A program made the translations under genes and the position numbers. Below the pieces are notes generated by a model. The model did no database searches and had not been told where the DNA came from. It was given only the letters and a program-made list of their open reading frames with translations. A stretch of 64,000 nucleotides of DNA from assembly GCF_002198115.1 (NCBI RefSeq), contig NZ_NGNR01000002.1, forward strand, positions 479,558 through 543,557, in the 5' to 3' direction. Shown piece after piece: positions 1 to 64,000 of the stretch; position 1 is the first letter of the stretch; each line of letters opens with the position of its first letter. Origin of the DNA: Robiginitalea sediminis (GTDB lineage: Bacteria; Bacteroidota; Bacteroidia; Flavobacteriales; Flavobacteriaceae).

Positions 1-313
1 CGGGATGGGGGCGGCGTGTCTTAAAATCAATGTTTACAAGGGCATCGAGCTCATTCAGGGTGATATCGATGTTATCCGTACCAATTCCGGTAGAGACCAC
101 GCTCAGGCGTTTACTGCCAAGCCAGCCGGTATGGGTCACAAACTCCCTGTGGGATTTGCGGACTTCCACGCGGTCGAAGCGCTCCGAAACCATCGAAACC
201 CTTCCGGGATCTCCCACCAGGATAACTGTTGGGGCCAGGTCTTCGGGTTTGAGGCTTAAATGGTAAATGGATTGGTCCTCGTTCAGGATTAGCTCGGACG
301 ACTCCAGGGACAT
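1..313 (-). CDS. Nucleoside phosphorylase (uridine/purine phosphorylase family), 3' part missing
   Basis: Only the first 104 codons are present; the gene runs off the left edge. The translation carries the phosphate-binding GDPGRV motif (residues 34-39) after a short N-terminal extension, followed by REFVTHTG and the STGIGTDNIDI segment (about 74-84), which is the signature of the PNP/UDP family that cleaves nucleosides with phosphate to base plus ribose-1-phosphate. The ATG lies one nucleotide after the stop of the DUF1835 gene, so the two are co-transcribed. Substrate (uridine or a purine nucleoside) cannot be told from this fragment. Cytoplasmic, nucleoside salvage by family. Confidence 0.85.
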   Translation of the reverse strand, partial: MSLESSELILNEDQSIYHLSLKPEDLAPTVILVGDPGRVSMVSERFDRVEVRKSHREFVTHTGWLGSKRLSVVSTGIGTDNIDITLNELDALVNIDFKTRRPHP

Positions 314-314
314 G

Positions 315-1247
315 TCAGAGCTTTAGGATGCGGTTGGCCTCGGTGTTGTAGAGGAAATTGTATTTGAGGGCCCCGCCCAGGTAGGCTTCATTATTGCGCA
401 GGTCCGAATAGAAGCTGGTTTTATTTTGTAGGATCTGCATGCCTTTTTCATTGAGGCGGGCCGGACTCATGGTCTGGAAAAGCGGTTTGAGCGTTTGCAG
501 GATACGCTGGTACTGGGAATCCCCGAAGCCATACCACCCCTGGTCTTTAAGGAGCAGATTCATAAAGGCCTTCTTGGAGCGGGGTTTTTCTTCTGCGGCG
601 ACCTTCAGGATATGGTTTTCCAGTTCATTCAGACCATTTTTAATAGTCGGAAAGCGCTTCAGGTGGGTTTCTATGGTCGGCTTCAGGTAGGCAAACTGGT
701 AATTCCCGTAGTCCGACAGGTTTTCAAGCCGGATGGGGTTGTCACTGCAATAGAGTTGCCACACATAGTCCGCATATTCGATGTCATCCTGGGAAAGCGC
801 AATCCGGTTTTTGAAGAGTTTGCGGATTTGCTCCTCGTTCAAATCCCCTAGGCTCAGAAGTTTTTCGGATCCCTCCTGGTCCCCGCTGCAGGCGAGCGTA
901 ATATGGGCGTGGCGCCGGTGGGTCTTGAGCCAGCTGATCACCGCCAGCATATTGATCTGGCAGAAAAGGTCGTATTCAAACCAAAGGATGATTTCGTCCT
1001 GCTGCTTATGGTTGCACAGGGAGCGATACTCCTTCAGGGTTTTTTCAATGAACCAGGATTTACTGACGTTATAATTCTTGTGCAGGTAATCAAACCGGGT
1101 CTTCCAGAAACTCTCGCTGCCGACGTTGGTCTCGGTCTTGCCCTCACACAACATCTCCCTCCAGGTGATGATATCTCCTTTAAACTTCAGCTCCAAAAGA
1201 CGCTGAGTGAATGAATCACCATTGGTGATATGCAGCTGCGAGCTCAT
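315..1247 (-). CDS. DUF1835 domain-containing protein
   Basis: 310 residues, beginning MSSQLHITNGDSF; an upstream in-frame start at 1301 would add 18 residues unlike the family, and a promoter-like site lies between the two, so I use 1247. The N-terminal ITNGDS segment, the central IILWFEYDLFCQINML stretch and the following acidic helix match the flavobacterial DUF1835 family, which is soluble and of unknown biochemical function. There is no signal peptide or membrane segment. It sits between SUI1 (90 nt upstream) and a nucleoside phosphorylase (1 nt downstream). Function not assigned. Confidence 0.8.
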   Translation of the reverse strand: MSSQLHITNGDSFTQRLLELKFKGDIITWREMLCEGKTETNVGSESFWKTRFDYLHKNYNVSKSWFIEKTLKEYRSLCNHKQQDEIILWFEYDLFCQINMLAVISWLKTHRRHAHITLACSGDQEGSEKLLSLGDLNEEQIRKLFKNRIALSQDDIEYADYVWQLYCSDNPIRLENLSDYGNYQFAYLKPTIETHLKRFPTIKNGLNELENHILKVAAEEKPRSKKAFMNLLLKDQGWYGFGDSQYQRILQTLKPLFQTMSPARLNEKGMQILQNKTSFYSDLRNNEAYLGGALKYNFLYNTEANRILKL

Positions 1248-1272
1248 GGTGTCAGTTGTTTGGTTTGACTTA

Positions 1273-1301
1273 TAAAAGTAACATTTCGTCGAGAATTTCA
1301 A
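1273..1301 (-). promoter_or_regulatory. Flavobacterial-type promoter for DUF1835/phosphorylase
   Basis: Read on the minus strand: TTG (1301-1299), an 18-nt spacer, then TACTTTTA (1280-1273), seven of eight matches to the Bacteroidota -7 element TAnnTTTG. It lies about 25 nt upstream of the chosen DUF1835 ATG, which agrees with the shorter start. Pattern match only. Confidence 0.4.
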
Positions 1302-1337
1302 AAATAAATTAACAAAACCCCTGAGAATTAGTGGGTT

Positions 1338-1676
1338 TCAGCCACCAACCCGCTTTACCTTGAAGCCCAGGTCTTTTAGGAAGTCCATAATGCGGTCCCG
1401 GTAATCCCCCTGGATAACAATGCGGTCGTCCTTATAGCTGCCTCCCACGTGTAATTCGCGTTTCAGCATCCGGGTGAGCTCCCGGAAGTCGGAATCGGCC
1501 CCGGTATACCCTTCCAATACAGTCACAGGTTTTCCCTTGCGCTTTTCATAGACACACCGGATTGGTGCCTCCTGCAGCCATAAACCATGGTCATTACCCT
1601 CTTCTGACCTGGAATTCCCGGGTTCGTCCGGTTCGTGGTCCGGGAAGAGGTTGCGTAACTGGTCTGCCAGATCCAT
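1338..1676 (-). CDS. Translation initiation factor SUI1/eIF1-like (YciH)
   Basis: 112 residues. The acidic, variable N-terminus is followed by a complete SUI1 fold: RCVYEKRKGKPVTVLEGY, LTRMLKRELHVGGSYKDDRIVIQGDYRDRI (kept in pieces here) and a C-terminal GFKVKRVGG. The GGS plus basic loop and the IVIQGD strand are typical of bacterial YciH and eIF1. By family it binds the small ribosomal subunit and affects start-site fidelity; the bacterial role is poorly known. It starts 2 nt after the stop of the 2OG-oxygenase gene, so the two are translationally coupled. Confidence 0.88.
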   Translation of the reverse strand: MDLADQLRNLFPDHEPDEPGNSRSEEGNDHGLWLQEAPIRCVYEKRKGKPVTVLEGYTGADSDFRELTRMLKRELHVGGSYKDDRIVIQGDYRDRIMDFLKDLGFKVKRVGG

Positions 1677-1678
1677 GT

Positions 1679-2629
1679 TTACCCTTTTACCAGCCCCAGC
1701 TCGATAAGCCTCTCATGCAGGAATTCCCCTGCAGTAATATCCTCGTACAGTTTCGGGTGCTCCTCGTCTATACAGTGTTCCAGGCAATTCAGGGGCATTT
1801 CGCTGACCGGGTGCATGAAAAAAGGTATGGAATACCGGGAAGCACCCCACTGATCCCTAGGCGGGTTGACCACCTGGTGAATGGTTGATTTCAACCGGTT
1901 GTTGGAGAGGCGAGAGAGCATGTCTCCCACGTTGATCATCAATTGGTCCGGGGCGGCAATAGCGTCGATCCATTCCCCTTCGTGGTTTTGCACCTGCAGC
2001 CCTTTCCCGTGTGCACCCATAAGCAGGGTAATCAGGTTGATGTCGCCATGGGCGGCGGCGCGAACCGCATTTTTGGGTTCCTGGGTTATAGGCGGGTAGT
2101 GGATGGGGCGCAGGATGGAATTCCCATTGTGGATATACGGGTCGAAATAGCCCTCGGGCAAATCCAGATGGAGGGCCAGGGCCCGCAGGACATAGCTCGC
2201 CGTTTTCTCGAGCATCTTATAGGTTTCTTTGCCTACCTGGTTAAAGCCGGGCAATTCCTCCACGAGCACATTGGGAGGATACTGGGCCTCCAGGACAGGG
2301 TTATCCACCACATATTGGCCGAAATGCCAGAATTCCTTGAGGTCCCCTTCAGAACGCCCTTTGGCGTGTTCCTTCCCGAATGAGGTATATCCCCGTTGCC
2401 CCCCAATTCCTTCGATCTCGTATTTCGCCTTCACCTCCTGGGGCAAAGCAAAGAATGCCTTAACCTCCTTGTAGAGGGAGGATACCAAACTGTCGGAAAG
2501 GAAATGCCCACTAAGGGCTACAAAGCCGATTTCTTCGAAGGCGCTGCCAATTTCCCGGACAAACTTTTGCTTGCGCTGCGGGTCTTCACTGGTGAAATCC
2601 CTTAGGTCTACACTGGGAATATGTTTCAT
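1679..2629 (-). CDS. 2-oxoglutarate/Fe(II)-dependent oxygenase, isopenicillin-N-synthase-like
   Basis: 316 residues, full length for the family. The iron triad is intact: His204 and Asp206 in AAAHGDINLITLL and His251 in LKSTIHQVV; the 2OG-binding RxS pair is Arg265/Ser267 (SRYSIPFF). An N-terminal DIOX_N-like segment (PSVDLRDF ... GFVALSGH) is present. Members couple oxidation of a small molecule to 2-oxoglutarate decarboxylation; flavobacterial copies have no known substrate. No signal peptide, so cytoplasmic. It leads an operon with SUI1 and is divergent from the E1 gene. Confidence 0.85.
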   Translation of the reverse strand: MKHIPSVDLRDFTSEDPQRKQKFVREIGSAFEEIGFVALSGHFLSDSLVSSLYKEVKAFFALPQEVKAKYEIEGIGGQRGYTSFGKEHAKGRSEGDLKEFWHFGQYVVDNPVLEAQYPPNVLVEELPGFNQVGKETYKMLEKTASYVLRALALHLDLPEGYFDPYIHNGNSILRPIHYPPITQEPKNAVRAAAHGDINLITLLMGAHGKGLQVQNHEGEWIDAIAAPDQLMINVGDMLSRLSNNRLKSTIHQVVNPPRDQWGASRYSIPFFMHPVSEMPLNCLEHCIDEEHPKLYEDITAGEFLHERLIELGLVKG

Positions 2630-2654
2630 GGAAATCTTGTGAATTAGATACCTT

Positions 2655-2701
2655 CAAAAGTAAACAAAATGCGGCGTTCTATGTCCGAATCCTTAGATTT
2701 G
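2655..2701. promoter_or_regulatory. Divergent promoter region between oxygenase and E1 genes
   Basis: Two perfect -7 elements of the Bacteroidota type occur back to back: TAGATTTG at 2694-2701 on the plus strand (about 25 nt before the E1 ATG) and TACTTTTG on the minus strand (2662-2655, 26 nt before the oxygenase ATG). Neither has a clear TTG at -33, so this is a pattern match of moderate weight. Confidence 0.4.
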
Positions 2702-2726
2702 TTCCCGATATCACAACCGGTGCCCT

Positions 2727-4718
2727 ATGTCCCAGCCCCAAATGGATTATTCCGCCTACCAGCTGCCTGCCGAGACGCTGCTGTCCCTCTACAAAGGGAT
2801 GATGAAGCCCCGACTGATCGAGGAGAAAATGCTTATCCTGCTGCGCCAGGGTAAGATCTCCAAGTGGTTTAGCGGCATTGGCCAGGAAGCGATAGCAGTT
2901 GGGGTCGCCTCCTGCCTGAAACCGGAAGAGTACATCCTGCCCATGCACCGGAACCTCGGGATCTTTACTTCCCGGCAGGTTCCTCTCAGCCGGCTTTTCG
3001 CCCAATGGCAGGGTAAGGCATCGGGGTTTACCAAAGGCAGGGATCGGAGTTTCCATTTTGGCACGCAGGAGCACCGTATAGTGGGGATGATTTCCCACCT
3101 TGGGCCGCAACTCGGCGTGGCCGATGGCATTGCCCTGGCAGATGTACTGCAGGGGAATGGGCGGGTAACCGCTGTTTTTACCGGAGAGGGGGCTACCAGC
3201 GAAGGGGATTTCCACGAGGCGCTCAACCTGGCTTCGGTCTGGGACCTTCCCGTGCTTTTTTGTATTGAAAACAATGGGTATGGACTGTCTACCCCGGTAA
3301 ACGAGCAGTACCGTTGTGAGGACCTGGCGTCCCGAGGGGCAGGCTACGGTATGGAGGCGCATATCCTGGATGGGAACAACATCCTGGAGGTTTACTCCCA
3401 AGTAAATGCCCTCTGTGAGGACATGCGCAAAAATCCGCGACCGGTGTTGCTGGAATTCAAGACCTTCCGAATGCGCGGGCACGAAGAGGCCAGCGGCACC
3501 AAATACGTTCCCCAGGAATTACTCGAACACTGGGCCTTGCGGGACCCGTTGGAAAACTATGGGGCCTACCTCCGAGAGCACGGGATCCTCAGCGAAGAGG
3601 AAGAGGTGCGCATCAAGCAGGAAATAACACAGGAAATCCACGATGGCCTCGAAATGGCTTTTGCGGAAAAGCCTGTGGGTTTTAATGAAAGTGACGAGTT
3701 AAATGATGTATTTAAACCTTTTGTATATCAAGAGGTAAAACAAAATTCAGAAAAGACCAATATACGTTTGGTCGATGCGGTTTCCCAGGGTCTGGGGCAA
3801 TCTATGGAGCGGCACGGGAACCTGGTAATCCTGGGGCAGGATATTGCGGAATACGGCGGGGTATTCAAGGTAACCGAGGGGTTTGTATCCCGGTTTGGCA
3901 AAGACCGTGTGCGCAATACCCCCATTTGCGAATCGGCGGTGGTATCGGCAGCCATGGGATTGGCCATCAACGGGATGAAGGCCGTTATGGAAATGCAGTT
4001 CGCGGACTTTGTGAGTTCCGGTTTCAACCCCATTGTGAATTACCTGGCAAAGGTGCATTACCGCTGGGGCCAACCGGCCGATGTGGTGGTGCGTATGCCC
4101 TGCGGGGCTGGAGTAGGGGCAGGGCCCTTTCACTCGCAGACCAATGAAGCCTGGTTTACGAAAGTTCCGGGCCTGAAGGTGGTTTACCCGGCCTTCCCCA
4201 ACGATGCCAAAGGGTTGCTGGCTACGGCCATAAACGATCCGAACCCCGTCCTGTTTTTCGAGCACAAGGCCCTATACCGGTCCGTGTATGGGGATGTTCC
4301 CACCGATTACTACACCATTCCTTTCGGGAAAGCCAACCTTCTCCGCGAAGGCCGGGACCTGACCCTTATCACCTATGGGGCCGGGGTGCACTGGGCCCTT
4401 GAAACCCTCGGTGAAATGAGCCTGGAAGGCGTAGACCTGTTAGACCTGCGAACGCTTTGCCCCCTGGACTGGGACGCTGTCTTTGCATCGGTTCGTAAAA
4501 CCGGAAAAGTGCTTATCTTACAAGAGGACAGCGCATTTGGCGGAGTAGGCTCCGACCTTGCCGCCCGGATTGCCGATACCTGCTTTGAAGCCCTGGACGG
4601 CCCGGTTAAACTGGTTGGCGGGCTGGAAACGCCCATCCCTTTTGCACGGAACCTGGAGGCGGGCTACCTGCCCAAGGGTCGTCTGAAGGCAGCCCTGGAG
4701 GATCTGATGCGGTACTAA
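2727..4718 (+). CDS. 2-oxoacid dehydrogenase E1 component, alpha and beta subunits fused
   Basis: 663 residues. Residues 1 to about 320 are an E1-alpha domain with the thiamine-diphosphate motif GEGATSEGDF...ENN (about 153-183); residues about 345-663 are an E1-beta (transketolase pyrimidine plus C-terminal) domain with the ADFVSSGFNPIVNYLAK and AGVGAGPFHSQ segments. The fusion is common in Bacteroidota and is usually annotated as branched-chain 2-oxoisovalerate or pyruvate-type E1; it decarboxylates a 2-oxoacid and acylates the lipoyl group of E2. No E2 or E3 gene lies nearby. Monocistronic or lead gene, with its own upstream promoter. Confidence 0.92.
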   Translation: MSQPQMDYSAYQLPAETLLSLYKGMMKPRLIEEKMLILLRQGKISKWFSGIGQEAIAVGVASCLKPEEYILPMHRNLGIFTSRQVPLSRLFAQWQGKASGFTKGRDRSFHFGTQEHRIVGMISHLGPQLGVADGIALADVLQGNGRVTAVFTGEGATSEGDFHEALNLASVWDLPVLFCIENNGYGLSTPVNEQYRCEDLASRGAGYGMEAHILDGNNILEVYSQVNALCEDMRKNPRPVLLEFKTFRMRGHEEASGTKYVPQELLEHWALRDPLENYGAYLREHGILSEEEEVRIKQEITQEIHDGLEMAFAEKPVGFNESDELNDVFKPFVYQEVKQNSEKTNIRLVDAVSQGLGQSMERHGNLVILGQDIAEYGGVFKVTEGFVSRFGKDRVRNTPICESAVVSAAMGLAINGMKAVMEMQFADFVSSGFNPIVNYLAKVHYRWGQPADVVVRMPCGAGVGAGPFHSQTNEAWFTKVPGLKVVYPAFPNDAKGLLATAINDPNPVLFFEHKALYRSVYGDVPTDYYTIPFGKANLLREGRDLTLITYGAGVHWALETLGEMSLEGVDLLDLRTLCPLDWDAVFASVRKTGKVLILQEDSAFGGVGSDLAARIADTCFEALDGPVKLVGGLETPIPFARNLEAGYLPKGRLKAALEDLMRY

Positions 4719-4811
4719 ACCGTTTATCGAAAAGGTCGAAGGAAGGCACCCCGGACGCAAACCGACCGCCTCTCTTCGTACGTATATAGATCAAATTAAA
4801 AACCACAAACC

Positions 4812-5303
4812 ATGAGAACCATCTTTCTGGGACTCTTTGCCGGGCTCTTGGTCCTGCAGGGATGTTCCGTATCCAAGTCTGCCAGAGGCCAGCGTAACCT
4901 GCTAAGCGGCACCTGGGAACTCACAGACATTTCCTACCAAAACAATGAGGGAGCTTTCCAGGCAACCTTGTTCAACGATGCCGATGCCATTTGCTTTGAA
5001 GGCAGTGAATGGTTTTTCCGGGATAACAACAGCACAGGAAGGTACACCTTAACCGAGGGCAGTCTTTGCCAGGGGGGCGACCGATTCTTTCGCTGGTCCG
5101 TGCAGGAGCGGGAAGAGAACTACAAATCGGTATTCCAGTTTAAATTCATCGATGAGAACCTGAAGGACATTTCCGGGGGGCAGGGCTACCGCCTGCTTAT
5201 CGAGTCCCTCGACGGGGCACAGATGACCCTAAGTTCCAATGTACAAGCCGATGGGTCGCCCATTACTATTCTGTATCACTTCACCAAAAAAATAAAACCA
5301 TGA
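4812..5303 (+). CDS. Lipocalin-like lipoprotein
   Basis: 163 residues. Signal peptide with lipobox LVLQGCS (Cys about 17), then LLSGTWELTDISYQN, which opens a lipocalin-like beta-barrel as in the Lipocalin_4 family, with DADAICFEGSEWFF and FQFKFIDENL strands. Predicted inner- or outer-membrane lipoprotein; ligand unknown. The stop overlaps the start of the OmpA gene by 4 nt (ATGA), so the two proteins are made together, as is usual in Flavobacteriaceae for this lipocalin/OmpA pair. Confidence 0.75.
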   Translation: MRTIFLGLFAGLLVLQGCSVSKSARGQRNLLSGTWELTDISYQNNEGAFQATLFNDADAICFEGSEWFFRDNNSTGRYTLTEGSLCQGGDRFFRWSVQEREENYKSVFQFKFIDENLKDISGGQGYRLLIESLDGAQMTLSSNVQADGSPITILYHFTKKIKP

Positions 5304-5986
5304 GACATACCAGAACGATTACCGCCCTTTTCGCTTTCTTTTTGATTGCCGGGTGCAGTACGGTTAAAAACGCCAATAACAAACAAAAAGGCGCCGTCAT
5401 AGGAGCTTCCGGAGGCGCTGTTATAGGCGGGGTCATTGGAAATAATGTAGGCAAGGGGAACTCTGTCCTCGGCGCCATAATTGGCGGTGTTGTTGGCGGT
5501 GTGGCCGGTGGCTATATCGGCGACCGAATGGACCGCCAGGCCGAGCGGATCGAGGAGGAAGTCCCCGGAGCAGAAGTTACCCGGGTAGGGGAAGGAATCA
5601 ATGTGACCTTCACCGAAGATGCGGGCGTATATTTCGAAACCAACCGGGACGAGGTAAAAGGAACCTCCGCCGAGACCCTGGGCCGCCTGGCCGGGATCTT
5701 CCAGGAGTACCCCAAAACAGTAATCCTTATAGAGGGACATACAGACAGTGCAGGCTCCGAGGAGTATAATCTGGCGCTGAGCAAAAGGCGGGCCGAATCC
5801 GTAGCCAACTATCTCATTGCGCAGGGGGTCGACGCCAGCCGCTTTACCGTAAAATGGTATGGGGAATCCCAACCCCGGGCCGACAATAGCACCCCGGAAG
5901 GAAAAGCCCAAAACCGGCGGGTAGAACTCGGGATCATGGCTAGCGAGGCCCTGAAGGAAGAAGCCCGGAAAGAAACCGGAAACTAG
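5300..5986 (+). CDS. OmpA-family lipoprotein with glycine-zipper segment
   Basis: 228 residues. Lipobox LIAGCST near residue 19, then a glycine-rich zipper (about 30-75: GASGGAVIGGVIG, IIGGVVGGVAGG) that may insert in or lie on a membrane, then a C-terminal OmpA domain (about 105-220) with the peptidoglycan-contact motif EGHTDSAGSEEYNLALSKRRAE and the late NRRVELGI. By family it ties the outer membrane to peptidoglycan. Overlaps the lipocalin gene by 4 nt and is followed by a strong terminator. Confidence 0.9.
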   Translation: MRHTRTITALFAFFLIAGCSTVKNANNKQKGAVIGASGGAVIGGVIGNNVGKGNSVLGAIIGGVVGGVAGGYIGDRMDRQAERIEEEVPGAEVTRVGEGINVTFTEDAGVYFETNRDEVKGTSAETLGRLAGIFQEYPKTVILIEGHTDSAGSEEYNLALSKRRAESVANYLIAQGVDASRFTVKWYGESQPRADNSTPEGKAQNRRVELGIMASEALKEEARKETGN

Positions 5987-5992
5987 GACCAC

Positions 5993-6016
5993 AGCCCGGC
6001 TCTCGCCGGGCTTTTT
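5993..6016 (+). terminator. Rho-independent terminator after OmpA gene
   Basis: Perfect 8-bp stem AGCCCGGC / GCCGGGCT with a TCTC loop followed by a T run. It closes the lipocalin-OmpA operon 7 nt after the stop. Confidence 0.85.
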
Positions 6017-6114
6017 AATTCAACTTTGCTGATTGTCGTATTAGTTTGCAGATCAACGGCATAAGGCAGGTATGAACGCAGAGTTTGCTACTTTTCGGGG
6101 AACACTATTTGGAA

Positions 6115-6447
6115 ATGGGACCCCGGAATTTACTCCAATTTACGGCCCTTGCCCTTGGGTATTTCTTTTTTGGCTTGGTTTGCCTTCAGGCACAGGAAAT
6201 GCGCGTACGCAAGGTAACTACCCTGGAACGCTACGACCAGGCCCTTGTGATACCCCACGAGGAGCGGCTGGCCATGAAACAGGAACGGCAGGAAGAACTG
6301 GAGCGCAGAAGGGCTATGCTGGATACTATGGAAGTATCCCGGCATAAAAGATTGCGGTTACTCAGGGAATTGTATCGCAAGCCTTCCGGAGACCTCTGGG
6401 CAAACCTCCTGGCCCAACCCGATACTCTTCAGGTAAAAGAGCAATAG
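6115..6447 (+). CDS. Small secreted protein of unknown function
   Basis: 110 residues from the ATG at 6115 (a TTG at 6085 in frame would add ten). It has an N-terminal hydrophobic signal (LALGYFFFGLVCLQAQ, cut probably after AQA) and then a charged, Arg/Glu-rich helical body with EERLAMKQERQEELERRR. I recognise no domain. It lies between the OmpA terminator and the convergent hibernation-factor gene, whose stop is 14 nt away. Confidence 0.55.
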   Translation: MGPRNLLQFTALALGYFFFGLVCLQAQEMRVRKVTTLERYDQALVIPHEERLAMKQERQEELERRRAMLDTMEVSRHKRLRLLRELYRKPSGDLWANLLAQPDTLQVKEQ

Positions 6448-6461
6448 GGGGTTGCCCTGCT

Positions 6462-6764
6462 CTAAAAGGATTTCATCTTCTCTTTCCGCTTGCGCAGCTG
6501 TCTTTCCAGGTCTTCAGTAGCTTCGGCAATAGAAGCTTCGAATGCCCCATGCGAGGCTTCTGCAAAGAGCAACGGCCCGGGTAGGCTCAGTCGTATTTTG
6601 CAGATTTTCCCCGTATCGGGGTCCGAGGTATTCTCCGTTTTCAAAAAAACATCGGCGCGAACAATGAAATCGTACTTCTGCGCCAACTTATCCAAACGTT
6701 GACCGGCCAATATCTCCAGGCGGTTACTCGCCTTCACCTGGTCGTATTCGAAATTGATGTCCAT
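6462..6764 (-). CDS. hpf: Ribosome hibernation-promoting factor (HPF/RaiA family), short form
   Basis: 100 residues, the size of short HPF. N-terminal MDINFEYDQVKASNRLEILAGQRLDKLAQKY and the central VFLKTENTSDPDTGKICKIRLSLPG strands (given in part) match the beta-alpha-beta-beta-beta-alpha fold, and the end ATEDLERQLRKRKEKMKSF is the basic C-terminal helix. By family it binds the decoding centre of the 30S subunit in stationary phase and blocks mRNA and tRNA. There is no long-form dimerisation domain. Confidence 0.85.
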   Translation of the reverse strand: MDINFEYDQVKASNRLEILAGQRLDKLAQKYDFIVRADVFLKTENTSDPDTGKICKIRLSLPGPLLFAEASHGAFEASIAEATEDLERQLRKRKEKMKSF

Positions 6765-6849
6765 AAAAATCCTTATTTCTGACTTAAAGGTAATGCAAAG
6801 CAGCCAGCCCTCAGTATGACAATAGTCATTTTGGGAGGCGCCCTGGTAA

Positions 6850-6865
6850 ATTACCGAAAGGTAAT
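6850..6865. other. Small perfect hairpin with GAAA loop
   Basis: ATTACC-GAAA-GGTAAT, six pairs closed by a GNRA tetraloop when read on the plus strand, in the 204-nt gap between the hpf start and the gene at 6969. It could be an RNA structure or an operator-like palindrome. There is no T tail. Nothing else was found in this gap apart from a weak promoter-like TAATTTAA near 6924. Confidence 0.35.
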
Positions 6866-6968
6866 CCTTCCGTTAAGCCTCATGTCGATAGGCAGTGCCT
6901 TTGGTTGTCCCGTGTTATTTTCGTAATTTAAAGTACGAATAATCCGTAGTTTCTTCAAGGATCCAATC

Positions 6969-7235
6969 ATGGACCGTATACATCACATACCTGCAACTCC
7001 AACCCGGGAAAAACCGCACACGGAATACCTGCGTAAGGGCATAGAACGGTTGCAGCGGTTGTTGATTTCCTATCGCCACGAACCGGTGACACAAGCCAGG
7101 TTTGAGGTCCGCGAAGGCCTGCGCAACCAATTGCGTTCCCTCTGGCTTAAATCCCAAACCGAGCCTTCTGGTCGGCTGCTCGAAGAATTCAGGGTTCTGG
7201 AAGCGGAGGTAAGCGCGTTTCTGGCTCCCCTTTAA
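6969..7235 (+). CDS. Small uncharacterised helical protein
   Basis: 88 residues, no signal peptide or membrane segment, largely helical with a basic N-terminal half (YLRKGIERLQRLLISYRHE) and a leucine-rich end. The codon positions look coding and the stop overlaps the convergent TerC stop by 3 nt. The minus-strand frame at 6915-7157 over the same bases reads less like protein. Family not recognised. Confidence 0.55.
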   Translation: MDRIHHIPATPTREKPHTEYLRKGIERLQRLLISYRHEPVTQARFEVREGLRNQLRSLWLKSQTEPSGRLLEEFRVLEAEVSAFLAPL

Positions 7236-8191
7236 GAAGGGTCGGCGGAACCGGAATTCTTTTCAGGGATATACACCGAAAATAGGATTCCTGCAATCAG
7301 GGAGGTGGAGATCACGGTAAGCGATACCCATTCGGGCAAATGGATATGATGGGAAAAGATCATTTTCAGGCCCACGAAAGCCAGGATTACCACCAGGCTG
7401 TAATTGATATAACGAAATTTTTGCAGCATCCGCGAGATCAGGAAATACATGGAGCGCAATCCCAGTATAGCCAGGATATTCGACGAAAACACGATAAACG
7501 GGTCGGCGGTAATGGCCAGGATGGCCGGGATGCTGTCCAGGGCGAACAGTATATCCGTCAGTTCTATGATGATCAGGGCAACGAAAAGCGGCGTCGCTGC
7601 AACCAGACCCATCCTCCGCACAAAAAAATCGTGTCCCTGGAGGGTAGCAGTAATCGGAAAAACCTTTTTGAGTTGGCGGAAGACCCAGGAATTCTGGGGG
7701 TTGAAGTCATGGTCGTCTGCCCGGAGCATCCTAAAGGCGGTATAGAGCAGGAATGCCCCGAAAACATATATAATCCAGTCGAACCGGTTGATAAGGGCTA
7801 CCCCAAAGAGGATCATCAGCCCCCGGAAAACGATGGCGCCCAGGATGCCCCAGAACAACACCCGATGCTGGTATTTGGGTGGGATGGAAAAGGCAGAAAA
7901 AATAACGGCAATTACAAAAACGTTGTCGATGCTCAGGGAGAGTTCTATCAGGTACCCGGTGATGTATTTTAAGGTGGCACTTCCCGGGGTAAGTCCGGTT
8001 GGGTTTTCTAAATGCCCCCCGCTGAAGAGCCAATAAATCACCCCGCTGAAGCCCAGGGCAATGGAGACCCAGACAGCCGTCCAGGTGGCGGCCTCCTTCG
8101 ATTTTATTTCATGGTCTTCCTTGTGAAACACGCCCAGGTCCAGGGCCAGGAAAACTGTAATGATGGCTATAAAGCCAATCCATATCCACAT
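7232..8191 (-). CDS. TerC/Alx family integral membrane protein
   Basis: 319 residues from the ATG at 8191; the longer frame to 8320 adds a stretch unlike the family. Starts MWIWIGFIAIITVFLALDLGVF, then HKEDHEIKSKEA, the conserved LSIDNVFVIAVIFSAFSIP and LTDILFALDSIPAILAITADPFIVF blocks (given in part), with about nine transmembrane segments and acidic residues inside the membrane. By family it is linked to tellurite resistance, alkaline response and manganese export. Monocistronic. Confidence 0.9.
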   Translation of the reverse strand: MWIWIGFIAIITVFLALDLGVFHKEDHEIKSKEAATWTAVWVSIALGFSGVIYWLFSGGHLENPTGLTPGSATLKYITGYLIELSLSIDNVFVIAVIFSAFSIPPKYQHRVLFWGILGAIVFRGLMILFGVALINRFDWIIYVFGAFLLYTAFRMLRADDHDFNPQNSWVFRQLKKVFPITATLQGHDFFVRRMGLVAATPLFVALIIIELTDILFALDSIPAILAITADPFIVFSSNILAILGLRSMYFLISRMLQKFRYINYSLVVILAFVGLKMIFSHHIHLPEWVSLTVISTSLIAGILFSVYIPEKNSGSADPS

Positions 8192-8246
8192 GGGTAGTAA
8201 TCCGTTTAGACAAAGATAAGCATCCGCCAGACAGGAAGGAAAGAAA

Positions 8247-9446
8247 TCAAGAGGACCTGAGGCGATAATTGCTGTAGCCCAGCAGGGCAAGGGAAAAGGA
8301 CCCGCAAACAGCAAAACCAAGGAAGAGGGGCAGAGCAGAATCGGTCACAAAACTGCCGATCCAGGTACTTATGGGCACAGACATCAGCGTAGCGATAAAG
8401 CCGGTAATAGCCGCCCCAATCCCGGCAATATGGCCCAGGGGCTCCATGGCCATGGACCGCAGGTTGCCGAATAAAAATCCCACTGCGAAGAACTGCAAGG
8501 CCAGAAACCCCATCAATACCCAAACCGAAGGGTTTTCGCTGTTGAAAAACAGGATGCTGTAACAAAGCGGCGTTGCGGTATAGACCAATAGGGCAACGGT
8601 GATAAGCCGTCTCATGCCAAAACGCAACACCAGGGTCCCGTTTAGGAATGTGGCGGTGCCGATGGTTACCGCCAGGCCGGCAAACAGATAGGGAAATAGG
8701 TCCGGAAGGCCGTACTGACCCTCAAATATCTGTTGGGAAGTGCTCAGGTATACCAGGAATGAACCGGTTACAAACCCCCAGATATACGTAAAAATCATGG
8801 TTCTCCTGTAGCTCATGACCTGCCTGAAACCCCTCAGAATCCGCATAAAGCTAAAGCCGGAACGGTTCCTGGGGTGCAGGGTTTCTTCCTGCCGGCGCCA
8901 GAACCAAAGGGCCACCAGGAGGCTGAACCCCACCTGCACATAAAAAATGGCTTCCCAACCCAAAATATCAAGGATGAGTTTCCCAAAAGCGGGTGCCACG
9001 ATGGGCACCAGAATGAAAACCACGGTCACAAAGGACATGATCCGAGCCATATAATCCCCGCTGAAGCGGTCGCGAATCATGGCAATGCTGATGGTTCTCG
9101 GGGCCGAAAGCGACATGCCCTGGAGGATGCGCCCGGCAATCATCCATTCCAGGCTACTTGCTGCCACACATATTCCACTGGCCAGGATAAATATCCCGAA
9201 GCCGATATACACCACGGGTTTGCGCCCTACGCTGTCGGAAATAGGGCCAAAGAGCAGAGGACCGGTCCCCATACCAAGGAAGAAAAGGGTAATCAGGAGT
9301 TGGTTGGCTGCAGGATCATGGTTCCCCACAGCAATGCCGATGATGTCGAGGGCTGGCAACAAGGCATCCAGGGCCAGGGCCACAATAGACATAAGCGCTG
9401 CCATCAAGGCAATGAATTCCGTATGCGTTCCCCCAGGTTTTACCAC
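8247..9446 (-). CDS. Bcr/CflA-type multidrug MFS transporter
   Basis: 399 residues with twelve predicted transmembrane helices. GTG start; the TEFIALMAALMSIVALALDALLPAL opening (in part) and GPISDSVGRKPVVYIGFGIF loop 2-3 motif are typical of the Bcr/CflA drug-H+ antiporters. The MIAGRILQG motif follows in helix 4. Inner-membrane efflux of small drugs or dipeptides by family. It is followed by TerC with a 55-nt gap and transcribed in the same direction, so read-through is possible. Confidence 0.88.
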   Translation of the reverse strand: MVKPGGTHTEFIALMAALMSIVALALDALLPALDIIGIAVGNHDPAANQLLITLFFLGMGTGPLLFGPISDSVGRKPVVYIGFGIFILASGICVAASSLEWMIAGRILQGMSLSAPRTISIAMIRDRFSGDYMARIMSFVTVVFILVPIVAPAFGKLILDILGWEAIFYVQVGFSLLVALWFWRRQEETLHPRNRSGFSFMRILRGFRQVMSYRRTMIFTYIWGFVTGSFLVYLSTSQQIFEGQYGLPDLFPYLFAGLAVTIGTATFLNGTLVLRFGMRRLITVALLVYTATPLCYSILFFNSENPSVWVLMGFLALQFFAVGFLFGNLRSMAMEPLGHIAGIGAAITGFIATLMSVPISTWIGSFVTDSALPLFLGFAVCGSFSLALLGYSNYRLRSS

Positions 9447-9634
9447 GGCCCAAAAATAGACCTAAAAATGGGCTTCTGCCTGTTGAACCCCAAAGAAATA
9501 CGAGGCCCAGTTACTCCGTCTCCATCGCAAACACTTAAGCATCAGGAAGGTGTCGCTTAAGAGACGCCAAAAACTGGGTTGATATAAGACTCGAAATTCC
9601 CTGTAAATCGTATCTTTCAGGTAAAACCAGTGAG

Positions 9635-10012
9635 ATGAAAATACGAATGGAAGGCAGTTCCGTGCGCCTGAGGCTTCGGCGTACAGAGGTGGCTCAAATT
9701 GGGGCAGGGGAACGTCTGGTCGAAAAAGTGGTATTCCCGGATGGGGTATGGACCTATTCCTTGGTTCCAGAGGACGGTGTCCAGGAACTCTCAGCCCGGA
9801 TGACTACCCAAGGTGTTGACATCATCCTGCCCGCAAAACTGGCAGCTTCCTGGGCCCATTCGGAACAGGTAGGGTTTGAGAATTGGGTGGGACTCCCCGG
9901 GGGTTCGCAACTGCATTTGCTCGTGGAAAAGGATTTTGTCTGCCTGGACAGGGATCTGGAGAGCCAGAAGGATCATTACCCGAACCCCAAGGCAGATGTC
10001 CAAGGTTGTTAG
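9635..10012 (+). CDS. Small uncharacterised protein (DUF7009-like)
   Basis: 125 residues beginning MKIRMEGSSVRLRLRRTEVAQ. The pattern MKIR-G-S-R-RL-EV and the following VFPDGVWTYSLVP strand look like a small beta-rich flavobacterial family I know as DUF7009; that name is from memory and is the weak part of the call. Two Cys lie near the C-terminus. No signal peptide. Followed by a 115-nt AT-rich gap. Confidence 0.6.
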   Translation: MKIRMEGSSVRLRLRRTEVAQIGAGERLVEKVVFPDGVWTYSLVPEDGVQELSARMTTQGVDIILPAKLAASWAHSEQVGFENWVGLPGGSQLHLLVEKDFVCLDRDLESQKDHYPNPKADVQGC

Positions 10013-10127
10013 TTTTAATTAAATCATAATGAGCTGTATTATAATACTTAAACGTTTGTTATATTATAGTTTAATTTAATTTCTGAAACTAAAGAAAAGG
10101 CTGTATACCCCTCAAAAACAAACAGGA

Positions 10128-10664
10128 ATGAAAGGTAGTTTCTGGACCACGGATAAAATCGTTAGTCTCGTTGCCATGGGGATCAGTCTGCTTACGCTTG
10201 TCATATTTGTTCGGCAAACCGACATCATCGAACAACAGAGTCATCTTTCGGTAATGCCTTATCTGCGTCTGGAGATGAGCAACGATAACCAGAACCATTT
10301 CACTAAGATGGAACTCTTCAACTATGGAGTGGGGCCGGCCATCATTGAATCCCGGGAATTGTATTACAAGGGACAGTGGCTGGATATGGAATTTGCGGAT
10401 TTTTTCAGGTCCAAAGTACCTGAAATGCAGGAGATAACCCTGGTTGCCAATGCCAACCTGGCCCCAGGGCAGGCCATACCTTCGGGCGGAACCCGACTGC
10501 TTTTGCAAATGTGCGATACCCAGGAATGCCACCGCAGGCTGTTTATTGCCATGCAGGCCCTTCAGGAAGGAGATTTCGACTATCGCATCCGGTACCGGTC
10601 CATTTACGGGGACCGTTGGGAAATACGGTCCGGCCAATCTGAGCCCCTTGCCCTGCAGCCCTGA
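10128..10664 (+). CDS. Membrane-anchored protein of unknown function
   Basis: 178 residues. One N-terminal transmembrane helix (IVSLVAMGISLLTLVIFV, about 9-26) followed by a short linker and a beta-rich domain with FNYGVGPAIIESREL and LFIAMQALQEGDFDYRIRY. This layout of a TM anchor plus an extracytoplasmic beta domain resembles many small bacterial proteins without a name. AGGA lies 3 nt upstream of the ATG. A long antisense frame at 10089-10637 is a shadow. Confidence 0.6.
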   Translation: MKGSFWTTDKIVSLVAMGISLLTLVIFVRQTDIIEQQSHLSVMPYLRLEMSNDNQNHFTKMELFNYGVGPAIIESRELYYKGQWLDMEFADFFRSKVPEMQEITLVANANLAPGQAIPSGGTRLLLQMCDTQECHRRLFIAMQALQEGDFDYRIRYRSIYGDRWEIRSGQSEPLALQP

Positions 10665-10736
10665 TTAATTTCCAGTGGTAGCTGTAACATATTGGAAAAT
10701 TTTCCTTCTCATGTATATATCAAAGAAGGAACACTC

Positions 10737-12380
10737 ATGACCTTGTTATCCCGTCTCACCCTGCTCGTTTGCTTTTTTTGGGCAGGTACTTTTGCGTTTT
10801 CCCAAAGCGAACTTACGGCAGCCGAGTGGCAGGAAGACCTCCGCTATTTGCAGCAAACCATCCATTCGGACTATCCCTTTTTGTTTAAGAAGGTTCGCCC
10901 AGATGCCTGGGATGCAACGGTAGATTCGCTTTATCTCGCGATTCCGGAGATGGAACCCCATGAAATTATGGTGGGCCTTGCCCGGGTGGTAGCCCGCTTT
11001 GAGTACGGGCATACTGTCTTGGGGTATTGGGAAGGCAAGGTGCCTTACAGTCAGTTGCCCATTGTCCTTTATGATTTCCAGGACGGGATATACCTGCAGG
11101 GGGTGCATCGGGACTATGCAAACCTGGCGGGGGCAAGATTAACGGGAATTGAGGGGGTGCCCATTTCAGAGGTGCTGAAACGGATGCGACCCGTGGTTCC
11201 GGCTGAGAATGATATGTTTGTGAAAGCCTATGGCATTCATTATCTGACCTTTCCGGAATTCCTCCATGCCCAGGGCGTGATACCATCGTTGAAAAACAGT
11301 ATTACCTTGAACCTGGAGCAGGAGGGAAGGGCCTTTGAAGCCACTATAGAAGCGGTCCCCGCCGAACGGTTTCCGCGCCAATACGGGATGGTGGTCCCCG
11401 GCGCGGAATGGGTGGAGTCCCGGGACCTGAGCCAGACCCCGCTATACCTGAAAAACCTCGAGCGCATCTACTATTACGAACACCTGCCAGAAGAAAACGC
11501 TGTCTACTTGCGGCACAGTCAGATCATGGACGATTCCACCGCCACTATCCCGCAGTTTTACGATGAGGTGTTCAGGTTTATAGAAGAAAATAAGGTAAAG
11601 AAGCTCATTTTGGATGTACGCCTTAATGGCGGGGGTAATAATTACAAAAACAAGCCCATCGTTACCGGGATTATCCGCTCCAGGATCAATGAACCCGGGA
11701 AGCTGATGGTCATTATCGGCCGAAGGACCTTTTCGGCCTGCCAGAACCTGGTAAACGAATTACACAACTACACCCATGCGGTGTTTGTTGGGGAACCCAC
11801 AGGGGAGAACATCAACTTTTACGGGGACAACCGACCGGTAGCCCTCCCGAATTCCGGAATAAACGCCTATTTATCCTATGCCTGGTGGCAGGATAAGCCC
11901 CAATGGGAAAATGCGGACTGGCTGGCTCCACAGTTGGCGGCTGAACCTACCTTCGAACAGTACCGGACCAACCAGGACCCAGCCCTCGAGGCGGCACTGG
12001 CATTTCAGGACAGTACATATATCTCCGACCCTATGGGCCATCTGACGCGGTTGTTTACCCAGGGAGCGATCCAGGAGGTACAAGCCGAGGCATCCCGGAT
12101 GATTGCCGATCCCAATTACGCCTACTTTGATTTTAAATCGAAGTTTGAAGAAGCTGCCTCTAACTTGCTTGAAAGCAACAGTGTAGAGGAGGCTTATTTT
12201 GTTTCATCCCTGGTCACAGGCTTCTATCCGGAAGCGCCTTCGGCATGGCTGCTTCACGGTCGGATCTTGCAGGCCAAAGGGGAGGGGGAGAAGGCTCGCG
12301 AGAGTTTGAAAAAGGTGATTTCCCTGGGAGGGAGCCAGAACCTTCGCAAGCAGGCAGAGGCCCTCCTTAAGGCGGAATAG
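10737..12380 (+). CDS. S41-family (tail-specific-protease-like) exported peptidase
   Basis: 547 residues from the ATG at 10737, preceded by AAGGAA; an upstream in-frame start at 10692 adds 15 residues before the signal peptide. Signal peptide with AFSQ cut site, then about residues 290-303 LILDVRLNGGGNNY and the catalytic-serine segment TFSACQN (about 331-337), both typical of S41/interphotoreceptor-retinoid-binding proteases. The C-terminus carries a helical TPR-like tail (YFVSSLVTGFYPEAPSAWLLHGRI). Periplasmic; substrate unknown. No PDZ domain is evident. Confidence 0.78.
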   Translation: MTLLSRLTLLVCFFWAGTFAFSQSELTAAEWQEDLRYLQQTIHSDYPFLFKKVRPDAWDATVDSLYLAIPEMEPHEIMVGLARVVARFEYGHTVLGYWEGKVPYSQLPIVLYDFQDGIYLQGVHRDYANLAGARLTGIEGVPISEVLKRMRPVVPAENDMFVKAYGIHYLTFPEFLHAQGVIPSLKNSITLNLEQEGRAFEATIEAVPAERFPRQYGMVVPGAEWVESRDLSQTPLYLKNLERIYYYEHLPEENAVYLRHSQIMDDSTATIPQFYDEVFRFIEENKVKKLILDVRLNGGGNNYKNKPIVTGIIRSRINEPGKLMVIIGRRTFSACQNLVNELHNYTHAVFVGEPTGENINFYGDNRPVALPNSGINAYLSYAWWQDKPQWENADWLAPQLAAEPTFEQYRTNQDPALEAALAFQDSTYISDPMGHLTRLFTQGAIQEVQAEASRMIADPNYAYFDFKSKFEEAASNLLESNSVEEAYFVSSLVTGFYPEAPSAWLLHGRILQAKGEGEKARESLKKVISLGGSQNLRKQAEALLKAE

Positions 12381-12450
12381 GGACTCTTAAATCCTTGTGA
12401 ATTAGGACTTTTTTGGCAATAAATCGCATAAACGAGGGTTACCTTAGAGT

Positions 12451-13038
12451 ATGCGACGAAAGAGCAGGAATATCTTTGCCTTATGTTACGGCTGCTGGTT
12501 GGTGGCCATCGTGTTGGTCCTCACCACCAGTACCAGTGGGTGCGATGCGGGAAAAGCCACGGCATCAGCAGAACAGTTGGCAGCTTTGGACCAACAGCTC
12601 AAGAGCAATGAGTGGCGCTTGGAAGTGGAGTTTGCCATGCCCATGGCTTCCCCCGAATACGTAAGTGCTGCCAATCTCGGGGTTACTCAGGCCCGGGGGA
12701 GTTCTGTAACCAATATTAACCTGACGGGAGAAGGCTATTACCTGGAAATGCATGGGGACTCCATTAAGGCGTATTTGCCGTACTACGGCAGGCGGGACAA
12801 TGTAACCCGGGTAGGCGGCCGGGGAGGTATTGAACTCGATACGGAATATACCGAATATAAGATCCGGAATTCAAGGAGTGGCAAGACCCTGGAGTTTTTT
12901 GCACGGGACGGATACGAACGCTTTCGTTTCCTGATGGAACTCAGCTCAGGTGGTCGCACAGAAGTTTCCGTTTTCAGCCCCCAGCGCGATGTAATCCGGT
13001 ACAGGGGGATGACCCGGTTTAAGGGAGCAACACCATAA
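12451..13038 (+). CDS. DUF4251 lipoprotein, copy 1
   Basis: 195 residues. N-terminal signal with lipobox STSGCD, then residues about 50-190 match DUF4251: a SNEWRLEVEFAMP strand, NLTGEGYYLEMHGDSIKAYLPYYGR and a C-terminal SPQRDVIRYRGM. Predicted periplasmic or outer-membrane lipoprotein with a beta-rich fold, function unknown. A second, diverged DUF4251 gene follows after 68 nt. Confidence 0.75.
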   Translation: MRRKSRNIFALCYGCWLVAIVLVLTTSTSGCDAGKATASAEQLAALDQQLKSNEWRLEVEFAMPMASPEYVSAANLGVTQARGSSVTNINLTGEGYYLEMHGDSIKAYLPYYGRRDNVTRVGGRGGIELDTEYTEYKIRNSRSGKTLEFFARDGYERFRFLMELSSGGRTEVSVFSPQRDVIRYRGMTRFKGATP

Positions 13039-13106
13039 GAGGGTGTTTAAAGGCTGGTTGAAATTTTAGTACTATCTTATAGTAGGATTCCAAAGACTAC
13101 TAGGAC

Positions 13107-13634
13107 ATGAAAATCAGATTTCTGCTTGTTTTGAGTATTGCCGCAGTTTCCACTATAGGTTGCCAAACCGTAAGGAATGTTCCCGGTACAGAAGCTAATA
13201 CCGTATCGGAACTTAAAGCGCCTTTGCACCTGAATTTTGAGGTAGTAGAATCTTCAACCCAGGTAGCGACCGTTTCTTTTAGGCCTCTCAGAACCAGGAA
13301 TACTGTGGAATCCTTCAATAAATCCGGTTTTTACCTCAGTATCCAGGGAGACAGGGTCACGGCGGAACTTCCGCATTACATCATGAGACAATTCTTCAGG
13401 GATGCGTATGAAAGGCCTGGAATCTTTATAGACAACAAGCAACTCACTAATCTGGCGTATACACGCTATAAAGACCCAAGAGAGTTTACTCTGCAGTTCG
13501 AAGTACTGAATCTTACCGAACGCCTGCGCTTTGAACTTCATATAATGCCGGACCAGACGGCATATATGAAGCTGCTTAGTGCACAACGTCCCATGGTCAC
13601 CGGTTATACCGGGAAGGTGAGCAGTACCTTATAA
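13107..13634 (+). CDS. DUF4251-like lipoprotein, diverged copy 2
   Basis: 175 residues with lipobox STIGCQ. It keeps the order of copy 1: LHLNFEVVESSTQVATVSF, FNKSGFYLSIQGDRVTAELPHY, and SAQRPMVTGYTGKV in place of SPQRDVIRYRGM. Base composition is visibly lower in GC than that of the first copy. It is probably a tandem duplicate that has drifted or an acquired paralogue; it abuts the repeat cluster at 13.7 kb. Confidence 0.65.
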   Translation: MKIRFLLVLSIAAVSTIGCQTVRNVPGTEANTVSELKAPLHLNFEVVESSTQVATVSFRPLRTRNTVESFNKSGFYLSIQGDRVTAELPHYIMRQFFRDAYERPGIFIDNKQLTNLAYTRYKDPREFTLQFEVLNLTERLRFELHIMPDQTAYMKLLSAQRPMVTGYTGKVSSTL

Positions 13635-13712
13635 TTCGCTTACCGTCCAATTACATGTAAGTAGGGGGCTTTTCAAATTATCTATTAGACATAATATAAA
13701 TTATAGTACAAC

Positions 13713-14091
13713 CCAATATCCGCGTAATATGCAGTATTTGACATAAAACCAGTTTCGTACCGCTGTGTATGAAACGGTACAGGTTTTATGACAAGCGGAT
13801 ATGGCCCTATTGAGTAATGTTTTTATTTGCTATTTCCGCTCGGGCGCATAACGGAAAAGATTTTATGTCAAAGGAAATGAACCGTATCATGCAATTACCG
13901 AAGCGTACGAAACGGTAGAGGTTTTTATGACAACCGGATACGGCCTAATCCTGTACTGTTGATTTACCATTACCGTTTAGCGGAGCTAATTGATCATATA
14001 ATCTGTTATGTGTAGCTACATGCAGATAGCATCAGATTTATGACAAAGGAAAATGGCTTGCAGAATCAATGATTTAAAGCGTATGAGACGG
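13713..14091. repeat. Cluster of related inverted and direct repeats, gene-free
   Basis: This 500-nt gap holds no convincing gene. It contains a core of about 44 nt twice (13766-13806 and 13901-13945, sharing GAAACGGTA-AGG-TTTT-ATGACAA-CGGATA-GGCC) and a shorter third version at 14076-14091 (AAAGCGTATGAGACGG). A companion element TATG(T/A)CAAAGGAAA occurs at 13864-13879 and 14039-14055. An inverted copy at 13713-13763 pairs with the first core: ATATCCGC (13716-13723) with GCGGATAT (13795-13802), and GACATAAAACC (13740-13750) with GGTTTTATGAC (13782-13792, one mismatch). Low GC. MITE-like or structured-RNA array. Confidence 0.7.
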
Positions 14092-14137
14092 CACCTGTGA
14101 AGTGTCTGTAGTGTGCCATTTCCTGTTTAAGCCCTTA

Positions 14138-14584
14138 TTAAGCCAGGTTAACCCGGACGGCATTCATGCCTTTCTGCCCCTTTTCAAGCTCGAAGGTAAC
14201 GGCATCGTTCTCGTCGATTTCGTCGATAAGGCCAGAAACATGTACAAAGTGTTTTTCCTGCGATTCCACATCCAGTATAAATCCAAACCCCTTGGAGTGG
14301 TCAAAAAATGTGACTTTGCCTCTGCGAACAGGATCGATTTCTTCTTCCTCTTTCTGAGGGATACCCAAAACAATATCCTCGGCTTTGACTTTGATTTTAT
14401 CGGATGGATTTGGCGGGGTGTCGGTAAGATTTCCAAATTGGTCCACATATGCGAAGGGGATACCGCCTTCACCCTCCTTGGCCTCTGCCCTGCGCGCTTC
14501 TTTCTTCTTCTGCTTTTCTTCCCTTTTCTTGAGCCGTTTTTTCTCCTTTTCCCTTTTACTAAACGTTTGTTGTGATTTGGCCAT
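14138..14584 (-). CDS. Cold-shock-domain protein with basic N-terminal extension
   Basis: 148 residues. Residues 1-35 are almost entirely Lys/Arg/Glu (KREKEKKRLKKREEKQKKK), followed by a linker and a cold-shock domain (about 87-148) with RGKVTFFDHSKGFGFI (RNP1) and KHFVHVSGL (RNP2). By family it binds single-stranded RNA or DNA; the charged extension probably adds RNA binding and is a known variant in Flavobacteriaceae. It is next to a short single-domain cold-shock gene with the same orientation, 105 nt upstream. Confidence 0.9.
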   Translation of the reverse strand: MAKSQQTFSKREKEKKRLKKREEKQKKKEARRAEAKEGEGGIPFAYVDQFGNLTDTPPNPSDKIKVKAEDIVLGIPQKEEEEIDPVRRGKVTFFDHSKGFGFILDVESQEKHFVHVSGLIDEIDENDAVTFELEKGQKGMNAVRVNLA

Positions 14585-14637
14585 AGATTGAATTATGCTC
14601 TTAAGGTAGTACTTTAAATACCGATAGGGGTCCGATT

Positions 14638-14668
14638 AAAAAAAAAAGCCCATCCAAAGTGGATGGGC
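14638..14668 (-). terminator. Rho-independent terminator of the short csp gene
   Basis: Perfect 8-bp stem GCCCATCC / GGATGGGC with a 5-nt loop, followed in the minus direction by a run of about ten T. It ends transcription of the gene at 14690-14881. Confidence 0.85.
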
Positions 14669-14689
14669 CCTGAAAAAACAATTATGTCT

Positions 14690-14881
14690 TCAGATAACTT
14701 TTACGTTAACTGCGTTTAATCCTTTTTGTCCTTGTTCCAGATCAAATTCAACTTCGTCACCTTCGCGCACCTCGTCAATTAATCCTGTAACATGTACAAA
14801 GTGATCTTTTTCGACGCCTTCTTCGGTAATAAATCCAAAACCTTTGGAGTCGTTAAAGAATTTCACTGTTCCTTTACTCAT
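14690..14881 (-). CDS. Cold-shock protein, CspA family
   Basis: 63 residues, a stand-alone cold-shock domain: MSKGTVKFFNDSKGFGFITEEG (in part) with RNP1 KGFGFI and RNP2 DHFVHVTGL, ending QKGLNAVNVKVI. By family an RNA chaperone. It shares the QKGxNAV ending with the larger cold-shock protein downstream. Upstream, 14882-15033 is AT-rich and must hold the csp leader and the divergent promoter of the aldolase gene. Confidence 0.93.
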   Translation of the reverse strand: MSKGTVKFFNDSKGFGFITEEGVEKDHFVHVTGLIDEVREGDEVEFDLEQGQKGLNAVNVKVI

Positions 14882-15033
14882 GATAATACTATTAAATTAG
14901 TGGGCAAAGGTGAGGCTAATAATCGAATATTCAGTCATTTATTGAAAATATTTATCTTAAATATCCCAATAGCTTTGCCAAAACCGCGACATTAATCTCT
15001 TTTAAGTACCTCTGTCGAACAAAACCGGTTCTT

Positions 15034-15780
15034 ATGATGATCAAATCCTTCCGCCATGCCCTCTCCACAGATAAACCTTTAAAGGGCATCCTGATTTCCG
15101 TGCCTTCCTGTGAAATGGTCGAAATGATTTCCGACGCAGGTTTTGACTGGTTATTCCTGGACATGGAACACAGCCCTGTGAGTCATGAAACGATGCTGAA
15201 TTTACTCAGGTGCGTTTCCCCGAAATGCCTGTGTGCGGTTCGGGTCCCGGAGGCAACCGCCACAGATGTGGCCCGGGTGCTGGATGCGGGTGCAGAGGCG
15301 GTTATCTTTCCCCGGATTTCTACCGAGGCTCAGGCACGGCATGCGGTTTCCCTGTGCAAATACCCACCTGAGGGCCTGCGGGGTGTGGGTATGGGGCGCG
15401 GGGCCCGTTATGGAAGGGACTTTACCGAATACCTGAAAGAGGCGAACCAAAGTATAGCCTGCATTGTCCAGATCGAAGATGCCGAGGCCGTGAAAAATGC
15501 GGCAGCCATTGCTGCAGTACCCGGCGTAGACGCCCTTTTTATTGGCCCCTACGACCTGTCCATGAGTATGGGCCTGCCCGGGGAGGTTACCCACCCGGAC
15601 GTCCAGCAGGCCATTGCCAGCGTGGCACGGCTAAAAGCTCCGGGGCTGACCCTGGGAATTTTTACCGCCAACCCGGAAACCATGAAACAGTATACGGACC
15701 AGGGCTTTCGCCTGTTGGCGGGTGGTATTGATACGGAACTGGTCCGTAGCGGAGCCCAACGAATCCTGGATACCATGTAA
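15034..15780 (+). CDS. HpcH/HpaI-type aldolase/citrate-lyase-like protein
   Basis: 248 residues. Characteristic motifs: WLFLDMEHSP (residues about 34-43), CAVRVPEATATDVARVLDAGAEAVIFPR with the metal and substrate residues, and the VQIEDAEAV and DALFIGPYDLSMSMG blocks. By family it is a class II pyruvate aldolase cleaving 2-keto-3-deoxy or dihydroxyheptenedioate-type substrates; the actual substrate is open. Cytoplasmic. Start chosen at the first of two adjacent ATGs. Confidence 0.88.
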   Translation: MMIKSFRHALSTDKPLKGILISVPSCEMVEMISDAGFDWLFLDMEHSPVSHETMLNLLRCVSPKCLCAVRVPEATATDVARVLDAGAEAVIFPRISTEAQARHAVSLCKYPPEGLRGVGMGRGARYGRDFTEYLKEANQSIACIVQIEDAEAVKNAAAIAAVPGVDALFIGPYDLSMSMGLPGEVTHPDVQQAIASVARLKAPGLTLGIFTANPETMKQYTDQGFRLLAGGIDTELVRSGAQRILDTM

Positions 15781-15824
15781 GGCATTTTCCCGCCGAGGCA
15801 GGCGACCACCATTTTTTCCGCACC

Positions 15825-17927
15825 TTACCCTTTAACCAACTCCTTCTGGATATTGTCCGGCACCACCTCATAGGAAGCAAATGCACTGGAAAAGGTCGCT
15901 TTGCCCTGTGTCAGGGACCTCAGGCTGGTAGAGTATCCGTACAACTCTGCTTCCGGAGTAGCGCATTTCAGGATCTGGAAATGGTCCTTGTTGTCCATCC
16001 CCAGGATCAGCGAGCGCCGGCTCTGAAGGTCGGTCATTACCCCTCCCATCATGTCCTCCGGCACTTTAACGGTGAGCTGGTGGATGGGCTCCAGCAACTT
16101 GGGAGCTGCATTCAGAAAGGCTTCCTTAAAGGCATGTGAACCGGCAATCTTGAAGGAGATGTCGTTGGAATCTACCGAGTGCATCTTCCCGTCGTAGACC
16201 ATCACCCGTACATCCCGGATATAAGAACCGGTGAGCGGTCCTGATTCCATGACCTCGAGGATGCCTTTTTTGATGGATGGCAGGTAACGCAGGTCTATTA
16301 CCCCTCCTACAATACAGTTGTAGAAAACCAACTTACCGCCCCAAGGCAGTTCCACTTCTTCTTTTCCCCTGATGTTGAACCCTTCCGGTTCCGGCATGCC
16401 TTCTTCCCAGGGTTCTATTTTCAGGTGTACCTCGGCAAACTGCCCCGCACCACCAGACTGTTTCTTATGGCGGTAGCTGGACGACGAAGAGCGGTTGATG
16501 GTTTCCCGGTAGGCTATTTTGGGTGCTTCAAACCGGGCCTCTACCCCGTAAACCTTTTCAAGAAGCCACTGGATGTTCGCCAGGTGCAATTCCCCCTGGC
16601 AACCCAGGATCTGTTGCTTTAGTTCACTGGAATACGTAATGGTTACCGTGGGGTCCTGGCTGTGGATTTTCTTGAGGGCCTCGGCCAGTTTTTCCTCATC
16701 GTGCTGGTTCACCGCCCACACGGCCTTTTTGGTGCGGGGTTGCGGATAGGCTATTGGCCGGATGGTTACCGCTTTAGGCGCCGCGTGAAGGGTGTCGTTA
16801 GTCTCGGTATCCTTAAGCTTGAGGGTAGCGCCAATATCCCCTACTACCAATTGGTTCACGGCAATTCGTTTTTTGCCGTCCATGATAAAGAGTTGGTTGA
16901 GGGTCTCACTTTCCCCCGTGCGGGAGTTCTCCAACTTATCGTTGACGCGCACCACCCCTGATTTCACCTTAAAGAAAGTCACCTGGCCCACATTGGGTTG
17001 CTGAAGGGTCTTGAAAATAAAGAGTGTGGTTGGGGCTTCAGGCGTCGGTTCCACGGTGTCCCCTTCCAGGGTTTGTTCGGGTTTCAGGTCGGCAGCGGCG
17101 GGGGCCACATTGTCGATAAAGCCCATAAGCCGCCCGCTTCCCATATCCTGCAGGGCGGAAACGCAGAATACCGGGAAGAGTTCGTGGTGCAGCATCCCGG
17201 CTTTGATGCCCTGCCGCATTTCATCCTCGGTGAGGGTCCCCTTTTCGAAAAACAGTTCCAGGAGTTCTTCGTCATTCTCTGCCGCCTTTTCGACCAGTTC
17301 ATTGTGCAGGGCATTGGCGCGCTCCATCTCGCTGTCCGGAATAGGGAATTTTTCGGGCTTCCCCCCTTCGGATGAAAACTTGTACATCTTCATCTTCAGG
17401 ACGTCGATAATGCCTTGCGCCCCATCTACTTTGATCGGGTATTGCATCTGTGCAGCGTTATTGCCCACCAGGTTCCGTATTCCCCGAAGGCTGTCTTCGA
17501 AACTCGCTGTAGGGTGGTCTATCTGGTTGATGACAAAAAGCGTGGGTTTGTTGTATTTGTCGATGTAGTTCCAGATAATTTCAGTCCCCACCTCTACCCC
17601 ATTGCGGGCATTAATTACGGTGACGATGGTATCCGCCACGCGGATGGACGAAAGGATTTCCCCGAGGTAATCGTCCAGCCCGGGGGTATCCATGATGTTG
17701 ATCTTGTAGTTACGCCATTCTGTATGCAAGGGGGTGGCAAAAACCGAGGCACCGCGTTCTTGCTCCAGTTCGTGGTAATCGGAAACCGTATTCTTTCCCT
17801 CTACCGTGCCCCGGCGGCTGATTAGCCCGGCCTCAAAGAGCATGGTTTCGGCCAGGGTCGTTTTACCGCTGTTGTGGGCCCCTACTAATACAATGTTCTT
17901 GATGTGTTTATCGTCGTAAATTTTCAT
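15825..17927 (-). CDS. Elongation factor G-like GTPase (FusA2/EF-G2 type)
   Basis: 700 residues, full EF-G length. G1 is GAHNSGKT (17-24), G3 DTPGLDDY (about 81-88), G4 is NQID in place of NKxD; then domains II-V, with YRHKKQSGGAGQFAEVHL and SLILGMDNKDHFQILK (given in part). It lacks the sequence signature of canonical FusA and belongs to the second EF-G group found in many Bacteroidota; its role in translation or ribosome recycling is not settled. Monocistronic. Confidence 0.85.
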   Translation of the reverse strand: MKIYDDKHIKNIVLVGAHNSGKTTLAETMLFEAGLISRRGTVEGKNTVSDYHELEQERGASVFATPLHTEWRNYKINIMDTPGLDDYLGEILSSIRVADTIVTVINARNGVEVGTEIIWNYIDKYNKPTLFVINQIDHPTASFEDSLRGIRNLVGNNAAQMQYPIKVDGAQGIIDVLKMKMYKFSSEGGKPEKFPIPDSEMERANALHNELVEKAAENDEELLELFFEKGTLTEDEMRQGIKAGMLHHELFPVFCVSALQDMGSGRLMGFIDNVAPAAADLKPEQTLEGDTVEPTPEAPTTLFIFKTLQQPNVGQVTFFKVKSGVVRVNDKLENSRTGESETLNQLFIMDGKKRIAVNQLVVGDIGATLKLKDTETNDTLHAAPKAVTIRPIAYPQPRTKKAVWAVNQHDEEKLAEALKKIHSQDPTVTITYSSELKQQILGCQGELHLANIQWLLEKVYGVEARFEAPKIAYRETINRSSSSSYRHKKQSGGAGQFAEVHLKIEPWEEGMPEPEGFNIRGKEEVELPWGGKLVFYNCIVGGVIDLRYLPSIKKGILEVMESGPLTGSYIRDVRVMVYDGKMHSVDSNDISFKIAGSHAFKEAFLNAAPKLLEPIHQLTVKVPEDMMGGVMTDLQSRRSLILGMDNKDHFQILKCATPEAELYGYSTSLRSLTQGKATFSSAFASYEVVPDNIQKELVKG

Positions 17928-18074
17928 GGTCTCGGTTGAAAAGGTTAGGTATCATTTCTGGTAGTCCCGTAAAGGTAGCAGAGCGCCCCGGCCCAAAACA
18001 TGACATTTTCCCATATTTCAGGGATTTCCGAAACCATATGGAAGGTGGGCCTTACCCCTACCCTTCTCCACCGG

Positions 18075-19271
18075 CTATGGAACCGAAGCCATGGGTTCTG
18101 CATAGGTTACCCGGTAGATGGCATCTGCAAAATCGTCCGAAATAAGCAGGGATCCATCCTCGAGGAACAGCAGGTCCACGGGCCTGCCGAATTGTTCCTG
18201 GGTGTCATCATCCAACCAGCCTTCAATAAAGGATTCATAGCCTACCGCGGTATTGCCTTCCAAGGTCACCATAGATACCCTGTAGCCGGACTTTTCGCTG
18301 CGGTTCCAGGAGCCGTGTTCGGCAATGAGGGCCGCATTTCGGTACTGGGGAGGAAACATATCCCCTGTAGGGAACTTAACCCCGAGGGGCGCTACGTGGG
18401 CGCCAAGGTTTTGAACCGGGGCAACAAATTCACTGCAATCCCGCTGGTCTCCGTATTCGGGGTCTGCAATGGTACCCCCATGGCAGAAGGGGTAACCAAA
18501 ATGGTCTCCTGCCCGGGCTACCCGGTTCAGTTCGCAGGGCGGGATATCATCCCCCATCATATCTCTGCCATTGTCGGTAAACCAAAGCTCCCCGGTTTGT
18601 GGGTGCCAGGTGAAGCCAACGGAATTCCGCACCCCGTGGGCGACGATTTCACGGTTGCTCCCATCCGGGTCCATCCGGGTAATAGAGGCATATCGCGGGT
18701 CTACCGTGGCCGAGTCGCAAATGTTACAGGGGGCACCTACCGGCACGTAAAGTTTGTCGTCCGGCCCAAATGCGATGTACTTCCAGCCATGGTGGAATTC
18801 CGTAGGGTAATCGTCATAGACCACCACGGGTTCCGGCAGGTTTTCCAGGCGCGATTCCACGCTGTCGTAACGCAGCAGGCGCCCCACTTCGGCTACATAG
18901 AGGGCCCCTTTGCGGAAAGCGATCCCATTGGGTACCGAAAGGGTCGAATCCAATATCAGGATCCGGTCTGCCCGGAAATCCCGGTCCCGGTCCTGAATAG
19001 CATATACGGTTTTATCGTTCCGAGTTCCCACAAAGAGGGTTCCATCGCTACCCATGGCCATGGAACGTGCCCCGTCCACGCTGTCCGCATAGACTTCAAT
19101 ACGAAACCCAGGAGGGAGTTTCAGCCGGTCCAGGGGGAGGTTGCTGGGGGCTTCCTCATATTGGATCTGCGCTGGCTGGTTTGCTTCACTGTTGGATGGT
19201 CCACAGCTTTGCATACTCACCATTATCAGGATAAGGAAGAGCACCGGAAAAAGGATTCTGGAAAAAGTCAT
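18075..19271 (-). CDS. PQQ-dependent sugar (sorbosone/glucose) dehydrogenase family lipoprotein
   Basis: 398 residues from the ATG at 19271; the upstream frame to 19397 is not protein-like. Lipobox VSMQSCGPS, then a six-bladed propeller with LKLPPGFRIEVYAD, MAMGSDGTLFVGTRN, GVRNSVGFTWHPQTGELWFTDNGRDMMGDD (in part) and GSWNRSEKSGY. These match the GDH/soluble aldose dehydrogenase fold, which oxidises sugars with PQQ in the periplasm. PQQ synthesis genes are not in the window, so the cofactor is an inference from the family. Confidence 0.82.
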   Translation of the reverse strand: MTFSRILFPVLFLILIMVSMQSCGPSNSEANQPAQIQYEEAPSNLPLDRLKLPPGFRIEVYADSVDGARSMAMGSDGTLFVGTRNDKTVYAIQDRDRDFRADRILILDSTLSVPNGIAFRKGALYVAEVGRLLRYDSVESRLENLPEPVVVYDDYPTEFHHGWKYIAFGPDDKLYVPVGAPCNICDSATVDPRYASITRMDPDGSNREIVAHGVRNSVGFTWHPQTGELWFTDNGRDMMGDDIPPCELNRVARAGDHFGYPFCHGGTIADPEYGDQRDCSEFVAPVQNLGAHVAPLGVKFPTGDMFPPQYRNAALIAEHGSWNRSEKSGYRVSMVTLEGNTAVGYESFIEGWLDDDTQEQFGRPVDLLFLEDGSLLISDDFADAIYRVTYAEPMASVP

Positions 19272-19630
19272 TCTTTGTATTTTGGTTTGCCCTAAAATAA
19301 GAAATCCATATGTCATATCCACAGGTATCGATACTACTAAACACCTTCCTGAAATTCCAATGCCCGAGTCGTGTGGGGAAACTTCCCTACAGTCCAATGT
19401 GCCTGAAAATACTCCCCTGATGGGAACCGGTCGTTCGCTCGAATGGAGTACCGTGGGTGGATGGGAATTTTATAAACTACTCCGTTATTGAAGGAAAGGA
19501 AAGCGATATGGAGACGCAATAGCACATTGCTTTCCGGCTCACCAATGCGGACATCTGCGCAAACCGGGTTATTAAGGGCAATTGTTCTGAAGTTGATCCC
19601 GGTTTTGACCGATACATAAGAGAGGCTTTG
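19272..19630 (-). pseudogene. Possible gene remnant or GTG-started small gene upstream of the sugar dehydrogenase
   Basis: In the 439-nt gap one minus frame stays open for 97 codons (19630 to 19337) and reads like protein: SVKTGINFRTIALNNP, LHIAFLSFNNGVVYKIPIHP, GEYFQAHWTVGKFPHTTRAL. It has no ATG; the only start is GTG at 19525. Ends 65 nt before the dehydrogenase ATG. I recognise no family. It may be a decayed gene fragment or a real short gene; weak call. Confidence 0.25.
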
Positions 19631-19710
19631 CTAATCTCCCCCAAGAAAGCCCTTGACTTGGGAACCTTTCGCCGGTTCTCGCCTGACGCAGTGTTGCCAG
19701 TGGGTGTTTC

Positions 19711-20562
19711 CTACCTTTGCTCGACCAGCTCGTCGTCCTTCCAGGTCCCCTGGGCCACCACCTGATCCGTTTCCGAATAGAAGACGCCCTCTCCGCTGCG
19801 ACGGTCATTTTCCCAGTCGCCCACGTATTTTTCACCATTGGGCCAGAAATAGGATCCATTGCCATTTCGATGGTCATTCTCGTAATGGCCCACATAGTAT
19901 TGTCCATCCGGCCAGTAAAAGGATCCCTGGCCGTGTCGCCGGTTGTCTTTCCATTCCCCTTCATAACGGCTTCCGGTTTCCAGAAGCGCTATCCCGTAAC
20001 CGTTGGCCTTACCATTTCGGACTTCCCCCACATAATATATTCGCGTACCCTTATCCGTCATAAAGGTCAGGTACTGTCCATTGGATTTCTCGCGTAACTG
20101 GCGCCGCAGTCCGTGGAGTTCCAGATGTGCCTTTTCCAGGGCAAAGTACAGGGAGTCTACCTGGCGGCCTTCCGAATCGGGGTACGCTGAGGGAAGTGCA
20201 GGCATTTCTGCTTCACGCTGGGTTTGTTCCATTATTTGCCTCTGGAGGGATTCACGCTGGGCCAGAAGATCTGCAATCACTGCCATGCGCAGGCGAATAC
20301 CTGAGGCGTCCAGGCTACCTTCTCCCTGTGGCAGGGATTGTTGTTCCCTTAAGGCCTCCCTGAAACGGCCACTGGCCAGAAGGGAATCGATGTGTCTGGA
20401 GGTGCCCAGGGCCTTCAACTGGGCCGAAACTGCTTGTTCTTCGCTCCGGCTTGCTGCCAGTTGCAACTTTAAATCCGTTACTTCTGTTGCTTTGCGCATC
20501 CACAGACCAAAGGTCAAAGACAGGAGTACTGAAACGATGAGGAAGGGTGTTTTAAACTTCAT
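19711..20562 (-). CDS. Membrane-anchored coiled-coil protein with MORN repeats
   Basis: 283 residues. N-terminal transmembrane/signal segment (FLIVSVLLSLTFGLWM), a predicted coiled coil from about 25 to 165 (LKLQLAASRSEEQAVSAQL; ESLQRQIMEQTQRE), then at least four MORN repeats (about 170-270): YYVGEVRNGKANGYG, YEGEWKDNRRHGQGSFYWPDG in part, YYVGHYENDHRNGNGSYFW and KYVGDWENDRRSGEGVFY. MORN repeats often mediate membrane or protein contact; function unknown. Third gene of an operon with a 643-residue secreted protein and a DUF2490 protein. Confidence 0.8.
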   Translation of the reverse strand: MKFKTPFLIVSVLLSLTFGLWMRKATEVTDLKLQLAASRSEEQAVSAQLKALGTSRHIDSLLASGRFREALREQQSLPQGEGSLDASGIRLRMAVIADLLAQRESLQRQIMEQTQREAEMPALPSAYPDSEGRQVDSLYFALEKAHLELHGLRRQLREKSNGQYLTFMTDKGTRIYYVGEVRNGKANGYGIALLETGSRYEGEWKDNRRHGQGSFYWPDGQYYVGHYENDHRNGNGSYFWPNGEKYVGDWENDRRSGEGVFYSETDQVVAQGTWKDDELVEQR

Positions 20563-20591
20563 AACGGTCTATATACGCAGTAAACGTCTGT

Positions 20592-21419
20592 TTAGTCGTC
20601 GAGGTGTATGGCTGGGAGTTTATTTCTCACTTTCCTGAAATCCGGGGCGTAATAAAGATGGCACCGCACGGTCCAGCCCTGTTTGTAGATTCCCGGGTTG
20701 TCAAAGTCCTGACCCTGGGAATACATAAGGCCTGCGGCTACCGTGAGGCGGGGTGTCAGAATGTAGCCCAGGGTAGTGGTCAGACGAAGGTCTTCCAGCA
20801 CGCTTCCCACCACCTCTTTACCGCTCTGGAGGATGAGTTCGGATTCCGGCGAAAGGTACCAGGTTCCCGGTTCGAACTTATGGCTGTTAAGGGGAACCTT
20901 GATGCGAAGCATGTAGCGCCAGCGGTTGCGAAAGATATACGCGCTTTCTTGTGCAAAACCCTGGGACCATCTGTGTTCAATCCGGATGCGGTGGTAGACC
21001 ATAATGGAGGACAAGGGTTGGGCAAATTGGTATTGGTGCCAGATTCGCCATTCCGGCACTACGTTGCGGCCCTCCGAAAGCGCATCCGTATTGAAATTGA
21101 CCCGAAGTACGCCACCCAGACTGGCATTGAAGTATTTGGAATAGATATAGGACAAGGCATGTCTGTTATATACTTGGGCAATCTGACCCGCAAACGGGGT
21201 GTTTTCCGTTTCCTGGAAACGAAAATGGGTTTCGGCGATCCAGATCAGGCGTTTGGATACCCGGATGTTTCCATAGGTGTTGATCCACAACTTGGATACC
21301 GGCTCCTTGTATTTTGAAGCGTCCGGCAAGAGGATGTCTTCCTGGGCGTGTAGTCTACTGGCACCGATGCAAATGCACAGCAGGACGCACAGTCCCCGCA
21401 AAACCCGTTTCAAGTGCAT
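20592..21419 (-). CDS. DUF2490 outer-membrane-like protein
   Basis: 275 residues. Signal peptide ending RLHAQED, then alternating beta strands with LWINTYGNIRVSKRLIWIAE, WHQYQFAQPLSSIMVYHRIRIEHRW (in part) and RWRYMLRIKVPL, which is the DUF2490 pattern, a predicted outer-membrane beta-barrel of unknown function. The ATG overlaps the stop of the 643-residue gene (TAATG), so they are translationally coupled; 29 nt separate it from the MORN gene. Confidence 0.75.
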   Translation of the reverse strand: MHLKRVLRGLCVLLCICIGASRLHAQEDILLPDASKYKEPVSKLWINTYGNIRVSKRLIWIAETHFRFQETENTPFAGQIAQVYNRHALSYIYSKYFNASLGGVLRVNFNTDALSEGRNVVPEWRIWHQYQFAQPLSSIMVYHRIRIEHRWSQGFAQESAYIFRNRWRYMLRIKVPLNSHKFEPGTWYLSPESELILQSGKEVVGSVLEDLRLTTTLGYILTPRLTVAAGLMYSQGQDFDNPGIYKQGWTVRCHLYYAPDFRKVRNKLPAIHLDD

Positions 21420-23350
21420 TATTCCTGAGCCTTCTCTTTCAGGCCAAACAACGCAATGACCGTTTGCGGATCCTTTTCCTTCCGTAGTTTTCTCTCGAGT
21501 TTTTCGGTGTCCTCATCCTTTAGCGCAAGGACCCGTTCAAAGGTTTGCTCCAGGAGCGTGGCCCAATCCTTGGCTTTCTCGCAGCTGGCATTCCTCCCAA
21601 CTTCGTTCAGGACATAAGGTAAGAGCACCTCGAAATAGGCAGTGGTGATACGACGCTTTACGACTTCATCCATGATGGTAGCCGTAAAAGGGTTCCAAAT
21701 CTGGTCTGTGTATGCCTCGCGGACCTGCCGGCTTCGCTCCTGTTGCTGCACCAGATTGCGGGATAGCCTGCCCAGATTTTCAAGGCAATTTATGGCGTTT
21801 TCAATCTCCACAGACTTTTCTTCTGCGTAAGAGAGTCGCGAATAGCCATCCACCACGCTTTCCGCCTGTCGCAGGACGGCTTGTAGGGCCAGGGTTGTTA
21901 TTCGCTCTTGGGATTCGGAAGGTTCGGATACCAAGCGTTTCAGCGCTTCGTATTGGCTGACCATGCTTTTTTCCCGTTCCAGAAGTGCCTGTTCTTGTTG
22001 CTCCAGGGTGAGTCTGGGGCCAAGGGCTGCTGTAATCTCCTCCAGACTGCCTTTGGCGTACTGGGCCATATCCCTCAGGGAGGCTATTCCGGAACCACCG
22101 AAATCCAGGCGATCCGCACCAGGCCCTTCATAATACGCGTACCCAGGCACCTCTGATGGAATCTTTGCTTCGGGGGTATCGGTCCACAAGCGTCCCTGGA
22201 GCGCCTCCCTGGGCAGGAAATCCAGCACGCCAAACTGCTTGAGTTTAACTACATGTAAGAGTGGGTTTATCATCCGGGCTTTCAAGCCTCCTGCCACTTG
22301 GAAGTAGTACTGGGCCTCCGGATCGGACCGGCGCGCGAGCTCCAATTGCGGGTCGTTCAGAATACGGTCCGACATAGCGGCAGCTTCGGAAACCCATTGC
22401 TCCAGGTCTTTTAAAAATGCCTGTTCCGTTGGGGTAAAGGGATAAACGCCCACTTGAACCTGAAACCCTGTTCGGTAAACTGTGGAGCCAAAGGAGGAGA
22501 GCAAACCCTTTATTCGCCTGTAGTACCTGTCGTTCTCCCTTAGAAGGGCAACGATCCCAGAACTGTCCGGCGTCATGCCTGCAAAATTGAGAAAGTGAAG
22601 ATATGCCTCATCCAGGGCCACGGATCGGCGTTGTGGAGCCTCCGCAAAATCCAGACTTCGGCTGGTCCATTGCCCCGTCTCGAGGGTTTCGACCCGCTCC
22701 AGTACCCCTTCCTGAAAATACCAGTGTTCCTCTCCCCCCGGAGAAGCCTCGCTAAACAAGGTCCATTGGTCGTGTGCCATACCCGTTCGCAGCAATCTCC
22801 CGGCCAGGGCGTTCCCATTCCCTTCAATCCTGAAACTCCGCTGCGGGATGCCCTCCTGGAAGCGGATGGCAGATCTGAATTGGACCTTTTCCAGGGTAGA
22901 GTTCCGGATTTGGTTTACCACATGAGTCCATAATCCCTCCGGTTTACCGTTGCTGAGCAACCCAATGGCCTCATGCTCCTCGCCGGAGATGTTAAACTTG
23001 TACTGGTATCCCACTCGCTCTGCCACACTGTCTGTCTGAAAGGTGCCAAAGCGAAATTGCCAGGCCCCCTGGGGCACGTGGTCGACGAAATTACCCTTAA
23101 CCAAAAAACTGTCCTCCTCCCCTGCCAGCGGGTTTTCAGTTGGAGAACTTTGCATCTGAAAGGAGCCTTGAATAAGGGTGTCCTTTTCCTGTACCGTATA
23201 TTGGAAGGTGGCAGACCCCGCCCACTCACCCGCCTGATAGGTTCCGGAAAACTGGCGTAGTTCCTGTGCCCTGAGGACATGATGGGCAAAGCCGCAAAGG
23301 AAAAGGGCTAATCCGGTCCTGACGATATGGGTTTTAAGGCTGCTGTTCAC
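21419..23350 (-). CDS. Large secreted protein with MORN/YwqK-like N-terminal half, unknown function
   Basis: 643 residues, GTG start. Signal peptide ending in LRAQEL. The first half (about 30-230) is beta-rich with imperfect repeats of the F-G-(F/Y)-x-G type (FSGTYQAGEWAGSATFQYTV, GLLSNGKPEGLWTHVV) that resemble MORN/YwqK repeats; the second half (about 240-620) is helical and charged (EEITAALGPRLTLEQQEQALLEREKS). I do not recognise a named family. It heads the operon with DUF2490 and the MORN protein, so the three probably act in one envelope process. Confidence 0.65.
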   Translation of the reverse strand: MNSSLKTHIVRTGLALFLCGFAHHVLRAQELRQFSGTYQAGEWAGSATFQYTVQEKDTLIQGSFQMQSSPTENPLAGEEDSFLVKGNFVDHVPQGAWQFRFGTFQTDSVAERVGYQYKFNISGEEHEAIGLLSNGKPEGLWTHVVNQIRNSTLEKVQFRSAIRFQEGIPQRSFRIEGNGNALAGRLLRTGMAHDQWTLFSEASPGGEEHWYFQEGVLERVETLETGQWTSRSLDFAEAPQRRSVALDEAYLHFLNFAGMTPDSSGIVALLRENDRYYRRIKGLLSSFGSTVYRTGFQVQVGVYPFTPTEQAFLKDLEQWVSEAAAMSDRILNDPQLELARRSDPEAQYYFQVAGGLKARMINPLLHVVKLKQFGVLDFLPREALQGRLWTDTPEAKIPSEVPGYAYYEGPGADRLDFGGSGIASLRDMAQYAKGSLEEITAALGPRLTLEQQEQALLEREKSMVSQYEALKRLVSEPSESQERITTLALQAVLRQAESVVDGYSRLSYAEEKSVEIENAINCLENLGRLSRNLVQQQERSRQVREAYTDQIWNPFTATIMDEVVKRRITTAYFEVLLPYVLNEVGRNASCEKAKDWATLLEQTFERVLALKDEDTEKLERKLRKEKDPQTVIALFGLKEKAQE

Positions 23351-23510
23351 GAATCCGGATAGGATAGGTCCTGGATTGAAATCGAAACTATTTACGAGAG
23401 ATTAGCTTGGACGGATCATTCGGGCCGAAAAAATATGGCAACCTAATCCTTTGGTAAAGGGAATTCTATTGAAATACAGGATTTTGTACCTTGTAAAAAA
23501 ACCAATATCG

Positions 23511-24344
23511 ATGATTCGCAGCATAACTATAGGGGTCTTTTGCCTGTTTACAGGAATGTGGGGTGCTTTCTCGCAGGAGGATCGACCCCGTTTCGATGTA
23601 GAGCGGGATTTGCTATTAGCCCACTACGATTGCAAGACCGATGTAGACGACCTGCATTCTGTAGCGGCTCTGGCAACTTTGCTTTCCACGGATCGTTTTG
23701 ACGGGGTGACCTACCATGCCGTAGCCGGGGCCTATGGGGTTCAGGAAGGCTTATATGTACCCCCGAACGAGCTGTTTGAGGCTGCTTTCGCCGGCCATTG
23801 GTCCGATGCTCACACCAACCGTGAGCAGGCGCTTACCGAAGTCCTGGCAGTAGCTCTTAGAACCCTCGATGCCCAGGGGGACATCTGGATACCCGAGGCC
23901 GGACAATCCGATTTCTCGGCCGCCCTGGTCCGCAGGATTCAGCAGGAAAGACCGAGTCTCAACGTGCGTTCGAGAATACATATTGTTCAGCACAGCGATT
24001 GGAATGAAGAGGTTACAGCGGCTGAAGCCCTCGTTTTTGTAAAGGCGCACACCGACTATTGGAAAATTCCCGATGGGAATGCCACGGGTAACGGGACGCC
24101 CGGGTTTCGATCCGACGATCCCATATCAGGGCCGGGAGCCCTGGCAGATGCTCACCTCAGGGAAGTTTGGGAATTAGCCATCCGGATTGCCAACCGGTAT
24201 AACGGAGCAGACGGGCGGTACCTGAATACCTCAATAGCCAAAGGGGGGCTCGACTTTTCGGACACGGCAGAAGTATGCTGGATTTTCGGGATGGAACACC
24301 TGGAAGATGCCAACGCTTTTTTTGGCTACATTTCCGGGAAGTGA
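23511..24344 (+). CDS. Exported nucleoside-hydrolase-like protein
   Basis: 277 residues from the ATG at 23511; an earlier start at 23451 adds 20 residues before the signal peptide. Signal peptide ending GAFSQ, then LLLAHYDCKTDVDDLHSVAALATLLSTD, where the D-x-K-x-D-x-D-D arrangement is reminiscent of the calcium-binding aspartates of nucleoside hydrolases and DUF1593 proteins. It is probably a periplasmic glycosidase-type hydrolase. The substrate and family name are unsure. Not in an obvious operon. Confidence 0.55.
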   Translation: MIRSITIGVFCLFTGMWGAFSQEDRPRFDVERDLLLAHYDCKTDVDDLHSVAALATLLSTDRFDGVTYHAVAGAYGVQEGLYVPPNELFEAAFAGHWSDAHTNREQALTEVLAVALRTLDAQGDIWIPEAGQSDFSAALVRRIQQERPSLNVRSRIHIVQHSDWNEEVTAAEALVFVKAHTDYWKIPDGNATGNGTPGFRSDDPISGPGALADAHLREVWELAIRIANRYNGADGRYLNTSIAKGGLDFSDTAEVCWIFGMEHLEDANAFFGYISGK

Positions 24345-24348
24345 CCGT

Positions 24349-25098
24349 TTAGCGGACCACCAACACGGAGCCTTGCAGGCCCCGGACGAGTTTCCGCGTC
24401 AGGCTTTTCTGCACGCCTTTCGGGATACAGAACAGATCCGTACGGGTCTTGGTGGCAAAGGAAATAACCCGCTCCAGGCTATCGGCATCGTCTGTAAAGA
24501 CAAAATGCTGTTTGGCCGGGTCGCTTTCGGTTTCGCCAAAAGAGGATTTACCAATACTGAAGTAGCGCGTATTGCTGGCCCTTTCCGTAAGCAAAGGCTC
24601 CCAAAGCCCTAATTGGACACCTTTGTCCGGGGCATAGACCCCAGCAGAAAAGGACTGCAGGCCCGTAGTATCGTCCAAAATCAGAACCGATCCGGGGGCA
24701 CTGTCCAGTACAGCTTCAGTGAGCCGGTCCCCCAGAATTCCGGCCACTTTACGGACGCGTTTGCCTATGATCACCACCTGGGGGGCACTTTCGGCCATGG
24801 CTTCCATAACGGTGCCCTTTACATTTCCATAGCGCAGGTCCACTGACTTGCTATACTCCGAACCGGCGATGTCCTGTAGTTTTTTACGGGTTTGACGACT
24901 GTCTTCGTAGAGTTCCTTTTTGGCTGAAAACTGATTGTCTTGCTGAATGGCACTTGCAGGTGCCTTTACATGAAGGATCTGAACCGTTGCCCCAAAACGG
25001 GAAGCCAGCATTTCCGCGGCTTTCACAAGGTGACCGGAACGGTTGTCCGGGGTGGCAAGTACCAAAATCCTAGAGGGTGCTGGGGTAGCCTTTTCCAT
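24349..25098 (-). CDS. Universal-stress-protein family (UspA), two-domain
   Basis: 249 residues. The N-terminal Usp domain has RILVLATPDNRSGHLVKAAEML and VVIIGKRVRKVAGILGDRLTEAVLDSAPGSVLIL (in part), corresponding to the G-2x-G-9x-G(S/T) nucleotide loop region, although the exact glycines are altered. The C-terminal half is a shortened Usp-like domain ending LVRGLQGSVLVV. Cytoplasmic stress protein by family. Monocistronic, convergent with the nucleoside-hydrolase-like gene. Confidence 0.75.
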   Translation of the reverse strand: MEKATPAPSRILVLATPDNRSGHLVKAAEMLASRFGATVQILHVKAPASAIQQDNQFSAKKELYEDSRQTRKKLQDIAGSEYSKSVDLRYGNVKGTVMEAMAESAPQVVIIGKRVRKVAGILGDRLTEAVLDSAPGSVLILDDTTGLQSFSAGVYAPDKGVQLGLWEPLLTERASNTRYFSIGKSSFGETESDPAKQHFVFTDDADSLERVISFATKTRTDLFCIPKGVQKSLTRKLVRGLQGSVLVVR

Positions 25099-25213
25099 TT
25101 ATAAGCAATTGAATGCATAATGTGTGTTATGTGAAATTATAATAATGCCCTTGGACTTACACGGGTTTTAACCTTTTCTTTTGAAGTTCTGAAGTGCCTG
25201 CCCTAGGGGGCAG

Positions 25214-25909
25214 TCAGTTGGGGTTCCGGGTAAAGGGAACAAACCGGACCGCCATAAGCACTTCGGTATGGATTTTCCCCTCTCGTCGAGTTACCCGGGT
25301 GAGTTCCTGCACCCCTTGTGTTTTCCCCAAGGGGATAACCATCCGTCCGCCTTCCCGGAGCTGGGCGAGGAGGTCCTTAGGAATGGTAGGCCCCCCTGCC
25401 GTGACCATAATGGCATCGAAAGGAGCCGCTTCTGGCCAGCCGTGATATCCGTCCCCAATGCGGGTCTGGACCTGGTCATACCCAAGTTTTCTCAGGAGTT
25501 CTTTGGTTTGAGTCCCCAAAGGGGCTACAATTTCTATGGTATACACCTCCATGCCCATCTGGGCGAGAACGGCGGCCTGGTATCCAGAACCTGTGCCCAC
25601 TTCCAATACCTTATCCCCTTTCCGGAGGTCCAGGGCCTGGGTCATGGCGGCCACCATGTAGGGTTGGGAAATGGTTTGCCCCCACCCTATGGGAAGTGGG
25701 TGGTCCCCATAGGCTGCCTCCTGATCCTGATCGCGTACAAATAGGTGCCGAGGCACCGTTTTCATAGCTTCGAGGACCCGGGCGCTAGTGATATCCCTGG
25801 CACGTAATTGTTCCTTAACCATTTGCTCTCGCAAGGTCCCGAAATCGGGTTGGCCGGATAGTGCAGTGAGGTAAGACATGGATATGCTAAGGGCTAACAG
25901 GGCTTTCAT
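25214..25909 (-). CDS. pcm: Protein-L-isoaspartate O-methyltransferase with N-terminal signal
   Basis: 231 residues. The PIMT core is complete: MVKEQLRARDITSARVLEAM, VPRHLFV, the SAM motif I DKVLEVGTGSGYQAAVLAQMG (in part), and DAIMVTAGGPTIP. It is preceded by about 20 hydrophobic residues (ALLALSISMSYLTALSG) that look like a signal peptide, as in exported PIMTs of Bacteroidota. By family it methylates isoaspartyl residues to repair aged proteins; an exported copy would act outside the cytosol, where SAM supply is a puzzle. Monocistronic. Confidence 0.85.
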   Translation of the reverse strand: MKALLALSISMSYLTALSGQPDFGTLREQMVKEQLRARDITSARVLEAMKTVPRHLFVRDQDQEAAYGDHPLPIGWGQTISQPYMVAAMTQALDLRKGDKVLEVGTGSGYQAAVLAQMGMEVYTIEIVAPLGTQTKELLRKLGYDQVQTRIGDGYHGWPEAAPFDAIMVTAGGPTIPKDLLAQLREGGRMVIPLGKTQGVQELTRVTRREGKIHTEVLMAVRFVPFTRNPN

Positions 25910-26031
25910 GAGGGTTTCAACCTTCCTTTAAGATACAAAATTCCCAAGGATTTCCCGGGTGTCTAAAAGTGAAAAAGAAGAAGGGGGCAAATGTAGATTT
26001 AACACTATATTTACCATCCAACCGAAACACT

Positions 26032-28254
26032 ATGAGAACCCCCCTCTCCCCTGCCCTGGGTCTGTTCCTGGTATTAACCAGCTTTGCAGGAGTAGCCCAG
26101 CAAACAGCCCGGGATACCATACAGGATCGGCCACAATATCAGGCCGTCCTGCTCGAAAACGAACCGCAGGTAGACGGGGACATCCTGAATGACCCGGTTT
26201 GGCAGGCAGTTCCGGCCATTGAGGACCTCAGGCAGATCCGGCCTAATTACGGAGAGCCCGTTTCGGAGCGCACTGCGGTGCGGATTGCCTACTCCAGGAG
26301 TACGTTTTATGTTGGGGTAGTCTGTTATGACAGTGAGCCCAATAAAATTGTGATTTCGGATTCCCGCCGGGATGCCGACCTGAATGATGAGGACAGTTTC
26401 CTTTTTATTATCGATACCTACCACGACCGGCAAAACGGCTTCCTCTTTGGCACCAACGCCCAGGGCATGGAGTACGACGCCCAGATCGACAATGAAGGCA
26501 AGGGAAATTTTAACGCCAACCGCCAGCAAGGGGGTGTTATAGGCGGGACCAACCTGAACTGGGATGCTACCTGGAGCGTGAAGACCGAGGTAGGCGATTA
26601 CGGATGGAGCGCGGAATTTGCCATCCCCCTGCGCTCCCTCAGGTTTGCTTCGGGAACCATGAAGACCTGGGGGCTTAATTTTCAGCGGAATATTGCCAAA
26701 AGGACCGAAACTGCATTCTGGGCCAATCTTCCCCTGGGTTTCGACCTGAAGCGGATTTCCCTGGCCGGGCAGCTTTCCGGGTTAAGCCTGCAGAACCCGG
26801 GGAACCTGAAACTCATTCCCTATGTACTCGGGCAGGTAGTCAATGACAAATCGGTTTCTCCCTCTGAAACCGATACCCGCTTCGAGGCCGGGCTGGATGT
26901 TAAATACAGCGTAACTCCCAGCCTCACCCTTGACCTGACCTACAACACGGATTTTGCGCAGGTGGAGGTAGACGACCAGCAGATAAACCTGGACCGTTTT
27001 AATCTGTTCTTTCCCGAAAAACGGGCCTTTTTCCTTGAAAATGCAGGGCAGTTCACCGTCGGGTCCCCGGGAGAAGTAGACTTGTTCTTCAGCCGGCGCA
27101 TCGGCCTCGGAGAGGACGGGAGTATTGTCCCCATTATAGGGGGCGGAAGGTTATCCGGAAAAATTGGCAATACCAATGTAGGCCTGCTCAGCATGTTTAC
27201 CGAAGGGATTGAGGCTTCGGGGATCGAGGAGAATAACTTTTCCGTGGCAAGGGTAAACCACAACTTCCCGGGTACCCGTTCCTCCCTGGGGGGCGTTTTT
27301 ATCAACCGGGCGGGTCTTGGCGACACTCCGGACGATTATAACCGGGTGTATGCCGTAGACGGGAAATGGGGCATCGGGAACAAAGCAGAAGTGACCGGGT
27401 TTTTAGCCAAGAGCGTTACCCCGGGGATATCTTCAAGCGACCATGCCTTTAAGCTGATGGCCAATTACAACTGGGATGGCTGGAACTTAACGGCGGGGTA
27501 TACCGAGGTAGGTGAAGGCTTTAACCCCGAAGTTGGCTTCCTGCAGCGCACGGCCTTCCGCAAACCCGAGTTCCTGATTTTCAAAGCACACCGCATCCCC
27601 AATGCGGGCAATTTCCTGGAAATGCGACCACACGTCTCCTACCGGGGGTATTGGAATTTCGACGACGAGGTGGTAACCAGTTTCCTGCACGTAGACAACC
27701 ACTGGGTCTGGCGCAGCGGGTTCGAAATACATACGGGCATCAATTTTACAGCAGAAAATGTGTTTCAACCCTTCAGCCTGGCAGGCCTCGAAGTCCCAGT
27801 GGGATACTACAACAACGAAGAACTGCAGCTGGTGGTTATTACCAATCCTAACAATGCCTTTTCCTTAAGTACCCGTACGTTTATCGGGGGTTATTTTGAC
27901 GGGAAGAGGATTTCGAACAGCGGCACAGCCAACCTGCGTGTTGGGGACCGTTTCAACTCCTCACTTACCTTCAGCCACAACGACATCAAATTAGGCAGCG
28001 GGGATGTGACCGCTTTTGTAAGCGGGCTGCGCTTTTCCTATAGTTTCACCCCGCGAATTTTCCTCCAAAGCCTGATCCAGCGGAACAATGTTTCTGAAAT
28101 CACCTCGGTGAATGCGCGTTTCGGATGGCTGCAGAATGCGAATACAGGGTTGTTTGTGGTGGTCAATATTGTACGGGACGACAACCTGCTCGATGCCCTG
28201 AACAACCAGGTCATTACGGTGAAATACACCCACCGCTTCGACCTCCTTCGCTAA
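26032..28254 (+). CDS. DUF5916 outer-membrane protein with N-terminal CBM9-like domain
   Basis: 740 residues from the ATG at 26032, after the signal peptide start MRTPLSPALGLFLVL; an in-frame start at 25969 adds 21 unlike residues. Residues about 40-220 hold a carbohydrate-binding family 9-like fold (DPVWQAVPAIEDLRQI, YVGVVCYDSEPNKIV, WSAEFAIPLRSLRF). The rest is a predicted beta-barrel with VDDQQINLDRFNLFFPEKRAFFLENAG and many amphipathic strands ending in an aromatic/basic tail (YTHRFDLLR). Common in Bacteroidota; function unknown, perhaps binding or uptake of a polymer. Confidence 0.82.
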   Translation: MRTPLSPALGLFLVLTSFAGVAQQTARDTIQDRPQYQAVLLENEPQVDGDILNDPVWQAVPAIEDLRQIRPNYGEPVSERTAVRIAYSRSTFYVGVVCYDSEPNKIVISDSRRDADLNDEDSFLFIIDTYHDRQNGFLFGTNAQGMEYDAQIDNEGKGNFNANRQQGGVIGGTNLNWDATWSVKTEVGDYGWSAEFAIPLRSLRFASGTMKTWGLNFQRNIAKRTETAFWANLPLGFDLKRISLAGQLSGLSLQNPGNLKLIPYVLGQVVNDKSVSPSETDTRFEAGLDVKYSVTPSLTLDLTYNTDFAQVEVDDQQINLDRFNLFFPEKRAFFLENAGQFTVGSPGEVDLFFSRRIGLGEDGSIVPIIGGGRLSGKIGNTNVGLLSMFTEGIEASGIEENNFSVARVNHNFPGTRSSLGGVFINRAGLGDTPDDYNRVYAVDGKWGIGNKAEVTGFLAKSVTPGISSSDHAFKLMANYNWDGWNLTAGYTEVGEGFNPEVGFLQRTAFRKPEFLIFKAHRIPNAGNFLEMRPHVSYRGYWNFDDEVVTSFLHVDNHWVWRSGFEIHTGINFTAENVFQPFSLAGLEVPVGYYNNEELQLVVITNPNNAFSLSTRTFIGGYFDGKRISNSGTANLRVGDRFNSSLTFSHNDIKLGSGDVTAFVSGLRFSYSFTPRIFLQSLIQRNNVSEITSVNARFGWLQNANTGLFVVVNIVRDDNLLDALNNQVITVKYTHRFDLLR

Positions 28255-28260
28255 CGGGCC

Positions 28261-29187
28261 TTAGTGCGCCTTACTTCTGAAGCCCCTTATTTTAAGGCTG
28301 TTCCTGCTGGTGTTGATAAAGTACACCCCAGTAAGGAGGATTACGGCAGCCACAATAGATTGTACGCTAATGGTCTCATTCAGGAGGGACCAACCCAGGA
28401 TCATAGCAACAATGGGGTTCACGTAGGTGTTGGTTGACACCTTCTCCGGCGATACATTCTTCAGCAGGAAGTTAAAGGCGGTAAAGGCCGCGATACTCCC
28501 GAAGATTATCAGCAGCAACATCGCCCAGTGGGTCTGAGGTTGCCAGTGCAGGGGGTTACTCCAGGTCTCCCCAAGGACCAGGCTCATGATAAAGAGCATA
28601 ATCCCGCCGGTAGCCATCTGATACCCCGTGTTCACAAAGTAGTTCCTGGGGAAATCTGCAGTACCTACAAACAAGCTCCCATAGCCCCAGGCGAGCATGG
28701 CGGCAAAGATCATGGCCACCCCGGCCCATGCCCGGGTATCTGCGATAACCGCATCTTGGTTAACCAGCAGGTAAATCCCCACGATTCCCAACAGGATCCC
28801 CACCATAGACATCGGACGTATCCGCTGCCCCCTTAGGATCCACATGAGCAGGAGCACGATAAGGGGTTGGGCGGATATCTCCAGAGCGGCAAAATTACTG
28901 TCCACATATTTGAGGGCCCACACCACTACCCCGTTGCCAAAGCTCAGGAAAAGGAACCCGGCAATGGCGGAATTCAATAATTGCCTGCCGCTGATGCGAA
29001 GGCTCTTCCCCATAAGGGCGGCAATGCCGAAGATGATGAGGCTTGCCACTGAAAACCGGATCCCCGCCAGCATAAATGGGGGTAGCTCCGCCACCGCCAC
29101 CTTATTGAGCAGGTATGTGGATCCCCAAATGACGTATATGGCGAAAAAGGATAACAGGATCAAGGCCCTGTTGGGGTTGTTTTCCAT
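28261..29187 (-). CDS. EamA/DMT-family transporter
   Basis: 308 residues with ten predicted transmembrane helices in two EamA repeats: the first opens with FFAIYVIWGSTYLLNKVAV and PPFMLAGIRFSVASLII, the second with AGVAMIFAAMLAWGYGSLFVG. These are typical of drug/metabolite exporters of the DMT superfamily; substrate unknown. Convergent with the DUF5916 gene, whose stop lies 6 nt away. Confidence 0.85.
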   Translation of the reverse strand: MENNPNRALILLSFFAIYVIWGSTYLLNKVAVAELPPFMLAGIRFSVASLIIFGIAALMGKSLRISGRQLLNSAIAGFLFLSFGNGVVVWALKYVDSNFAALEISAQPLIVLLLMWILRGQRIRPMSMVGILLGIVGIYLLVNQDAVIADTRAWAGVAMIFAAMLAWGYGSLFVGTADFPRNYFVNTGYQMATGGIMLFIMSLVLGETWSNPLHWQPQTHWAMLLLIIFGSIAAFTAFNFLLKNVSPEKVSTNTYVNPIVAMILGWSLLNETISVQSIVAAVILLTGVYFINTSRNSLKIRGFRSKAH

Positions 29188-29207
29188 GACGCAATATTAA
29201 GGTTTTC

Positions 29208-29222
29208 CCGGGCTAAACCCGG
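29208..29222. other. Small hairpin in the EamA leader; rest of the 29.2-29.5 kb gap
   Basis: CCGGG-CTAAA-CCCGG is a perfect 5-bp stem just upstream of the EamA start. The remainder of the 348-nt gap to 29536 is AT-rich toward its right end (29420-29530), where the fasciclin promoter must lie; I see no ORF or RNA gene in it. Confidence 0.3.
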
Positions 29223-29535
29223 ATAGCAAAGCTTCTTTTTCACTAAGATGGGGATTGTACCTATCAGGGCATTCGCAGGTACTCGGAGTCCGGTAATGGT
29301 TTGCCTGGTATTCGAGTAAAAAATTCCGCTTTCCGCGCATAACAAAAGGTTCGAGTCTTACCAGGCCTTCCTTTAGAGGGATAAGCCGTTAAATGGCTCG
29401 CCCATGGTATTAAGGAATCTTATGAGTCATTATAGAATGTTTAACGTTATAATGAAAAGATTAAACATTAATTAAGAACATGGCACGACCCTAAAGAATA
29501 CATTTACTCCTGTCTAATCTTTAAAAAAAATCGAA

Positions 29536-30120
29536 ATGAAAATGATCAAATCAACCCTTGCCCTAGTAATGGCCACCAGTCTAACTGTAGCCTGTGCCCA
29601 GGACAAAAAACAAGGACCATCCCAATCGGATATGGCGGAGAACACCGAAGCCAGTGCATCCACATGGGAGTCGGAACCCACTATTGTTGGGGTGGCGAGC
29701 AACAATGCCCAGTTTTCTACCCTGGTAGCAGCTGTTGGAGCTGCCGACCTGGCCGGAACGCTGAATTCCGCCGGGCCTTTTACCGTTTTTGCCCCGACCA
29801 ATGAGGCATTCGAAAAGTTGCCGGCAGGCACGGTTGAAACCTTGCTGAAGGCGGAAAATAAGTCCACCCTGACACAAATCCTCACCTACCATGTGGTAGC
29901 GGGTAAATTCATGGCAAAAGATGTCATAGAAGCCATTAAGGCCAATAATAATGCCTATCCCGTGGAAACGGTAGAAGGAAGTGTACTTACCCTGAGCCTG
30001 AAGGACGGAATGGTTATCCTTACCGACGCCAAGGGTCAGACCAGCACGGTAACCACAGCAGATGTTGCTGCCTCCAACGGGGTTATCCATGTTATCGACA
30101 CGGTAGTGATGCCGGAATAA
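29536..30120 (+). CDS. Fasciclin-domain lipoprotein
   Basis: 194 residues. Lipobox SLTVACAQ, an acidic linker, then one FAS1 domain (about 60-194) with FSTLVAAVGAADLAGTLN, GPFTVFAPTNEAFEKLPAGT and the closing GVIHVIDTVVMP. FAS1 domains mediate adhesion or protein interaction outside the cell. Monocistronic, with a strong terminator 23 nt after the stop. Confidence 0.92.
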   Translation: MKMIKSTLALVMATSLTVACAQDKKQGPSQSDMAENTEASASTWESEPTIVGVASNNAQFSTLVAAVGAADLAGTLNSAGPFTVFAPTNEAFEKLPAGTVETLLKAENKSTLTQILTYHVVAGKFMAKDVIEAIKANNNAYPVETVEGSVLTLSLKDGMVILTDAKGQTSTVTTADVAASNGVIHVIDTVVMPE

Positions 30121-30137
30121 GCCAGCTTACATCTCAT

Positions 30138-30170
30138 AAAAAAACCGCCCGGATCACGGGCGGTTTTTCT
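30138..30170. terminator. Bidirectional terminator between fasciclin and the 80-residue gene
   Basis: Perfect 9-bp stem AACCGCCCG / CGGGCGGTT (30143-30151, 30157-30165) with loop GATCA, A run on the left and T run on the right, so it serves both convergent genes. Confidence 0.85.
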
Positions 30171-30195
30171 TTTCATAGCAATTCTCAATCCTGAC

Positions 30196-30417
30196 TCAGA
30201 CAACCATTTGCGGTTTCAGGCGCGATTCTACTTTCCGCTTGATGGCGGTTAGGCGCTTCATAACATCCATAAGGTGCTGCTCGCGGGTCTTTTTATATAC
30301 CTCATTAATTTCGAGAATCAGGTTTTTGAGATCCCGGGAGGCCTGAACCCTGTCACTGGTTGAAATCCGGGACCACTTGCGTTGCTCGAATTCGTTTGCC
30401 TTATCCAGTAATTCCAT
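30196..30417 (-). CDS. Small helical protein of unknown function
   Basis: 73 residues from the ATG at 30417, preceded by AAAGAAAC; an upstream in-frame start at 30441 adds eight residues. All-helical and basic, with EFEQRKWSRISTSDR and INEVYKKTREQHLMDVMKRL. No signal or membrane segment. Family not recognised; the length and the terminator downstream support a real gene. Confidence 0.6.
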   Translation of the reverse strand: MELLDKANEFEQRKWSRISTSDRVQASRDLKNLILEINEVYKKTREQHLMDVMKRLTAIKRKVESRLKPQMVV

Positions 30418-30558
30418 AGGTTTCTTTTGAATTGATTTCAATTACGCCTCAAGATATAGAATACCATCCTTACGTTTAAAAGGATTAACAAAAGTTTAAA
30501 CGTGTTGGCCCTGCTACAGCCCCAAAGGACCTGGTGTTTTCATGCATGCGTGCTGACC

Positions 30559-31314
30559 TCAGTGCATGTAACTGCCTGCATTGATGTCGATTACAGTGCC
30601 GGTAGCATGGTCCATCTGCCCGCTGCAGATAAAAGCGGTTAAGGGGGCGATATCCTCCGGGAGTGTAAGCGTATTCAGTGCAATTTCATCGAGCAGGCGC
30701 TGCTCCCCATATTCCTTAACGAAGGTATCTGCCATAGCCGTCCTGGTAAAGCCAGGGGCAATGACAAAAGACTTTACATTATCCTTTCCGAAGGATCGGG
30801 CTACCGACCGGGCCAGGGAAGTTAACCCGCCTTTAGAGGCGGCATATCCCAGGAATTCGCGGGTTTCGCCCCGGAAAGCTGCCCGGCTTCCGATATAGAT
30901 CAGCCGGCCGCCGCCCCCATGGGCCTGGAAATGCCGAAGCGCCATTTGGGTGAGCAGGCCCGGGGCGTCCAGGTTAATGGCCAGGGTTCGCTTCCAAACT
31001 GCCCACCATTGGTCCAATTCTTCTTCGATAGGATGCGGCAGGAAGACCCCGGCATTCAGCACCAGGGCATCCAGGTGCCCCAGGGCTTTCAGGGCGTTCT
31101 CAAATAAATCCCGGGTCCGGTCCGGGTCTGCTAGGTTTGCGGGCAGCAAGACCCCTTGGTCCTCATAACCTCTAAGAACCCCCTCTGCCTCCTGCCTGCT
31201 ACTGTTATAGTGAAGGGCTACCTGTGCCCCGTCTTCCAGAAGCCTGCGGGCAATAGCTGCCCCGATGCCCCTGGACGCTCCCGTAACCAGTATGCGTTGT
31301 CCGCGAAGATCCAT
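30559..31314 (-). CDS. Short-chain dehydrogenase/reductase (FabG-like)
   Basis: 251 residues, classical SDR. Cofactor motif TGASRGIGAA (12-21), the NAG structural motif in LVLNAGVFLP and the catalytic Ser/Tyr/Lys (YIGSRAA, then YAASKGG). By family an NAD(P)H-dependent 3-oxoacyl-type reductase; the substrate cannot be told. No signal peptide. Stand-alone. Confidence 0.87.
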   Translation of the reverse strand: MDLRGQRILVTGASRGIGAAIARRLLEDGAQVALHYNSSRQEAEGVLRGYEDQGVLLPANLADPDRTRDLFENALKALGHLDALVLNAGVFLPHPIEEELDQWWAVWKRTLAINLDAPGLLTQMALRHFQAHGGGGRLIYIGSRAAFRGETREFLGYAASKGGLTSLARSVARSFGKDNVKSFVIAPGFTRTAMADTFVKEYGEQRLLDEIALNTLTLPEDIAPLTAFICSGQMDHATGTVIDINAGSYMH

Positions 31315-31380
31315 ATCCTTCCTTTTATGGCAGGAAGGTAGTCAGAAAGCCGAGATCTTACAATTCTGCGGCTTCCGTAA

Positions 31381-31408
31381 AAAAAAAAGCGACCCCTCCG
31401 GGAGTCGC
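31381..31408 (-). terminator. Terminator-like hairpin after the DUF4382 gene
   Basis: GCGAC (31389-31393) pairs with GTCGC (31404-31408), extended by a C/G-rich interior (CCCC-TCC-GGGA region), followed in the minus direction by eight or more T. It lies 22 nt past the stop of the DUF4382 gene. Confidence 0.65.
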
Positions 31409-31430
31409 CTGGTTTGTTTTTATTCGGATT

Positions 31431-32288
31431 TTACTGGACTTCCAACTGAAAATCCTGAGTTGTCCGGTTGCCGGCAACGACAACCACACCTTCCTGAGTG
31501 GCATCCTGGTAGCCTTCCAGGCTTGCCGTGACCGAAAAGGATCCCTCTTCCAATCCCAATATAGCGTAGGCGCCTTCGGCATCAGAAAAAGTACTGGCGT
31601 AAACGGAATCCGATGCCATAACCGAGAGCTTAGCCCCTTCAAGAGGAAGGACTGCCCCTGTAGAATCTACAGTGGTTACCATACCCTGTAAGGTGCCGGA
31701 AGTAGTCAGGTTGGCCGCCCGAATTACGGGTTTGAAATTGAAGCCTTTGGGATTGGGCCCTCCCTTCGCGACAAATGATCGGCTTACATCCACATCGAGC
31801 AGCACATCTGTGCTAAGACTACTCGCTACGCGCAAGGCTGGTTTTATAAATACCTTGATTCCGGATTGCATGCCGCTGGGCACCTTAAGGTCAAAAACCG
31901 TACTATCCTGCAGTACTACGCTGGCATCCTTCACGTAAATACGCACCAAATCATAATCTCCGGCAGGGATTTCGGCCGATGCCAGCTGTTCGGTTACCCC
32001 TCCTGTCAATTCCAGCAGGTTTACCGAAATTTCCTCTTCCATCAGCACCACAAAGGGGGAACCCGATCTGCTGGTATCCGAGCTGTCCGTTTCCGCAGCG
32101 TCCGCGCGGCGGGCTTCTACCTTATAGACGGTGAGGTTGGCCTGGTCGATCCAGGCATAAGGAAAAGGTGCATCGCTCAGGTAAACATTGAGCCGTCCCA
32201 TTCCACCAGCGGATTCCTCCGATTCGGAACACGCGTGGAAGACCGTGAGGGCCAAAAGGATAAACAGGCCTTTGAGAACTGATTTCAT
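31431..32288 (-). CDS. DUF4382 lipoprotein with C-terminal carboxypeptidase-regulatory-like domain
   Basis: 285 residues from the ATG at 32288. Lipobox VFHACSES, then residues about 35-185 match DUF4382 (MGRLNVYLSDAPFPYAWIDQANLTVYKVEAR in part; ELTGGVTEQLASAEIPAGDYDLVRIYV), and residues about 200-285 form a CarboxypepD_reg-like beta-sandwich (LEGAKLSVMASDSVYASTFSD, GLEEGSFSVTASLEGYQ). Secreted, surface or periplasmic lipoprotein; function unknown, typical of marine Bacteroidota. Confidence 0.82.
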   Translation of the reverse strand: MKSVLKGLFILLALTVFHACSESEESAGGMGRLNVYLSDAPFPYAWIDQANLTVYKVEARRADAAETDSSDTSRSGSPFVVLMEEEISVNLLELTGGVTEQLASAEIPAGDYDLVRIYVKDASVVLQDSTVFDLKVPSGMQSGIKVFIKPALRVASSLSTDVLLDVDVSRSFVAKGGPNPKGFNFKPVIRAANLTTSGTLQGMVTTVDSTGAVLPLEGAKLSVMASDSVYASTFSDAEGAYAILGLEEGSFSVTASLEGYQDATQEGVVVVAGNRTTQDFQLEVQ

Positions 32289-32548
32289 AGCTATGGTTTT
32301 TAAATGAGGCGATGGCAAGTAAACACCCCTGAGCTAGAATCCATAGCGGAAACCACTTTTTTCGATGAACGACCGGCTTCTCCCCTTCCCTTTTAACGTC
32401 CTAGGTTCCTGGCGTGGCGTTTTCTCTGTTTTAGCTACTGTTAATGATAACCAAATCCTCATTTGGCATAAAATTATATAATGCGTTGAAATACAAGTCG
32501 TAAGACGGATTGCTGAGAACTCGGCAATGTTAAAAATTGCTTAAGATG

Positions 32549-32569
32549 GTACCTTTTATAGCAAGGTAC
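32549..32569. promoter_or_regulatory. Perfect inverted repeat upstream of the microprotein genes
   Basis: GTACCTT (32549-32555) and AAGGTAC (32563-32569), 7-nt loop, within the otherwise gene-free 32289-32710 region. TACCTTTT inside it is close to the Bacteroidota -7 element, so it may be an operator over a promoter or an RNA hairpin. About 140 nt before the first microprotein ATG. Confidence 0.35.
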
Positions 32570-32710
32570 TGTAACAAACCAATTCCATAAGCGTCTTATA
32601 GATGTAATCGCCTGGTAAACGAAACAGGGCAGCCCCGAAGAAAAGATAACAGTCATCAGAAATACAGGCGAAGCAGAACAATAGTCATCAATCAAAAAAA
32701 ACATACCATC

Positions 32711-32824
32711 ATGAAAACAATGTTCAAATCCACACCTACCGAATCCAGAAGGTTTACGTATTTCTCTTCTTTTAAAGGAAGTAAGCGCGTCCGCTGGTCC
32801 GAAGCCCGAAACTTCGTCTATTAA
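32711..32824 (+). CDS. 37-residue basic microprotein, copy 1
   Basis: Begins MKTMFKSTPTESRRF and continues to SKRVRW and a C-terminal VY. It is the same length as the next short frame (32862-32975) and matches it at 27 of 37 positions without gaps, with most codon differences silent or conservative, which is the mark of real coding. Net charge about +7, aromatic-rich, no signal peptide. I know no such family. The shared leader bases (ATCAATC...CATC-ATG) before both starts also look duplicated. Confidence 0.72.
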   Translation: MKTMFKSTPTESRRFTYFSSFKGSKRVRWSEARNFVY

Positions 32825-32861
32825 CAGCAACCATCAATCGTATCATCAAAAAACAACAGTC

Positions 32862-32975
32862 ATGAAACCTTTTTTCAAACAAACGCCCACCGAGTCCCGG
32901 AGATTTGCCTACTTCTCCAATTTTAAGGACAGCAAACGGGTACGCTGGACAGAAAGCCGGCACTATGTCTACTAA
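32862..32975 (+). CDS. 37-residue basic microprotein, copy 2
   Basis: Begins MKPFFKQTPTESRRF; shares TPTESRRF, YFS, FK, SKRVRW, E-R and the final VY with copy 1. 37 nt after the stop of copy 1 and followed 28 nt later by a terminator, so the pair forms a compact transcription unit with unknown promoter. Function unknown; a DNA/RNA- or membrane-binding peptide would fit the charge, which is inference only. Confidence 0.72.
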   Translation: MKPFFKQTPTESRRFAYFSNFKDSKRVRWTESRHYVY

Positions 32976-32997
32976 AGACCATTGCCCGTACACCACA

Positions 32998-33028
32998 AAA
33001 AAAGGCCCGGAAACCCGGGCCTTTTTTA
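32998..33028. terminator. Bidirectional terminator after microproteins / 264-residue lipoprotein
   Basis: AGGCCCGG (33003-33010) and CCGGGCCT (33015-33022) with flanking A and T runs. It ends the microprotein unit on the plus strand and the lipoprotein gene (stop at 33047) on the minus strand. Confidence 0.85.
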
Positions 33029-33046
33029 ATTTGTTCCTATGCTTTT

Positions 33047-33841
33047 CTACAAGGTAATGGTTTCGGTAGCTCCGTTGGGATAAGTAACAAGTGCCTGGTC
33101 ATCGCAGGTACCGTCTCCCAGGTCTACTTCAATCACCAATCCATTCTTGGTGAGCTCCATAACGCCGCTAACCAGGTGCTCACACCCGAAATTTCCGGTC
33201 AGGGGTTCCAGCACATCCACAGCGTAGCTATTGCCATCCATGGTCAGGTTCCAGTTTCCGGAAATGCTAAAAGAAATTTCCACAAGGGTCTCCCCAAAGG
33301 TAAATGACAGGGTTTTGGTGCCGGTTTCGGCAATGGTGCTGTCATCGGCCAGGGTTACGACCATGTCGCTGGTTACGCTCATGCTTATGGCGGTCTCCCC
33401 ATCGGAAACCAGGGTAAAGGTCCGGGTGCCGTTCAGTTCCACTTCCCCTACAAAAAAGCCTTCGTAGATAGCTGTAAATGAGGCTGAAGACGTGTCGGCT
33501 CCATAGGTGACTACCAGGGAGCCGTTGGCATTGTCCGTCCCGTTGAGGACGCAATTCCCGAAGGTCACGGTAAAGCCGGTTTCGGAGTATTCTGTTTGGT
33601 AGCACTCGTTGTTGGCAAACTTTCCGGAGGCTGCATTGCCGTTTTGGTAGATTTCGGCCAGGACGGCATCGGCTGCCCCGGTCCATTGTTCGGCATTCAT
33701 CACAGCCTGGAATTCGGCCTGGGAAAGGCGGGCATCCTGCGGGATTTCACGCTCATCGGCATCTGTGCTGCAGGACTGCAGGGAGATGGCCGCAAGGGTC
33801 AGGAAATAAACACTTATCCAAAAGAAGTATTTCCGTTTCAT
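33047..33841 (-). CDS. Uncharacterised beta-rich lipoprotein
   Basis: 264 residues. Lipobox AISLQSCST, a short helical part with LSQAEFQAVMNAEQWTGAAD, then a long Thr/Ser/Val-rich region of repeated strands (NGSLVVTYGADTSSASFTAI, TRTFTLVSDGETAISMSV) containing four Cys (NECYQTE, GNCVLNG, FGCEHL, GTCDDQ) that could form two disulfides. No family recognised. Outer-membrane or periplasmic lipoprotein. Confidence 0.6.
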   Translation of the reverse strand: MKRKYFFWISVYFLTLAAISLQSCSTDADEREIPQDARLSQAEFQAVMNAEQWTGAADAVLAEIYQNGNAASGKFANNECYQTEYSETGFTVTFGNCVLNGTDNANGSLVVTYGADTSSASFTAIYEGFFVGEVELNGTRTFTLVSDGETAISMSVTSDMVVTLADDSTIAETGTKTLSFTFGETLVEISFSISGNWNLTMDGNSYAVDVLEPLTGNFGCEHLVSGVMELTKNGLVIEVDLGDGTCDDQALVTYPNGATETITL

Positions 33842-33930
33842 CGATATCGAATTTGGGTTACACCCCTAAAAACGAAGGGAGAAAGGGAATATTTCCCTGG
33901 GAAGCTAAAATCCGATGAACGGTATTTCCG

Positions 33931-35013
33931 CTATTGACCCGGGAACAGGGATCTGTCCAGGCCAGGAAGAAGCCGGAACGCATTCTCGTAATACACCTTG
34001 CGCAATACGGCATCTGGCAGGTCCAGACCGTACATGGCCCAGAACGCGTGGTATTTCTTGTAATAGGGGAAGTACTCGTCATCGCTCTCCAGGACCCGGA
34101 AATAGGTGGGGTACTCAGAAGGGTTCCAGGCGTCTTTCCCAAAGACAATCCGGTCCTGGTGCTTCTCGAAGAAGGCCCGGGCCATACGGGGTTGCCTGCC
34201 CAGTTCCGCTATCACAGCCCCAATGCCCACGTACATGTTAGGCATTTCATCCATAAGGGTGCTCAGGGTTCCCAGGTCATTGGCAAACCAGCCCATATGG
34301 GCATTGATAAACGTGGTCCCCGGGTGCTTTTTAAACATCCGGTGTTGTTCGGCTATAATCTGCTGCCAGGGGGCGGGGTCACTATCACTGCGTTTGCGCC
34401 CGGGCCGGAGTTTGAGCTCCAGCCAGCGCTCGTTAAACGAATCCATGGGGTCCCAGAACGAACGGGGGTCGGCAGAATGGATCAGCACGGGAATTCCCAA
34501 TTCCCCGCACTTGGCCCAGACCGGGTCCAAACGAGGGTCGTCTACGGCTATGCGCTCGCCGTTTATATCCTTGTTGCGCAAGCCGAGGCTTTTGTAGATT
34601 TTCAGGCCCGAGGCCCCGTTCTTCACATCTGCTTCCAATTGGGCCGCTGCTTTCTCGCCCCAGCCTGGGGTTCCTACACCCTCAAAATCCACATTGGCAA
34701 AGACCACGAACCGGTTCGGATAATGGGCGCGGATGTTGGCCATGGCTCCGGTTATCCGGTCTCCGGAACCCCCGCTGAGATTTACCATAACGGCCATGTT
34801 GAGGCTATCCATGGCGGCAACCAGTTCCGAAAGGTCCATCTCGGGCATGCGGAAATGGTGGCTGTGGACGTCCACAAACGGATAACGGGCATGTAAGACG
34901 GGTTCTCCTGGCACCACCAGGGTGGAAACCGGGTTATAGGCTTCAAAATCCATTTGTTGGGCAGAAACCGATAGGCTTGGCAGGAGCAACAGTAGGGCGA
35001 AAAGGGTTCTCAT
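33931..35013 (-). CDS. Amidohydrolase (COG2159 type), exported
   Basis: 360 residues. N-terminal signal (LFALLLLLPSLSVSAQQ). Metal motif is HxH in DVHSHHF; later FINAHMGWF, VLIHSAD and VFGKDAWNP supply the remaining His and Asp ligands of the amidohydrolase-2 family. It starts 6 nt after the mocA stop, so it is the last gene of the molybdenum-cofactor operon; whether its substrate relates to the molybdoenzyme is inference. Confidence 0.85.
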   Translation of the reverse strand: MRTLFALLLLLPSLSVSAQQMDFEAYNPVSTLVVPGEPVLHARYPFVDVHSHHFRMPEMDLSELVAAMDSLNMAVMVNLSGGSGDRITGAMANIRAHYPNRFVVFANVDFEGVGTPGWGEKAAAQLEADVKNGASGLKIYKSLGLRNKDINGERIAVDDPRLDPVWAKCGELGIPVLIHSADPRSFWDPMDSFNERWLELKLRPGRKRSDSDPAPWQQIIAEQHRMFKKHPGTTFINAHMGWFANDLGTLSTLMDEMPNMYVGIGAVIAELGRQPRMARAFFEKHQDRIVFGKDAWNPSEYPTYFRVLESDDEYFPYYKKYHAFWAMYGLDLPDAVLRKVYYENAFRLLPGLDRSLFPGQ

Positions 35014-35019
35014 AGGGAT

Positions 35020-35634
35020 CTAGGTTTTTAGTTTTTGTCCGGTTTGTTCCAGCAAGCGGTTATACGATTCCGGTGTATCCATGTCTGCAGATGCCTCTCC
35101 CGGGTCCAGATAGCTCACGTTTTGCGTTTCCCGGGCAATGAGTTTGCGGGCCCCATGGGCATCGGGGAGGTACAAAAGGGCGTCCCAATACTTTTGTGAA
35201 AAAAGGGCGGGCACCCCTCCCCCATCCGGGTATCTGGAAGCCACTATGCCCGCATGGCCTCCTTCCCGGAAAACGCGCACAACTTCCCGCAGGTAGCCTT
35301 CCGAGATCAATGGCTGGTCACATACGAGGATCAGTACGCCCGGGGCCTGGGGCGATTTTTCCCGGACCGCTTTCATCCCACACCGGATACTGCTGCCCAT
35401 TCCAAGGGCCCAGTGCGGGTTAAAGGTGCTGGCTACTTCCAGCTCTGCCAGGACAGTCTGAACTTCTTCCCCATGGGCGCCTGTAACCACCAAGGGGATG
35501 AACCCAGCTTTCCGGACTTCCCCAAGGATATGGCCCAGCACGGTTTGACCCTTCCAGTGAAGCAAGGATTTCACCGTGCCCATCCTGCTGGATGCGCCTG
35601 CCGCTAAAACCAGGGCCGGCATGGGTTCGGTCAT
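35020..35634 (-). CDS. mocA: Molybdenum cofactor cytidylyltransferase-like (MocA/CoxI neighbour)
   Basis: 204 residues. Nucleotidyltransferase signature LVLAAGASSRMGTVKSLLHWKG (in part) and the DQPLI metal-binding motif, then RYPDGGGVPALFS and AHGARKLI. By family it transfers CMP from CTP to molybdopterin for the xanthine-dehydrogenase class of enzymes. Start overlaps xdhC stop by 4 nt. Confidence 0.88.
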   Translation of the reverse strand: MTEPMPALVLAAGASSRMGTVKSLLHWKGQTVLGHILGEVRKAGFIPLVVTGAHGEEVQTVLAELEVASTFNPHWALGMGSSIRCGMKAVREKSPQAPGVLILVCDQPLISEGYLREVVRVFREGGHAGIVASRYPDGGGVPALFSQKYWDALLYLPDAHGARKLIARETQNVSYLDPGEASADMDTPESYNRLLEQTGQKLKT

Positions 35635-36641
35635 GGGGTATGGATAGCTCCGGTTTTATCTTTGAGCGATATCGGATTGGTCTGCCGGAAAACGGAGAGG
35701 ATTTCTGAGAGGATGGAAATCCCGATTTCCTGTGGCGTTTCCGCACCAACGTCCAGGCCTGCAGGCCCGTGCAATCGGTCAACCCAATCCGGATCGAGAT
35801 CGGGGCGCCGCTCCAACAGGTCGTTAATAAGGCGTTCCCTCCTGTAGGCCGGCCCGAGGATACCCACATAGCCGGGTTGTGCTCCACTGAGGCCCAGCAG
35901 GTATTTAAGGTCTTTGTTGTATGAATGCGTCATCAGGATAACAGCGGTCTGAGGGTCTATATCCGAAGCATCCAGAGCCTCTGGCACAATGGCCCTGAAA
36001 TGGGTTGCCCCGGGGAAGTTCTCCAGGGTCTTTGCCTCATCCGCAGCTACGGTTACCCGTACTTCCCACCCCATTAAACCGGCAAGGCCTGCCAGTTGAA
36101 CAGCGTCGTGCTCTCCCCCGAAAATTTCCAGCCGCATGCAGGGGCTGAGGGTTTGGCGGAAGGTTTGCAACCCTTCGTGTTCCAGGGATTTTCCACATGG
36201 GTAGCTGTCTCCAGACAACAAAAATTGGGTTCCCATACCTGCCAAAGGACCATCCGGTATCTGGTACCTGCTTTCCATTTCGAAGGGTTCCCGGGAGGCT
36301 ATTTGTGCGGAAAATGCCTCCAGAAAACCTGATCCCGGATGGAACGGTTCCAACAGGATATGGAGGATTCCCTCACAGCCCAGGCGGAACCTGCCGTCAT
36401 AGGTCATCATCCTTGGGGTCCCGGATTGGAAAACCCCTGTTGCCTGCCGGTATACTTCCTTTTCCACACATCCCCCACTCACGGCACCGTAAGAGGCCCC
36501 GTTTTCGAGTAGGAGCATACGGACGCCGGGCCTGCGGTAGGAACTGCCCTCCAGGGCCACTACCGAGGCCAGAACAGCTTTTTGCCCCATTTCCAGGGCC
36601 CTGCCATATGCTGTGACAATATGTTTGATTTCGTGGGTCAT
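35631..36641 (-). CDS. xdhC: XdhC/CoxI-family maturation protein
   Basis: 336 residues. N-terminal XdhC/CoxI domain with ASVVALEGSSYRRPGVRML and GAVSGGCVEKEV, then an XdhC Rossmann domain (about 165-300) with LEIFGGEHDAVQLAGLAGLMG and GILGPAYRRERLINDLL. By family it delivers sulfurated molybdenum cofactor to xanthine dehydrogenase or its relatives. Overlaps moeA and mocA by 4 nt each. Confidence 0.9.
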   Translation of the reverse strand: MTHEIKHIVTAYGRALEMGQKAVLASVVALEGSSYRRPGVRMLLLENGASYGAVSGGCVEKEVYRQATGVFQSGTPRMMTYDGRFRLGCEGILHILLEPFHPGSGFLEAFSAQIASREPFEMESRYQIPDGPLAGMGTQFLLSGDSYPCGKSLEHEGLQTFRQTLSPCMRLEIFGGEHDAVQLAGLAGLMGWEVRVTVAADEAKTLENFPGATHFRAIVPEALDASDIDPQTAVILMTHSYNKDLKYLLGLSGAQPGYVGILGPAYRRERLINDLLERRPDLDPDWVDRLHGPAGLDVGAETPQEIGISILSEILSVFRQTNPISLKDKTGAIHTP

Positions 36642-37858
36642 ACTATTGGATTATACGGGAGTAGTGGAACACGGCTGCCTGCCGGGTACGTGTGCTCTGA
36701 AGGATCCAGCCGCACAAAACCCCCGGCCCGGGCCAGACTCAGGAAATCCCCCGAGCTGTTCATAGGAACTTCGGTTGCCAGACACTTCCCTTCCCTCCAA
36801 AGGAGGTTGACAGTCCGGAAATGCACCAGGTCTGAGGCATTGCGCATTTCAGTGGTCAATTCGGCCATGAGCCCCGGCTGATCCTGGCCCAGACATGCCC
36901 GCAACCATCCCCTAAAGTACAACTGAAAATTGAGGAAGGAGGATACGGGGTTGCCCGGGAGCGAAAAAACCCGACAACCCGAAGCGGGGTGCACCCCAAA
37001 CCAGAAGGGTTTGCCTGGCCGCTGGGCCACCCTGTGAAAGGCTTTATTGACCCCAAGGTCTGCCAGGGCATCCGGGAGGAAATCGAACTTCCCTTTGGAA
37101 ACCCCGCCGGATAGGATCAAGGCATCCGAGGTTTGCAGCAGTTCCCCCAGGGTATGGCGGATAGCCTCCGGCTGGTCTGGTAAGTGGTGACGGCTGGCAG
37201 TAATACCCAGGCCGGAGAGGGCTGTCGCTATCGCGTATCCGTTTGAACTCCGGATTTGGTGGGCCTCTGGTTGTTGGTCTACGGGCACCAATTCATCCCC
37301 GCTGGTTACTACCCCGACTTTGGGAAGTTTACGGACAGGTACACGGGACCTGCCCACAGATGCCAACACCCCGATTTCAGCCGGCCCTATTGAAACGCCG
37401 GCCTTAAGGGCAAGGGCGCCTTTGGGGGCATCGCTGCCCATAGGGTGGATATTCTGACCCGCTCTGACCGGATGTATACGGATTTGAAACCCGTTTGGCG
37501 TCTTTTCAAGGTCTTCATAACGCACTACGGCGTCCGCGCCAAGCGGAACTACTGCCCCTGTGGCAATTTCAATACAGTTCGAGGGGTTCTTCAGCATACG
37601 CACCGCATCACCCGCACGGGCCATGCCCTCGCATGGGAAATCCATCATTCCGGCAGTGGCTTGCGATGCCTTCATGGCAATTCCATCCATGGTAGCCCGG
37701 TTGTAGGGTGGCAGGTCCCGATCGGTTTCGATATCTGTGGCCAGTACCCGCCCTAATGCCGATTCCAAGGATATCAATTCCACTGGCAATGGCACAACAC
37801 TATCCAATACAGCCTCGAAGGCCTTTTCGACAGGTGTGAGCTGGTCTGCGCCTTTCAT
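36638..37858 (-). CDS. moeA: Molybdopterin molybdotransferase MoeA
   Basis: 406 residues from the ATG at 37858; the longer frame to 38185 runs into moeB and is rejected. Conserved DLPPYNRATMDGIAM, the P-loop-like GGVSKGKFDFLPDAL and the RPGKPFWFG substrate site are all present, plus the C-terminal MoeA-IV domain. By family it inserts molybdate into adenylated molybdopterin. Overlaps neighbours by 4 nt on both sides. Confidence 0.93.
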   Translation of the reverse strand: MKGADQLTPVEKAFEAVLDSVVPLPVELISLESALGRVLATDIETDRDLPPYNRATMDGIAMKASQATAGMMDFPCEGMARAGDAVRMLKNPSNCIEIATGAVVPLGADAVVRYEDLEKTPNGFQIRIHPVRAGQNIHPMGSDAPKGALALKAGVSIGPAEIGVLASVGRSRVPVRKLPKVGVVTSGDELVPVDQQPEAHQIRSSNGYAIATALSGLGITASRHHLPDQPEAIRHTLGELLQTSDALILSGGVSKGKFDFLPDALADLGVNKAFHRVAQRPGKPFWFGVHPASGCRVFSLPGNPVSSFLNFQLYFRGWLRACLGQDQPGLMAELTTEMRNASDLVHFRTVNLLWREGKCLATEVPMNSSGDFLSLARAGGFVRLDPSEHTYPAGSRVPLLPYNPIV

Positions 37859-38940
37859 ACTTCCCAGGATTGGTCCTGGCACACCGCCAGGTATTGCCGC
37901 ATCCCGCCCTCGATCCAGTATACCGGTGTTCCCGGCAGGGTTTCGCGTATAATCGTATATGCCTGCCTGCTTCTGGGGCCGCTTTTGCAAATGACATAAA
38001 TGGCTCCTGCATCCTTGAGTGAATGCAGGTTCTCTTCCAGGTCCAGAAGCGGGATATTCACAGCTCCAGTGGCCGACTTTGCCTTGAATTCGGACGCTTC
38101 CCGCACATCGAGCAGGACCGTACCCGGCACATATCTTTGCTGCTGGTATTCCGCCACACTGCAGGTTCCGTCTGCCCTTGTACATCCGGGAATGCTCGAA
38201 GTTTCCAGGGGGGCAAGACCTTCCCGGGTTGGATTCCGGTCGAAGGCAATTTTTTGCATTTGTTGTTCGAGGGCCTGGTAAAGCATCAGGTGCCCTGATA
38301 ATACGCCAGGAAGGTCACAGAGGGCCTTTACGGCTTCAAGTGCCTGCAGACTGCCGATAATAGCGGGCAGGACGCCAAGGGTTCCCAGGGTGTCACAATC
38401 CGGTATTTCACCGATAGCCGGCATTTCCGGAAAGAGACAGCGATAGGTTGGCCCTCCGCGGTAATTAAAAACGCTCACCTGCCCTTCAAAACCGTGTAGC
38501 GCCCCATAAACCCATGGGATTTCCCTTACCAGGCAGGCATCGTCTATCAGGTACCGGGTTTGCAGGTTATCCGTGGCATCCACTACCAGGTCATACCCTT
38601 CCAGGATCCTTAGGGCATTGGTCGGGTGAAGGAAGGTATCGTACAACCGGATTTGCGTATCGGGATTCTGGTCCTGAAGCACTCCGCTCAGCACTGCTAT
38701 TTTGGATTTCCCAACCTGTTCCGGTCCATAGGCGGGTTGGCGGTGCAGGTTACTCCATTCCACCTGGTCCCCGTCCACCAGGCCAAGGGTCCCAATCCCC
38801 ATGGCATTGAGGTATGTGGCTACAGGTATCCCAAGTCCGCCGGCTCCTACTACCAGGACCCGGGCGCGGGAAAGGCGCTCCTGACTCTGGGGTCCGAAGC
38901 CCTCCAGCCGGGTCTGACGGGTATATCGGCTGGACTTCAT
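37855..38940 (-). CDS. moeB: MoeB/ThiF adenylyltransferase fused to a rhodanese domain
   Basis: 361 residues from the ATG at 38940. Adenylation domain with GAGGLGIPVATYLNAMG, DGDQVEWSNLHRQ and DATDN, then a C-terminal rhodanese (about 260-361) with LLDVREASEF and the active Cys in VICKSGPRS. It activates MoaD by adenylation, and the rhodanese may supply sulfur, as in MOCS3. The zinc CxxC pairs of classic MoeB are not evident (YRC remains where PCYRC is usual, and no CxxC follows). Overlaps neighbours by 4 nt. Confidence 0.9.
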   Translation of the reverse strand: MKSSRYTRQTRLEGFGPQSQERLSRARVLVVGAGGLGIPVATYLNAMGIGTLGLVDGDQVEWSNLHRQPAYGPEQVGKSKIAVLSGVLQDQNPDTQIRLYDTFLHPTNALRILEGYDLVVDATDNLQTRYLIDDACLVREIPWVYGALHGFEGQVSVFNYRGGPTYRCLFPEMPAIGEIPDCDTLGTLGVLPAIIGSLQALEAVKALCDLPGVLSGHLMLYQALEQQMQKIAFDRNPTREGLAPLETSSIPGCTRADGTCSVAEYQQQRYVPGTVLLDVREASEFKAKSATGAVNIPLLDLEENLHSLKDAGAIYVICKSGPRSRQAYTIIRETLPGTPVYWIEGGMRQYLAVCQDQSWEV

Positions 38941-39533
38941 CGGGCTAAACGGGATTGGATGGTTTGGTATTCCTCCGGTCTGTTCGCATTGGCCAGGATC
39001 TCCGGGTCCTGAGCCACTACCAGATGGGTTCTGGAGCGGATCAGGAATTTTCTCGGGCAGCTGCCCTCCACCTCCTGGAGGTATGCCGGGACACGTGCCA
39101 GGGCGTGGGGCTCCCATATGGCAGCCATTGGCTCGGGAAGTCCGCCCTGCTCCAGGGTAAAAGCTGTGGCATCGGCAGCAGCGTCACGGAGCTTCAACAG
39201 GTACTCAAGGGCTTCGGCGTCTATCAGGGGCATGTCGCAGGCCAGTACCAACCAGGCCACGTCCGGCAGCATGACATGGGCGCTGAGTAGGCCGTTAAAC
39301 GGGCCGCGGAATTCATCCCGGTCCGTTATTACCGCCACAGGTCCTTTATAGGGTTGGTCTGCCCGAAGGCTCATAAAAACTTCAGGGACAACGCTATCCA
39401 GCAATCGGGCCAGGTAATCCCGCTGTGGTATGCCGTGGTATTCCAGAAGGCCTTTGTCCAGACCCATCCTGCTGCTTTTCCCGCCCGCAAGAACGAGGCC
39501 ATAAACAGGTGCTACGTGTGGAGTCTGCGCCAT
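38937..39533 (-). CDS. mobA: Molybdenum cofactor guanylyltransferase MobA
   Basis: 198 residues. GLVLAGGKSSRMGLDKGLLEYHG (in part) is the NTP-binding loop, with ACDMPLID for the metal and NRPEEYQTI near the end. By family it makes the GMP-linked (bis-MGD) form. Together with the MocA here the cell can make both guanine- and cytosine-type cofactors. Overlaps moeB by 4 nt, 9 nt after the moaA stop. Confidence 0.9.
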   Translation of the reverse strand: MAQTPHVAPVYGLVLAGGKSSRMGLDKGLLEYHGIPQRDYLARLLDSVVPEVFMSLRADQPYKGPVAVITDRDEFRGPFNGLLSAHVMLPDVAWLVLACDMPLIDAEALEYLLKLRDAAADATAFTLEQGGLPEPMAAIWEPHALARVPAYLQEVEGSCPRKFLIRSRTHLVVAQDPEILANANRPEEYQTIQSRLAR

Positions 39534-39542
39534 GTTAACGTA

Positions 39543-40526
39543 TTAGCCCCCAATGGAGGTCATGGAACTTCCGAAAATAGGGCCGAATCGCTCCTGCGCT
39601 TCAAACCCGTCTTTTGCCCGGGAACCCACCGCCTGACGTATGATCTGGCGCACCTCCGATTCGGGTAACCCGGCGCGGAGTTCGCGTCTTACGTTGGCTA
39701 CCGGTTTGCCGTAAAGGCAGGTAATGAGGTCTCCTGTGGCTGTTACCCTCAGGCGGTTGCAACTACCGCAAAAGGTTCGGCTAAAGGAAGGGATGATCCC
39801 GAAGGACCCCGTATGGCCGGGAATTTTGTAATTGACTGAGGTAGAGGTTAACGGGGCGGGCAGTTTTTCAAAATCCGGGTACTGTCCCCGGATGTGCTCC
39901 AATATCCGCTTGTGATTCCAGTGCAAGGTCCGGAAATCTTTGCTTCCCCCGTTAAAGGGCATTTCCTCCAGGAATCGGACGCGTACCGGAAACTCCCGCT
40001 GGAATTCCATCATCGGGTATATATCCGATTCGTTCTGGCCCTCCAGGACAATGAAATTAATGCGGACCTCCAGGCCTGCCTCGATGAGTTTCTCCACATT
40101 CTCCCGGACTGTACGGTAGTAATCCCTCCGGGTGATCCGTGCAAAGGTCTCCGGACTGATGGCATCCATACTGACATTGACGTGGCGGATGCCGAGTTCC
40201 GCAAGCCGGGGGATATGCGGCCCGATGAGGGTGGCATTGGTGGTCAGGGATATTTCCCGGAGCCCTTCCAGGCCGGCCAGGTGCTCCAGAAGGTCCATAA
40301 TTCCTTTCCGCACAAAGGGCTCTCCTCCGGTAAGCCGGATTTTGTCTACCCCCAGGCCGGCCAGGGTACTGCTGAGGGATTTCAGTTCCGCGATACTCAA
40401 CAATTCGTTCCGGGAGGAAAAACCGATTCCTTCCTCGGGCATGCAGTAATTGCAGCGCAGGTTGCAGCGGTCTGTCACAGCCAGCCGCACATAGTTTATT
40501 ACCCTGTTATGGTTATCGATGAGCAT
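39543..40526 (-). CDS. moaA: GTP 3',8-cyclase MoaA
   Basis: 327 residues. Radical-SAM cluster Cys21, Cys25, Cys28 in CNLRCNYC, second cluster in FCGSCNRLRVTATGDLITCLYG (in part) and the catalytic C-terminal GG (TSIGG). By family it performs the first step of molybdopterin synthesis from GTP. It starts 9 nt after the moaD stop. The partner MoaC, needed for the next step, is not in the window. Confidence 0.95.
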   Translation of the reverse strand: MLIDNHNRVINYVRLAVTDRCNLRCNYCMPEEGIGFSSRNELLSIAELKSLSSTLAGLGVDKIRLTGGEPFVRKGIMDLLEHLAGLEGLREISLTTNATLIGPHIPRLAELGIRHVNVSMDAISPETFARITRRDYYRTVRENVEKLIEAGLEVRINFIVLEGQNESDIYPMMEFQREFPVRVRFLEEMPFNGGSKDFRTLHWNHKRILEHIRGQYPDFEKLPAPLTSTSVNYKIPGHTGSFGIIPSFSRTFCGSCNRLRVTATGDLITCLYGKPVANVRRELRAGLPESEVRQIIRQAVGSRAKDGFEAQERFGPIFGSSMTSIGG

Positions 40527-40535
40527 AGGTATTCT

Positions 40536-40781
40536 TTAACCGCCACTTACCGGTGGGATAAGGGCTATTTCATCTTCCTCCCCGATTCGGGCATCATCGC
40601 CTGTATATTTCTGGTTTACCGCCACGGCCAGGGAAGAAAGCGTGCCGAGCCTTGGGTAGTGCCCTTTGAGGTAGGTTTTAAGATCGCCAACGGTCTGCAG
40701 GGCCGCAGACTCCCCTCGGGGGAGTTGCAGCGGGCTTTCCCCGACAATGTCCCGGGTGATTCCGAACAGGAGGATTTTCAT
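40536..40781 (-). CDS. moaD: Molybdopterin synthase sulfur carrier MoaD
   Basis: 81 residues from the ATG at 40781, MKILLFGITRDIVGES, ending in the functional PPVSGG tail that is adenylated and thiocarboxylated. An in-frame ATG at 40856 would add 25 residues and start in the operator-like palindrome; I reject it. First gene of the cofactor operon. MoaE, its usual partner, is not adjacent. Confidence 0.92.
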   Translation of the reverse strand: MKILLFGITRDIVGESPLQLPRGESAALQTVGDLKTYLKGHYPRLGTLSSLAVAVNQKYTGDDARIGEEDEIALIPPVSGG

Positions 40782-40843
40782 ACGTTCCTTTTCCAATTTT
40801 GGCCCAAAAGGTGCCGTGGGTTGGGCTACCCTTATACCAGGCC

Positions 40844-40876
40844 ATGAGTTACTCATATCCTACTGGCTTAAAGGTA
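40844..40876 (-). promoter_or_regulatory. Promoter and candidate operator of the molybdenum-cofactor operon
   Basis: Minus strand: TACCTTTA (40876-40869) resembles the Bacteroidota -7 element; 12 nt downstream lies the palindrome ATGAGT-A-ACTCAT (40856-40844), perfect over six pairs. Its position just after the predicted start point suits a repressor. A second perfect palindrome GCCGTACGGC lies at 40976-40985 between the divergent genes. Confidence 0.4.
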
Positions 40877-41036
40877 CCAAAAAATGGAGCAAAACCCATT
40901 GTTTTAACAATCGGCAGGAACTCCTGTCATTCAGGGCGCTGCCTTACTCAACCTTCACAGGGCTTAGAATATGTAGCCGTACGGCATACTACGAATGGCA
41001 ATTCTCCGTTTTCCATGGAAATCAAACGAACCGTAT

Positions 41037-42128
41037 ATGAAATTGAAACGCGCCTACCTGTTGCTCCTGGCCCTGGCAGGGCTTGTTGCCTCCTGTGGCA
41101 ATGCCGATGATGATGTAAGCCTGAACCTGAATCAAAACGGGGACCTGGGCCTTGGCAAACCCGCCGATGACTGCCTGTCTTTCGGCACCAATGAATTACT
41201 CTTGTCCATTCAGGACCAGTATACCACCCTCCCGGGAAAAGTCTCTGTTTTTTTCAGGGTATCCGATGACCTCGGCAACCCTGTTGCAGGCCTGACTGCC
41301 CAGAATTTCACGATTTACGAGCAGGGCAGGAACGACGCCTGCTTCAACACCATTTCCACTTCGGAATCCCAGGCCCGTATCTCGCCCAATTCGCAGATTT
41401 TCACCAACCACACCCTTTTGGTGCTGGACCTCAGTAATAGTGTGCTCAGTGGCAGTCTGCAGGAACTCAAATCCGCTTCCACGAGTTTTATCCAGAACGT
41501 AATGCCGGCTGTGGAAACCGAATCCTTTAAAATGGGGATTTATTGGTTTGACGGGGAAGACATTCTGCACGAACTCCAACCCCTAACCCCTTCCCGATCT
41601 GCCCTCACCGCGGCCATTGAGGGGATCACCCAGGATATCAGTAATGACCCCTCTACGGACCTTTACGGTGCTGTAATCAAGAGTACCGATATCGCGGAAG
41701 ACCTGCTGCGGGAAAGTGCTCAGAGCAACACCATAGGGGCAGCATCGGTGGTTATTTTTACCGATGGTACCGACCAGGCGTCGCGGTATTCCGAGCAAAG
41801 CGCCCTGGAAAAGGTGGAGGAGGCCGATACCAATATTTCATTTTTCACCATCGGCCTGGGGGCCGAGATAGACTCCTCGGTATTAGAGGAGATTGGAAAG
41901 ACCTTTAGTGTGTTTGCCGGCAACAAGGAAGAATTGGAAATCACCTTTAACCAATTGTCCCAAAAAGTCTCGGAGCGGGCCAATAGCTTCTACCTCTTTG
42001 AATACTGCAGCCCCAAACGGGATGGCAGCGGCGAAAACAACCTGGTAATAAGGGTTCTCCGCGACGGGCAGCAGGGAGCGGTGCAAACCAGCTTTAGCGC
42101 GGACGGCTTTACCGCGGGCTGTGAATAA
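41037..42128 (+). CDS. von Willebrand factor type A domain lipoprotein
   Basis: 363 residues from the ATG at 41037; upstream in-frame start at 40995 rejected as it precedes the signal. Lipobox GLVASCGN, a fibronectin-like strand region, then a vWA domain (about 130-330) with the MIDAS motif DLSNS in LLVLDLSNSVLSGS, and TDGTD later. By family it binds ligands through a metal ion outside the cytoplasm. Terminator follows directly. Confidence 0.85.
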   Translation: MKLKRAYLLLLALAGLVASCGNADDDVSLNLNQNGDLGLGKPADDCLSFGTNELLLSIQDQYTTLPGKVSVFFRVSDDLGNPVAGLTAQNFTIYEQGRNDACFNTISTSESQARISPNSQIFTNHTLLVLDLSNSVLSGSLQELKSASTSFIQNVMPAVETESFKMGIYWFDGEDILHELQPLTPSRSALTAAIEGITQDISNDPSTDLYGAVIKSTDIAEDLLRESAQSNTIGAASVVIFTDGTDQASRYSEQSALEKVEEADTNISFFTIGLGAEIDSSVLEEIGKTFSVFAGNKEELEITFNQLSQKVSERANSFYLFEYCSPKRDGSGENNLVIRVLRDGQQGAVQTSFSADGFTAGCE

Positions 42129-42150
42129 CGGAATAGACTTCTACCAAAAA

Positions 42151-42178
42151 AGGCTTCCACTCAGGAAGCCTTTTTTTT
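42151..42178 (+). terminator. Rho-independent terminator after the vWA gene
   Basis: AGGCTTCC (42151-42158) and GGAAGCCT (42164-42171) with loop ACTCA and a following run of eight T. Confidence 0.88.
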
Positions 42179-42212
42179 GACATCCTCCCGCCGACCGTAC
42201 CAAGTAGGGTTT

Positions 42213-42230
42213 TTGGCACGGCACTTGTTC
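42213..42230 (+). promoter_or_regulatory. Sigma-54 (-24/-12) type promoter
   Basis: TTGGCACG (ending 42220), four bases, then TTGTT (42225-42229). The GG to G spacing is the 11 nt expected between -24 and -13, and the only departure from the consensus is T for C at -12. Predicted start near 42240, 54 nt before the ATG of the small membrane protein. Confidence 0.5.
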
Positions 42231-42293
42231 TATTGATACAACAGCCTTACATCCTAAAAACACAGTAGAGCAGTAACCTTAAAAGCGTTCGTC

Positions 42294-42461
42294 ATGGATG
42301 TAATTCACGAAATCATCGCACAAAGCCCCATCGGTGCCGCAGCCTCCTGGTTCCGCGCCCTGATACTCAGCCTTTTTATCGCCATTGTAACCCTATTGGG
42401 CGGCATGTTGGGCGTCCTGTTGCTGTACGGCAACCAGTTCCAGTTCAGTTTCGGGTATTAA
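42294..42461 (+). CDS. Small single-pass membrane protein, 55 residues
   Basis: Begins MDVIHEIIAQSPIGAAASWF, then one transmembrane helix (about 23-45: ALILSLFIAIVTLLGGMLGVLLL) and a short tail QFQFSFGY. The frame is clean, hydrophobic and downstream of a sigma-54-like promoter, which supports a real gene. The stop overlaps that of the convergent M14 gene by 4 nt. Function unknown. Confidence 0.55.
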   Translation: MDVIHEIIAQSPIGAAASWFRALILSLFIAIVTLLGGMLGVLLLYGNQFQFSFGY

Positions 42462-43936
42462 GACCCGGATTTACGGAGGATCAGGCTATTGTTGCCTGTT
42501 TCCCATTCCTGTTCCAGGTCATACAGAAACCCATTGACAATGGCGTAGAGCGGTTTGTTTTCCTTGTAGAGAACAAAGGTGGCATTGTCCCCGATATCCC
42601 ATTTGGATGGAGGGTTTTTAAAGCCGGCTCCCACAATATGGACCGGGAAAGGGACATCCATTTGTTTTTCGGGGACATTTTGGACCCTTACATATGTATA
42701 ACCTTCTTGGAGCAAGGACCGGAAATCGAGGCTGGAGACTGCGTCCATATCCGGAAGCACTGTAGGATAGAGCTTGCCACTGCGCAGTTCCAGACCCGTA
42801 GCCTGAACGGTTTCGTACCCATAAAAAGTAGACAGGTCGCCCATGTCGGTAATACGTCCGATATTCCAGAAATCCCTGTGGCCATCCCTGTCTACTTCGG
42901 CGCGGTAGATCCCGAAGTCCATAAGGTAGCTTTTGCCTTCCAGGGGGTAGGTAACCTCCTGTATTTTTAAATCGAGCATTTTCCGGTCATTCTCCGGAAT
43001 CTGGTAGTAATCGTCCAGGGACACCCCGGTATAGCTTCCCGAAGCAATGGCGTAGATAGCCGAAAGGATGGAAACGTAATTCAGTTTGCGTATTTCCTGT
43101 TTTTCGAGGTCCTCGGGATATCCGCCGGATTCTATCAGGATGGCGCTGGTTCCCCATTTCTGGATGTTATCCCCAAAGGCGCGGGGCTCAAAGTCGTCGT
43201 TGTAGCGGCCTACCTGCCCCGGGGCATATTCCTGCAGGATCCGGTTCATGTATCCGATAACCCGCATGGCGCGTGCCCGGACCACGTTGACCTCCTTTTC
43301 GTAATTGTAGGCCGGCGCCAGGTAGGAAATCGTAGCCGGTTTCGGGGTCTGCTCGGCATTGTAGTACCGACTCTGGTCGTGCAGGTTAAACCCGAATTCG
43401 GCCTGCAGGCTGTCCCGTACGCGTTTCAGGGTTTGCCCTTCGGGCGATTGCAAACGCAGGGCGTCCCGGTTGATGTCGATGCCCAGGAAATTATGGCGCT
43501 GGAACCTTGCGGCTCCATCGGGGTTCAGCATGGGCAAAAAGTGGATGCGGACCGAATCCAGCAACGCCTGTTTTTCTTCCCGGAAGTCCTCTGAAGACAG
43601 GAAATTCAGGATGTCGAAGATGGCCTGGGTGGCAGTGGGTTCGTCCCCGTGCATCTGAGACCAAAGGAAGATATCGGTCTCCCCGCGCCCGGTACTTAGG
43701 AGCCTCAGGTCACGCCCTTCAATGGAGCTGCCCACCTTCCGTACTTCAAAGCCTTCCGTCCGGGCAAACCGATCGATTAGGGGCTGAATGTCCTGGTGCT
43801 GAATCCGCCGCTGGCCAATTGAAGGTTCCCGGTACTTCTCATAGGTTTCAAAAAACCGCTGGGTGAAGGCTTCCGTTTGGGCTGTAGCCGAAAGGGATAT
43901 CCCGCATACGGCCAACAAGAGGCATTTTCTAATCAT
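42458..43936 (-). CDS. M14-family zinc carboxypeptidase, exported
   Basis: 492 residues. Signal peptide ending SATAQ. Zinc ligands HGDE (His96, Glu99) and His186 in FNLHDQ, catalytic Glu in LIESGGYPED. By family it removes C-terminal residues from peptides or peptidoglycan stems. A C-terminal beta-sandwich extends past the M14 core. It overlaps the amidase gene by 8 nt, so it belongs to the cell-wall operon with 3D and amidase genes. Confidence 0.88.
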   Translation of the reverse strand: MIRKCLLLAVCGISLSATAQTEAFTQRFFETYEKYREPSIGQRRIQHQDIQPLIDRFARTEGFEVRKVGSSIEGRDLRLLSTGRGETDIFLWSQMHGDEPTATQAIFDILNFLSSEDFREEKQALLDSVRIHFLPMLNPDGAARFQRHNFLGIDINRDALRLQSPEGQTLKRVRDSLQAEFGFNLHDQSRYYNAEQTPKPATISYLAPAYNYEKEVNVVRARAMRVIGYMNRILQEYAPGQVGRYNDDFEPRAFGDNIQKWGTSAILIESGGYPEDLEKQEIRKLNYVSILSAIYAIASGSYTGVSLDDYYQIPENDRKMLDLKIQEVTYPLEGKSYLMDFGIYRAEVDRDGHRDFWNIGRITDMGDLSTFYGYETVQATGLELRSGKLYPTVLPDMDAVSSLDFRSLLQEGYTYVRVQNVPEKQMDVPFPVHIVGAGFKNPPSKWDIGDNATFVLYKENKPLYAIVNGFLYDLEQEWETGNNSLILRKSGS

Positions 43937-44618
43937 TTGTTATGGAATTTGGAGGGCCCTGAAGGTTCAGCGCTTTCACCGCACGGCGGATGCGCTTCAT
44001 AAACCCTTGGCCCGGGTCTGTTTTTTCGGTTCGGTACCCGCTGTCTTTTTCCAACCAGAGGGGGTGGCCATCGAAGGCCGTGTATTCATAATGCCCAATC
44101 AGGTAGGTGATGGGATATCGCCTGCTAAGTTCCCGGACGAGCCAGATGTTGGCGGCTTCCTGTTCCCGGGTCAGGGGTGTCTGCGGAGTGCCCCCCACAT
44201 TTTCGATTCCGATGGCAACATGGTTAAGCCCAATGGTATGCCGGGCCATCAGGGTATCTGGCATCAGGTGGTAAATGGTGCCGTCCCGGTCTACCAGGTA
44301 ATGGGCAGAAACGTTCAGGGCGCCTGCCGAATTAATATCGGGGCGCGAATTGGGCAGCCGGGCAGGCTGGAAAGCGTCGAAAGAGCCCTGCAGACTGGGG
44401 ATAGCCGTCCAGTGCAAAACGATCATTCGCGGCGTAATCCCGGGAGTACTCTGTACAATACCATAACGCTGTTCCAGATAGTCCAGGGTCAGGCGTTCGC
44501 GCTGGGTATCCCAGGAAATGGGTCTTTCCACAACCAATGGGGTATAGGCCGAACACGAAAGGGACAGCGCCAGCAATATCAGAGCGCCTAAGCCGCTAAC
44601 GATTCTGAATTGCCTCAT
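43929..44618 (-). CDS. N-acetylmuramoyl-L-alanine amidase (Amidase_2), exported lipoprotein
   Basis: 229 residues. Signal with lipobox LSLSCSA. The amidase core has MIVLHWTAIPS (zinc His), IGLNHVAIGIENVGG, LIGHYEY and DPGQGF. By family it cuts between muramic acid and the stem peptide. Its start overlaps the 3D-gene end by 23 nt and its stop overlaps the M14 gene by 8 nt. Confidence 0.9.
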   Translation of the reverse strand: MRQFRIVSGLGALILLALSLSCSAYTPLVVERPISWDTQRERLTLDYLEQRYGIVQSTPGITPRMIVLHWTAIPSLQGSFDAFQPARLPNSRPDINSAGALNVSAHYLVDRDGTIYHLMPDTLMARHTIGLNHVAIGIENVGGTPQTPLTREQEAANIWLVRELSRRYPITYLIGHYEYTAFDGHPLWLEKDSGYRTEKTDPGQGFMKRIRRAVKALNLQGPPNSITND

Positions 44619-45108
44619 ATTTTTTCCTTTTAACCGTATCTGTTTTTTCGATGCGGTACCAAATTTTCCGTTTTCGCCTTCCCCATTTCCGGGCAGCTTT
44701 CACATCGGTGCCCATAAAAATATCGATATGCCGGTGAAAGCGTCGGTTCATTTTATCCCGGACCAGAAAAGTATCCCGCCAGCCCCGAATCCGCACCCGG
44801 GTATCCCGCTCCAGACCCAGCTCCAACAGGTCGCGGGAAATGGCAATGGATGGGGTCTGCTCGGAGAGGGTGTCGCCCCAGGCCGCCAATAAAGGGTCGC
44901 CATCGGTTTGTGCCTCGGAGGCATTGTACGCCGTTGCCGTTACTTCCAGGGGCAGCCAGTCATACTGGTTTTCCGGAGGATTCTTCTTGCAGGCACCCAG
45001 TAAAGGGAGTGCTATAAATACAGGGGCTGCCACCAGCGGATTGACGCGTGGTCTCCCCTGCCCCGGGTACTTCCGGGTATCGACGTAGTTGGGTGGATGC
45101 GTGGCCAA
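44596..45108 (-). CDS. 3D-domain (MltA C-terminal-like) lipoprotein, start uncertain
   Basis: 170 residues if started at the TTG at 45108; a GTG at 45033 would give a shorter lipoprotein signal just before LPLLGACKK, and I cannot decide. Lipobox LLGAC. The 3D domain has VTATAYNASEAQTDGDP, ISRDLLELGL, and VRDKMNRRFHRHIDIFMG, with the three conserved Asp. By family it is linked to peptidoglycan lytic activity. First gene of the wall operon with amidase and M14 peptidase. Confidence 0.75.
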   Translation of the reverse strand: MATHPPNYVDTRKYPGQGRPRVNPLVAAPVFIALPLLGACKKNPPENQYDWLPLEVTATAYNASEAQTDGDPLLAAWGDTLSEQTPSIAISRDLLELGLERDTRVRIRGWRDTFLVRDKMNRRFHRHIDIFMGTDVKAARKWGRRKRKIWYRIEKTDTVKRKKYEAIQNR

Positions 45109-45121
45109 TTGTGTATCTTGC
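45089..45121 (+). promoter_or_regulatory. Promoter-like site before the beta-lactamase-like gene
   Basis: TTG (45089-45091), 22-nt spacer, then TATCTTGC (45114-45121), near the Bacteroidota -7 element; start of the gene follows after about 38 nt. Weak. Confidence 0.3.
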
Positions 45122-45158
45122 TGGTTAAAGATACAGTTCCTTCCGAAAAGTTCAGCCT

Positions 45159-46496
45159 ATGAGATGGTTTAAGCGAATCCTCCTGCTTGTGGTAGTGTCC
45201 CTTTTGGTCTTTCTGGGATTCCAGTACCCAAAACTCGCCATTATCACAGGATATGCCGCCAAGAATATGGCTTCGACCGCCTTTATTGCCGGGCGATCCG
45301 AACAGTCTGTGAACCAGAATGACCACCAGGTCCCCCTGATCGAGATGGCCAAAAGTACCTACCGGGAGACAGACCAAACCGGTCGTGCCACGGTCCTGGG
45401 TCTGCAGTCGCGGGAAGCCATTTGCCGGGAGGGCCTGGGCTGCGTTCTGGTACCCCCGGGGGAGAAGGCTCCAACATCCGGAGCTACCCCGAGGAGAAGT
45501 TCCACCGAATTAGCCCTGCCTTACCCCCTGGGCCACCTACCCGCGGTAGACACCACCTTTTCGGAAGTGGATTACGCCTTGGTTGCGGAAGCCTTTGACC
45601 AGGCCTTCAAGGACCCGGAAATACAGCGCACCCGGACCCTGCTGGTCCTCTACAAAGGGTATTTGCTCCGGGAAAAATATGTCGAGGGGTTTGGCCCCGA
45701 TACCCCGGTACTGGGGTGGTCCATGACTAAAAGTGTCCTGGCGACCCTTTACGGGATCCTGGAGTACCAGGGCCAGTTAGATATCGATATGCCCACCGGC
45801 CTGGCAGGGTGGGCATCAGACCGGCGTTCCCAAATCACATTCGAGGATTTATTGCGTATGCAAAGCGGCCTGGAATGGGACGAGGACTATTCCGGGATCT
45901 CCGACGTAACCCGGATGCTGTTCCAAAGCAGCAGCATGCCTGTGGTCCAGGCCCGGAAAGAACTGGCCGGTGCCCCCGGAACCCTCTGGAATTATTCCTC
46001 CGGGACCAGCAACCTCCTTTCGGGGTTGCTAAGGGACCACCTGGGCAATGACCAGCGCTACCTGGATTTCCCTTACCGGGAACTCGCAGATAAAATCGGG
46101 ATGAACAGCCTGCTGATTGAAACCGATCTGGATGGAAACTTCGTAGGGTCGTCATATGCCTGGGCCAGTACCCGGGACTGGGCCAGGTTTGGCCTGCTCT
46201 ACCTTCGGGAGGGACAGTGGAACAGCACGAGGCTATTCCACCCGGATTGGGTACGGGAGGTTACTACCCCTACGGAACATTCCAATGGCCAGTATGGCTT
46301 GCATTTCTGGTTGAACCGGGGTGGCACCTATCCGGATGCCCCGCCAGATCTCTACATGGCTAACGGTTACCAGGGCCAACACGTCTTTATTATCCCCTCA
46401 AAGGATTTGGTGGTAGTGCGAACCGGGCTTGCAGAATCCCCCGATTTTGACGCCAATGCCGTTTTGTCCCGGTTGGCCCGGGCGATCCGAAATTAG
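45159..46496 (+). CDS. Serine hydrolase, beta-lactamase/penicillin-binding-protein class C fold
   Basis: 445 residues. N-terminal membrane anchor (ILLLVVVSLLVFLGF), then the catalytic SxxK in GWSMTKS (Ser188, Lys191), the second motif Y-S-S (about 287) in WNYSSGTSN, and C-terminal QHVFIIPSKDLVVV. The family includes esterases, carboxypeptidases and lactamases; enzyme specificity is not decided. Extracytoplasmic. Monocistronic. Confidence 0.85.
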   Translation: MRWFKRILLLVVVSLLVFLGFQYPKLAIITGYAAKNMASTAFIAGRSEQSVNQNDHQVPLIEMAKSTYRETDQTGRATVLGLQSREAICREGLGCVLVPPGEKAPTSGATPRRSSTELALPYPLGHLPAVDTTFSEVDYALVAEAFDQAFKDPEIQRTRTLLVLYKGYLLREKYVEGFGPDTPVLGWSMTKSVLATLYGILEYQGQLDIDMPTGLAGWASDRRSQITFEDLLRMQSGLEWDEDYSGISDVTRMLFQSSSMPVVQARKELAGAPGTLWNYSSGTSNLLSGLLRDHLGNDQRYLDFPYRELADKIGMNSLLIETDLDGNFVGSSYAWASTRDWARFGLLYLREGQWNSTRLFHPDWVREVTTPTEHSNGQYGLHFWLNRGGTYPDAPPDLYMANGYQGQHVFIIPSKDLVVVRTGLAESPDFDANAVLSRLARAIRN

Positions 46497-46611
46497 GTTT
46501 TCTAGGGAGTATTTCAACGGCAGGAATGACCGTTTGTCGGATACACCACAGAAAAAGAACGCTTCACAACAAAAAATTCCTCCCCCGGTTGCTTTGGTCT
46601 AAGTTTACCTT

Positions 46612-46700
46612 GTCTTACTTGCTAAGACGGAGTAATTTTTTCATTTTCATATAGTGTTCTCGTAGAAGAGTCCTGGTGTAGCATCAGGGCTCTTTTTTTT
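46612..46700 (+). ncRNA. Candidate small RNA or leaderless terminator segment
   Basis: GTCTTA-CTTGC-TAAGAC is a perfect 6-bp hairpin (46612-46628), followed by a U-rich stretch and a strong terminator AGAGTCCTG/CAGGGCTCT (46667-46675, 46685-46693) with nine T. The order hairpin, single strand, terminator fits a short RNA, but the only promoter-like sequence (TACCTTG near 46606) overlaps it. It may simply be the terminator of the gene at 45159-46496. Confidence 0.25.
46667..46700 (+). terminator. Rho-independent terminator
   Basis: Nine-pair stem (one G-U) AGAGTCCTG / CAGGGCTCT followed by T run. Ends plus-strand transcription before the convergent menB. Confidence 0.75.
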
Positions 46701-47542
46701 TAAGGGATCCACTTATCCTTCCCGAAATCCGGCTTGCGCTTTTCCAGGAAGGCATTTCGGCCTTCAATAGCCTCATCCGTCATATAGGCCAGGCGGGTGG
46801 CCTCCCCTGCAAAGACCTGTTGCCCTACCATCCCGTCGTCTGTGAGGTTCATGGCAAATTTGAGCATCTTGATGGAGGTGGGCGATTTGGCCAGGATTTC
46901 CCGGGCCCACTCCCAGGCGGTATCCTGCAGCGCTTCGTGCGGGATCACGGCATTGACCATCCCCATTTCGAAGGCCTCCTGAGCGCTGTAATTCCGGCCC
47001 AGGAAGAAAATCTCCCGGGCTTTCTTCTGCCCCACCAGCTTGGCCAGGTAGGCAGACCCGTAACCCCCATCGAAACTCGTAACATCCGCATCGGTCTGTT
47101 TGAAAATAGCGTGCTCCCTGCTGGCCAGGGTCAGGTCGCAAACCACATGCAGACTGTGTCCCCCGCCCACTGCCCACCCGGGCACTACGGCAATAACCAC
47201 CTTGGGCATAAAACGGATCAGCCGCTGCACTTCCAGGATATTCAACCTGTGGTAACCGTCCTGCCCTACATATCCCTGGTGCCCCCGGGCACGCTGGTCT
47301 CCCCCACTACAGAAGGCGTACACCCCGTCTTTGGGAGAAGGGCCTTCACCGGTAAGCAATACCACCCCTATAGACCGGTCTTCCTGGGCATCGTAAAAGG
47401 CCTGGTAGAGCTCACTGGTTGTTTTAGGCCGGAATGCGTTGCGCACTTCCGGGCGGTTAAAGGCAATGCGGGCTACCCCGTCGCATTTTTGGTACGTAAT
47501 GTCTTCGAAATCGGCTGCCTTTTTCCACTTCGGCTTTTCCAT
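46700..47542 (-). CDS. menB: 1,4-dihydroxy-2-naphthoyl-CoA synthase MenB
   Basis: 280 residues from the ATG at 47542; the longer frame to 47905 runs into the neighbouring gene. Crotonase fold with GEGPSPKDGVYAFCSGGDQRARG (in part), the oxyanion loop WAVGGGHSLHVVCDL, and TDADVTSFDGGYGSAYLAKLVG (in part), which is the MenB signature. It closes the naphthoate ring in menaquinone synthesis. No other men gene is close. Confidence 0.95.
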   Translation of the reverse strand: MEKPKWKKAADFEDITYQKCDGVARIAFNRPEVRNAFRPKTTSELYQAFYDAQEDRSIGVVLLTGEGPSPKDGVYAFCSGGDQRARGHQGYVGQDGYHRLNILEVQRLIRFMPKVVIAVVPGWAVGGGHSLHVVCDLTLASREHAIFKQTDADVTSFDGGYGSAYLAKLVGQKKAREIFFLGRNYSAQEAFEMGMVNAVIPHEALQDTAWEWAREILAKSPTSIKMLKFAMNLTDDGMVGQQVFAGEATRLAYMTDEAIEGRNAFLEKRKPDFGKDKWIP

Positions 47543-47603
47543 AGACCTGCATGTATTAGTTGACGCCCTAAAGATACGCCCTGCGGCAGAACTGAAAAGG
47601 ATT

Positions 47604-48848
47604 TCAACGGGGTTTCCGGTTTTTTTCGGCAATCCAGCGGGATAGATACCGATGGCTGTCAAAAGCCTTGTACCTGAGCAGCGCTCGGAGGATTCCGGCC
47701 TCTCGGCCCTGGTGTTGTACTCCGGCGCCTTCCCACCAACCCGCAAGGACACGGGCCCAGAAGGAGGGCTCCCGGAAATGTTCCCGGGTCTCAGCAAGTT
47801 GGGTGTCCAGGGCCTGCTTCCATTGGTTTTGGTCCTGGTAGAGCGAGGCGCAACGGGAAACAAACTCCCGGGCGTCATACCCCGGGCAGATATGTGCCCC
47901 TTCACCGCTGAAAAGGCCTTCTGCGCCTACCGGGGTGGTCAGGGTAGGCAGACCACAGCTCAAAGCCTGCAGGATTTTCCCTTTGACCCCGGCCCCAAAG
48001 CGCAGGGGTGCAACCTGCAGCCTGGTCTTCCGGAAAACCGATTCAATATCCGGTACATGGCCATGAATTTGTATGTGGGAGGTAGCATCCATGCCCTTTT
48101 TCCATTTCTCCGGGAGGTAGGCTCCGCAGATGTGCAGTTGTGCCTTCGGCAGGGTTTCGGCCAGCAGGGGGGCAAACATCTGAACAAGCCATTTTACAGC
48201 ATCCCTGTTCGGGGCGTGCAGGCCATTCCCGACAAAGACCAGGTCTTTTCGCGATTCAAACCCTGGGTTATCCACTGTTCTCGCGTCCTTGAACCCCATA
48301 GGCAGGTACAAGAGGGAATCGGAAAGCAGGGGTAGAATCTCCCTGAGGAGGGCCACCTCGGCCCGTGATACCAGGAAGTTCAGGTCGGTACGCAACAGGC
48401 TTGCCATTTCCCTGTAAAAGGCAGGTTCCTCCAGCAGGTCCGAAACCTCCCACTCCCGCCCGGCACCCAGGGCTGCAGCCCTGGAATACCGTAAGCTGTG
48501 CAGGTCCTGGGTATCCAGAAGGAGAAGCGCCCCTGGGAGGGTATCGCGTACCCGCCAGCCAAACTGCTCCTCGGTAATGAACCGGTCGAAACAAACCGCG
48601 TCATACTGCTCCTGCCGCAGATGTCGGTTAAAGGTTTCGCTATTGAGTTCGAACGTATGGCACCGGATTTCCAGGGTTTCCAGCGGGGCAGACAGAGGGC
48701 CGCGTTCTGCGGTGCTTCCCATATGGACACGGGCACCCATTTGCCGGAACACCTCCAGGATCTGCAATGTCCTGTGTCCGGCTGCACTGGCCTCGGGTTC
48801 GGGCCACTGGTGCCCGAGATACAGGATTTTTCCGGGCAGTTGGGCCAT
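47604..48848 (-). CDS. Glycosyltransferase, GT4-like
   Basis: 414 residues from the ATG at 48848. Rossmann N-domain ILYLGHQWPEPEASAAGHRTLQILEVF (in part), and the C-domain with DLVFVGNGLHAPNRDAVKWL, LHICGAYLP and the E-x7-E-like VAPLRFGAGVKGKILQALSCGLPT (in part). By family it transfers a sugar from a nucleotide donor. Its start overlaps the helicase stop by one base (TAATG), an unusual coupling. Confidence 0.82.
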   Translation of the reverse strand: MAQLPGKILYLGHQWPEPEASAAGHRTLQILEVFRQMGARVHMGSTAERGPLSAPLETLEIRCHTFELNSETFNRHLRQEQYDAVCFDRFITEEQFGWRVRDTLPGALLLLDTQDLHSLRYSRAAALGAGREWEVSDLLEEPAFYREMASLLRTDLNFLVSRAEVALLREILPLLSDSLLYLPMGFKDARTVDNPGFESRKDLVFVGNGLHAPNRDAVKWLVQMFAPLLAETLPKAQLHICGAYLPEKWKKGMDATSHIQIHGHVPDIESVFRKTRLQVAPLRFGAGVKGKILQALSCGLPTLTTPVGAEGLFSGEGAHICPGYDAREFVSRCASLYQDQNQWKQALDTQLAETREHFREPSFWARVLAGWWEGAGVQHQGREAGILRALLRYKAFDSHRYLSRWIAEKNRKPR

Positions 48849-50353
48849 TACATCATCGCGGCATAGAGTTGGGAAATACGAAGCCGGAGCCGGCGTTCGT
48901 AATCTTCCTGCAGCCAATCCTTGTAGTTCTTGGTGTTGTTCATGATGCAGTAGGAATACTGCTTGATCCTGAATTCGATCTCCTCCCGGAGTTCCCTTGC
49001 CAACAGGCGCGCTTCAAAGATATCCGGGCTGTTCTCCACGCACATTCTGGCGTGTTGTTCAATGGAGCGTTCCAGGACCAGTTTCGATTTTTTGCCTGCA
49101 GCAAAAACCTTTTTGTACTCCGCCTTTACGTCGAAATCGATTTCCGGGGTCCGGGAAAACCTGGCGCGAAGGGATTCCGGCATTTCATAGACAAATTCCC
49201 GCTCAATCTCCTCGTCGTTTCGGATATTCTCCAGATAGAAATCCGGGAAGTGGAAGATCTCCTGCCAGTCTACCGGGGCATCCCAGGGGCCAAACCGGGC
49301 AATGTTGTTCCCCAGGTCTACCACATTGAACTCCTCCTTGTCCTTATAGATCCGGGACCCCCGTCCGATCATCTGGAAATACAGTGTAAGGGACCGTGTG
49401 GCGCGATTCAGGATGATGGTTTCCACACTGGGCTCGTCGAACCCGGTGGTGAGAATACTTACCGAGGTGAGGATGGCATCCGGGGTATTGGAGAACCACT
49501 CCAAGATCTCCCGCCGCTCCCCTGCCGAATTTTTATTGTCCAGGTGACGGATGGGATATCCTGCCTTCTTAAAGGTTTCATAGACATACCGGGAGGTACT
49601 GATCCCGTTGTTGAAAATCAGGGTCTTGGTGCCTTTTGCCACTTCCTCGTAGGCGGTGAGCAATTTGCCCAGCATCAGGTTGTTGCCGTACAGGGCGTCG
49701 GACGATTTAACCGTATAGTCCCCATGGATCCCCAGTTTAAGGGATTTCAGGCTCACATCGTAATTGTACATATTGGCCCGGGCCAGGAACTTCTTCTGGA
49801 TAAGCGACGCTATGGACTCCCCTACAATGAGCTTTTTGTAGTGGTCCTTCATGGGGAGTTTGATGTTGGAGCTCAGAGGGGTGGCCGTAACGCCCAGGAT
49901 AATAGACTTTTCGAAATACTTGAATAGCTTCCGAAAGGAATTATAGTGCGCCTCATCGATGATAACCAGGCCAACCCCGGAAAGGGCAATGGCTTTCTCC
50001 TGCAGGCGGTTGTTTAAGGTTTCCACCATGGCCACGTAACACTGGTAATCCTCCTCCCCTTCCAGGTGCTTCACATCGCTGTTGATGATTTTGTTTCGAA
50101 CTCCAAAGCCGCTGAGCATGCGGGAGGTCTGGTGGCTAAGTTCTATACGGTGGGTCAGGACCACAACTTTCCGCTGTTTCTCCCGGATGTACCGACGGGC
50201 AATCTCGGAAAACACCACGGTCTTACCCCCACCGGTAGGCAACTGGTAGAGTAAGTTGATATCAGACGGGGACTCTTCCAGGCAGGAAAAGATCTTGCCC
50301 AGGTCCTGGAGCTGATAGTCGTAAAGCGTTTTTTCCTTGGTCTGCGAGGACAT
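48848..50353 (-). CDS. DEAD/DEAH superfamily 2 helicase
   Basis: 501 residues. Motif I LPTGGGKTVVF, motif II IIDEAHYNS, motif III TATPLSS, then a helicase C domain with TLIFNNGISTSRYV, TTGFDEPSVETIILNRAT and QMIGRGSR. It resembles RAD25/XPB-like restriction-type helicases of 500 residues. C-terminal extension (about 400-501) is specific and Arg/Glu-rich. Function in DNA or RNA metabolism unknown. Start at the second Met, ATG 50353. Confidence 0.88.
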   Translation of the reverse strand: MSSQTKEKTLYDYQLQDLGKIFSCLEESPSDINLLYQLPTGGGKTVVFSEIARRYIREKQRKVVVLTHRIELSHQTSRMLSGFGVRNKIINSDVKHLEGEEDYQCYVAMVETLNNRLQEKAIALSGVGLVIIDEAHYNSFRKLFKYFEKSIILGVTATPLSSNIKLPMKDHYKKLIVGESIASLIQKKFLARANMYNYDVSLKSLKLGIHGDYTVKSSDALYGNNLMLGKLLTAYEEVAKGTKTLIFNNGISTSRYVYETFKKAGYPIRHLDNKNSAGERREILEWFSNTPDAILTSVSILTTGFDEPSVETIILNRATRSLTLYFQMIGRGSRIYKDKEEFNVVDLGNNIARFGPWDAPVDWQEIFHFPDFYLENIRNDEEIEREFVYEMPESLRARFSRTPEIDFDVKAEYKKVFAAGKKSKLVLERSIEQHARMCVENSPDIFEARLLARELREEIEFRIKQYSYCIMNNTKNYKDWLQEDYERRLRLRISQLYAAMM

Positions 50354-50476
50354 ACCCAAATGAAACTAGTAAACAGTTTAGGGGCCTTTTATGGAGGGGG
50401 GTCGGCCAAAATGCGAAATTAGCCGATTTTTCCAACTCCCCGAGGGTGCTACCCGAGGTTTTCTCAACAGTGGGGG

Positions 50477-51403
50477 TTAATAACCCTTTCTTCGGTCTAT
50501 CAGGTTTTCCGGGGGGCGCCCCTCAATCAGGGCCCTGTAGTTCCGGATAACCTGGTCTGCCACAGAATCGGGGTCAGTCACACTGGCCACATGGGGGGTA
50601 ATCCATACATTGGGGTGCTCCCAGAAGAGATGCTCCCGGGGTAGAGGTTCCTGGTGAAAGACATCCAGGCAGGCGGCGGAAAGCCGGCCGGTATCCAGTG
50701 CATCTATCAGATCCTGGTCTACCAGCAAAGGTCCACGGGCCACATTGATGAGGAACGCACCCTGGGGCAGGCCTTCTAAAAGAGATGCAGACAATATTCC
50801 TTGTGTTTCCGGAGTAAGGGGTAACAAACAAACCAGGACATCACTTTGTTGCAGGAAGTCCGGCAAGCCCTTAGGGCCGTGGTAGACCTCCACCGAGGCA
50901 TTTTTTGGTGTCCTTGCCCACCCTTGTACCCGGAATCCGGTCCTGCCTAGTAGCCCGGCTACGGCAGTGCCCAACTGCCCCATGCCCATGATTCCTACAC
51001 GGAGGTCCTCTATACGGCGATAAGGCGCCGGGTTCCATTTTTTTTGGCCTTTATCCGAAGCGTGAACATAAAGGCCGCGCAGGTAGGCCATTATCTGAGC
51101 CAGAACGTATTCTGCCATATCGGAGGCCAGATACGGATCTACCACACGCATCACCGGGATGCCAGGATCCGCATCCGGGTCCTCGAGGATAAAGTCGACC
51201 CCTGCCCCCAGGCCCTGTATCCCAAGGAGATTAGGGAAGGCAGACAGGCTGCCTGCCGGATGCTTCCATACGGCTGCCATGCGAATCTCTTCTTTTGGGA
51301 AACTATCCTTGTAGTCATAAACCGGGATATCCGGGGCCTTGCTCCGCAGCAGGCTCCGCCAGGCATTTGTTTTATCGTCGTTTCGAAGTACTGCTATTGC
51401 CAT
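50477..51403 (-). CDS. D-2-hydroxyacid dehydrogenase, GhrA type
   Basis: 308 residues. NAD(P)-binding GMGQLGTAVAGLLGRTG, catalytic Arg in NVARGPLLV, Glu/His pair in LDVFHQEPLP and ITPHVAS. This arrangement matches glyoxylate/hydroxypyruvate reductase A. Cytoplasmic. 9 nt before it (51404-51412) lies the stop of the DUF6155 gene, so they may be co-transcribed. Confidence 0.9.
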   Translation of the reverse strand: MAIAVLRNDDKTNAWRSLLRSKAPDIPVYDYKDSFPKEEIRMAAVWKHPAGSLSAFPNLLGIQGLGAGVDFILEDPDADPGIPVMRVVDPYLASDMAEYVLAQIMAYLRGLYVHASDKGQKKWNPAPYRRIEDLRVGIMGMGQLGTAVAGLLGRTGFRVQGWARTPKNASVEVYHGPKGLPDFLQQSDVLVCLLPLTPETQGILSASLLEGLPQGAFLINVARGPLLVDQDLIDALDTGRLSAACLDVFHQEPLPREHLFWEHPNVWITPHVASVTDPDSVADQVIRNYRALIEGRPPENLIDRRKGY

Positions 51404-51412
51404 CGTAATCTC

Positions 51413-51919
51413 TTAAAGTTGGTCTTCCAGAAACAGGAAGCGTTCCGCATTGGGCCAGCCTGCTTCCCGGACAGTATCCAGAAAGGCCATGACGCGATCC
51501 CGGAACTCGGGTAGCATTCCGTGGTGCGATAGATGGGCCACCCACTGGCGGCAGGAATTGTACATACTCTTATAGAAGGCATCCGGACATCTGCGTACCT
51601 TTTCGTACCGGGCAGCGGTCTCCAGGTTGAAGGCCATTAGGTCTGCCAGCAGATAGGGGTCCACTCCAAGAGTTTCATACTGCCGGATATAGCGCTGAGC
51701 CACCGACCTTCGCGCTTTCGGGCGCCGGCGGCTCTGTGGGAAATACTCCTTTAGTATCCTTGCCTTAGCCTCTTGCATGAGTTTATCTTCCTTAGGATTA
51801 AAGGCAAAATCGTAGTATTCCTTAACCCGGGGAAAGCGATCGTAGAGGTCCAGTAACTGCTCAGCAAGGGCTTCGGGGCCCAATCCGGCCAGGTATTTCT
51901 TTAGCGCTCTCTTGCTCAT
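51413..51919 (-). CDS. DUF6155 family protein
   Basis: 168 residues from MSKRALKKYLAGLG (ATG at 51919); the twelve residues before it in frame are not part of the family. The KRALKKYL start, FAFNPKEDKLMQEAKARILKEYFP, KARRSVAQRYI and YKSMYNSCRQW segments match DUF6155, an all-helical soluble family with no known role. Upstream of GhrA on the same strand. Confidence 0.8.
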   Translation of the reverse strand: MSKRALKKYLAGLGPEALAEQLLDLYDRFPRVKEYYDFAFNPKEDKLMQEAKARILKEYFPQSRRRPKARRSVAQRYIRQYETLGVDPYLLADLMAFNLETAARYEKVRRCPDAFYKSMYNSCRQWVAHLSHHGMLPEFRDRVMAFLDTVREAGWPNAERFLFLEDQL

Positions 51920-52028
51920 AGGGGGTGAAAGATACGCATCACAAACCAAAGGCATCCGCCAGGGCGCAATGGAATCCTAATTCTTCCCAAACTTCTCATA
52001 AATATTGTAAAACTACCCTGAAATCCAC

Positions 52029-52073
52029 TTGCAAAATCCCTTAAAAAAGCTTATAATGAGAGAATGTAATTTG
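52029..52073 (+). promoter_or_regulatory. rpoD promoter region
   Basis: TTGCAA (52029-52034), exactly 17 nt, TATAAT (52052-52057) is a near-consensus E. coli-type sigma-70 promoter, unusual for Bacteroidota; a Bacteroidota-type TAATTTG (52067-52073) follows. Either could serve the gene that starts at 52100. Confidence 0.4.
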
Positions 52074-52099
52074 TAGAATCTTTAAACGGGAAATCATAC

Positions 52100-52963
52100 A
52101 TGAGGCAACTTAAAATTGTCAAGCAGGTAACCAACAGGGAATCCAAATCGCTTGACAAGTACCTGCAGGATATCAGTAAAATAGACCTTATTACCGCCAA
52201 TGAAGAAGTAGAACTCGCACAACGCATCAAACAAGGAGACCAGGCTGCCCTGGAGAAACTTACCAAGGCGAACCTCAGGTTCGTGGTCTCTGTGGCCAAG
52301 CAATACCAAAACCAGGGGCTCAAGCTTCCGGACCTGATCAATGAAGGCAACCTGGGTCTGGTAAAAGCTGCCAAGCGATTCGACGAAACGCGGGGCTTCA
52401 AATTTATTTCCTACGCGGTATGGTGGATCCGACAGTCCATCCTGCAGGCCCTTGCCGAACAATCTCGGGTGGTCCGCCTGCCCCTTAACAAGATCGGCTC
52501 CATCAACAAGATCAAGAAAACCTTTTCCTATCTGGAGCAGGCACACCAGCGCCCACCAACCCCGGAGGAAATCGCCAAGGAGCTGGATATGACGGTAAGT
52601 GAAGTGAAGCAGAGCATTAAAAATGCCGGCCGGCACGTTTCCATGGATGCTCCGCTCAGGGAAGGGGAAGAATCCAACCTGTACGATGTGTTGCGCTCCG
52701 GGGAATCCCCCAGGCCGGATAAAGGGCTGATGCGCCAGTCTCTCAATGCGGAAATCAACCGGGCCCTGGAAACCCTCTCCCCCCGCGAAGCAGACGTAAT
52801 TAAACTGTATTACGGGATTGGAGACCACCAGTCCATGACCCTGGCCGAGATTGGTCAGACCTTCGACCTGACCCGGGAACGGGTACGGCAGATCCGCGAA
52901 AAAGCCATCCGAAAACTGAGGCACGATTCGCGAAGCCGATTACTAAAGTCTTATTTAGGATAA
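52100..52963 (+). CDS. rpoD: Primary RNA polymerase sigma factor RpoD/SigA
   Basis: 287 residues. Region 1.2 ([18 protein letters not shown]), region 2 with [18 protein letters not shown] and the [18 protein letters not shown] segment (in part), region 3 with [13 protein letters not shown], region 4.2 [28 protein letters not shown] (in part). No region 1.1, as usual for Bacteroidota. It directs transcription from TTG/TAnnTTTG promoters in this phylum. Followed by a terminator. Confidence 0.97.
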
Positions 52964-52995
52964 AAAAAAAGCGGCCCAATGAGGCCGCTTTTTCC
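52964..52995. terminator. Bidirectional terminator, rpoD / small-peptide unit
   Basis: AAGCGGCC (52969-52976) and GGCCGCTT (52983-52990), loop CAATGA, with an A run to the left and T run to the right. Closes rpoD and, on the minus strand, the two-peptide unit. Confidence 0.88.
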
Positions 52996-53011
52996 AACAT
53001 ACACTAAAACA

Positions 53012-53113
53012 TTAAGAACAGCTAAGCCTGCTGATATTGAAATCCGAGAGGATTTCGTTTAAGGCCTGGATAAAATCCAGGTAAGCCGCGTGGTCTTGAT
53101 TCTGGTTCGCCAT
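53012..53113 (-). CDS. 33-residue peptide with YLDF-LNEILS core (peptide 2)
   Basis: Begins MANQNQDHAAYLDF, continues IQALNEILSD and ends SRLSCS. It shares YL(D/N)F and LNEILS with the peptide encoded 38 nt upstream (53152-53250). Net charge about -3; one Cys near the end. The terminator is 22 nt downstream. No modification or export gene is close, so I make no claim of a ribosomal peptide natural product. Confidence 0.65.
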   Translation of the reverse strand: MANQNQDHAAYLDFIQALNEILSDFNISRLSCS

Positions 53114-53151
53114 AGTTTTGGGGTTTTAGGAGAAACAGCCGGGAAGCCGGA

Positions 53152-53250
53152 CTATAAATAGTCCAGCTCCGCCAGCTCGTTCACACTTAAGATTTCATTT
53201 AATTCCCGGAGGAAATTCAAATATTCCTCCCCGTAGGTATCGTATAGCAT
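53152..53250 (-). CDS. 32-residue acidic peptide with YLNF-LNEILS core (peptide 1)
   Basis: Begins MLYDTYGEEYLNFLREL, continues NEILS and ends ELAELDYL. Net charge about -7, likely an amphipathic helix. Its homology to the second short frame, with different flanks, is what makes both credible. It has its own promoter and palindrome upstream, and lies 145 nt after the end of the sulfatase/YaiO operon on the same strand. Confidence 0.65.
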   Translation of the reverse strand: MLYDTYGEEYLNFLRELNEILSVNELAELDYL

Positions 53251-53304
53251 GGTAAGTTGGGTTACAATTTACCCCTTCCGCTTTGGGGGTCGGAAGAGAT
53301 ACGT

Positions 53305-53335
53305 TAAACCTATTCCCTTTCTGCCGCTTCCACAA
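53305..53335 (-). promoter_or_regulatory. Promoter of the two-peptide unit
   Basis: Minus strand: TTG (53335-53333), 20-nt spacer, TAGGTTTA (53312-53305), seven of eight to TAnnTTTG. Predicted start near 53300, 50 nt before peptide 1. Confidence 0.55.
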
Positions 53336-53345
53336 TAAATTGTGG
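53330..53345. promoter_or_regulatory. Perfect 16-base palindrome over the -33 element
   Basis: CCACAAT-AA-ATTGTGG. It covers the TTG of the promoter, so a dimeric regulator bound here would control the peptide unit. No regulator gene is adjacent. Confidence 0.5.
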
Positions 53346-53394
53346 TGAAGCCTTCCGTTTTTGTTGGCAAATCCTACCGCCTGGTGGTCTGTCC

Positions 53395-54594
53395 CTAGAA
53401 GCCTATCTGGTACCGAACCCCTGCCCTGACTGCCAGGAAATACGAACCGGGCTGCAGAACAAACTCCTGCCGGCTTACCCCTATGTGTGCGCGGTAGCGC
53501 CGGTCCGTACGTTTTGCGGTAAACTGGTATTCCACCTGGACCTCCTGGCGCTCCACAAAGAACAAGGTCTCGGCCAAAAGCTGTGTCCCGGAATACAATT
53601 GCTGAAGTTCGGGGTTGAAACCGTAATTGGCCCGCAGTCCGAGATAGTGGTGCTCATTTTTAAGATACCTGCGTCCAAGAAATTCTCCCGAAAACCCCGG
53701 ATCTCTATCCCTGAAGAGGCTTACGTAAGGCCTGAAACTCAGGTAGTAGTTGCCGCGGTACAGGCCATAGGAGCCCGTAAGCAGCGTTGCCTTTTGGGCC
53801 TCAAAACCCAAATAACGCATACCGGCAGACAGCTCATGGCCCTTGCCTGCATTTGCATAAACCTCCGCCCCGACCCGGTGCTCCGGATAAGTGGGCGCAT
53901 TGGAATACCCATAATTGAGATAGGCATAAAACTTTTTGGAGAGCCTGGGGTAGGCATCGAGTTCCCACTGTACCCCGTGGGTCTGGAACCGGTGGCTGTA
54001 GTTGATCCTGGGGATCAACTTTCCCCATTTAGTATTGCGTTGGTATTCTATGGTCCCATAAACCATGGGGTCGAAACCCTGGTCGAAGGCTTCGAGGGCA
54101 TTTTCCAGGGCAATAAAATTACTGGGTTCCCCTGTTGCTTCTCCCCTGCTCTGGGTGGCGCCAGTGCGTATTTCTTCCCGCAATTGCTCAATATCCGGGT
54201 TCGACCCCAGAAAGGAAAGGGCTTTGTTGGCCAGGCCAAGGGCCAAAGACGGATTCCCGGCATTGCGTTCATTGCGGATGGCTCCCAGCCAGCCCTCCAC
54301 GGAGCCTCTGTCCCTTGAGATCACCCGGTTAAAGTGCCGGCGTGCCTGCTCGTAATCCCCGTCCCAGCTATAGGTGCTGGCCAGAAGGTTCTCCACATCT
54401 GAATATTTGGGATAATCCGCCAGTATTTGTTTCAGGGCTTTCCGCGCAGGTTCGTACTGGCCATTGAAGGCCAGTTCCCGGGCACTGCTCAGAGCCAGAT
54501 CGGCATCATATGGAGCTGGGGTATCCTGTGCAGGGCTCGTATGTGGCAGGAGGCAAACCAGCCCTAATATGAGAATTGGCAGTACGCGCTTCAT
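53395..54594 (-). CDS. YaiO-type outer-membrane beta-barrel protein with N-terminal TPR domain
   Basis: 399 residues. Signal peptide ending TSPAQ, TPR-like helices (about 30-150: ALSSARELAFNGQYEPARKAL, LLASTYSWDGDYEQARRHF), then a predicted 12-14-strand barrel (about 175-399) rich in alternating aromatic residues and ending YQIGF. TPR plus barrel is the layout of PgaA/BcsC-like polysaccharide porins, although YaiO itself has no proven role. Last gene of the six-gene operon; start overlaps the sulfatase stop by 4 nt. Confidence 0.83.
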   Translation of the reverse strand: MKRVLPILILGLVCLLPHTSPAQDTPAPYDADLALSSARELAFNGQYEPARKALKQILADYPKYSDVENLLASTYSWDGDYEQARRHFNRVISRDRGSVEGWLGAIRNERNAGNPSLALGLANKALSFLGSNPDIEQLREEIRTGATQSRGEATGEPSNFIALENALEAFDQGFDPMVYGTIEYQRNTKWGKLIPRINYSHRFQTHGVQWELDAYPRLSKKFYAYLNYGYSNAPTYPEHRVGAEVYANAGKGHELSAGMRYLGFEAQKATLLTGSYGLYRGNYYLSFRPYVSLFRDRDPGFSGEFLGRRYLKNEHHYLGLRANYGFNPELQQLYSGTQLLAETLFFVERQEVQVEYQFTAKRTDRRYRAHIGVSRQEFVLQPGSYFLAVRAGVRYQIGF

Positions 54595-56954
54595 TGGAAT
54601 GTCGTTTGGGTTAGTTCCCGGGTGGGGTTACCCCCTGTGGAATGCTGGCCTGATGGAGCCCCGGAAGCCCGCATTAATTTCTCGGATAGAATTTTGGAAT
54701 GCGGTAACCGGGTTTGGATAGCCGCTGCCAGGTAACTGGCCTTATAGTTTTTACCCGCCCAATGGTAGACATCCAACAGGGCAGCATACCCGTCCTCATA
54801 GACCGGATATTTATTTACCACTTGTTCCAGGATGTCCTGTGCTTCCGCATACCGTCCTTCCCAGGCATGGATCCGACCCAGCAGGATTTCGGTATCCACA
54901 TGTCCCGGTACTTCAGACAGGATATATCGGCACAGCAAGCGCGCCCGCTCCCTTTCCGAATTAAAAGCCAGGTCCCGTGCAATACTGTAGGCCTTATCGA
55001 AATCCGAACCACTGAACACACTGTGGATCCACACCAGTTCTTTTTTCTGTGGCGGGTGGAATAACGGGGGGTAAAGGACACCATCATTGGGCACCAGGGC
55101 GTTATCCCGCCATACGTATTCATATCGGGATTGGAAATCCGCTGCCCGGGAGGCAAGGGACTCCCCTGTTTCCGGGGAAGGAGGTGCAGCCTCCCCGGAA
55201 GAAATGCCATAGGCCTTGCCATCCAACAGGAGGTGATCCCGGACCCGAAGATCCGCAACCCGACGGATATGATCCATTAATGGGATTTCCAGATCTTTGC
55301 GTGGGGTACTGCCTTGTGGCAACTCCCCTCCCATCCAGGGGGTTTCCTTCGGCAGGTCCCAACTGTATTGCTCAGCCAGGGCATACGCCAGTGTGGGTGC
55401 CACGTCCAGGTGGGAGGCAGGTGCCTGAAAATCCATGGGCCTGGAGACTAACGGACCAAAAACCAACAGCGGTACCCCATAGGCCATTTGCGGTTCTGAA
55501 TCGCCCAGTAATCTGGGTCTGTGGCTGCCGGTAAGCACAAAAAGGGTATTCCGATACTCCGGCAATGCGGCCACTGCCTCCATGAATTCCCGAAGCTGCT
55601 GGTCGGTATAGTGCATAGCAGCCAACAGGGACTTGTTCCTCCTGGCGACCCGCCGGGTCCTTTCATCCGTTACAGTTTGTTCCAGCTTTTCACCTACTTG
55701 CTTTTCGTAGTATTCGGCATCCGGAATTCGGTAGGGTGGCTTGCTACTCAGGGTTTGGAACACATCGAAACGTGGCTCGGTGGCCAGGGGGCGGCTATCC
55801 AGATACCGTTGAAAAAGGGCCTGGTCCGGAAATCCTGTGGAAATCCCGGCTGCATCGGCTTCGTGCTCCTGGTACTGCTCCGGGAAGGCTTTACGGTCTG
55901 CCAGTTCATCGATCCGCTCTTCGTATAAATACCGGTCCCAGCCAAAGAGGGCACTATTCCCCCCATACTGGAAACTGGTCCGGTACCCAGCTTTTTTGAG
56001 CAAGGCATAAAGGCTATGACGGGCAGGCAGGTGTATACCCGGGTGCGTTTCCACCAAAGGCAGGGAGGCGGTCAGGGCCACCAGTGCAGTTGAGGATTCC
56101 CGGCTGTTTGCCATAAAGTCGGACCAAAACAGGCCATGTTGCCTGAGGGAATCCATAAACGGGGTAACTGCAGCAAGCGGGGCATTACTTCCTACAAAAT
56201 CGGATCCAAGGCCTTCTACCACCAACATAACGATATGCGGAGGGTCAGATTTTAATTCCAGGACCTCTCCCAAGGTCCCTTTTCCGTTTCCGGGCCTCCA
56301 GAATGGGTTGGGGTCTTCTCCGGAATAGGGCGCAACCCCGGACCACTGGTCGGCAACCGCTTCCAGGATGTACTGAGTCTTGTTTCGGTTCACCGGCCTC
56401 TTTTCCGAGAGCAGGGTTGCCAGAAAGAGCGAAAACAGGATAATGGTTGCCGGGTAGAGGTTGGAGATGACCTGATAAAATCGTTTGCTCAGGCGGTAGG
56501 CCCCTCGGAACGCCCCTCCAAGGACCACCGCAGCGACGGCAAGCATTATAAACAGCCGTGTCCCGGAATACTGTTCCCCCAGTTGGGATGCCATGGCCGA
56601 ACCCACGAGTTCATATCGGTCTATGAAGTATTCAGTCAGGATGGCTTCCAGCAGCAGTAACCCTGTAAACAATGCGGCCGAAATCCGGAAACCAAGTCCG
56701 GGCTTTTTGCCTTCCAGAATGTTGAAAACAAAGGCTCCAAGGAGGCCGCAGAGTGCAGCAAAACCAAGTTGATGCAGGGCGTGGAGCAACAGGTTGGTAT
56801 TAAACAGGGTATCCAGGGCGCCTTGTTCGTAGAGGCGGACTTGCTGGTAGGTGGAAAGCAGCAGCAAAGCCGCAAAAAACGCAATGACCAGCCGGATATA
56901 ATCCCTCAGGAGGCGTTTGCCGGAGGCTGTTTTTGAAGGTTGCTTTACTTCCAT
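54591..56954 (-). CDS. Membrane sulfatase/LTA-synthase-like enzyme with C-terminal TPR domain
   Basis: 787 residues. Five transmembrane segments in the first 200, then a periplasmic alkaline-phosphatase-superfamily domain (about 235-560) with HIVMLVVEGLGSDFVG and the nucleophile region SRESSTALVALTASLPL, as in lipoteichoic-acid synthase and phosphoethanolamine transferases. Residues about 655-765 are TPR-like (AYSIARDLAFNSERERARLL) and similar to the N-terminus of the next gene, YaiO. By family it adds or removes phosphoglycerol, phosphoethanolamine or sulfate groups. 3 nt after the GT2 stop. Confidence 0.82.
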   Translation of the reverse strand: MEVKQPSKTASGKRLLRDYIRLVIAFFAALLLLSTYQQVRLYEQGALDTLFNTNLLLHALHQLGFAALCGLLGAFVFNILEGKKPGLGFRISAALFTGLLLLEAILTEYFIDRYELVGSAMASQLGEQYSGTRLFIMLAVAAVVLGGAFRGAYRLSKRFYQVISNLYPATIILFSLFLATLLSEKRPVNRNKTQYILEAVADQWSGVAPYSGEDPNPFWRPGNGKGTLGEVLELKSDPPHIVMLVVEGLGSDFVGSNAPLAAVTPFMDSLRQHGLFWSDFMANSRESSTALVALTASLPLVETHPGIHLPARHSLYALLKKAGYRTSFQYGGNSALFGWDRYLYEERIDELADRKAFPEQYQEHEADAAGISTGFPDQALFQRYLDSRPLATEPRFDVFQTLSSKPPYRIPDAEYYEKQVGEKLEQTVTDERTRRVARRNKSLLAAMHYTDQQLREFMEAVAALPEYRNTLFVLTGSHRPRLLGDSEPQMAYGVPLLVFGPLVSRPMDFQAPASHLDVAPTLAYALAEQYSWDLPKETPWMGGELPQGSTPRKDLEIPLMDHIRRVADLRVRDHLLLDGKAYGISSGEAAPPSPETGESLASRAADFQSRYEYVWRDNALVPNDGVLYPPLFHPPQKKELVWIHSVFSGSDFDKAYSIARDLAFNSERERARLLCRYILSEVPGHVDTEILLGRIHAWEGRYAEAQDILEQVVNKYPVYEDGYAALLDVYHWAGKNYKASYLAAAIQTRLPHSKILSEKLMRASGAPSGQHSTGGNPTRELTQTTFQ

Positions 56955-56957
56955 GTC

Positions 56958-58385
56958 CTATGCTTTGGCAAATCCTTTGCGGACCTGGGAACCCCAGCCC
57001 GAATTGATTTTGAACAACTTTTTATAATTGCCGCGCACGGCAGACCACACCACAATCGGGTGGAAGGTAAATGGCTCAATAAGGGCACAAAAGAGCAGGA
57101 TCAGAATGTCTTTGGTGCGCGTATACTGGTTGTAGGACCACACGTCCCACAGGACCGCGTAAAATGAAAACATAATGGCGAAGGCATAGACCATTACGGT
57201 TATGGCCAGAAAGAACGACCAGTTGAGGATACCGAGGTAGGCAAACAACAAGATGGAAAAGAAGCCCAGAAACTCCAGTATAGGAGCCAGCCATTCGTAA
57301 AAAAACCAATATGGGTAGGAAAGCATTCCCAGCCGTCCGAATTTGGGATTGAAAAACATATCCTTATGCCGGAAAAGGGTCTCCAGGTTCCCCCGGGACC
57401 AACGGTCGCGCTGGTTTACCAGGATTTTCAGGTCTTCAGGGACCTCTGTCCAGCACAGTGGGTCCGGGATGTATTCTACCGTATACGGGAGGTCGCGCTC
57501 GTGCATATACCGTCTCATGCGGAAGACGATTTCCATGTCTTCGCCCACAGTTCCCGTGTCGTAGCCCCCTATTTCCATAGCAATTTCCCGATCGAAGAAC
57601 CCGAATGCCCCGGAAATGATCAGAAGACTGTCTATTCGCCCCCAGGCCATACGCCCGAGAAGGAAGGATCGGGTATATTCCAGCAGTTGGAAGCGGGCCA
57701 GCCAATTCTTCGGCAGGCGGATTTCTTCGAGAACCCCGCCATCGATCCGGCAACTGTTGGCCACGCGGATTACCCCGCCAACGGCAATCACCCTTTTCCG
57801 GCTCCTTTGGTAGAAGGCCTTTACCACATGCAGAAGGGCATCCGGCAAAAGCAGGCAGTCCACATCGATACAACCTACATACTTACTTTCGGACAATTGG
57901 ATCCCTGTATTCAGCGCATCCGATTTTCCGCCGTTCTCCTTGTCTACCACCGTGAGCTTGGAAAAGGACCGCTGGCGGGATTTGTACACCCCGCGAATGG
58001 GCTTAGAGCGCCACTGCGGGTCAATTTCCCGTTCCACACGCTGCAGGTCGTAGGCGTCGATCATTTTCTGAAGGGTGTCGTCCTTGCTCCCGTCATTGAC
58101 CACCATAACCTCATAATTCACATAATGCAGGGAAAGCAGGGACCGGATATTCTCCACGATGGTAAGCCCTTCATTGTAGGCGGGGGCAATTATGGTAATG
58201 CTCGGGGAAAGAGGCGAAGCCATAATGCGCGATATATCGCCCACACTGTTCTTGTTGCGGTAATGGATGGAACTCCTGGAAGACAGGTATCCCATGGCGG
58301 TAAAAAGTAGGAACAACACCAGGGTAAACACCAAAAAGACGATGTTGATATACTCCAGCAATATGTCGAAGGCTCCGCTATTCAT
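56958..58385 (-). CDS. Processive GT2 glycosyltransferase, PgaC/BcsA-like
   Basis: 475 residues. Two N-terminal transmembrane helices, GT-A domain with SITIIAPAYNEGLTIVEN, VVNDGSKDDT, DVD (C-I-DVD), the GED variant of TED, and QRDRWSRG for QxxRW, followed by four C-terminal helices. This is the architecture of hyaluronan, cellulose and poly-N-acetylglucosamine synthases: an inner-membrane enzyme that extends and extrudes a polysaccharide. Product unknown. Overlaps the HEAT gene by 8 nt. Confidence 0.9.
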   Translation of the reverse strand: MNSGAFDILLEYINIVFLVFTLVLFLLFTAMGYLSSRSSIHYRNKNSVGDISRIMASPLSPSITIIAPAYNEGLTIVENIRSLLSLHYVNYEVMVVNDGSKDDTLQKMIDAYDLQRVEREIDPQWRSKPIRGVYKSRQRSFSKLTVVDKENGGKSDALNTGIQLSESKYVGCIDVDCLLLPDALLHVVKAFYQRSRKRVIAVGGVIRVANSCRIDGGVLEEIRLPKNWLARFQLLEYTRSFLLGRMAWGRIDSLLIISGAFGFFDREIAMEIGGYDTGTVGEDMEIVFRMRRYMHERDLPYTVEYIPDPLCWTEVPEDLKILVNQRDRWSRGNLETLFRHKDMFFNPKFGRLGMLSYPYWFFYEWLAPILEFLGFFSILLFAYLGILNWSFFLAITVMVYAFAIMFSFYAVLWDVWSYNQYTRTKDILILLFCALIEPFTFHPIVVWSAVRGNYKKLFKINSGWGSQVRKGFAKA

Positions 58386-60441
58386 GGGTCCTTTCCTTTT
58401 TAGGTCTCCAAAGCCTGAACCTGCCGAAATTCCGGAGTTGCAGGCCCCGGGCGGGTTTGGTTTCCTCCGGTCCTACTTGTGCCCCGTTGAGTTCCTCCAG
58501 AACGGCTGCGGCCTTTTCCCGGATTCTGGCATCCTGGTCTTCCAGCAATCCTCTGAGGAACGCCGCTTCCTTGGGCCCGCCAACAGCGGGAATTTCAGAA
58601 AGCAAGATGAGTTTGGATTCCGTGTCGTACTCCCGGATGAATTCCGAGAAAATGCAGAAAGTGCCTTCCTGGTTAGGGGCTGTTTTTTCGGGTTGTGCCG
58701 TGAAATATTCCGTTTTAATGGGTTCCGAAAATGACGTTTCATCCTCCGGTTCCCCTGTGAGTCCGAATGCTGGGACAAGGGTTTCGGCTTCCTGTATTTC
58801 GAAATCCGTAGCCTGCCTGGACCAGCGCGGCTCAGATGCCTGGTGGGAACCAGCCATTTCTGCTGAATCTTCCGTTACCAATGGGATGAATGACAGGTCA
58901 AACGCCGAGCTGGTTCTGGTTTCATGGTGATACCCCTCAGAAGGGTTCCCGGTTTCCGGGACCACTACCTGGTAGTCTACCTCAATCAGTGCGGGTTCCC
59001 TATCTGATTGCAGAGATGTCTCCTCTTCAGGTTCATCCTCGACGATATACGGGATAAAGGCAATATCATCTCCGGGATCCTCCTCAGACGGGCCTGCCTG
59101 TGTCATAATGGCCCGCAGTTCCTGTTTCAGGCAAAAGTCGAATAAGGCTTCATCCCAGTCGTCCATGGGAATGTGCGCTCCTTGCTCCGATAGTTCGGGC
59201 AGGCCGTTGTCTTCAGGTGCCGATGGGGTGGGTTTGAGATTAAACCCTTCGGTTGCCGGGATTTCCTCCGCCTGTACCTCCAATTCGTTGATCTCGGTTT
59301 GCCCCTGGAATGTTTGAAGGACTTGCGGTTCCTCCTTCGGGTTTTCCTGAGGAGCAACTGGCTCCAGGGGGTCGATGCCCGCCACAGGCAGGGCACTTCC
59401 CGGGACAAGGGTGTTCATTACCGAGCGCGCTTTGGAACGCACTACGAAATTCCCGTCCTGTTCTGAAATTTGTTGTAAAATTGGCAGGTCATGGGCATCC
59501 CCAATACTGGAAAGGGCCTCCAGGATCAGAAGTTTCAGCGCTTCTCCCGATTTCCGGAAAATCACCTTCAAGGGGTCCCGTGCCGCTTTAAAACGGAAAT
59601 CGCGGATACACTCCGCGGCGGCCATCTTTACCATGGTATTCCGGTGTTGCAACAGCCTTATGATGGCCGGCTCCGCATCGTTTTGGTTGTAGTGCCTGAT
59701 GAGCCTCAGGGCAAAAAGGACCACATCCCGGTTTTCGGAGGTAAGCCAGTCCCGGAAACGAGGGGGGTTATAATCCTCGCGCTGCCTCAGGATTTCAAGG
59801 AGTTTAATCTGCTGCCATTCGGATATGCTGTAGCGCGCCGTGTCCATAAAAAAGGAAAGACCTTCTTCCCGAAGGCTTACGGTAGCCAGCTGTGCTTGTT
59901 TTCGGATTACCCCCCTTTTGTCGTTAACAAAGGGGCGGATAAGGGTATAGGCCTTTTCGACCTCCATTTCGGTGAGTTCCCTTATGCCCTGGGATACCCG
60001 CTCCCAGCGCCAGCTTTTAAGCTTGGTATATGCGTCCTGGTGCAATCCGAGATCCCGGTACAGGCGGAGTAATTTCACGCGGGCAGAACCCGAAACATCT
60101 GTCTTTAAGTCCATCAGGACCTCCGATAATATCCGGCGGTTGAACGGATTCTTGAGCAACTCACGGATTTCAATTTTCATCGTGATATAGGCCTCCCGGC
60201 CCTCGGCCTCGGTTTCCGGGTCGTAAAACAGGAAATTGCTAATCATGGGGGCCAGTTCGCGCTTGTGCTGGCGGACGGCGGCTTTACGGGCAGAGAGTCT
60301 GTTGCGCATCAGGAAGATGAAGCCAAAATACGCAAGGCTGATACTGCCAAAGAGGATTCCTAGGTCCCACAGAAGATTGGTATGGATCTCCGGGGCCTGG
60401 AACAGAGGAAGGGGGCGATATGTCCAAAAGGTTTGGGTCAA
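58378..60441 (-). CDS. Membrane-anchored HEAT-repeat protein
   Basis: 687 residues, TTG start overlapping the response-regulator stop by 4 nt (TTGA); no ATG fits before the membrane helix. One transmembrane helix (about 28-44: LGILFGSISLAYFGFIF), then HEAT-like helical repeats (about 55-330: EVLMDLKTDVSGSARVKLL, ALRLIRHYNQNDAEPAIIRLLQHRN) and a long acidic, low-complexity tail with a final HEAT pair (AAFLRGLLEDQDARIREKAA). By analogy it is a scaffold at the inner membrane; role in the operon is inference. Confidence 0.78.
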   Translation of the reverse strand: MTQTFWTYRPLPLFQAPEIHTNLLWDLGILFGSISLAYFGFIFLMRNRLSARKAAVRQHKRELAPMISNFLFYDPETEAEGREAYITMKIEIRELLKNPFNRRILSEVLMDLKTDVSGSARVKLLRLYRDLGLHQDAYTKLKSWRWERVSQGIRELTEMEVEKAYTLIRPFVNDKRGVIRKQAQLATVSLREEGLSFFMDTARYSISEWQQIKLLEILRQREDYNPPRFRDWLTSENRDVVLFALRLIRHYNQNDAEPAIIRLLQHRNTMVKMAAAECIRDFRFKAARDPLKVIFRKSGEALKLLILEALSSIGDAHDLPILQQISEQDGNFVVRSKARSVMNTLVPGSALPVAGIDPLEPVAPQENPKEEPQVLQTFQGQTEINELEVQAEEIPATEGFNLKPTPSAPEDNGLPELSEQGAHIPMDDWDEALFDFCLKQELRAIMTQAGPSEEDPGDDIAFIPYIVEDEPEEETSLQSDREPALIEVDYQVVVPETGNPSEGYHHETRTSSAFDLSFIPLVTEDSAEMAGSHQASEPRWSRQATDFEIQEAETLVPAFGLTGEPEDETSFSEPIKTEYFTAQPEKTAPNQEGTFCIFSEFIREYDTESKLILLSEIPAVGGPKEAAFLRGLLEDQDARIREKAAAVLEELNGAQVGPEETKPARGLQLRNFGRFRLWRPKKERTHE

Positions 60442-60815
60442 GCCACCCGTGTTTTCAGTATTTTATGGATTCGAACCATCAGTTCGGAAGGGCTTACCGG
60501 TTTTGCGATGAAATCGTCGGCTCCCAGTTCGAAGGCGTTCAGGACGTTGGTCTCATTGCCAGCCGTGGAAATCAGGATTACCGGGATGGAGGATTTGATC
60601 TCGTTCCGCAGGTAGTCCACCATTTCAATCCCGGAGAAATACGGCATAAGTACGTCACTCACTACAATATCGGGAAGGGTGCGTTCCAGGGATTCCTTCA
60701 TGGCACGGCCGTCGGATACCCACTCCACCAGGTAGCCTTCTTTTTCAAGGCGGTAACGGAGCAGGGAAGCGAGCATTTCGTCGTCTTCGGCGAGTAAAAG
60801 TCGGGGGTCATTCAT
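60438..60815 (-). CDS. Single-domain response regulator
   Basis: 125 residues, only a receiver domain. Acidic pocket DD (11-12), phosphoacceptor Asp54 in IVVSDVLMP, Thr/Ser ISTAG and Lys in AKPVSP. No output domain, so it must act by protein contact or pass phosphate on, most likely between the kinase upstream and the HEAT or synthase proteins downstream. Overlaps both neighbours by 4 nt. Confidence 0.92.
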   Translation of the reverse strand: MNDPRLLLAEDDEMLASLLRYRLEKEGYLVEWVSDGRAMKESLERTLPDIVVSDVLMPYFSGIEMVDYLRNEIKSSIPVILISTAGNETNVLNAFELGADDFIAKPVSPSELMVRIHKILKTRVA

Positions 60816-62524
60816 CGCGAGTTGCGTTTAATTAGTTGTAAAAAGGCTTGTTCCAATTGAAAATCCAGTACCTGGTAGTCCCGGGAGAGTTCCGCTTCCC
60901 ACTGACGGATGCGGCCGAGACCGCGCTGCTCACGGCTCAGTTCATGGATTTCTTCAACGGCACGCAGCCAATCGGTTGCATTTATAAGGACAAGGCCGGC
61001 TTTTACTTTATGGGCGGCGTTGCGTATTTCCCGGTAATCCGGGTTTTTCATATGTACTTTTAAACGGCCCAGAAACTCGAGCAGATTTGCACGGAGCAGG
61101 TCCAGGAGTTCCCGAAGGACCTCGGGGTCTTCCCCGCACTCTGTCCAAAGCCTTTCCAGGGACAGAGAGTCTTCCGAATGCGAATGCGGTTCGGGCGTGA
61201 GCGCCTGCTGGCTCCCTGCCACGGCCTTTATAAGGGCTGCCGAAAGCGTTTCCGGGCGAAAGGGTTTCAGGACGATATCGTCAATTCCGGCTGCTTTGCA
61301 TTTTTGGTCTTCTTCTGCCGAAAAATCGGCGGTTACGGCTATTATGGGTAGGTTTCGGATACGCGGATCCTCGCTGCTGCGGATTTGCCGGCTGGCCTCA
61401 TACCCATCCATTCCGGGCATGCGCAGGTCCATCAAAACCACATCCACATCCACTTCTTTAAGTAACCCGAGGCCATAGGGACCACTTGGGGCCGGCAAAA
61501 AACGGCATCCCCAGGACTTCAGTCGGGTTTCCATTAATTTCAGGTTCAGGCTGTTGTCTTCGAATACAAGGAATCGCTTCCCTTTGAGGACTTCAATGCC
61601 TGAAGGGGTGGCTTCTTTTGACGGAACCGCGGTGGCAGTTCCTATTCCATAAGGGATCTGAAACCGAAAGGTGCTACCCCGGCCCTCGCGGCTCATGGCC
61701 TTGATGCGACCCCCTTGTTGATGTACGATTCGGTGAACAATACTTAATCCCAATCCTGTTCCCGGAATGACGGAACCTTCGGAATGCCCTCCCCGGAAAT
61801 AGGGATCGAAAACTCTTGGCAATACCTCAGGCGGAATGCCGCATCCGGTATCGCGGACGCTCACCGTGAGGACAAATTGCTTTTCTTCCACAGCACCTCC
61901 GGCCTGAAGCTGAATCTGCCCCTGGCGTGTAAACTTTGCTGCATTTCCCAGCAGGTTGAACAGGACCTGGGTGAGTTTGGCGGGATCCCCCAAAAGGGTG
62001 TCGGGGATTGAATCGTTAAAGTCGTATGTTAACCGGACATCCCTTGAACTGAGGATGGGGCGGACCAGGTCTGCAGCTTCCTGGAGCACCTCCCGGGGTC
62101 GGAACGCGGTCCGAGCATAGGGTTCAATCCCCCCGTTGAGACGCGAAAACGCCAGAAACTGGTTGATAAGATCCAGCAGGGATTTTGAAGCGGAACGGAT
62201 AGAACGAATACTTGAGGTTTGCTGATCATCCAGTTCGGATTCCAGCAACAGGTCTGCAAACCCCATAATCCCGTGCAAAGGTGTCCTGAAATCATGACTG
62301 ACAGAGGTGATGAGCTTTTGGGCCTCTACCCAGGATGCATTCTCACCTTGTTGATCCGAAGTTGCGCCCCCCCAGTACCTACTGTCCAATTCACTGCAGA
62401 ACGTCTCGAAGCGATTTTTGAGACGCCGCGCTTCTTCGGCAGATAATTCCTCGAATGAATACGCGTCCAGTGCTTCTTTGAGGCCATGTACACGTTGCTG
62501 GAGGTCCTTGGATTTTGTTGGCAT
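60812..62524 (-). CDS. Soluble hybrid histidine kinase with receiver and HPt domains
   Basis: 570 residues from the ATG at 62524; an earlier start at 62590 adds 22 unlike residues. N-terminal coiled coil, HisKA with His77 in SVSHDFRTPLHGIMGF, HATPase with DTGCGIPPEVLPRVFDPYF and GTGLGLSIV, receiver with VLMDLRMPGMDGYEAS, and an HPt domain near the C-terminus with NAAHKVKAG. No transmembrane segment or PAS domain, so the signal is probably intracellular. It leads the six-gene operon. Confidence 0.92.
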   Translation of the reverse strand: MPTKSKDLQQRVHGLKEALDAYSFEELSAEEARRLKNRFETFCSELDSRYWGGATSDQQGENASWVEAQKLITSVSHDFRTPLHGIMGFADLLLESELDDQQTSSIRSIRSASKSLLDLINQFLAFSRLNGGIEPYARTAFRPREVLQEAADLVRPILSSRDVRLTYDFNDSIPDTLLGDPAKLTQVLFNLLGNAAKFTRQGQIQLQAGGAVEEKQFVLTVSVRDTGCGIPPEVLPRVFDPYFRGGHSEGSVIPGTGLGLSIVHRIVHQQGGRIKAMSREGRGSTFRFQIPYGIGTATAVPSKEATPSGIEVLKGKRFLVFEDNSLNLKLMETRLKSWGCRFLPAPSGPYGLGLLKEVDVDVVLMDLRMPGMDGYEASRQIRSSEDPRIRNLPIIAVTADFSAEEDQKCKAAGIDDIVLKPFRPETLSAALIKAVAGSQQALTPEPHSHSEDSLSLERLWTECGEDPEVLRELLDLLRANLLEFLGRLKVHMKNPDYREIRNAAHKVKAGLVLINATDWLRAVEEIHELSREQRGLGRIRQWEAELSRDYQVLDFQLEQAFLQLIKRNSR

Positions 62525-62662
62525 GGGTTGGTGTTGGTAGGATTTCCCACCGATTTTCGTGATCAGGTGCGCTAAAAATCCCCAAAACACGGCCCTGGTA
62601 CAAGTAAATGTTCCCTATCTTTCCAATTCTGTTGTCAAACCCGCATAAACGTTGGTTAACCT

Positions 62663-63961
62663 ATGAAGAAATACGCCTCTCCCCTGTCCTTTTTGTGGTG
62701 CGCAGTGCTTCTCGTATCCTGTGTCGAAAATAAAAGCCCGGAACCACCGGATCCCACGCAGGAGGCCATGCGCATTCACCAGGCAGTCATGACTGTGGAT
62801 ACGCATGTGGATATCAATGTCCGGAACTTCACGGATTCGGTCAATTATACCCAGCGCCTGGAAACCCAGGTAAACCTCCCCAAAATGGAAGAGGGAGGGC
62901 TGGATTTGGCCTGGCTCATCGTCTATACCGGGCAGGACACACTCAGTCCGGAGGGCTATAGCGCGGCGGCGGAAAATGCCATGGCGAAGTTCGATGCCAT
63001 CCACCGGCTTTGCGAGGAAATCGCCCCGGACCGGATCGGATTGGCCCTAACGGCTGCAGAAGCCCGGGAAATACACGCTTCCGGGCGGAAGGTTGCCATG
63101 ATTGGGGTGGAGAATGCCTATCCTATTGGAGAAGACCTCGGGAACTTTGAAGTGTACCACCAGAAAGGTGCGCGCTACGTTTCCCTGGCCCACAACGGCC
63201 ATAGCCAGTTCTCGGACTCCAACACAGGGGAAGCCGATAGTGTTTGGTTATATAATGGTTTAAGTGAAATAGGCAAAGAAGCTGTAAAAGAAATGAATAG
63301 ACTGGGGATTATGATAGATATTTCCCACCCTTCCCGCGAAGCGGTAATGCAGATGCTAGAGCTTTCCAAGGCCCCTATTATTGCTTCGCATTCCTCTGCC
63401 CGGGCGCTTTGCAACCACAGCCGTAACCTGGATGACCAGCAGTTACTCAAGCTTAAGGAAAATGGCGGGGTCGTTCAAACCGTAGCCTTTCCCGCCTACC
63501 TGAATACCGAGAAAAGCGAAGCGCGGGCCGCTTATATGCGCGGACTCCGGGAAGCTGTGGCAGATTCCCTCGGCCTGGAGTGGTACGACCGCTCTCAGTT
63601 TGCCTCTCTTTCCCAGGAGCAACGGGAAACCCTTATGGAAAACTATCCGAAAGTGCGCCAAATGGCTGATAGCCTTGCCACGAAACGCGGAGACGCCCCA
63701 CCGGCGGTGAACGTTTCGGACTTTGCTGACCATATAGACTACATGGTAAACCTAATCGGGATTGATCATGTAGGGATCAGTTCGGATTTCGACGGGGGTG
63801 GTGGCATAGAAGGCTGGTCCGATGCCTCCGAAACCTTCAATGTAACCCTGGAATTGGTGCGCCGGGGGTATTCCGAGGAGGACATCCGGAAGCTTTGGGG
63901 CGGGAATCTGCTGAGGGTATTGGATGAGGTACAGGCCATAGCTGAGGCCTGGGAGGACTAG
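62663..63961 (+). CDS. Membrane dipeptidase (M19 family) lipoprotein
   Basis: 432 residues. Lipobox AVLLVSCVE, then the zinc HxD motif in TVDTHVDINVR, the metal Glu in MIGVENAYPIG, and His ligands in VSLAHNGHSQF and PIIASHSSARAL, plus GISSDFDGGG near the end. By family a renal-dipeptidase-like zinc enzyme of the periplasm that cleaves dipeptides. Divergent from the kinase operon. Confidence 0.92.
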   Translation: MKKYASPLSFLWCAVLLVSCVENKSPEPPDPTQEAMRIHQAVMTVDTHVDINVRNFTDSVNYTQRLETQVNLPKMEEGGLDLAWLIVYTGQDTLSPEGYSAAAENAMAKFDAIHRLCEEIAPDRIGLALTAAEAREIHASGRKVAMIGVENAYPIGEDLGNFEVYHQKGARYVSLAHNGHSQFSDSNTGEADSVWLYNGLSEIGKEAVKEMNRLGIMIDISHPSREAVMQMLELSKAPIIASHSSARALCNHSRNLDDQQLLKLKENGGVVQTVAFPAYLNTEKSEARAAYMRGLREAVADSLGLEWYDRSQFASLSQEQRETLMENYPKVRQMADSLATKRGDAPPAVNVSDFADHIDYMVNLIGIDHVGISSDFDGGGGIEGWSDASETFNVTLELVRRGYSEEDIRKLWGGNLLRVLDEVQAIAEAWED

Positions 63962-64000
63962 GCCTTTTCCAACCGGTCCTTTACAAATTCTACCCTCGTT
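63958..64000 (-). CDS. C-terminal tail of a gene that continues beyond the window
   Basis: Thirteen codons before a TAG read TRVEFVKDRLEKA, which looks like a helical C-terminus. The stop overlaps the convergent M19 stop by 2 nt, a common arrangement here. Product unknown. Confidence 0.4.
   Translation of the reverse strand, partial: TRVEFVKDRLEKA

Follow-up and report, generated by a model that had tools for sequence, protein, structure and literature searches.

The two tandem 37-codon frames of Robiginitalea sediminis analysed here are real and conserved microprotein genes, new as far as the searched libraries reach and of open function, and the promoter ahead of them also stands ahead of other microprotein arrays elsewhere in the Flavobacteriaceae. 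Conserved microproteins that have no model in the searched libraries are carried by about half of the sampled genomes of this family. The main point is the promoter, along with the further microprotein families found behind it; this promoter finds members that sequence similarity did not link.

In the window, by which we mean the whole stretch of 64,000 nucleotides that was analysed, the locus contains the following features.

31434-32288, opposite strand to the array: gene for a DUF4382/carboxypeptidase-regulatory-like protein (Pfam)
32528-32553, + strand: upstream element TGTTAAAAATTGCTTAAGATGGTACC, a candidate activator-binding site, conserved in the genus and across genera
32549-32552 and 32566-32569, + strand: pair of GTAC boxes, 17 bp apart, overlapping an imperfect palindrome
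32570-32575, + strand: -35 element TGTAAC (ECF type)
32592-32596, + strand: -10 element CGTCT (ECF type), 16 nt after the -35 element
32711-32824, + strand: microprotein gene 1, MKTMFKSTPTESRRFTYFSSFKGSKRVRWSEARNFVY, supported by frame, homologues and synonymous change
32825-32861, + strand: 37-nt spacer, the A-rich leader of gene 2
32862-32975, + strand: microprotein gene 2, MKPFFKQTPTESRRFAYFSNFKDSKRVRWTESRHYVY, supported by frame, homologues and synonymous change
32998-33027, + strand: intrinsic terminator with a 13-bp stem, a 4-nt loop and a T tract
33047-33841, opposite strand to the array: gene for a 264-aa protein without Pfam match

Since both flanking genes are on the opposite strand, the two-gene array looks like a free-standing transcription unit.

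The pair is as the initial annotation had described it: two + strand frames of equal length, identical without gaps at 27 of 37 residues, with 37 nt from the stop of gene 1 to the start of gene 2, net charges (K+R minus D+E) of +7 in copy 1 and +6 in copy 2, and eight and nine aromatic residues, respectively. The terminator said to close the unit is also present. The pair had been attributed to duplicated coding and not to chance, and in 100,000 shuffles of copy 2 the best identity to copy 1 was only 12 of the 36 residues after the Met. A perfect inverted repeat, placed upstream in the same annotation, was not recovered. The repeat search (at least 8 nt, 32400-33060) listed none with adjacent arms; it gave an imperfect, 76% palindrome at 32537-32564, inside the promoter block that is conserved across genera. 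No second occurrence of the (ATCA)n-like leader pattern was found in the window by pattern search, and no structured RNA of Rfam was matched in it.

Three outcomes had been named that would speak against the pair: no homologous frames in related genomes, disrupted homologues, and a dN/dS near 1. Strong matches to copy 2 are present in eight of the nine other genomes of the genus, the ninth (G008, 74% complete) giving only a match of E 0.33; the closest named relative found, Robiginitalea aestuariiviva, has 97% identity to copy 2. Across the family, a profile search (E up to 0.01) detects homologues in 62 of 397 Flavobacteriaceae genomes, or 55 under a stricter cut. Among the matches listed in the family search, a single one has an in-frame stop (G378); in the genus search, one match (G006, C44:138755) runs beyond the stop of a 34-aa copy. 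The pooled cross-species pN/pS is 0.29, with synonymous change dominating, and the true ratio lies below this value because synonymous sites are near saturation. Copies 1 and 2 of the window are different at 20 of the 23 synonymous sites and at 15 of the 88 nonsynonymous ones, while copy 2 and its G007 counterpart are separated by nine synonymous changes and one nonsynonymous change. Among the 78 pairs formed by 13 genus sequences (five of 18 were omitted, their length being other than 114 nt), dS was finite in 31, with a median dN/dS of 0.13 and a maximum of 0.47, and the other 47 were saturated. Chance frames are ruled out by the homologues, the synonymous change and the shuffle test, and we regard it as virtually certain that both window frames are coding. 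Their expression is likely, given the conserved promoter and terminator, albeit inferred, without expression data or a detected protein.

The 37-aa family, of which 126 distinct members were drawn from fetched neighbourhoods, averages a charge of about +6 and six aromatic residues. Arrays in the fetched loci contain one to four copies; 101 of 129 counted members are 37 aa long and 14 are 36 aa long, and the intergenic spacers in the fetched neighbourhoods are mostly 23-62 nt, with extremes of 15 and 136 nt. In eight genus genomes, position 23 is Asp or Glu in all eight last copies and in none of the seven first copies that were read, and the resemblance is 0.69 for last-last, 0.59 for first-last and 0.60 for first-first comparisons. 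These residue patterns give a weak hint of an old duplication that may have led to some division of labour between first and last copies.

Two single copies on another contig of the same genome (C10; L060 5319-5432 and 13619-13732) are 8.3 kb apart and identical at 36 of 37 residues. Their upstream sequences, closely alike by eye over more than 150 nt, have no ECF promoter, and the pair looks like a recent segmental duplication. Two further microproteins (L098, 3482-3691 and 10855-10989) carry an in-frame TGQAG insert in the variable N-terminal part, which perhaps derives from a short repeat element.

The promoter block of the window array spans 32528-32596, and its TGTAAC-N16-CGTCT (32570-32596) meets the criterion for an ECF target, namely a -35 of AAC type, a -10 of CGT type and a spacing of 16-17. 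When nine upstream regions from the genus were aligned, one block proved far more conserved than its surroundings; it contains TGTTAA-type boxes, two GTAC boxes and TGTAAC-N16-CGTCTT. The looser pattern TGTAAC-N15..17-CGTC is found in 42 of 58 array upstream regions, and 12 of the 16 regions lacking the promoter belong to single copies, both C10 copies included. A search of 24 genomes with arrays for the core, GTACTGTAAC-N16/17-CGTCT, gave 31 matches, against none for the reversed control and about 0.011 expected per genome of such size at the base composition of the window. Each of the 31 has an array member about 250 nt or less downstream on the same strand (coordinates compared by eye). Over the whole family the core is present in 157 of 397 genomes and the reversed control in four; it is absent from all 10 genomes of one large genus, g147. 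An order-level survey took in 148 genomes, of which 127 lie outside the family; it found the core promoter in five, all Flavobacteriaceae, and the profile of the 28-aa proteins described below in three, again only within this family. The 37-aa profile (four genomes) was likewise restricted to it, with one weak exception (G438, E 0.001, in-frame stop).

A search of the R. sediminis genome allowing three mismatches gave no excess (18 hits versus 27 in the control), and weak sites were for this reason accepted only after an exact genus-wide search, in which the plain motif TGTAAC-N16-CGTCTW gave 80 sites in 10 genomes, compared with seven for the reversed control. We read 74 of these 80. Nine of the sites read, each in a different one of the 10 genomes, stand ahead of an ECF sigma gene, with 17-52 nt to the first ATG; only G004 had no sigma hit. 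The R. sediminis sigma (contig C12) matches Pfam Sigma70_r2 and r4, and its gene is followed by a 139-aa frame and then by a DUF4252 protein. The 139-aa frame, considered in this genome only, has a membrane segment by eye and no Pfam match, and encodes a possible anti-sigma. Other targets among the sites read are a TonB-plug outer-membrane protein (Pfam; 10 sites in seven genomes), an exported protein of 114-aa type (seven sites), a DUF2807 protein (five) and a MacB/FtsX-type permease (four). Seven sites have no near frame, six have only spurious-looking frames 180-342 nt away, and the rest are singletons or pairs. In one other genus, two genomes (L184 and L206) have a homologue of the exported 114-aa protein behind a 28-aa array, at E about 1e-10 and 1e-9, respectively. 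This connects both protein families with a single ECF response but does not amount to proof.

The exported 114-aa family shares the promoter type of the microproteins (L353, L184, L206). Its gene in R. sediminis has an ATCA-rich leader like that of the array, and the product has no Pfam match.

Judged from these sites, the arrays are probably under ECF-type control, a conclusion that is supported but indirect. The promoter of the sigma gene is without the GTAC pair of the arrays, the link to this sigma rests on the shared -35 and -10 boxes, and the motif may be recognised by several ECF sigmas.

To see what else lies behind the promoter, we read 111 hits in 110 fetched loci, taken among the matches listed in the family-wide core search; 30 loci were given by the search and 80 were hand-picked, and the set omits most hits known to precede 37-aa arrays as well as three other listed hits. 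Within this set, where the 37-aa family is missing, the core mostly lies ahead of other microprotein arrays, and a profile-recognised microprotein follows the promoter in 100 of the 111 hits. At one further hit (L211) a different protein, of 29 aa, follows in four tandem copies, five hits (L201 twice, L243, L244 and L281) lie ahead of exported acidic proteins, four (L208, L217, L245 and L246) look like chance, with no plausible gene, and one (L265) sits at a contig end.

The acidic proteins of L201, L243, L244 and L281 are exported-looking and contain repeats of the form YLP..FNALKGK..DLDWSTIELIEIEEEV; that of L281 has only a sub-threshold match to DUF6562. Downstream of 33 of the 111 promoters (L174-L283, among the matches listed), an ExbD-like gene starts within 900 nt on the same strand, behind 28-aa arrays in the cases inspected.

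The microproteins recovered in this way include a 28-aa family, MRTLNNNQLTGTLNGTKSNQWNTKRRYR-like, and a 43-45-aa family, some members of which end in IWKGTKRYAH or VWNSRRRFGY while others are without that end. Their arrays have the same promoter and tandem layout as the 37-aa arrays, and the 28-aa and part of the 43-45-aa proteins have the same C-terminal W-x3-[RK]-x-[YF], but there is little other similarity to the 37-aa proteins. In L196 a single promoter precedes one 37-aa family member together with two copies of 27 aa. In L260, four tandem 24-aa copies, MRTTIFNNSKRVRWSAHRNYAIKS, are followed by a 22-aa relative; this is the smallest arrangement seen, little more than SKRVRWSAHRNY.

The 28-aa family is present in 145 of the 397 genomes (127 under a stricter cut), and the 28-aa or the 37-aa family in 194 at E up to 0.01 (178 under stricter cuts). 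Promoter and protein of either family occur together in 148 genomes, the promoter alone in nine, the protein alone in 46 and neither in 194, a table in which genome relatedness is uncorrected; other microproteins occur in six of the nine genomes that have the promoter alone. Under the strict cuts both families are found in four genomes against 17.6 expected, again uncorrected for relatedness, and from this distribution it appears as if the two families replace each other. Common descent of the 28-, 37- and 44-aa families is not shown, because profile comparison gave probabilities of only 10% for 28-aa versus 37-aa, 10% for 44-aa versus 37-aa and 45% for 28-aa versus 44-aa.

The motif W-x3-[RK]-x-[YFH] is found near the C-terminus in 119 of the 126 members of the 37-aa family. 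Among the matches listed, 99 of 111 promoters have a motif-bearing frame, the nearest small frame carries the motif in 96 of 104 cases across all 111 hits, and 199 of 311 small frames within 500 nt of a promoter carry it; when the four chance-like loci and the contig-end locus are dropped, the first two counts become 99 of 106 and 96 of 101. In the controls the motif was present in one of 441 opposite-strand frames and in three of 194 same-strand frames beyond 700 nt. The count of 199 in 311 means that many second or third frames are without the motif, some of these being 44-45-aa array proteins. The values for the 28-aa set (120 of 121) and the 44-aa set (27 of 27) are largely circular, because a W..[KR]R pattern in these very loci served as the seed of both profiles, and independent evidence comes only from the 37-aa family and the frame counts. 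A lysine is positioned four residues before the tryptophan in 113 of 126 of the 37-aa, 98 of 121 of the 28-aa and six of 27 of the 44-aa proteins. The profile comparisons align the motifs in register, too weakly to prove descent. AlphaFold predicted helices at residues 9-14 and 25-34 of the 37-aa protein with low confidence (mean pLDDT 64.6) and one long helix for the 44-aa family, also with low confidence (69.8), so that a common fold of the two is not supported.

That the pair belongs to no known family, as first proposed, holds for the libraries searched: searches of Pfam, NCBIfam and PADLOC gave no matching model for the 37-, 28- or 44-aa proteins. PHROGs, searched with the 37-aa family only, gave one match (E 0.11). 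Matches in the PDB are at chance level only (two of E 1.3 each for the 37-aa profile, one of E 5.8 for the 28-aa profile), and a known structure was discarded as a candidate, as was an anti-phage defence protein for want of a PADLOC match. A mobile or phage origin was rejected on the synteny across genera and the lack of a match for the 37-aa protein in phage or plasmid records (viral contigs were outside this search). The literature search found no report of these proteins, most subscription journals being outside its coverage.

The family, the purifying selection acting on it, the promoter and the terminator are established by these analyses. Beyond them, we tentatively propose that the arrays encode ECF-controlled multicopy cationic microproteins that dock on an anionic partner, perhaps RNA or the ribosome, the partner being a guess. 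Envelope or nutrient stress, itself an inferred signal, would free a sigma factor, likely the genus ECF sigma with the same motif ahead of its own gene (C12 in R. sediminis), and so switch the array on, helped by a regulator at the upstream boxes. Both genes would be carried on one short mRNA that starts at the ECF-sigma promoter and ends at its own terminator, and the tandem copies would give a higher dose. A short C-terminal helix, also inferred, would place Lys25, Trp29 and Arg33 on one face, with an aromatic residue two positions past Arg33, and would dock on the anionic partner, for which RNA or the ribosome seems the best candidate; docking would then tune translation or mRNA decay during stress. 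An RNA or ribosomal partner remains a conjecture that we would not press, as it is inferred with no partner known, and basic charge alone cannot tell RNA from membrane or protein partners. It is doubtful, though conceivable, that a single ECF promoter, dedicated to this use throughout the Flavobacteriaceae, drives tandem microproteins of 22 to 45 aa whose families can stand in for one another and which bind one conserved unknown target through the shared, minimal C-terminal W-x3-R-x-Y docking motif, with lineages swapping the family and keeping promoter, copy number and motif.

The partner could instead be a protein. By binding a sensor kinase or an anti-sigma factor and adjusting its activity, the microproteins would provide feedback in the stress response, and the one or two promoter sites per genome fit such a role; in Agrobacterium the sensor kinase PhoR is bound by DUF1127 proteins, according to the portion of the source available to us (PMC12501420). 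However, no kinase was found among the recurrent neighbours scanned with Pfam, a weak argument because most recurrent neighbours are unscanned, and overall we consider protein docking rather unlikely. A role at the envelope, in which the peptides would coat the inner membrane face or shield anionic lipids upon envelope damage, agrees with their cationic and aromatic composition and with the same motif standing ahead of a TonB-plug outer-membrane protein, a MacB/FtsX-type permease and an exported protein. Inspected by eye only, however, the microproteins show neither a signal peptide nor a membrane segment, and we judge this role unlikely. That the locus produces a regulatory RNA with incidental frames is already disfavoured and very improbable: although in Flavobacterium psychrophilum one transcript of the ECF-type promoter class SM6, Rfp11, is classified as an sRNA in the accessible part of the report (PMC9723704), synonymous changes dominate here, the spacer length varies from 15 to 136 nt, and Rfam gave no match in the window. 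We give next to no credence to tandem cationic peptides released against competitors. The array proteins are short, cationic, tandem and without a leader, in which they presumably resemble tandem leaderless bacteriocins, and an EamA-like transporter gene recurs in 11 fetched neighbourhoods, but that gene is kilobases off on the other strand (28261-29187 in the window), no gene for export or immunity is seen by eye to recur beside the arrays (most neighbours being unscanned), the 37-aa protein is without a match in phage or plasmid records, and the arrays are inherited in the same place across genera.

Returning to stress-induced docking on an anionic partner, the promoter names a candidate sigma factor and thereby makes function testable in culturable marine bacteria. 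The arrays could, in addition, offer a clear example of protein replacement behind a promoter that is itself conserved.

Two known systems invite comparison. SM6 of F. psychrophilum, a class of ECF promoters whose -10 region contains CGT, is induced at low nutrients, and its targets include an ECF sigma/anti-sigma pair and a short independent transcript, as far as the portion of the paper at hand describes it (PMC9723704). The array promoter is similar in its CGT -10, in an ECF sigma among the targets of the motif and in a short transcript, here inferred, but differs in that no -35 box and no microproteins were found named for SM6 in that portion, and whether the two are of the same class is open. 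A second article, on phosphate stress in Flavobacterium (PMC8115612), offered no promoter motif for comparison in the part available. On the protein side, DUF1127 proteins are small and arginine-rich, often under 50 aa (PMC12501420), and reportedly bind RNA, as CcaF1 does, or sensor kinases (PMC12501420; PMC11707872), both sources being available only in part. The array proteins are set apart from them by the lack of a Pfam match at E up to 10, by the absence of the DIGL motif among the members listed (by eye), by another phylum and by a different conserved motif, W-x3-R-x-Y. On the other hand, they are similarly short, have about 14% arginine (five Arg in either 37-residue copy) and occur in more than one copy per genome, and by this analogy DUF1127, represented by CcaF1, YjiS and the Agrobacterium SDPs, may be taken as the nearest working analogue of the array proteins, without their being members of it.
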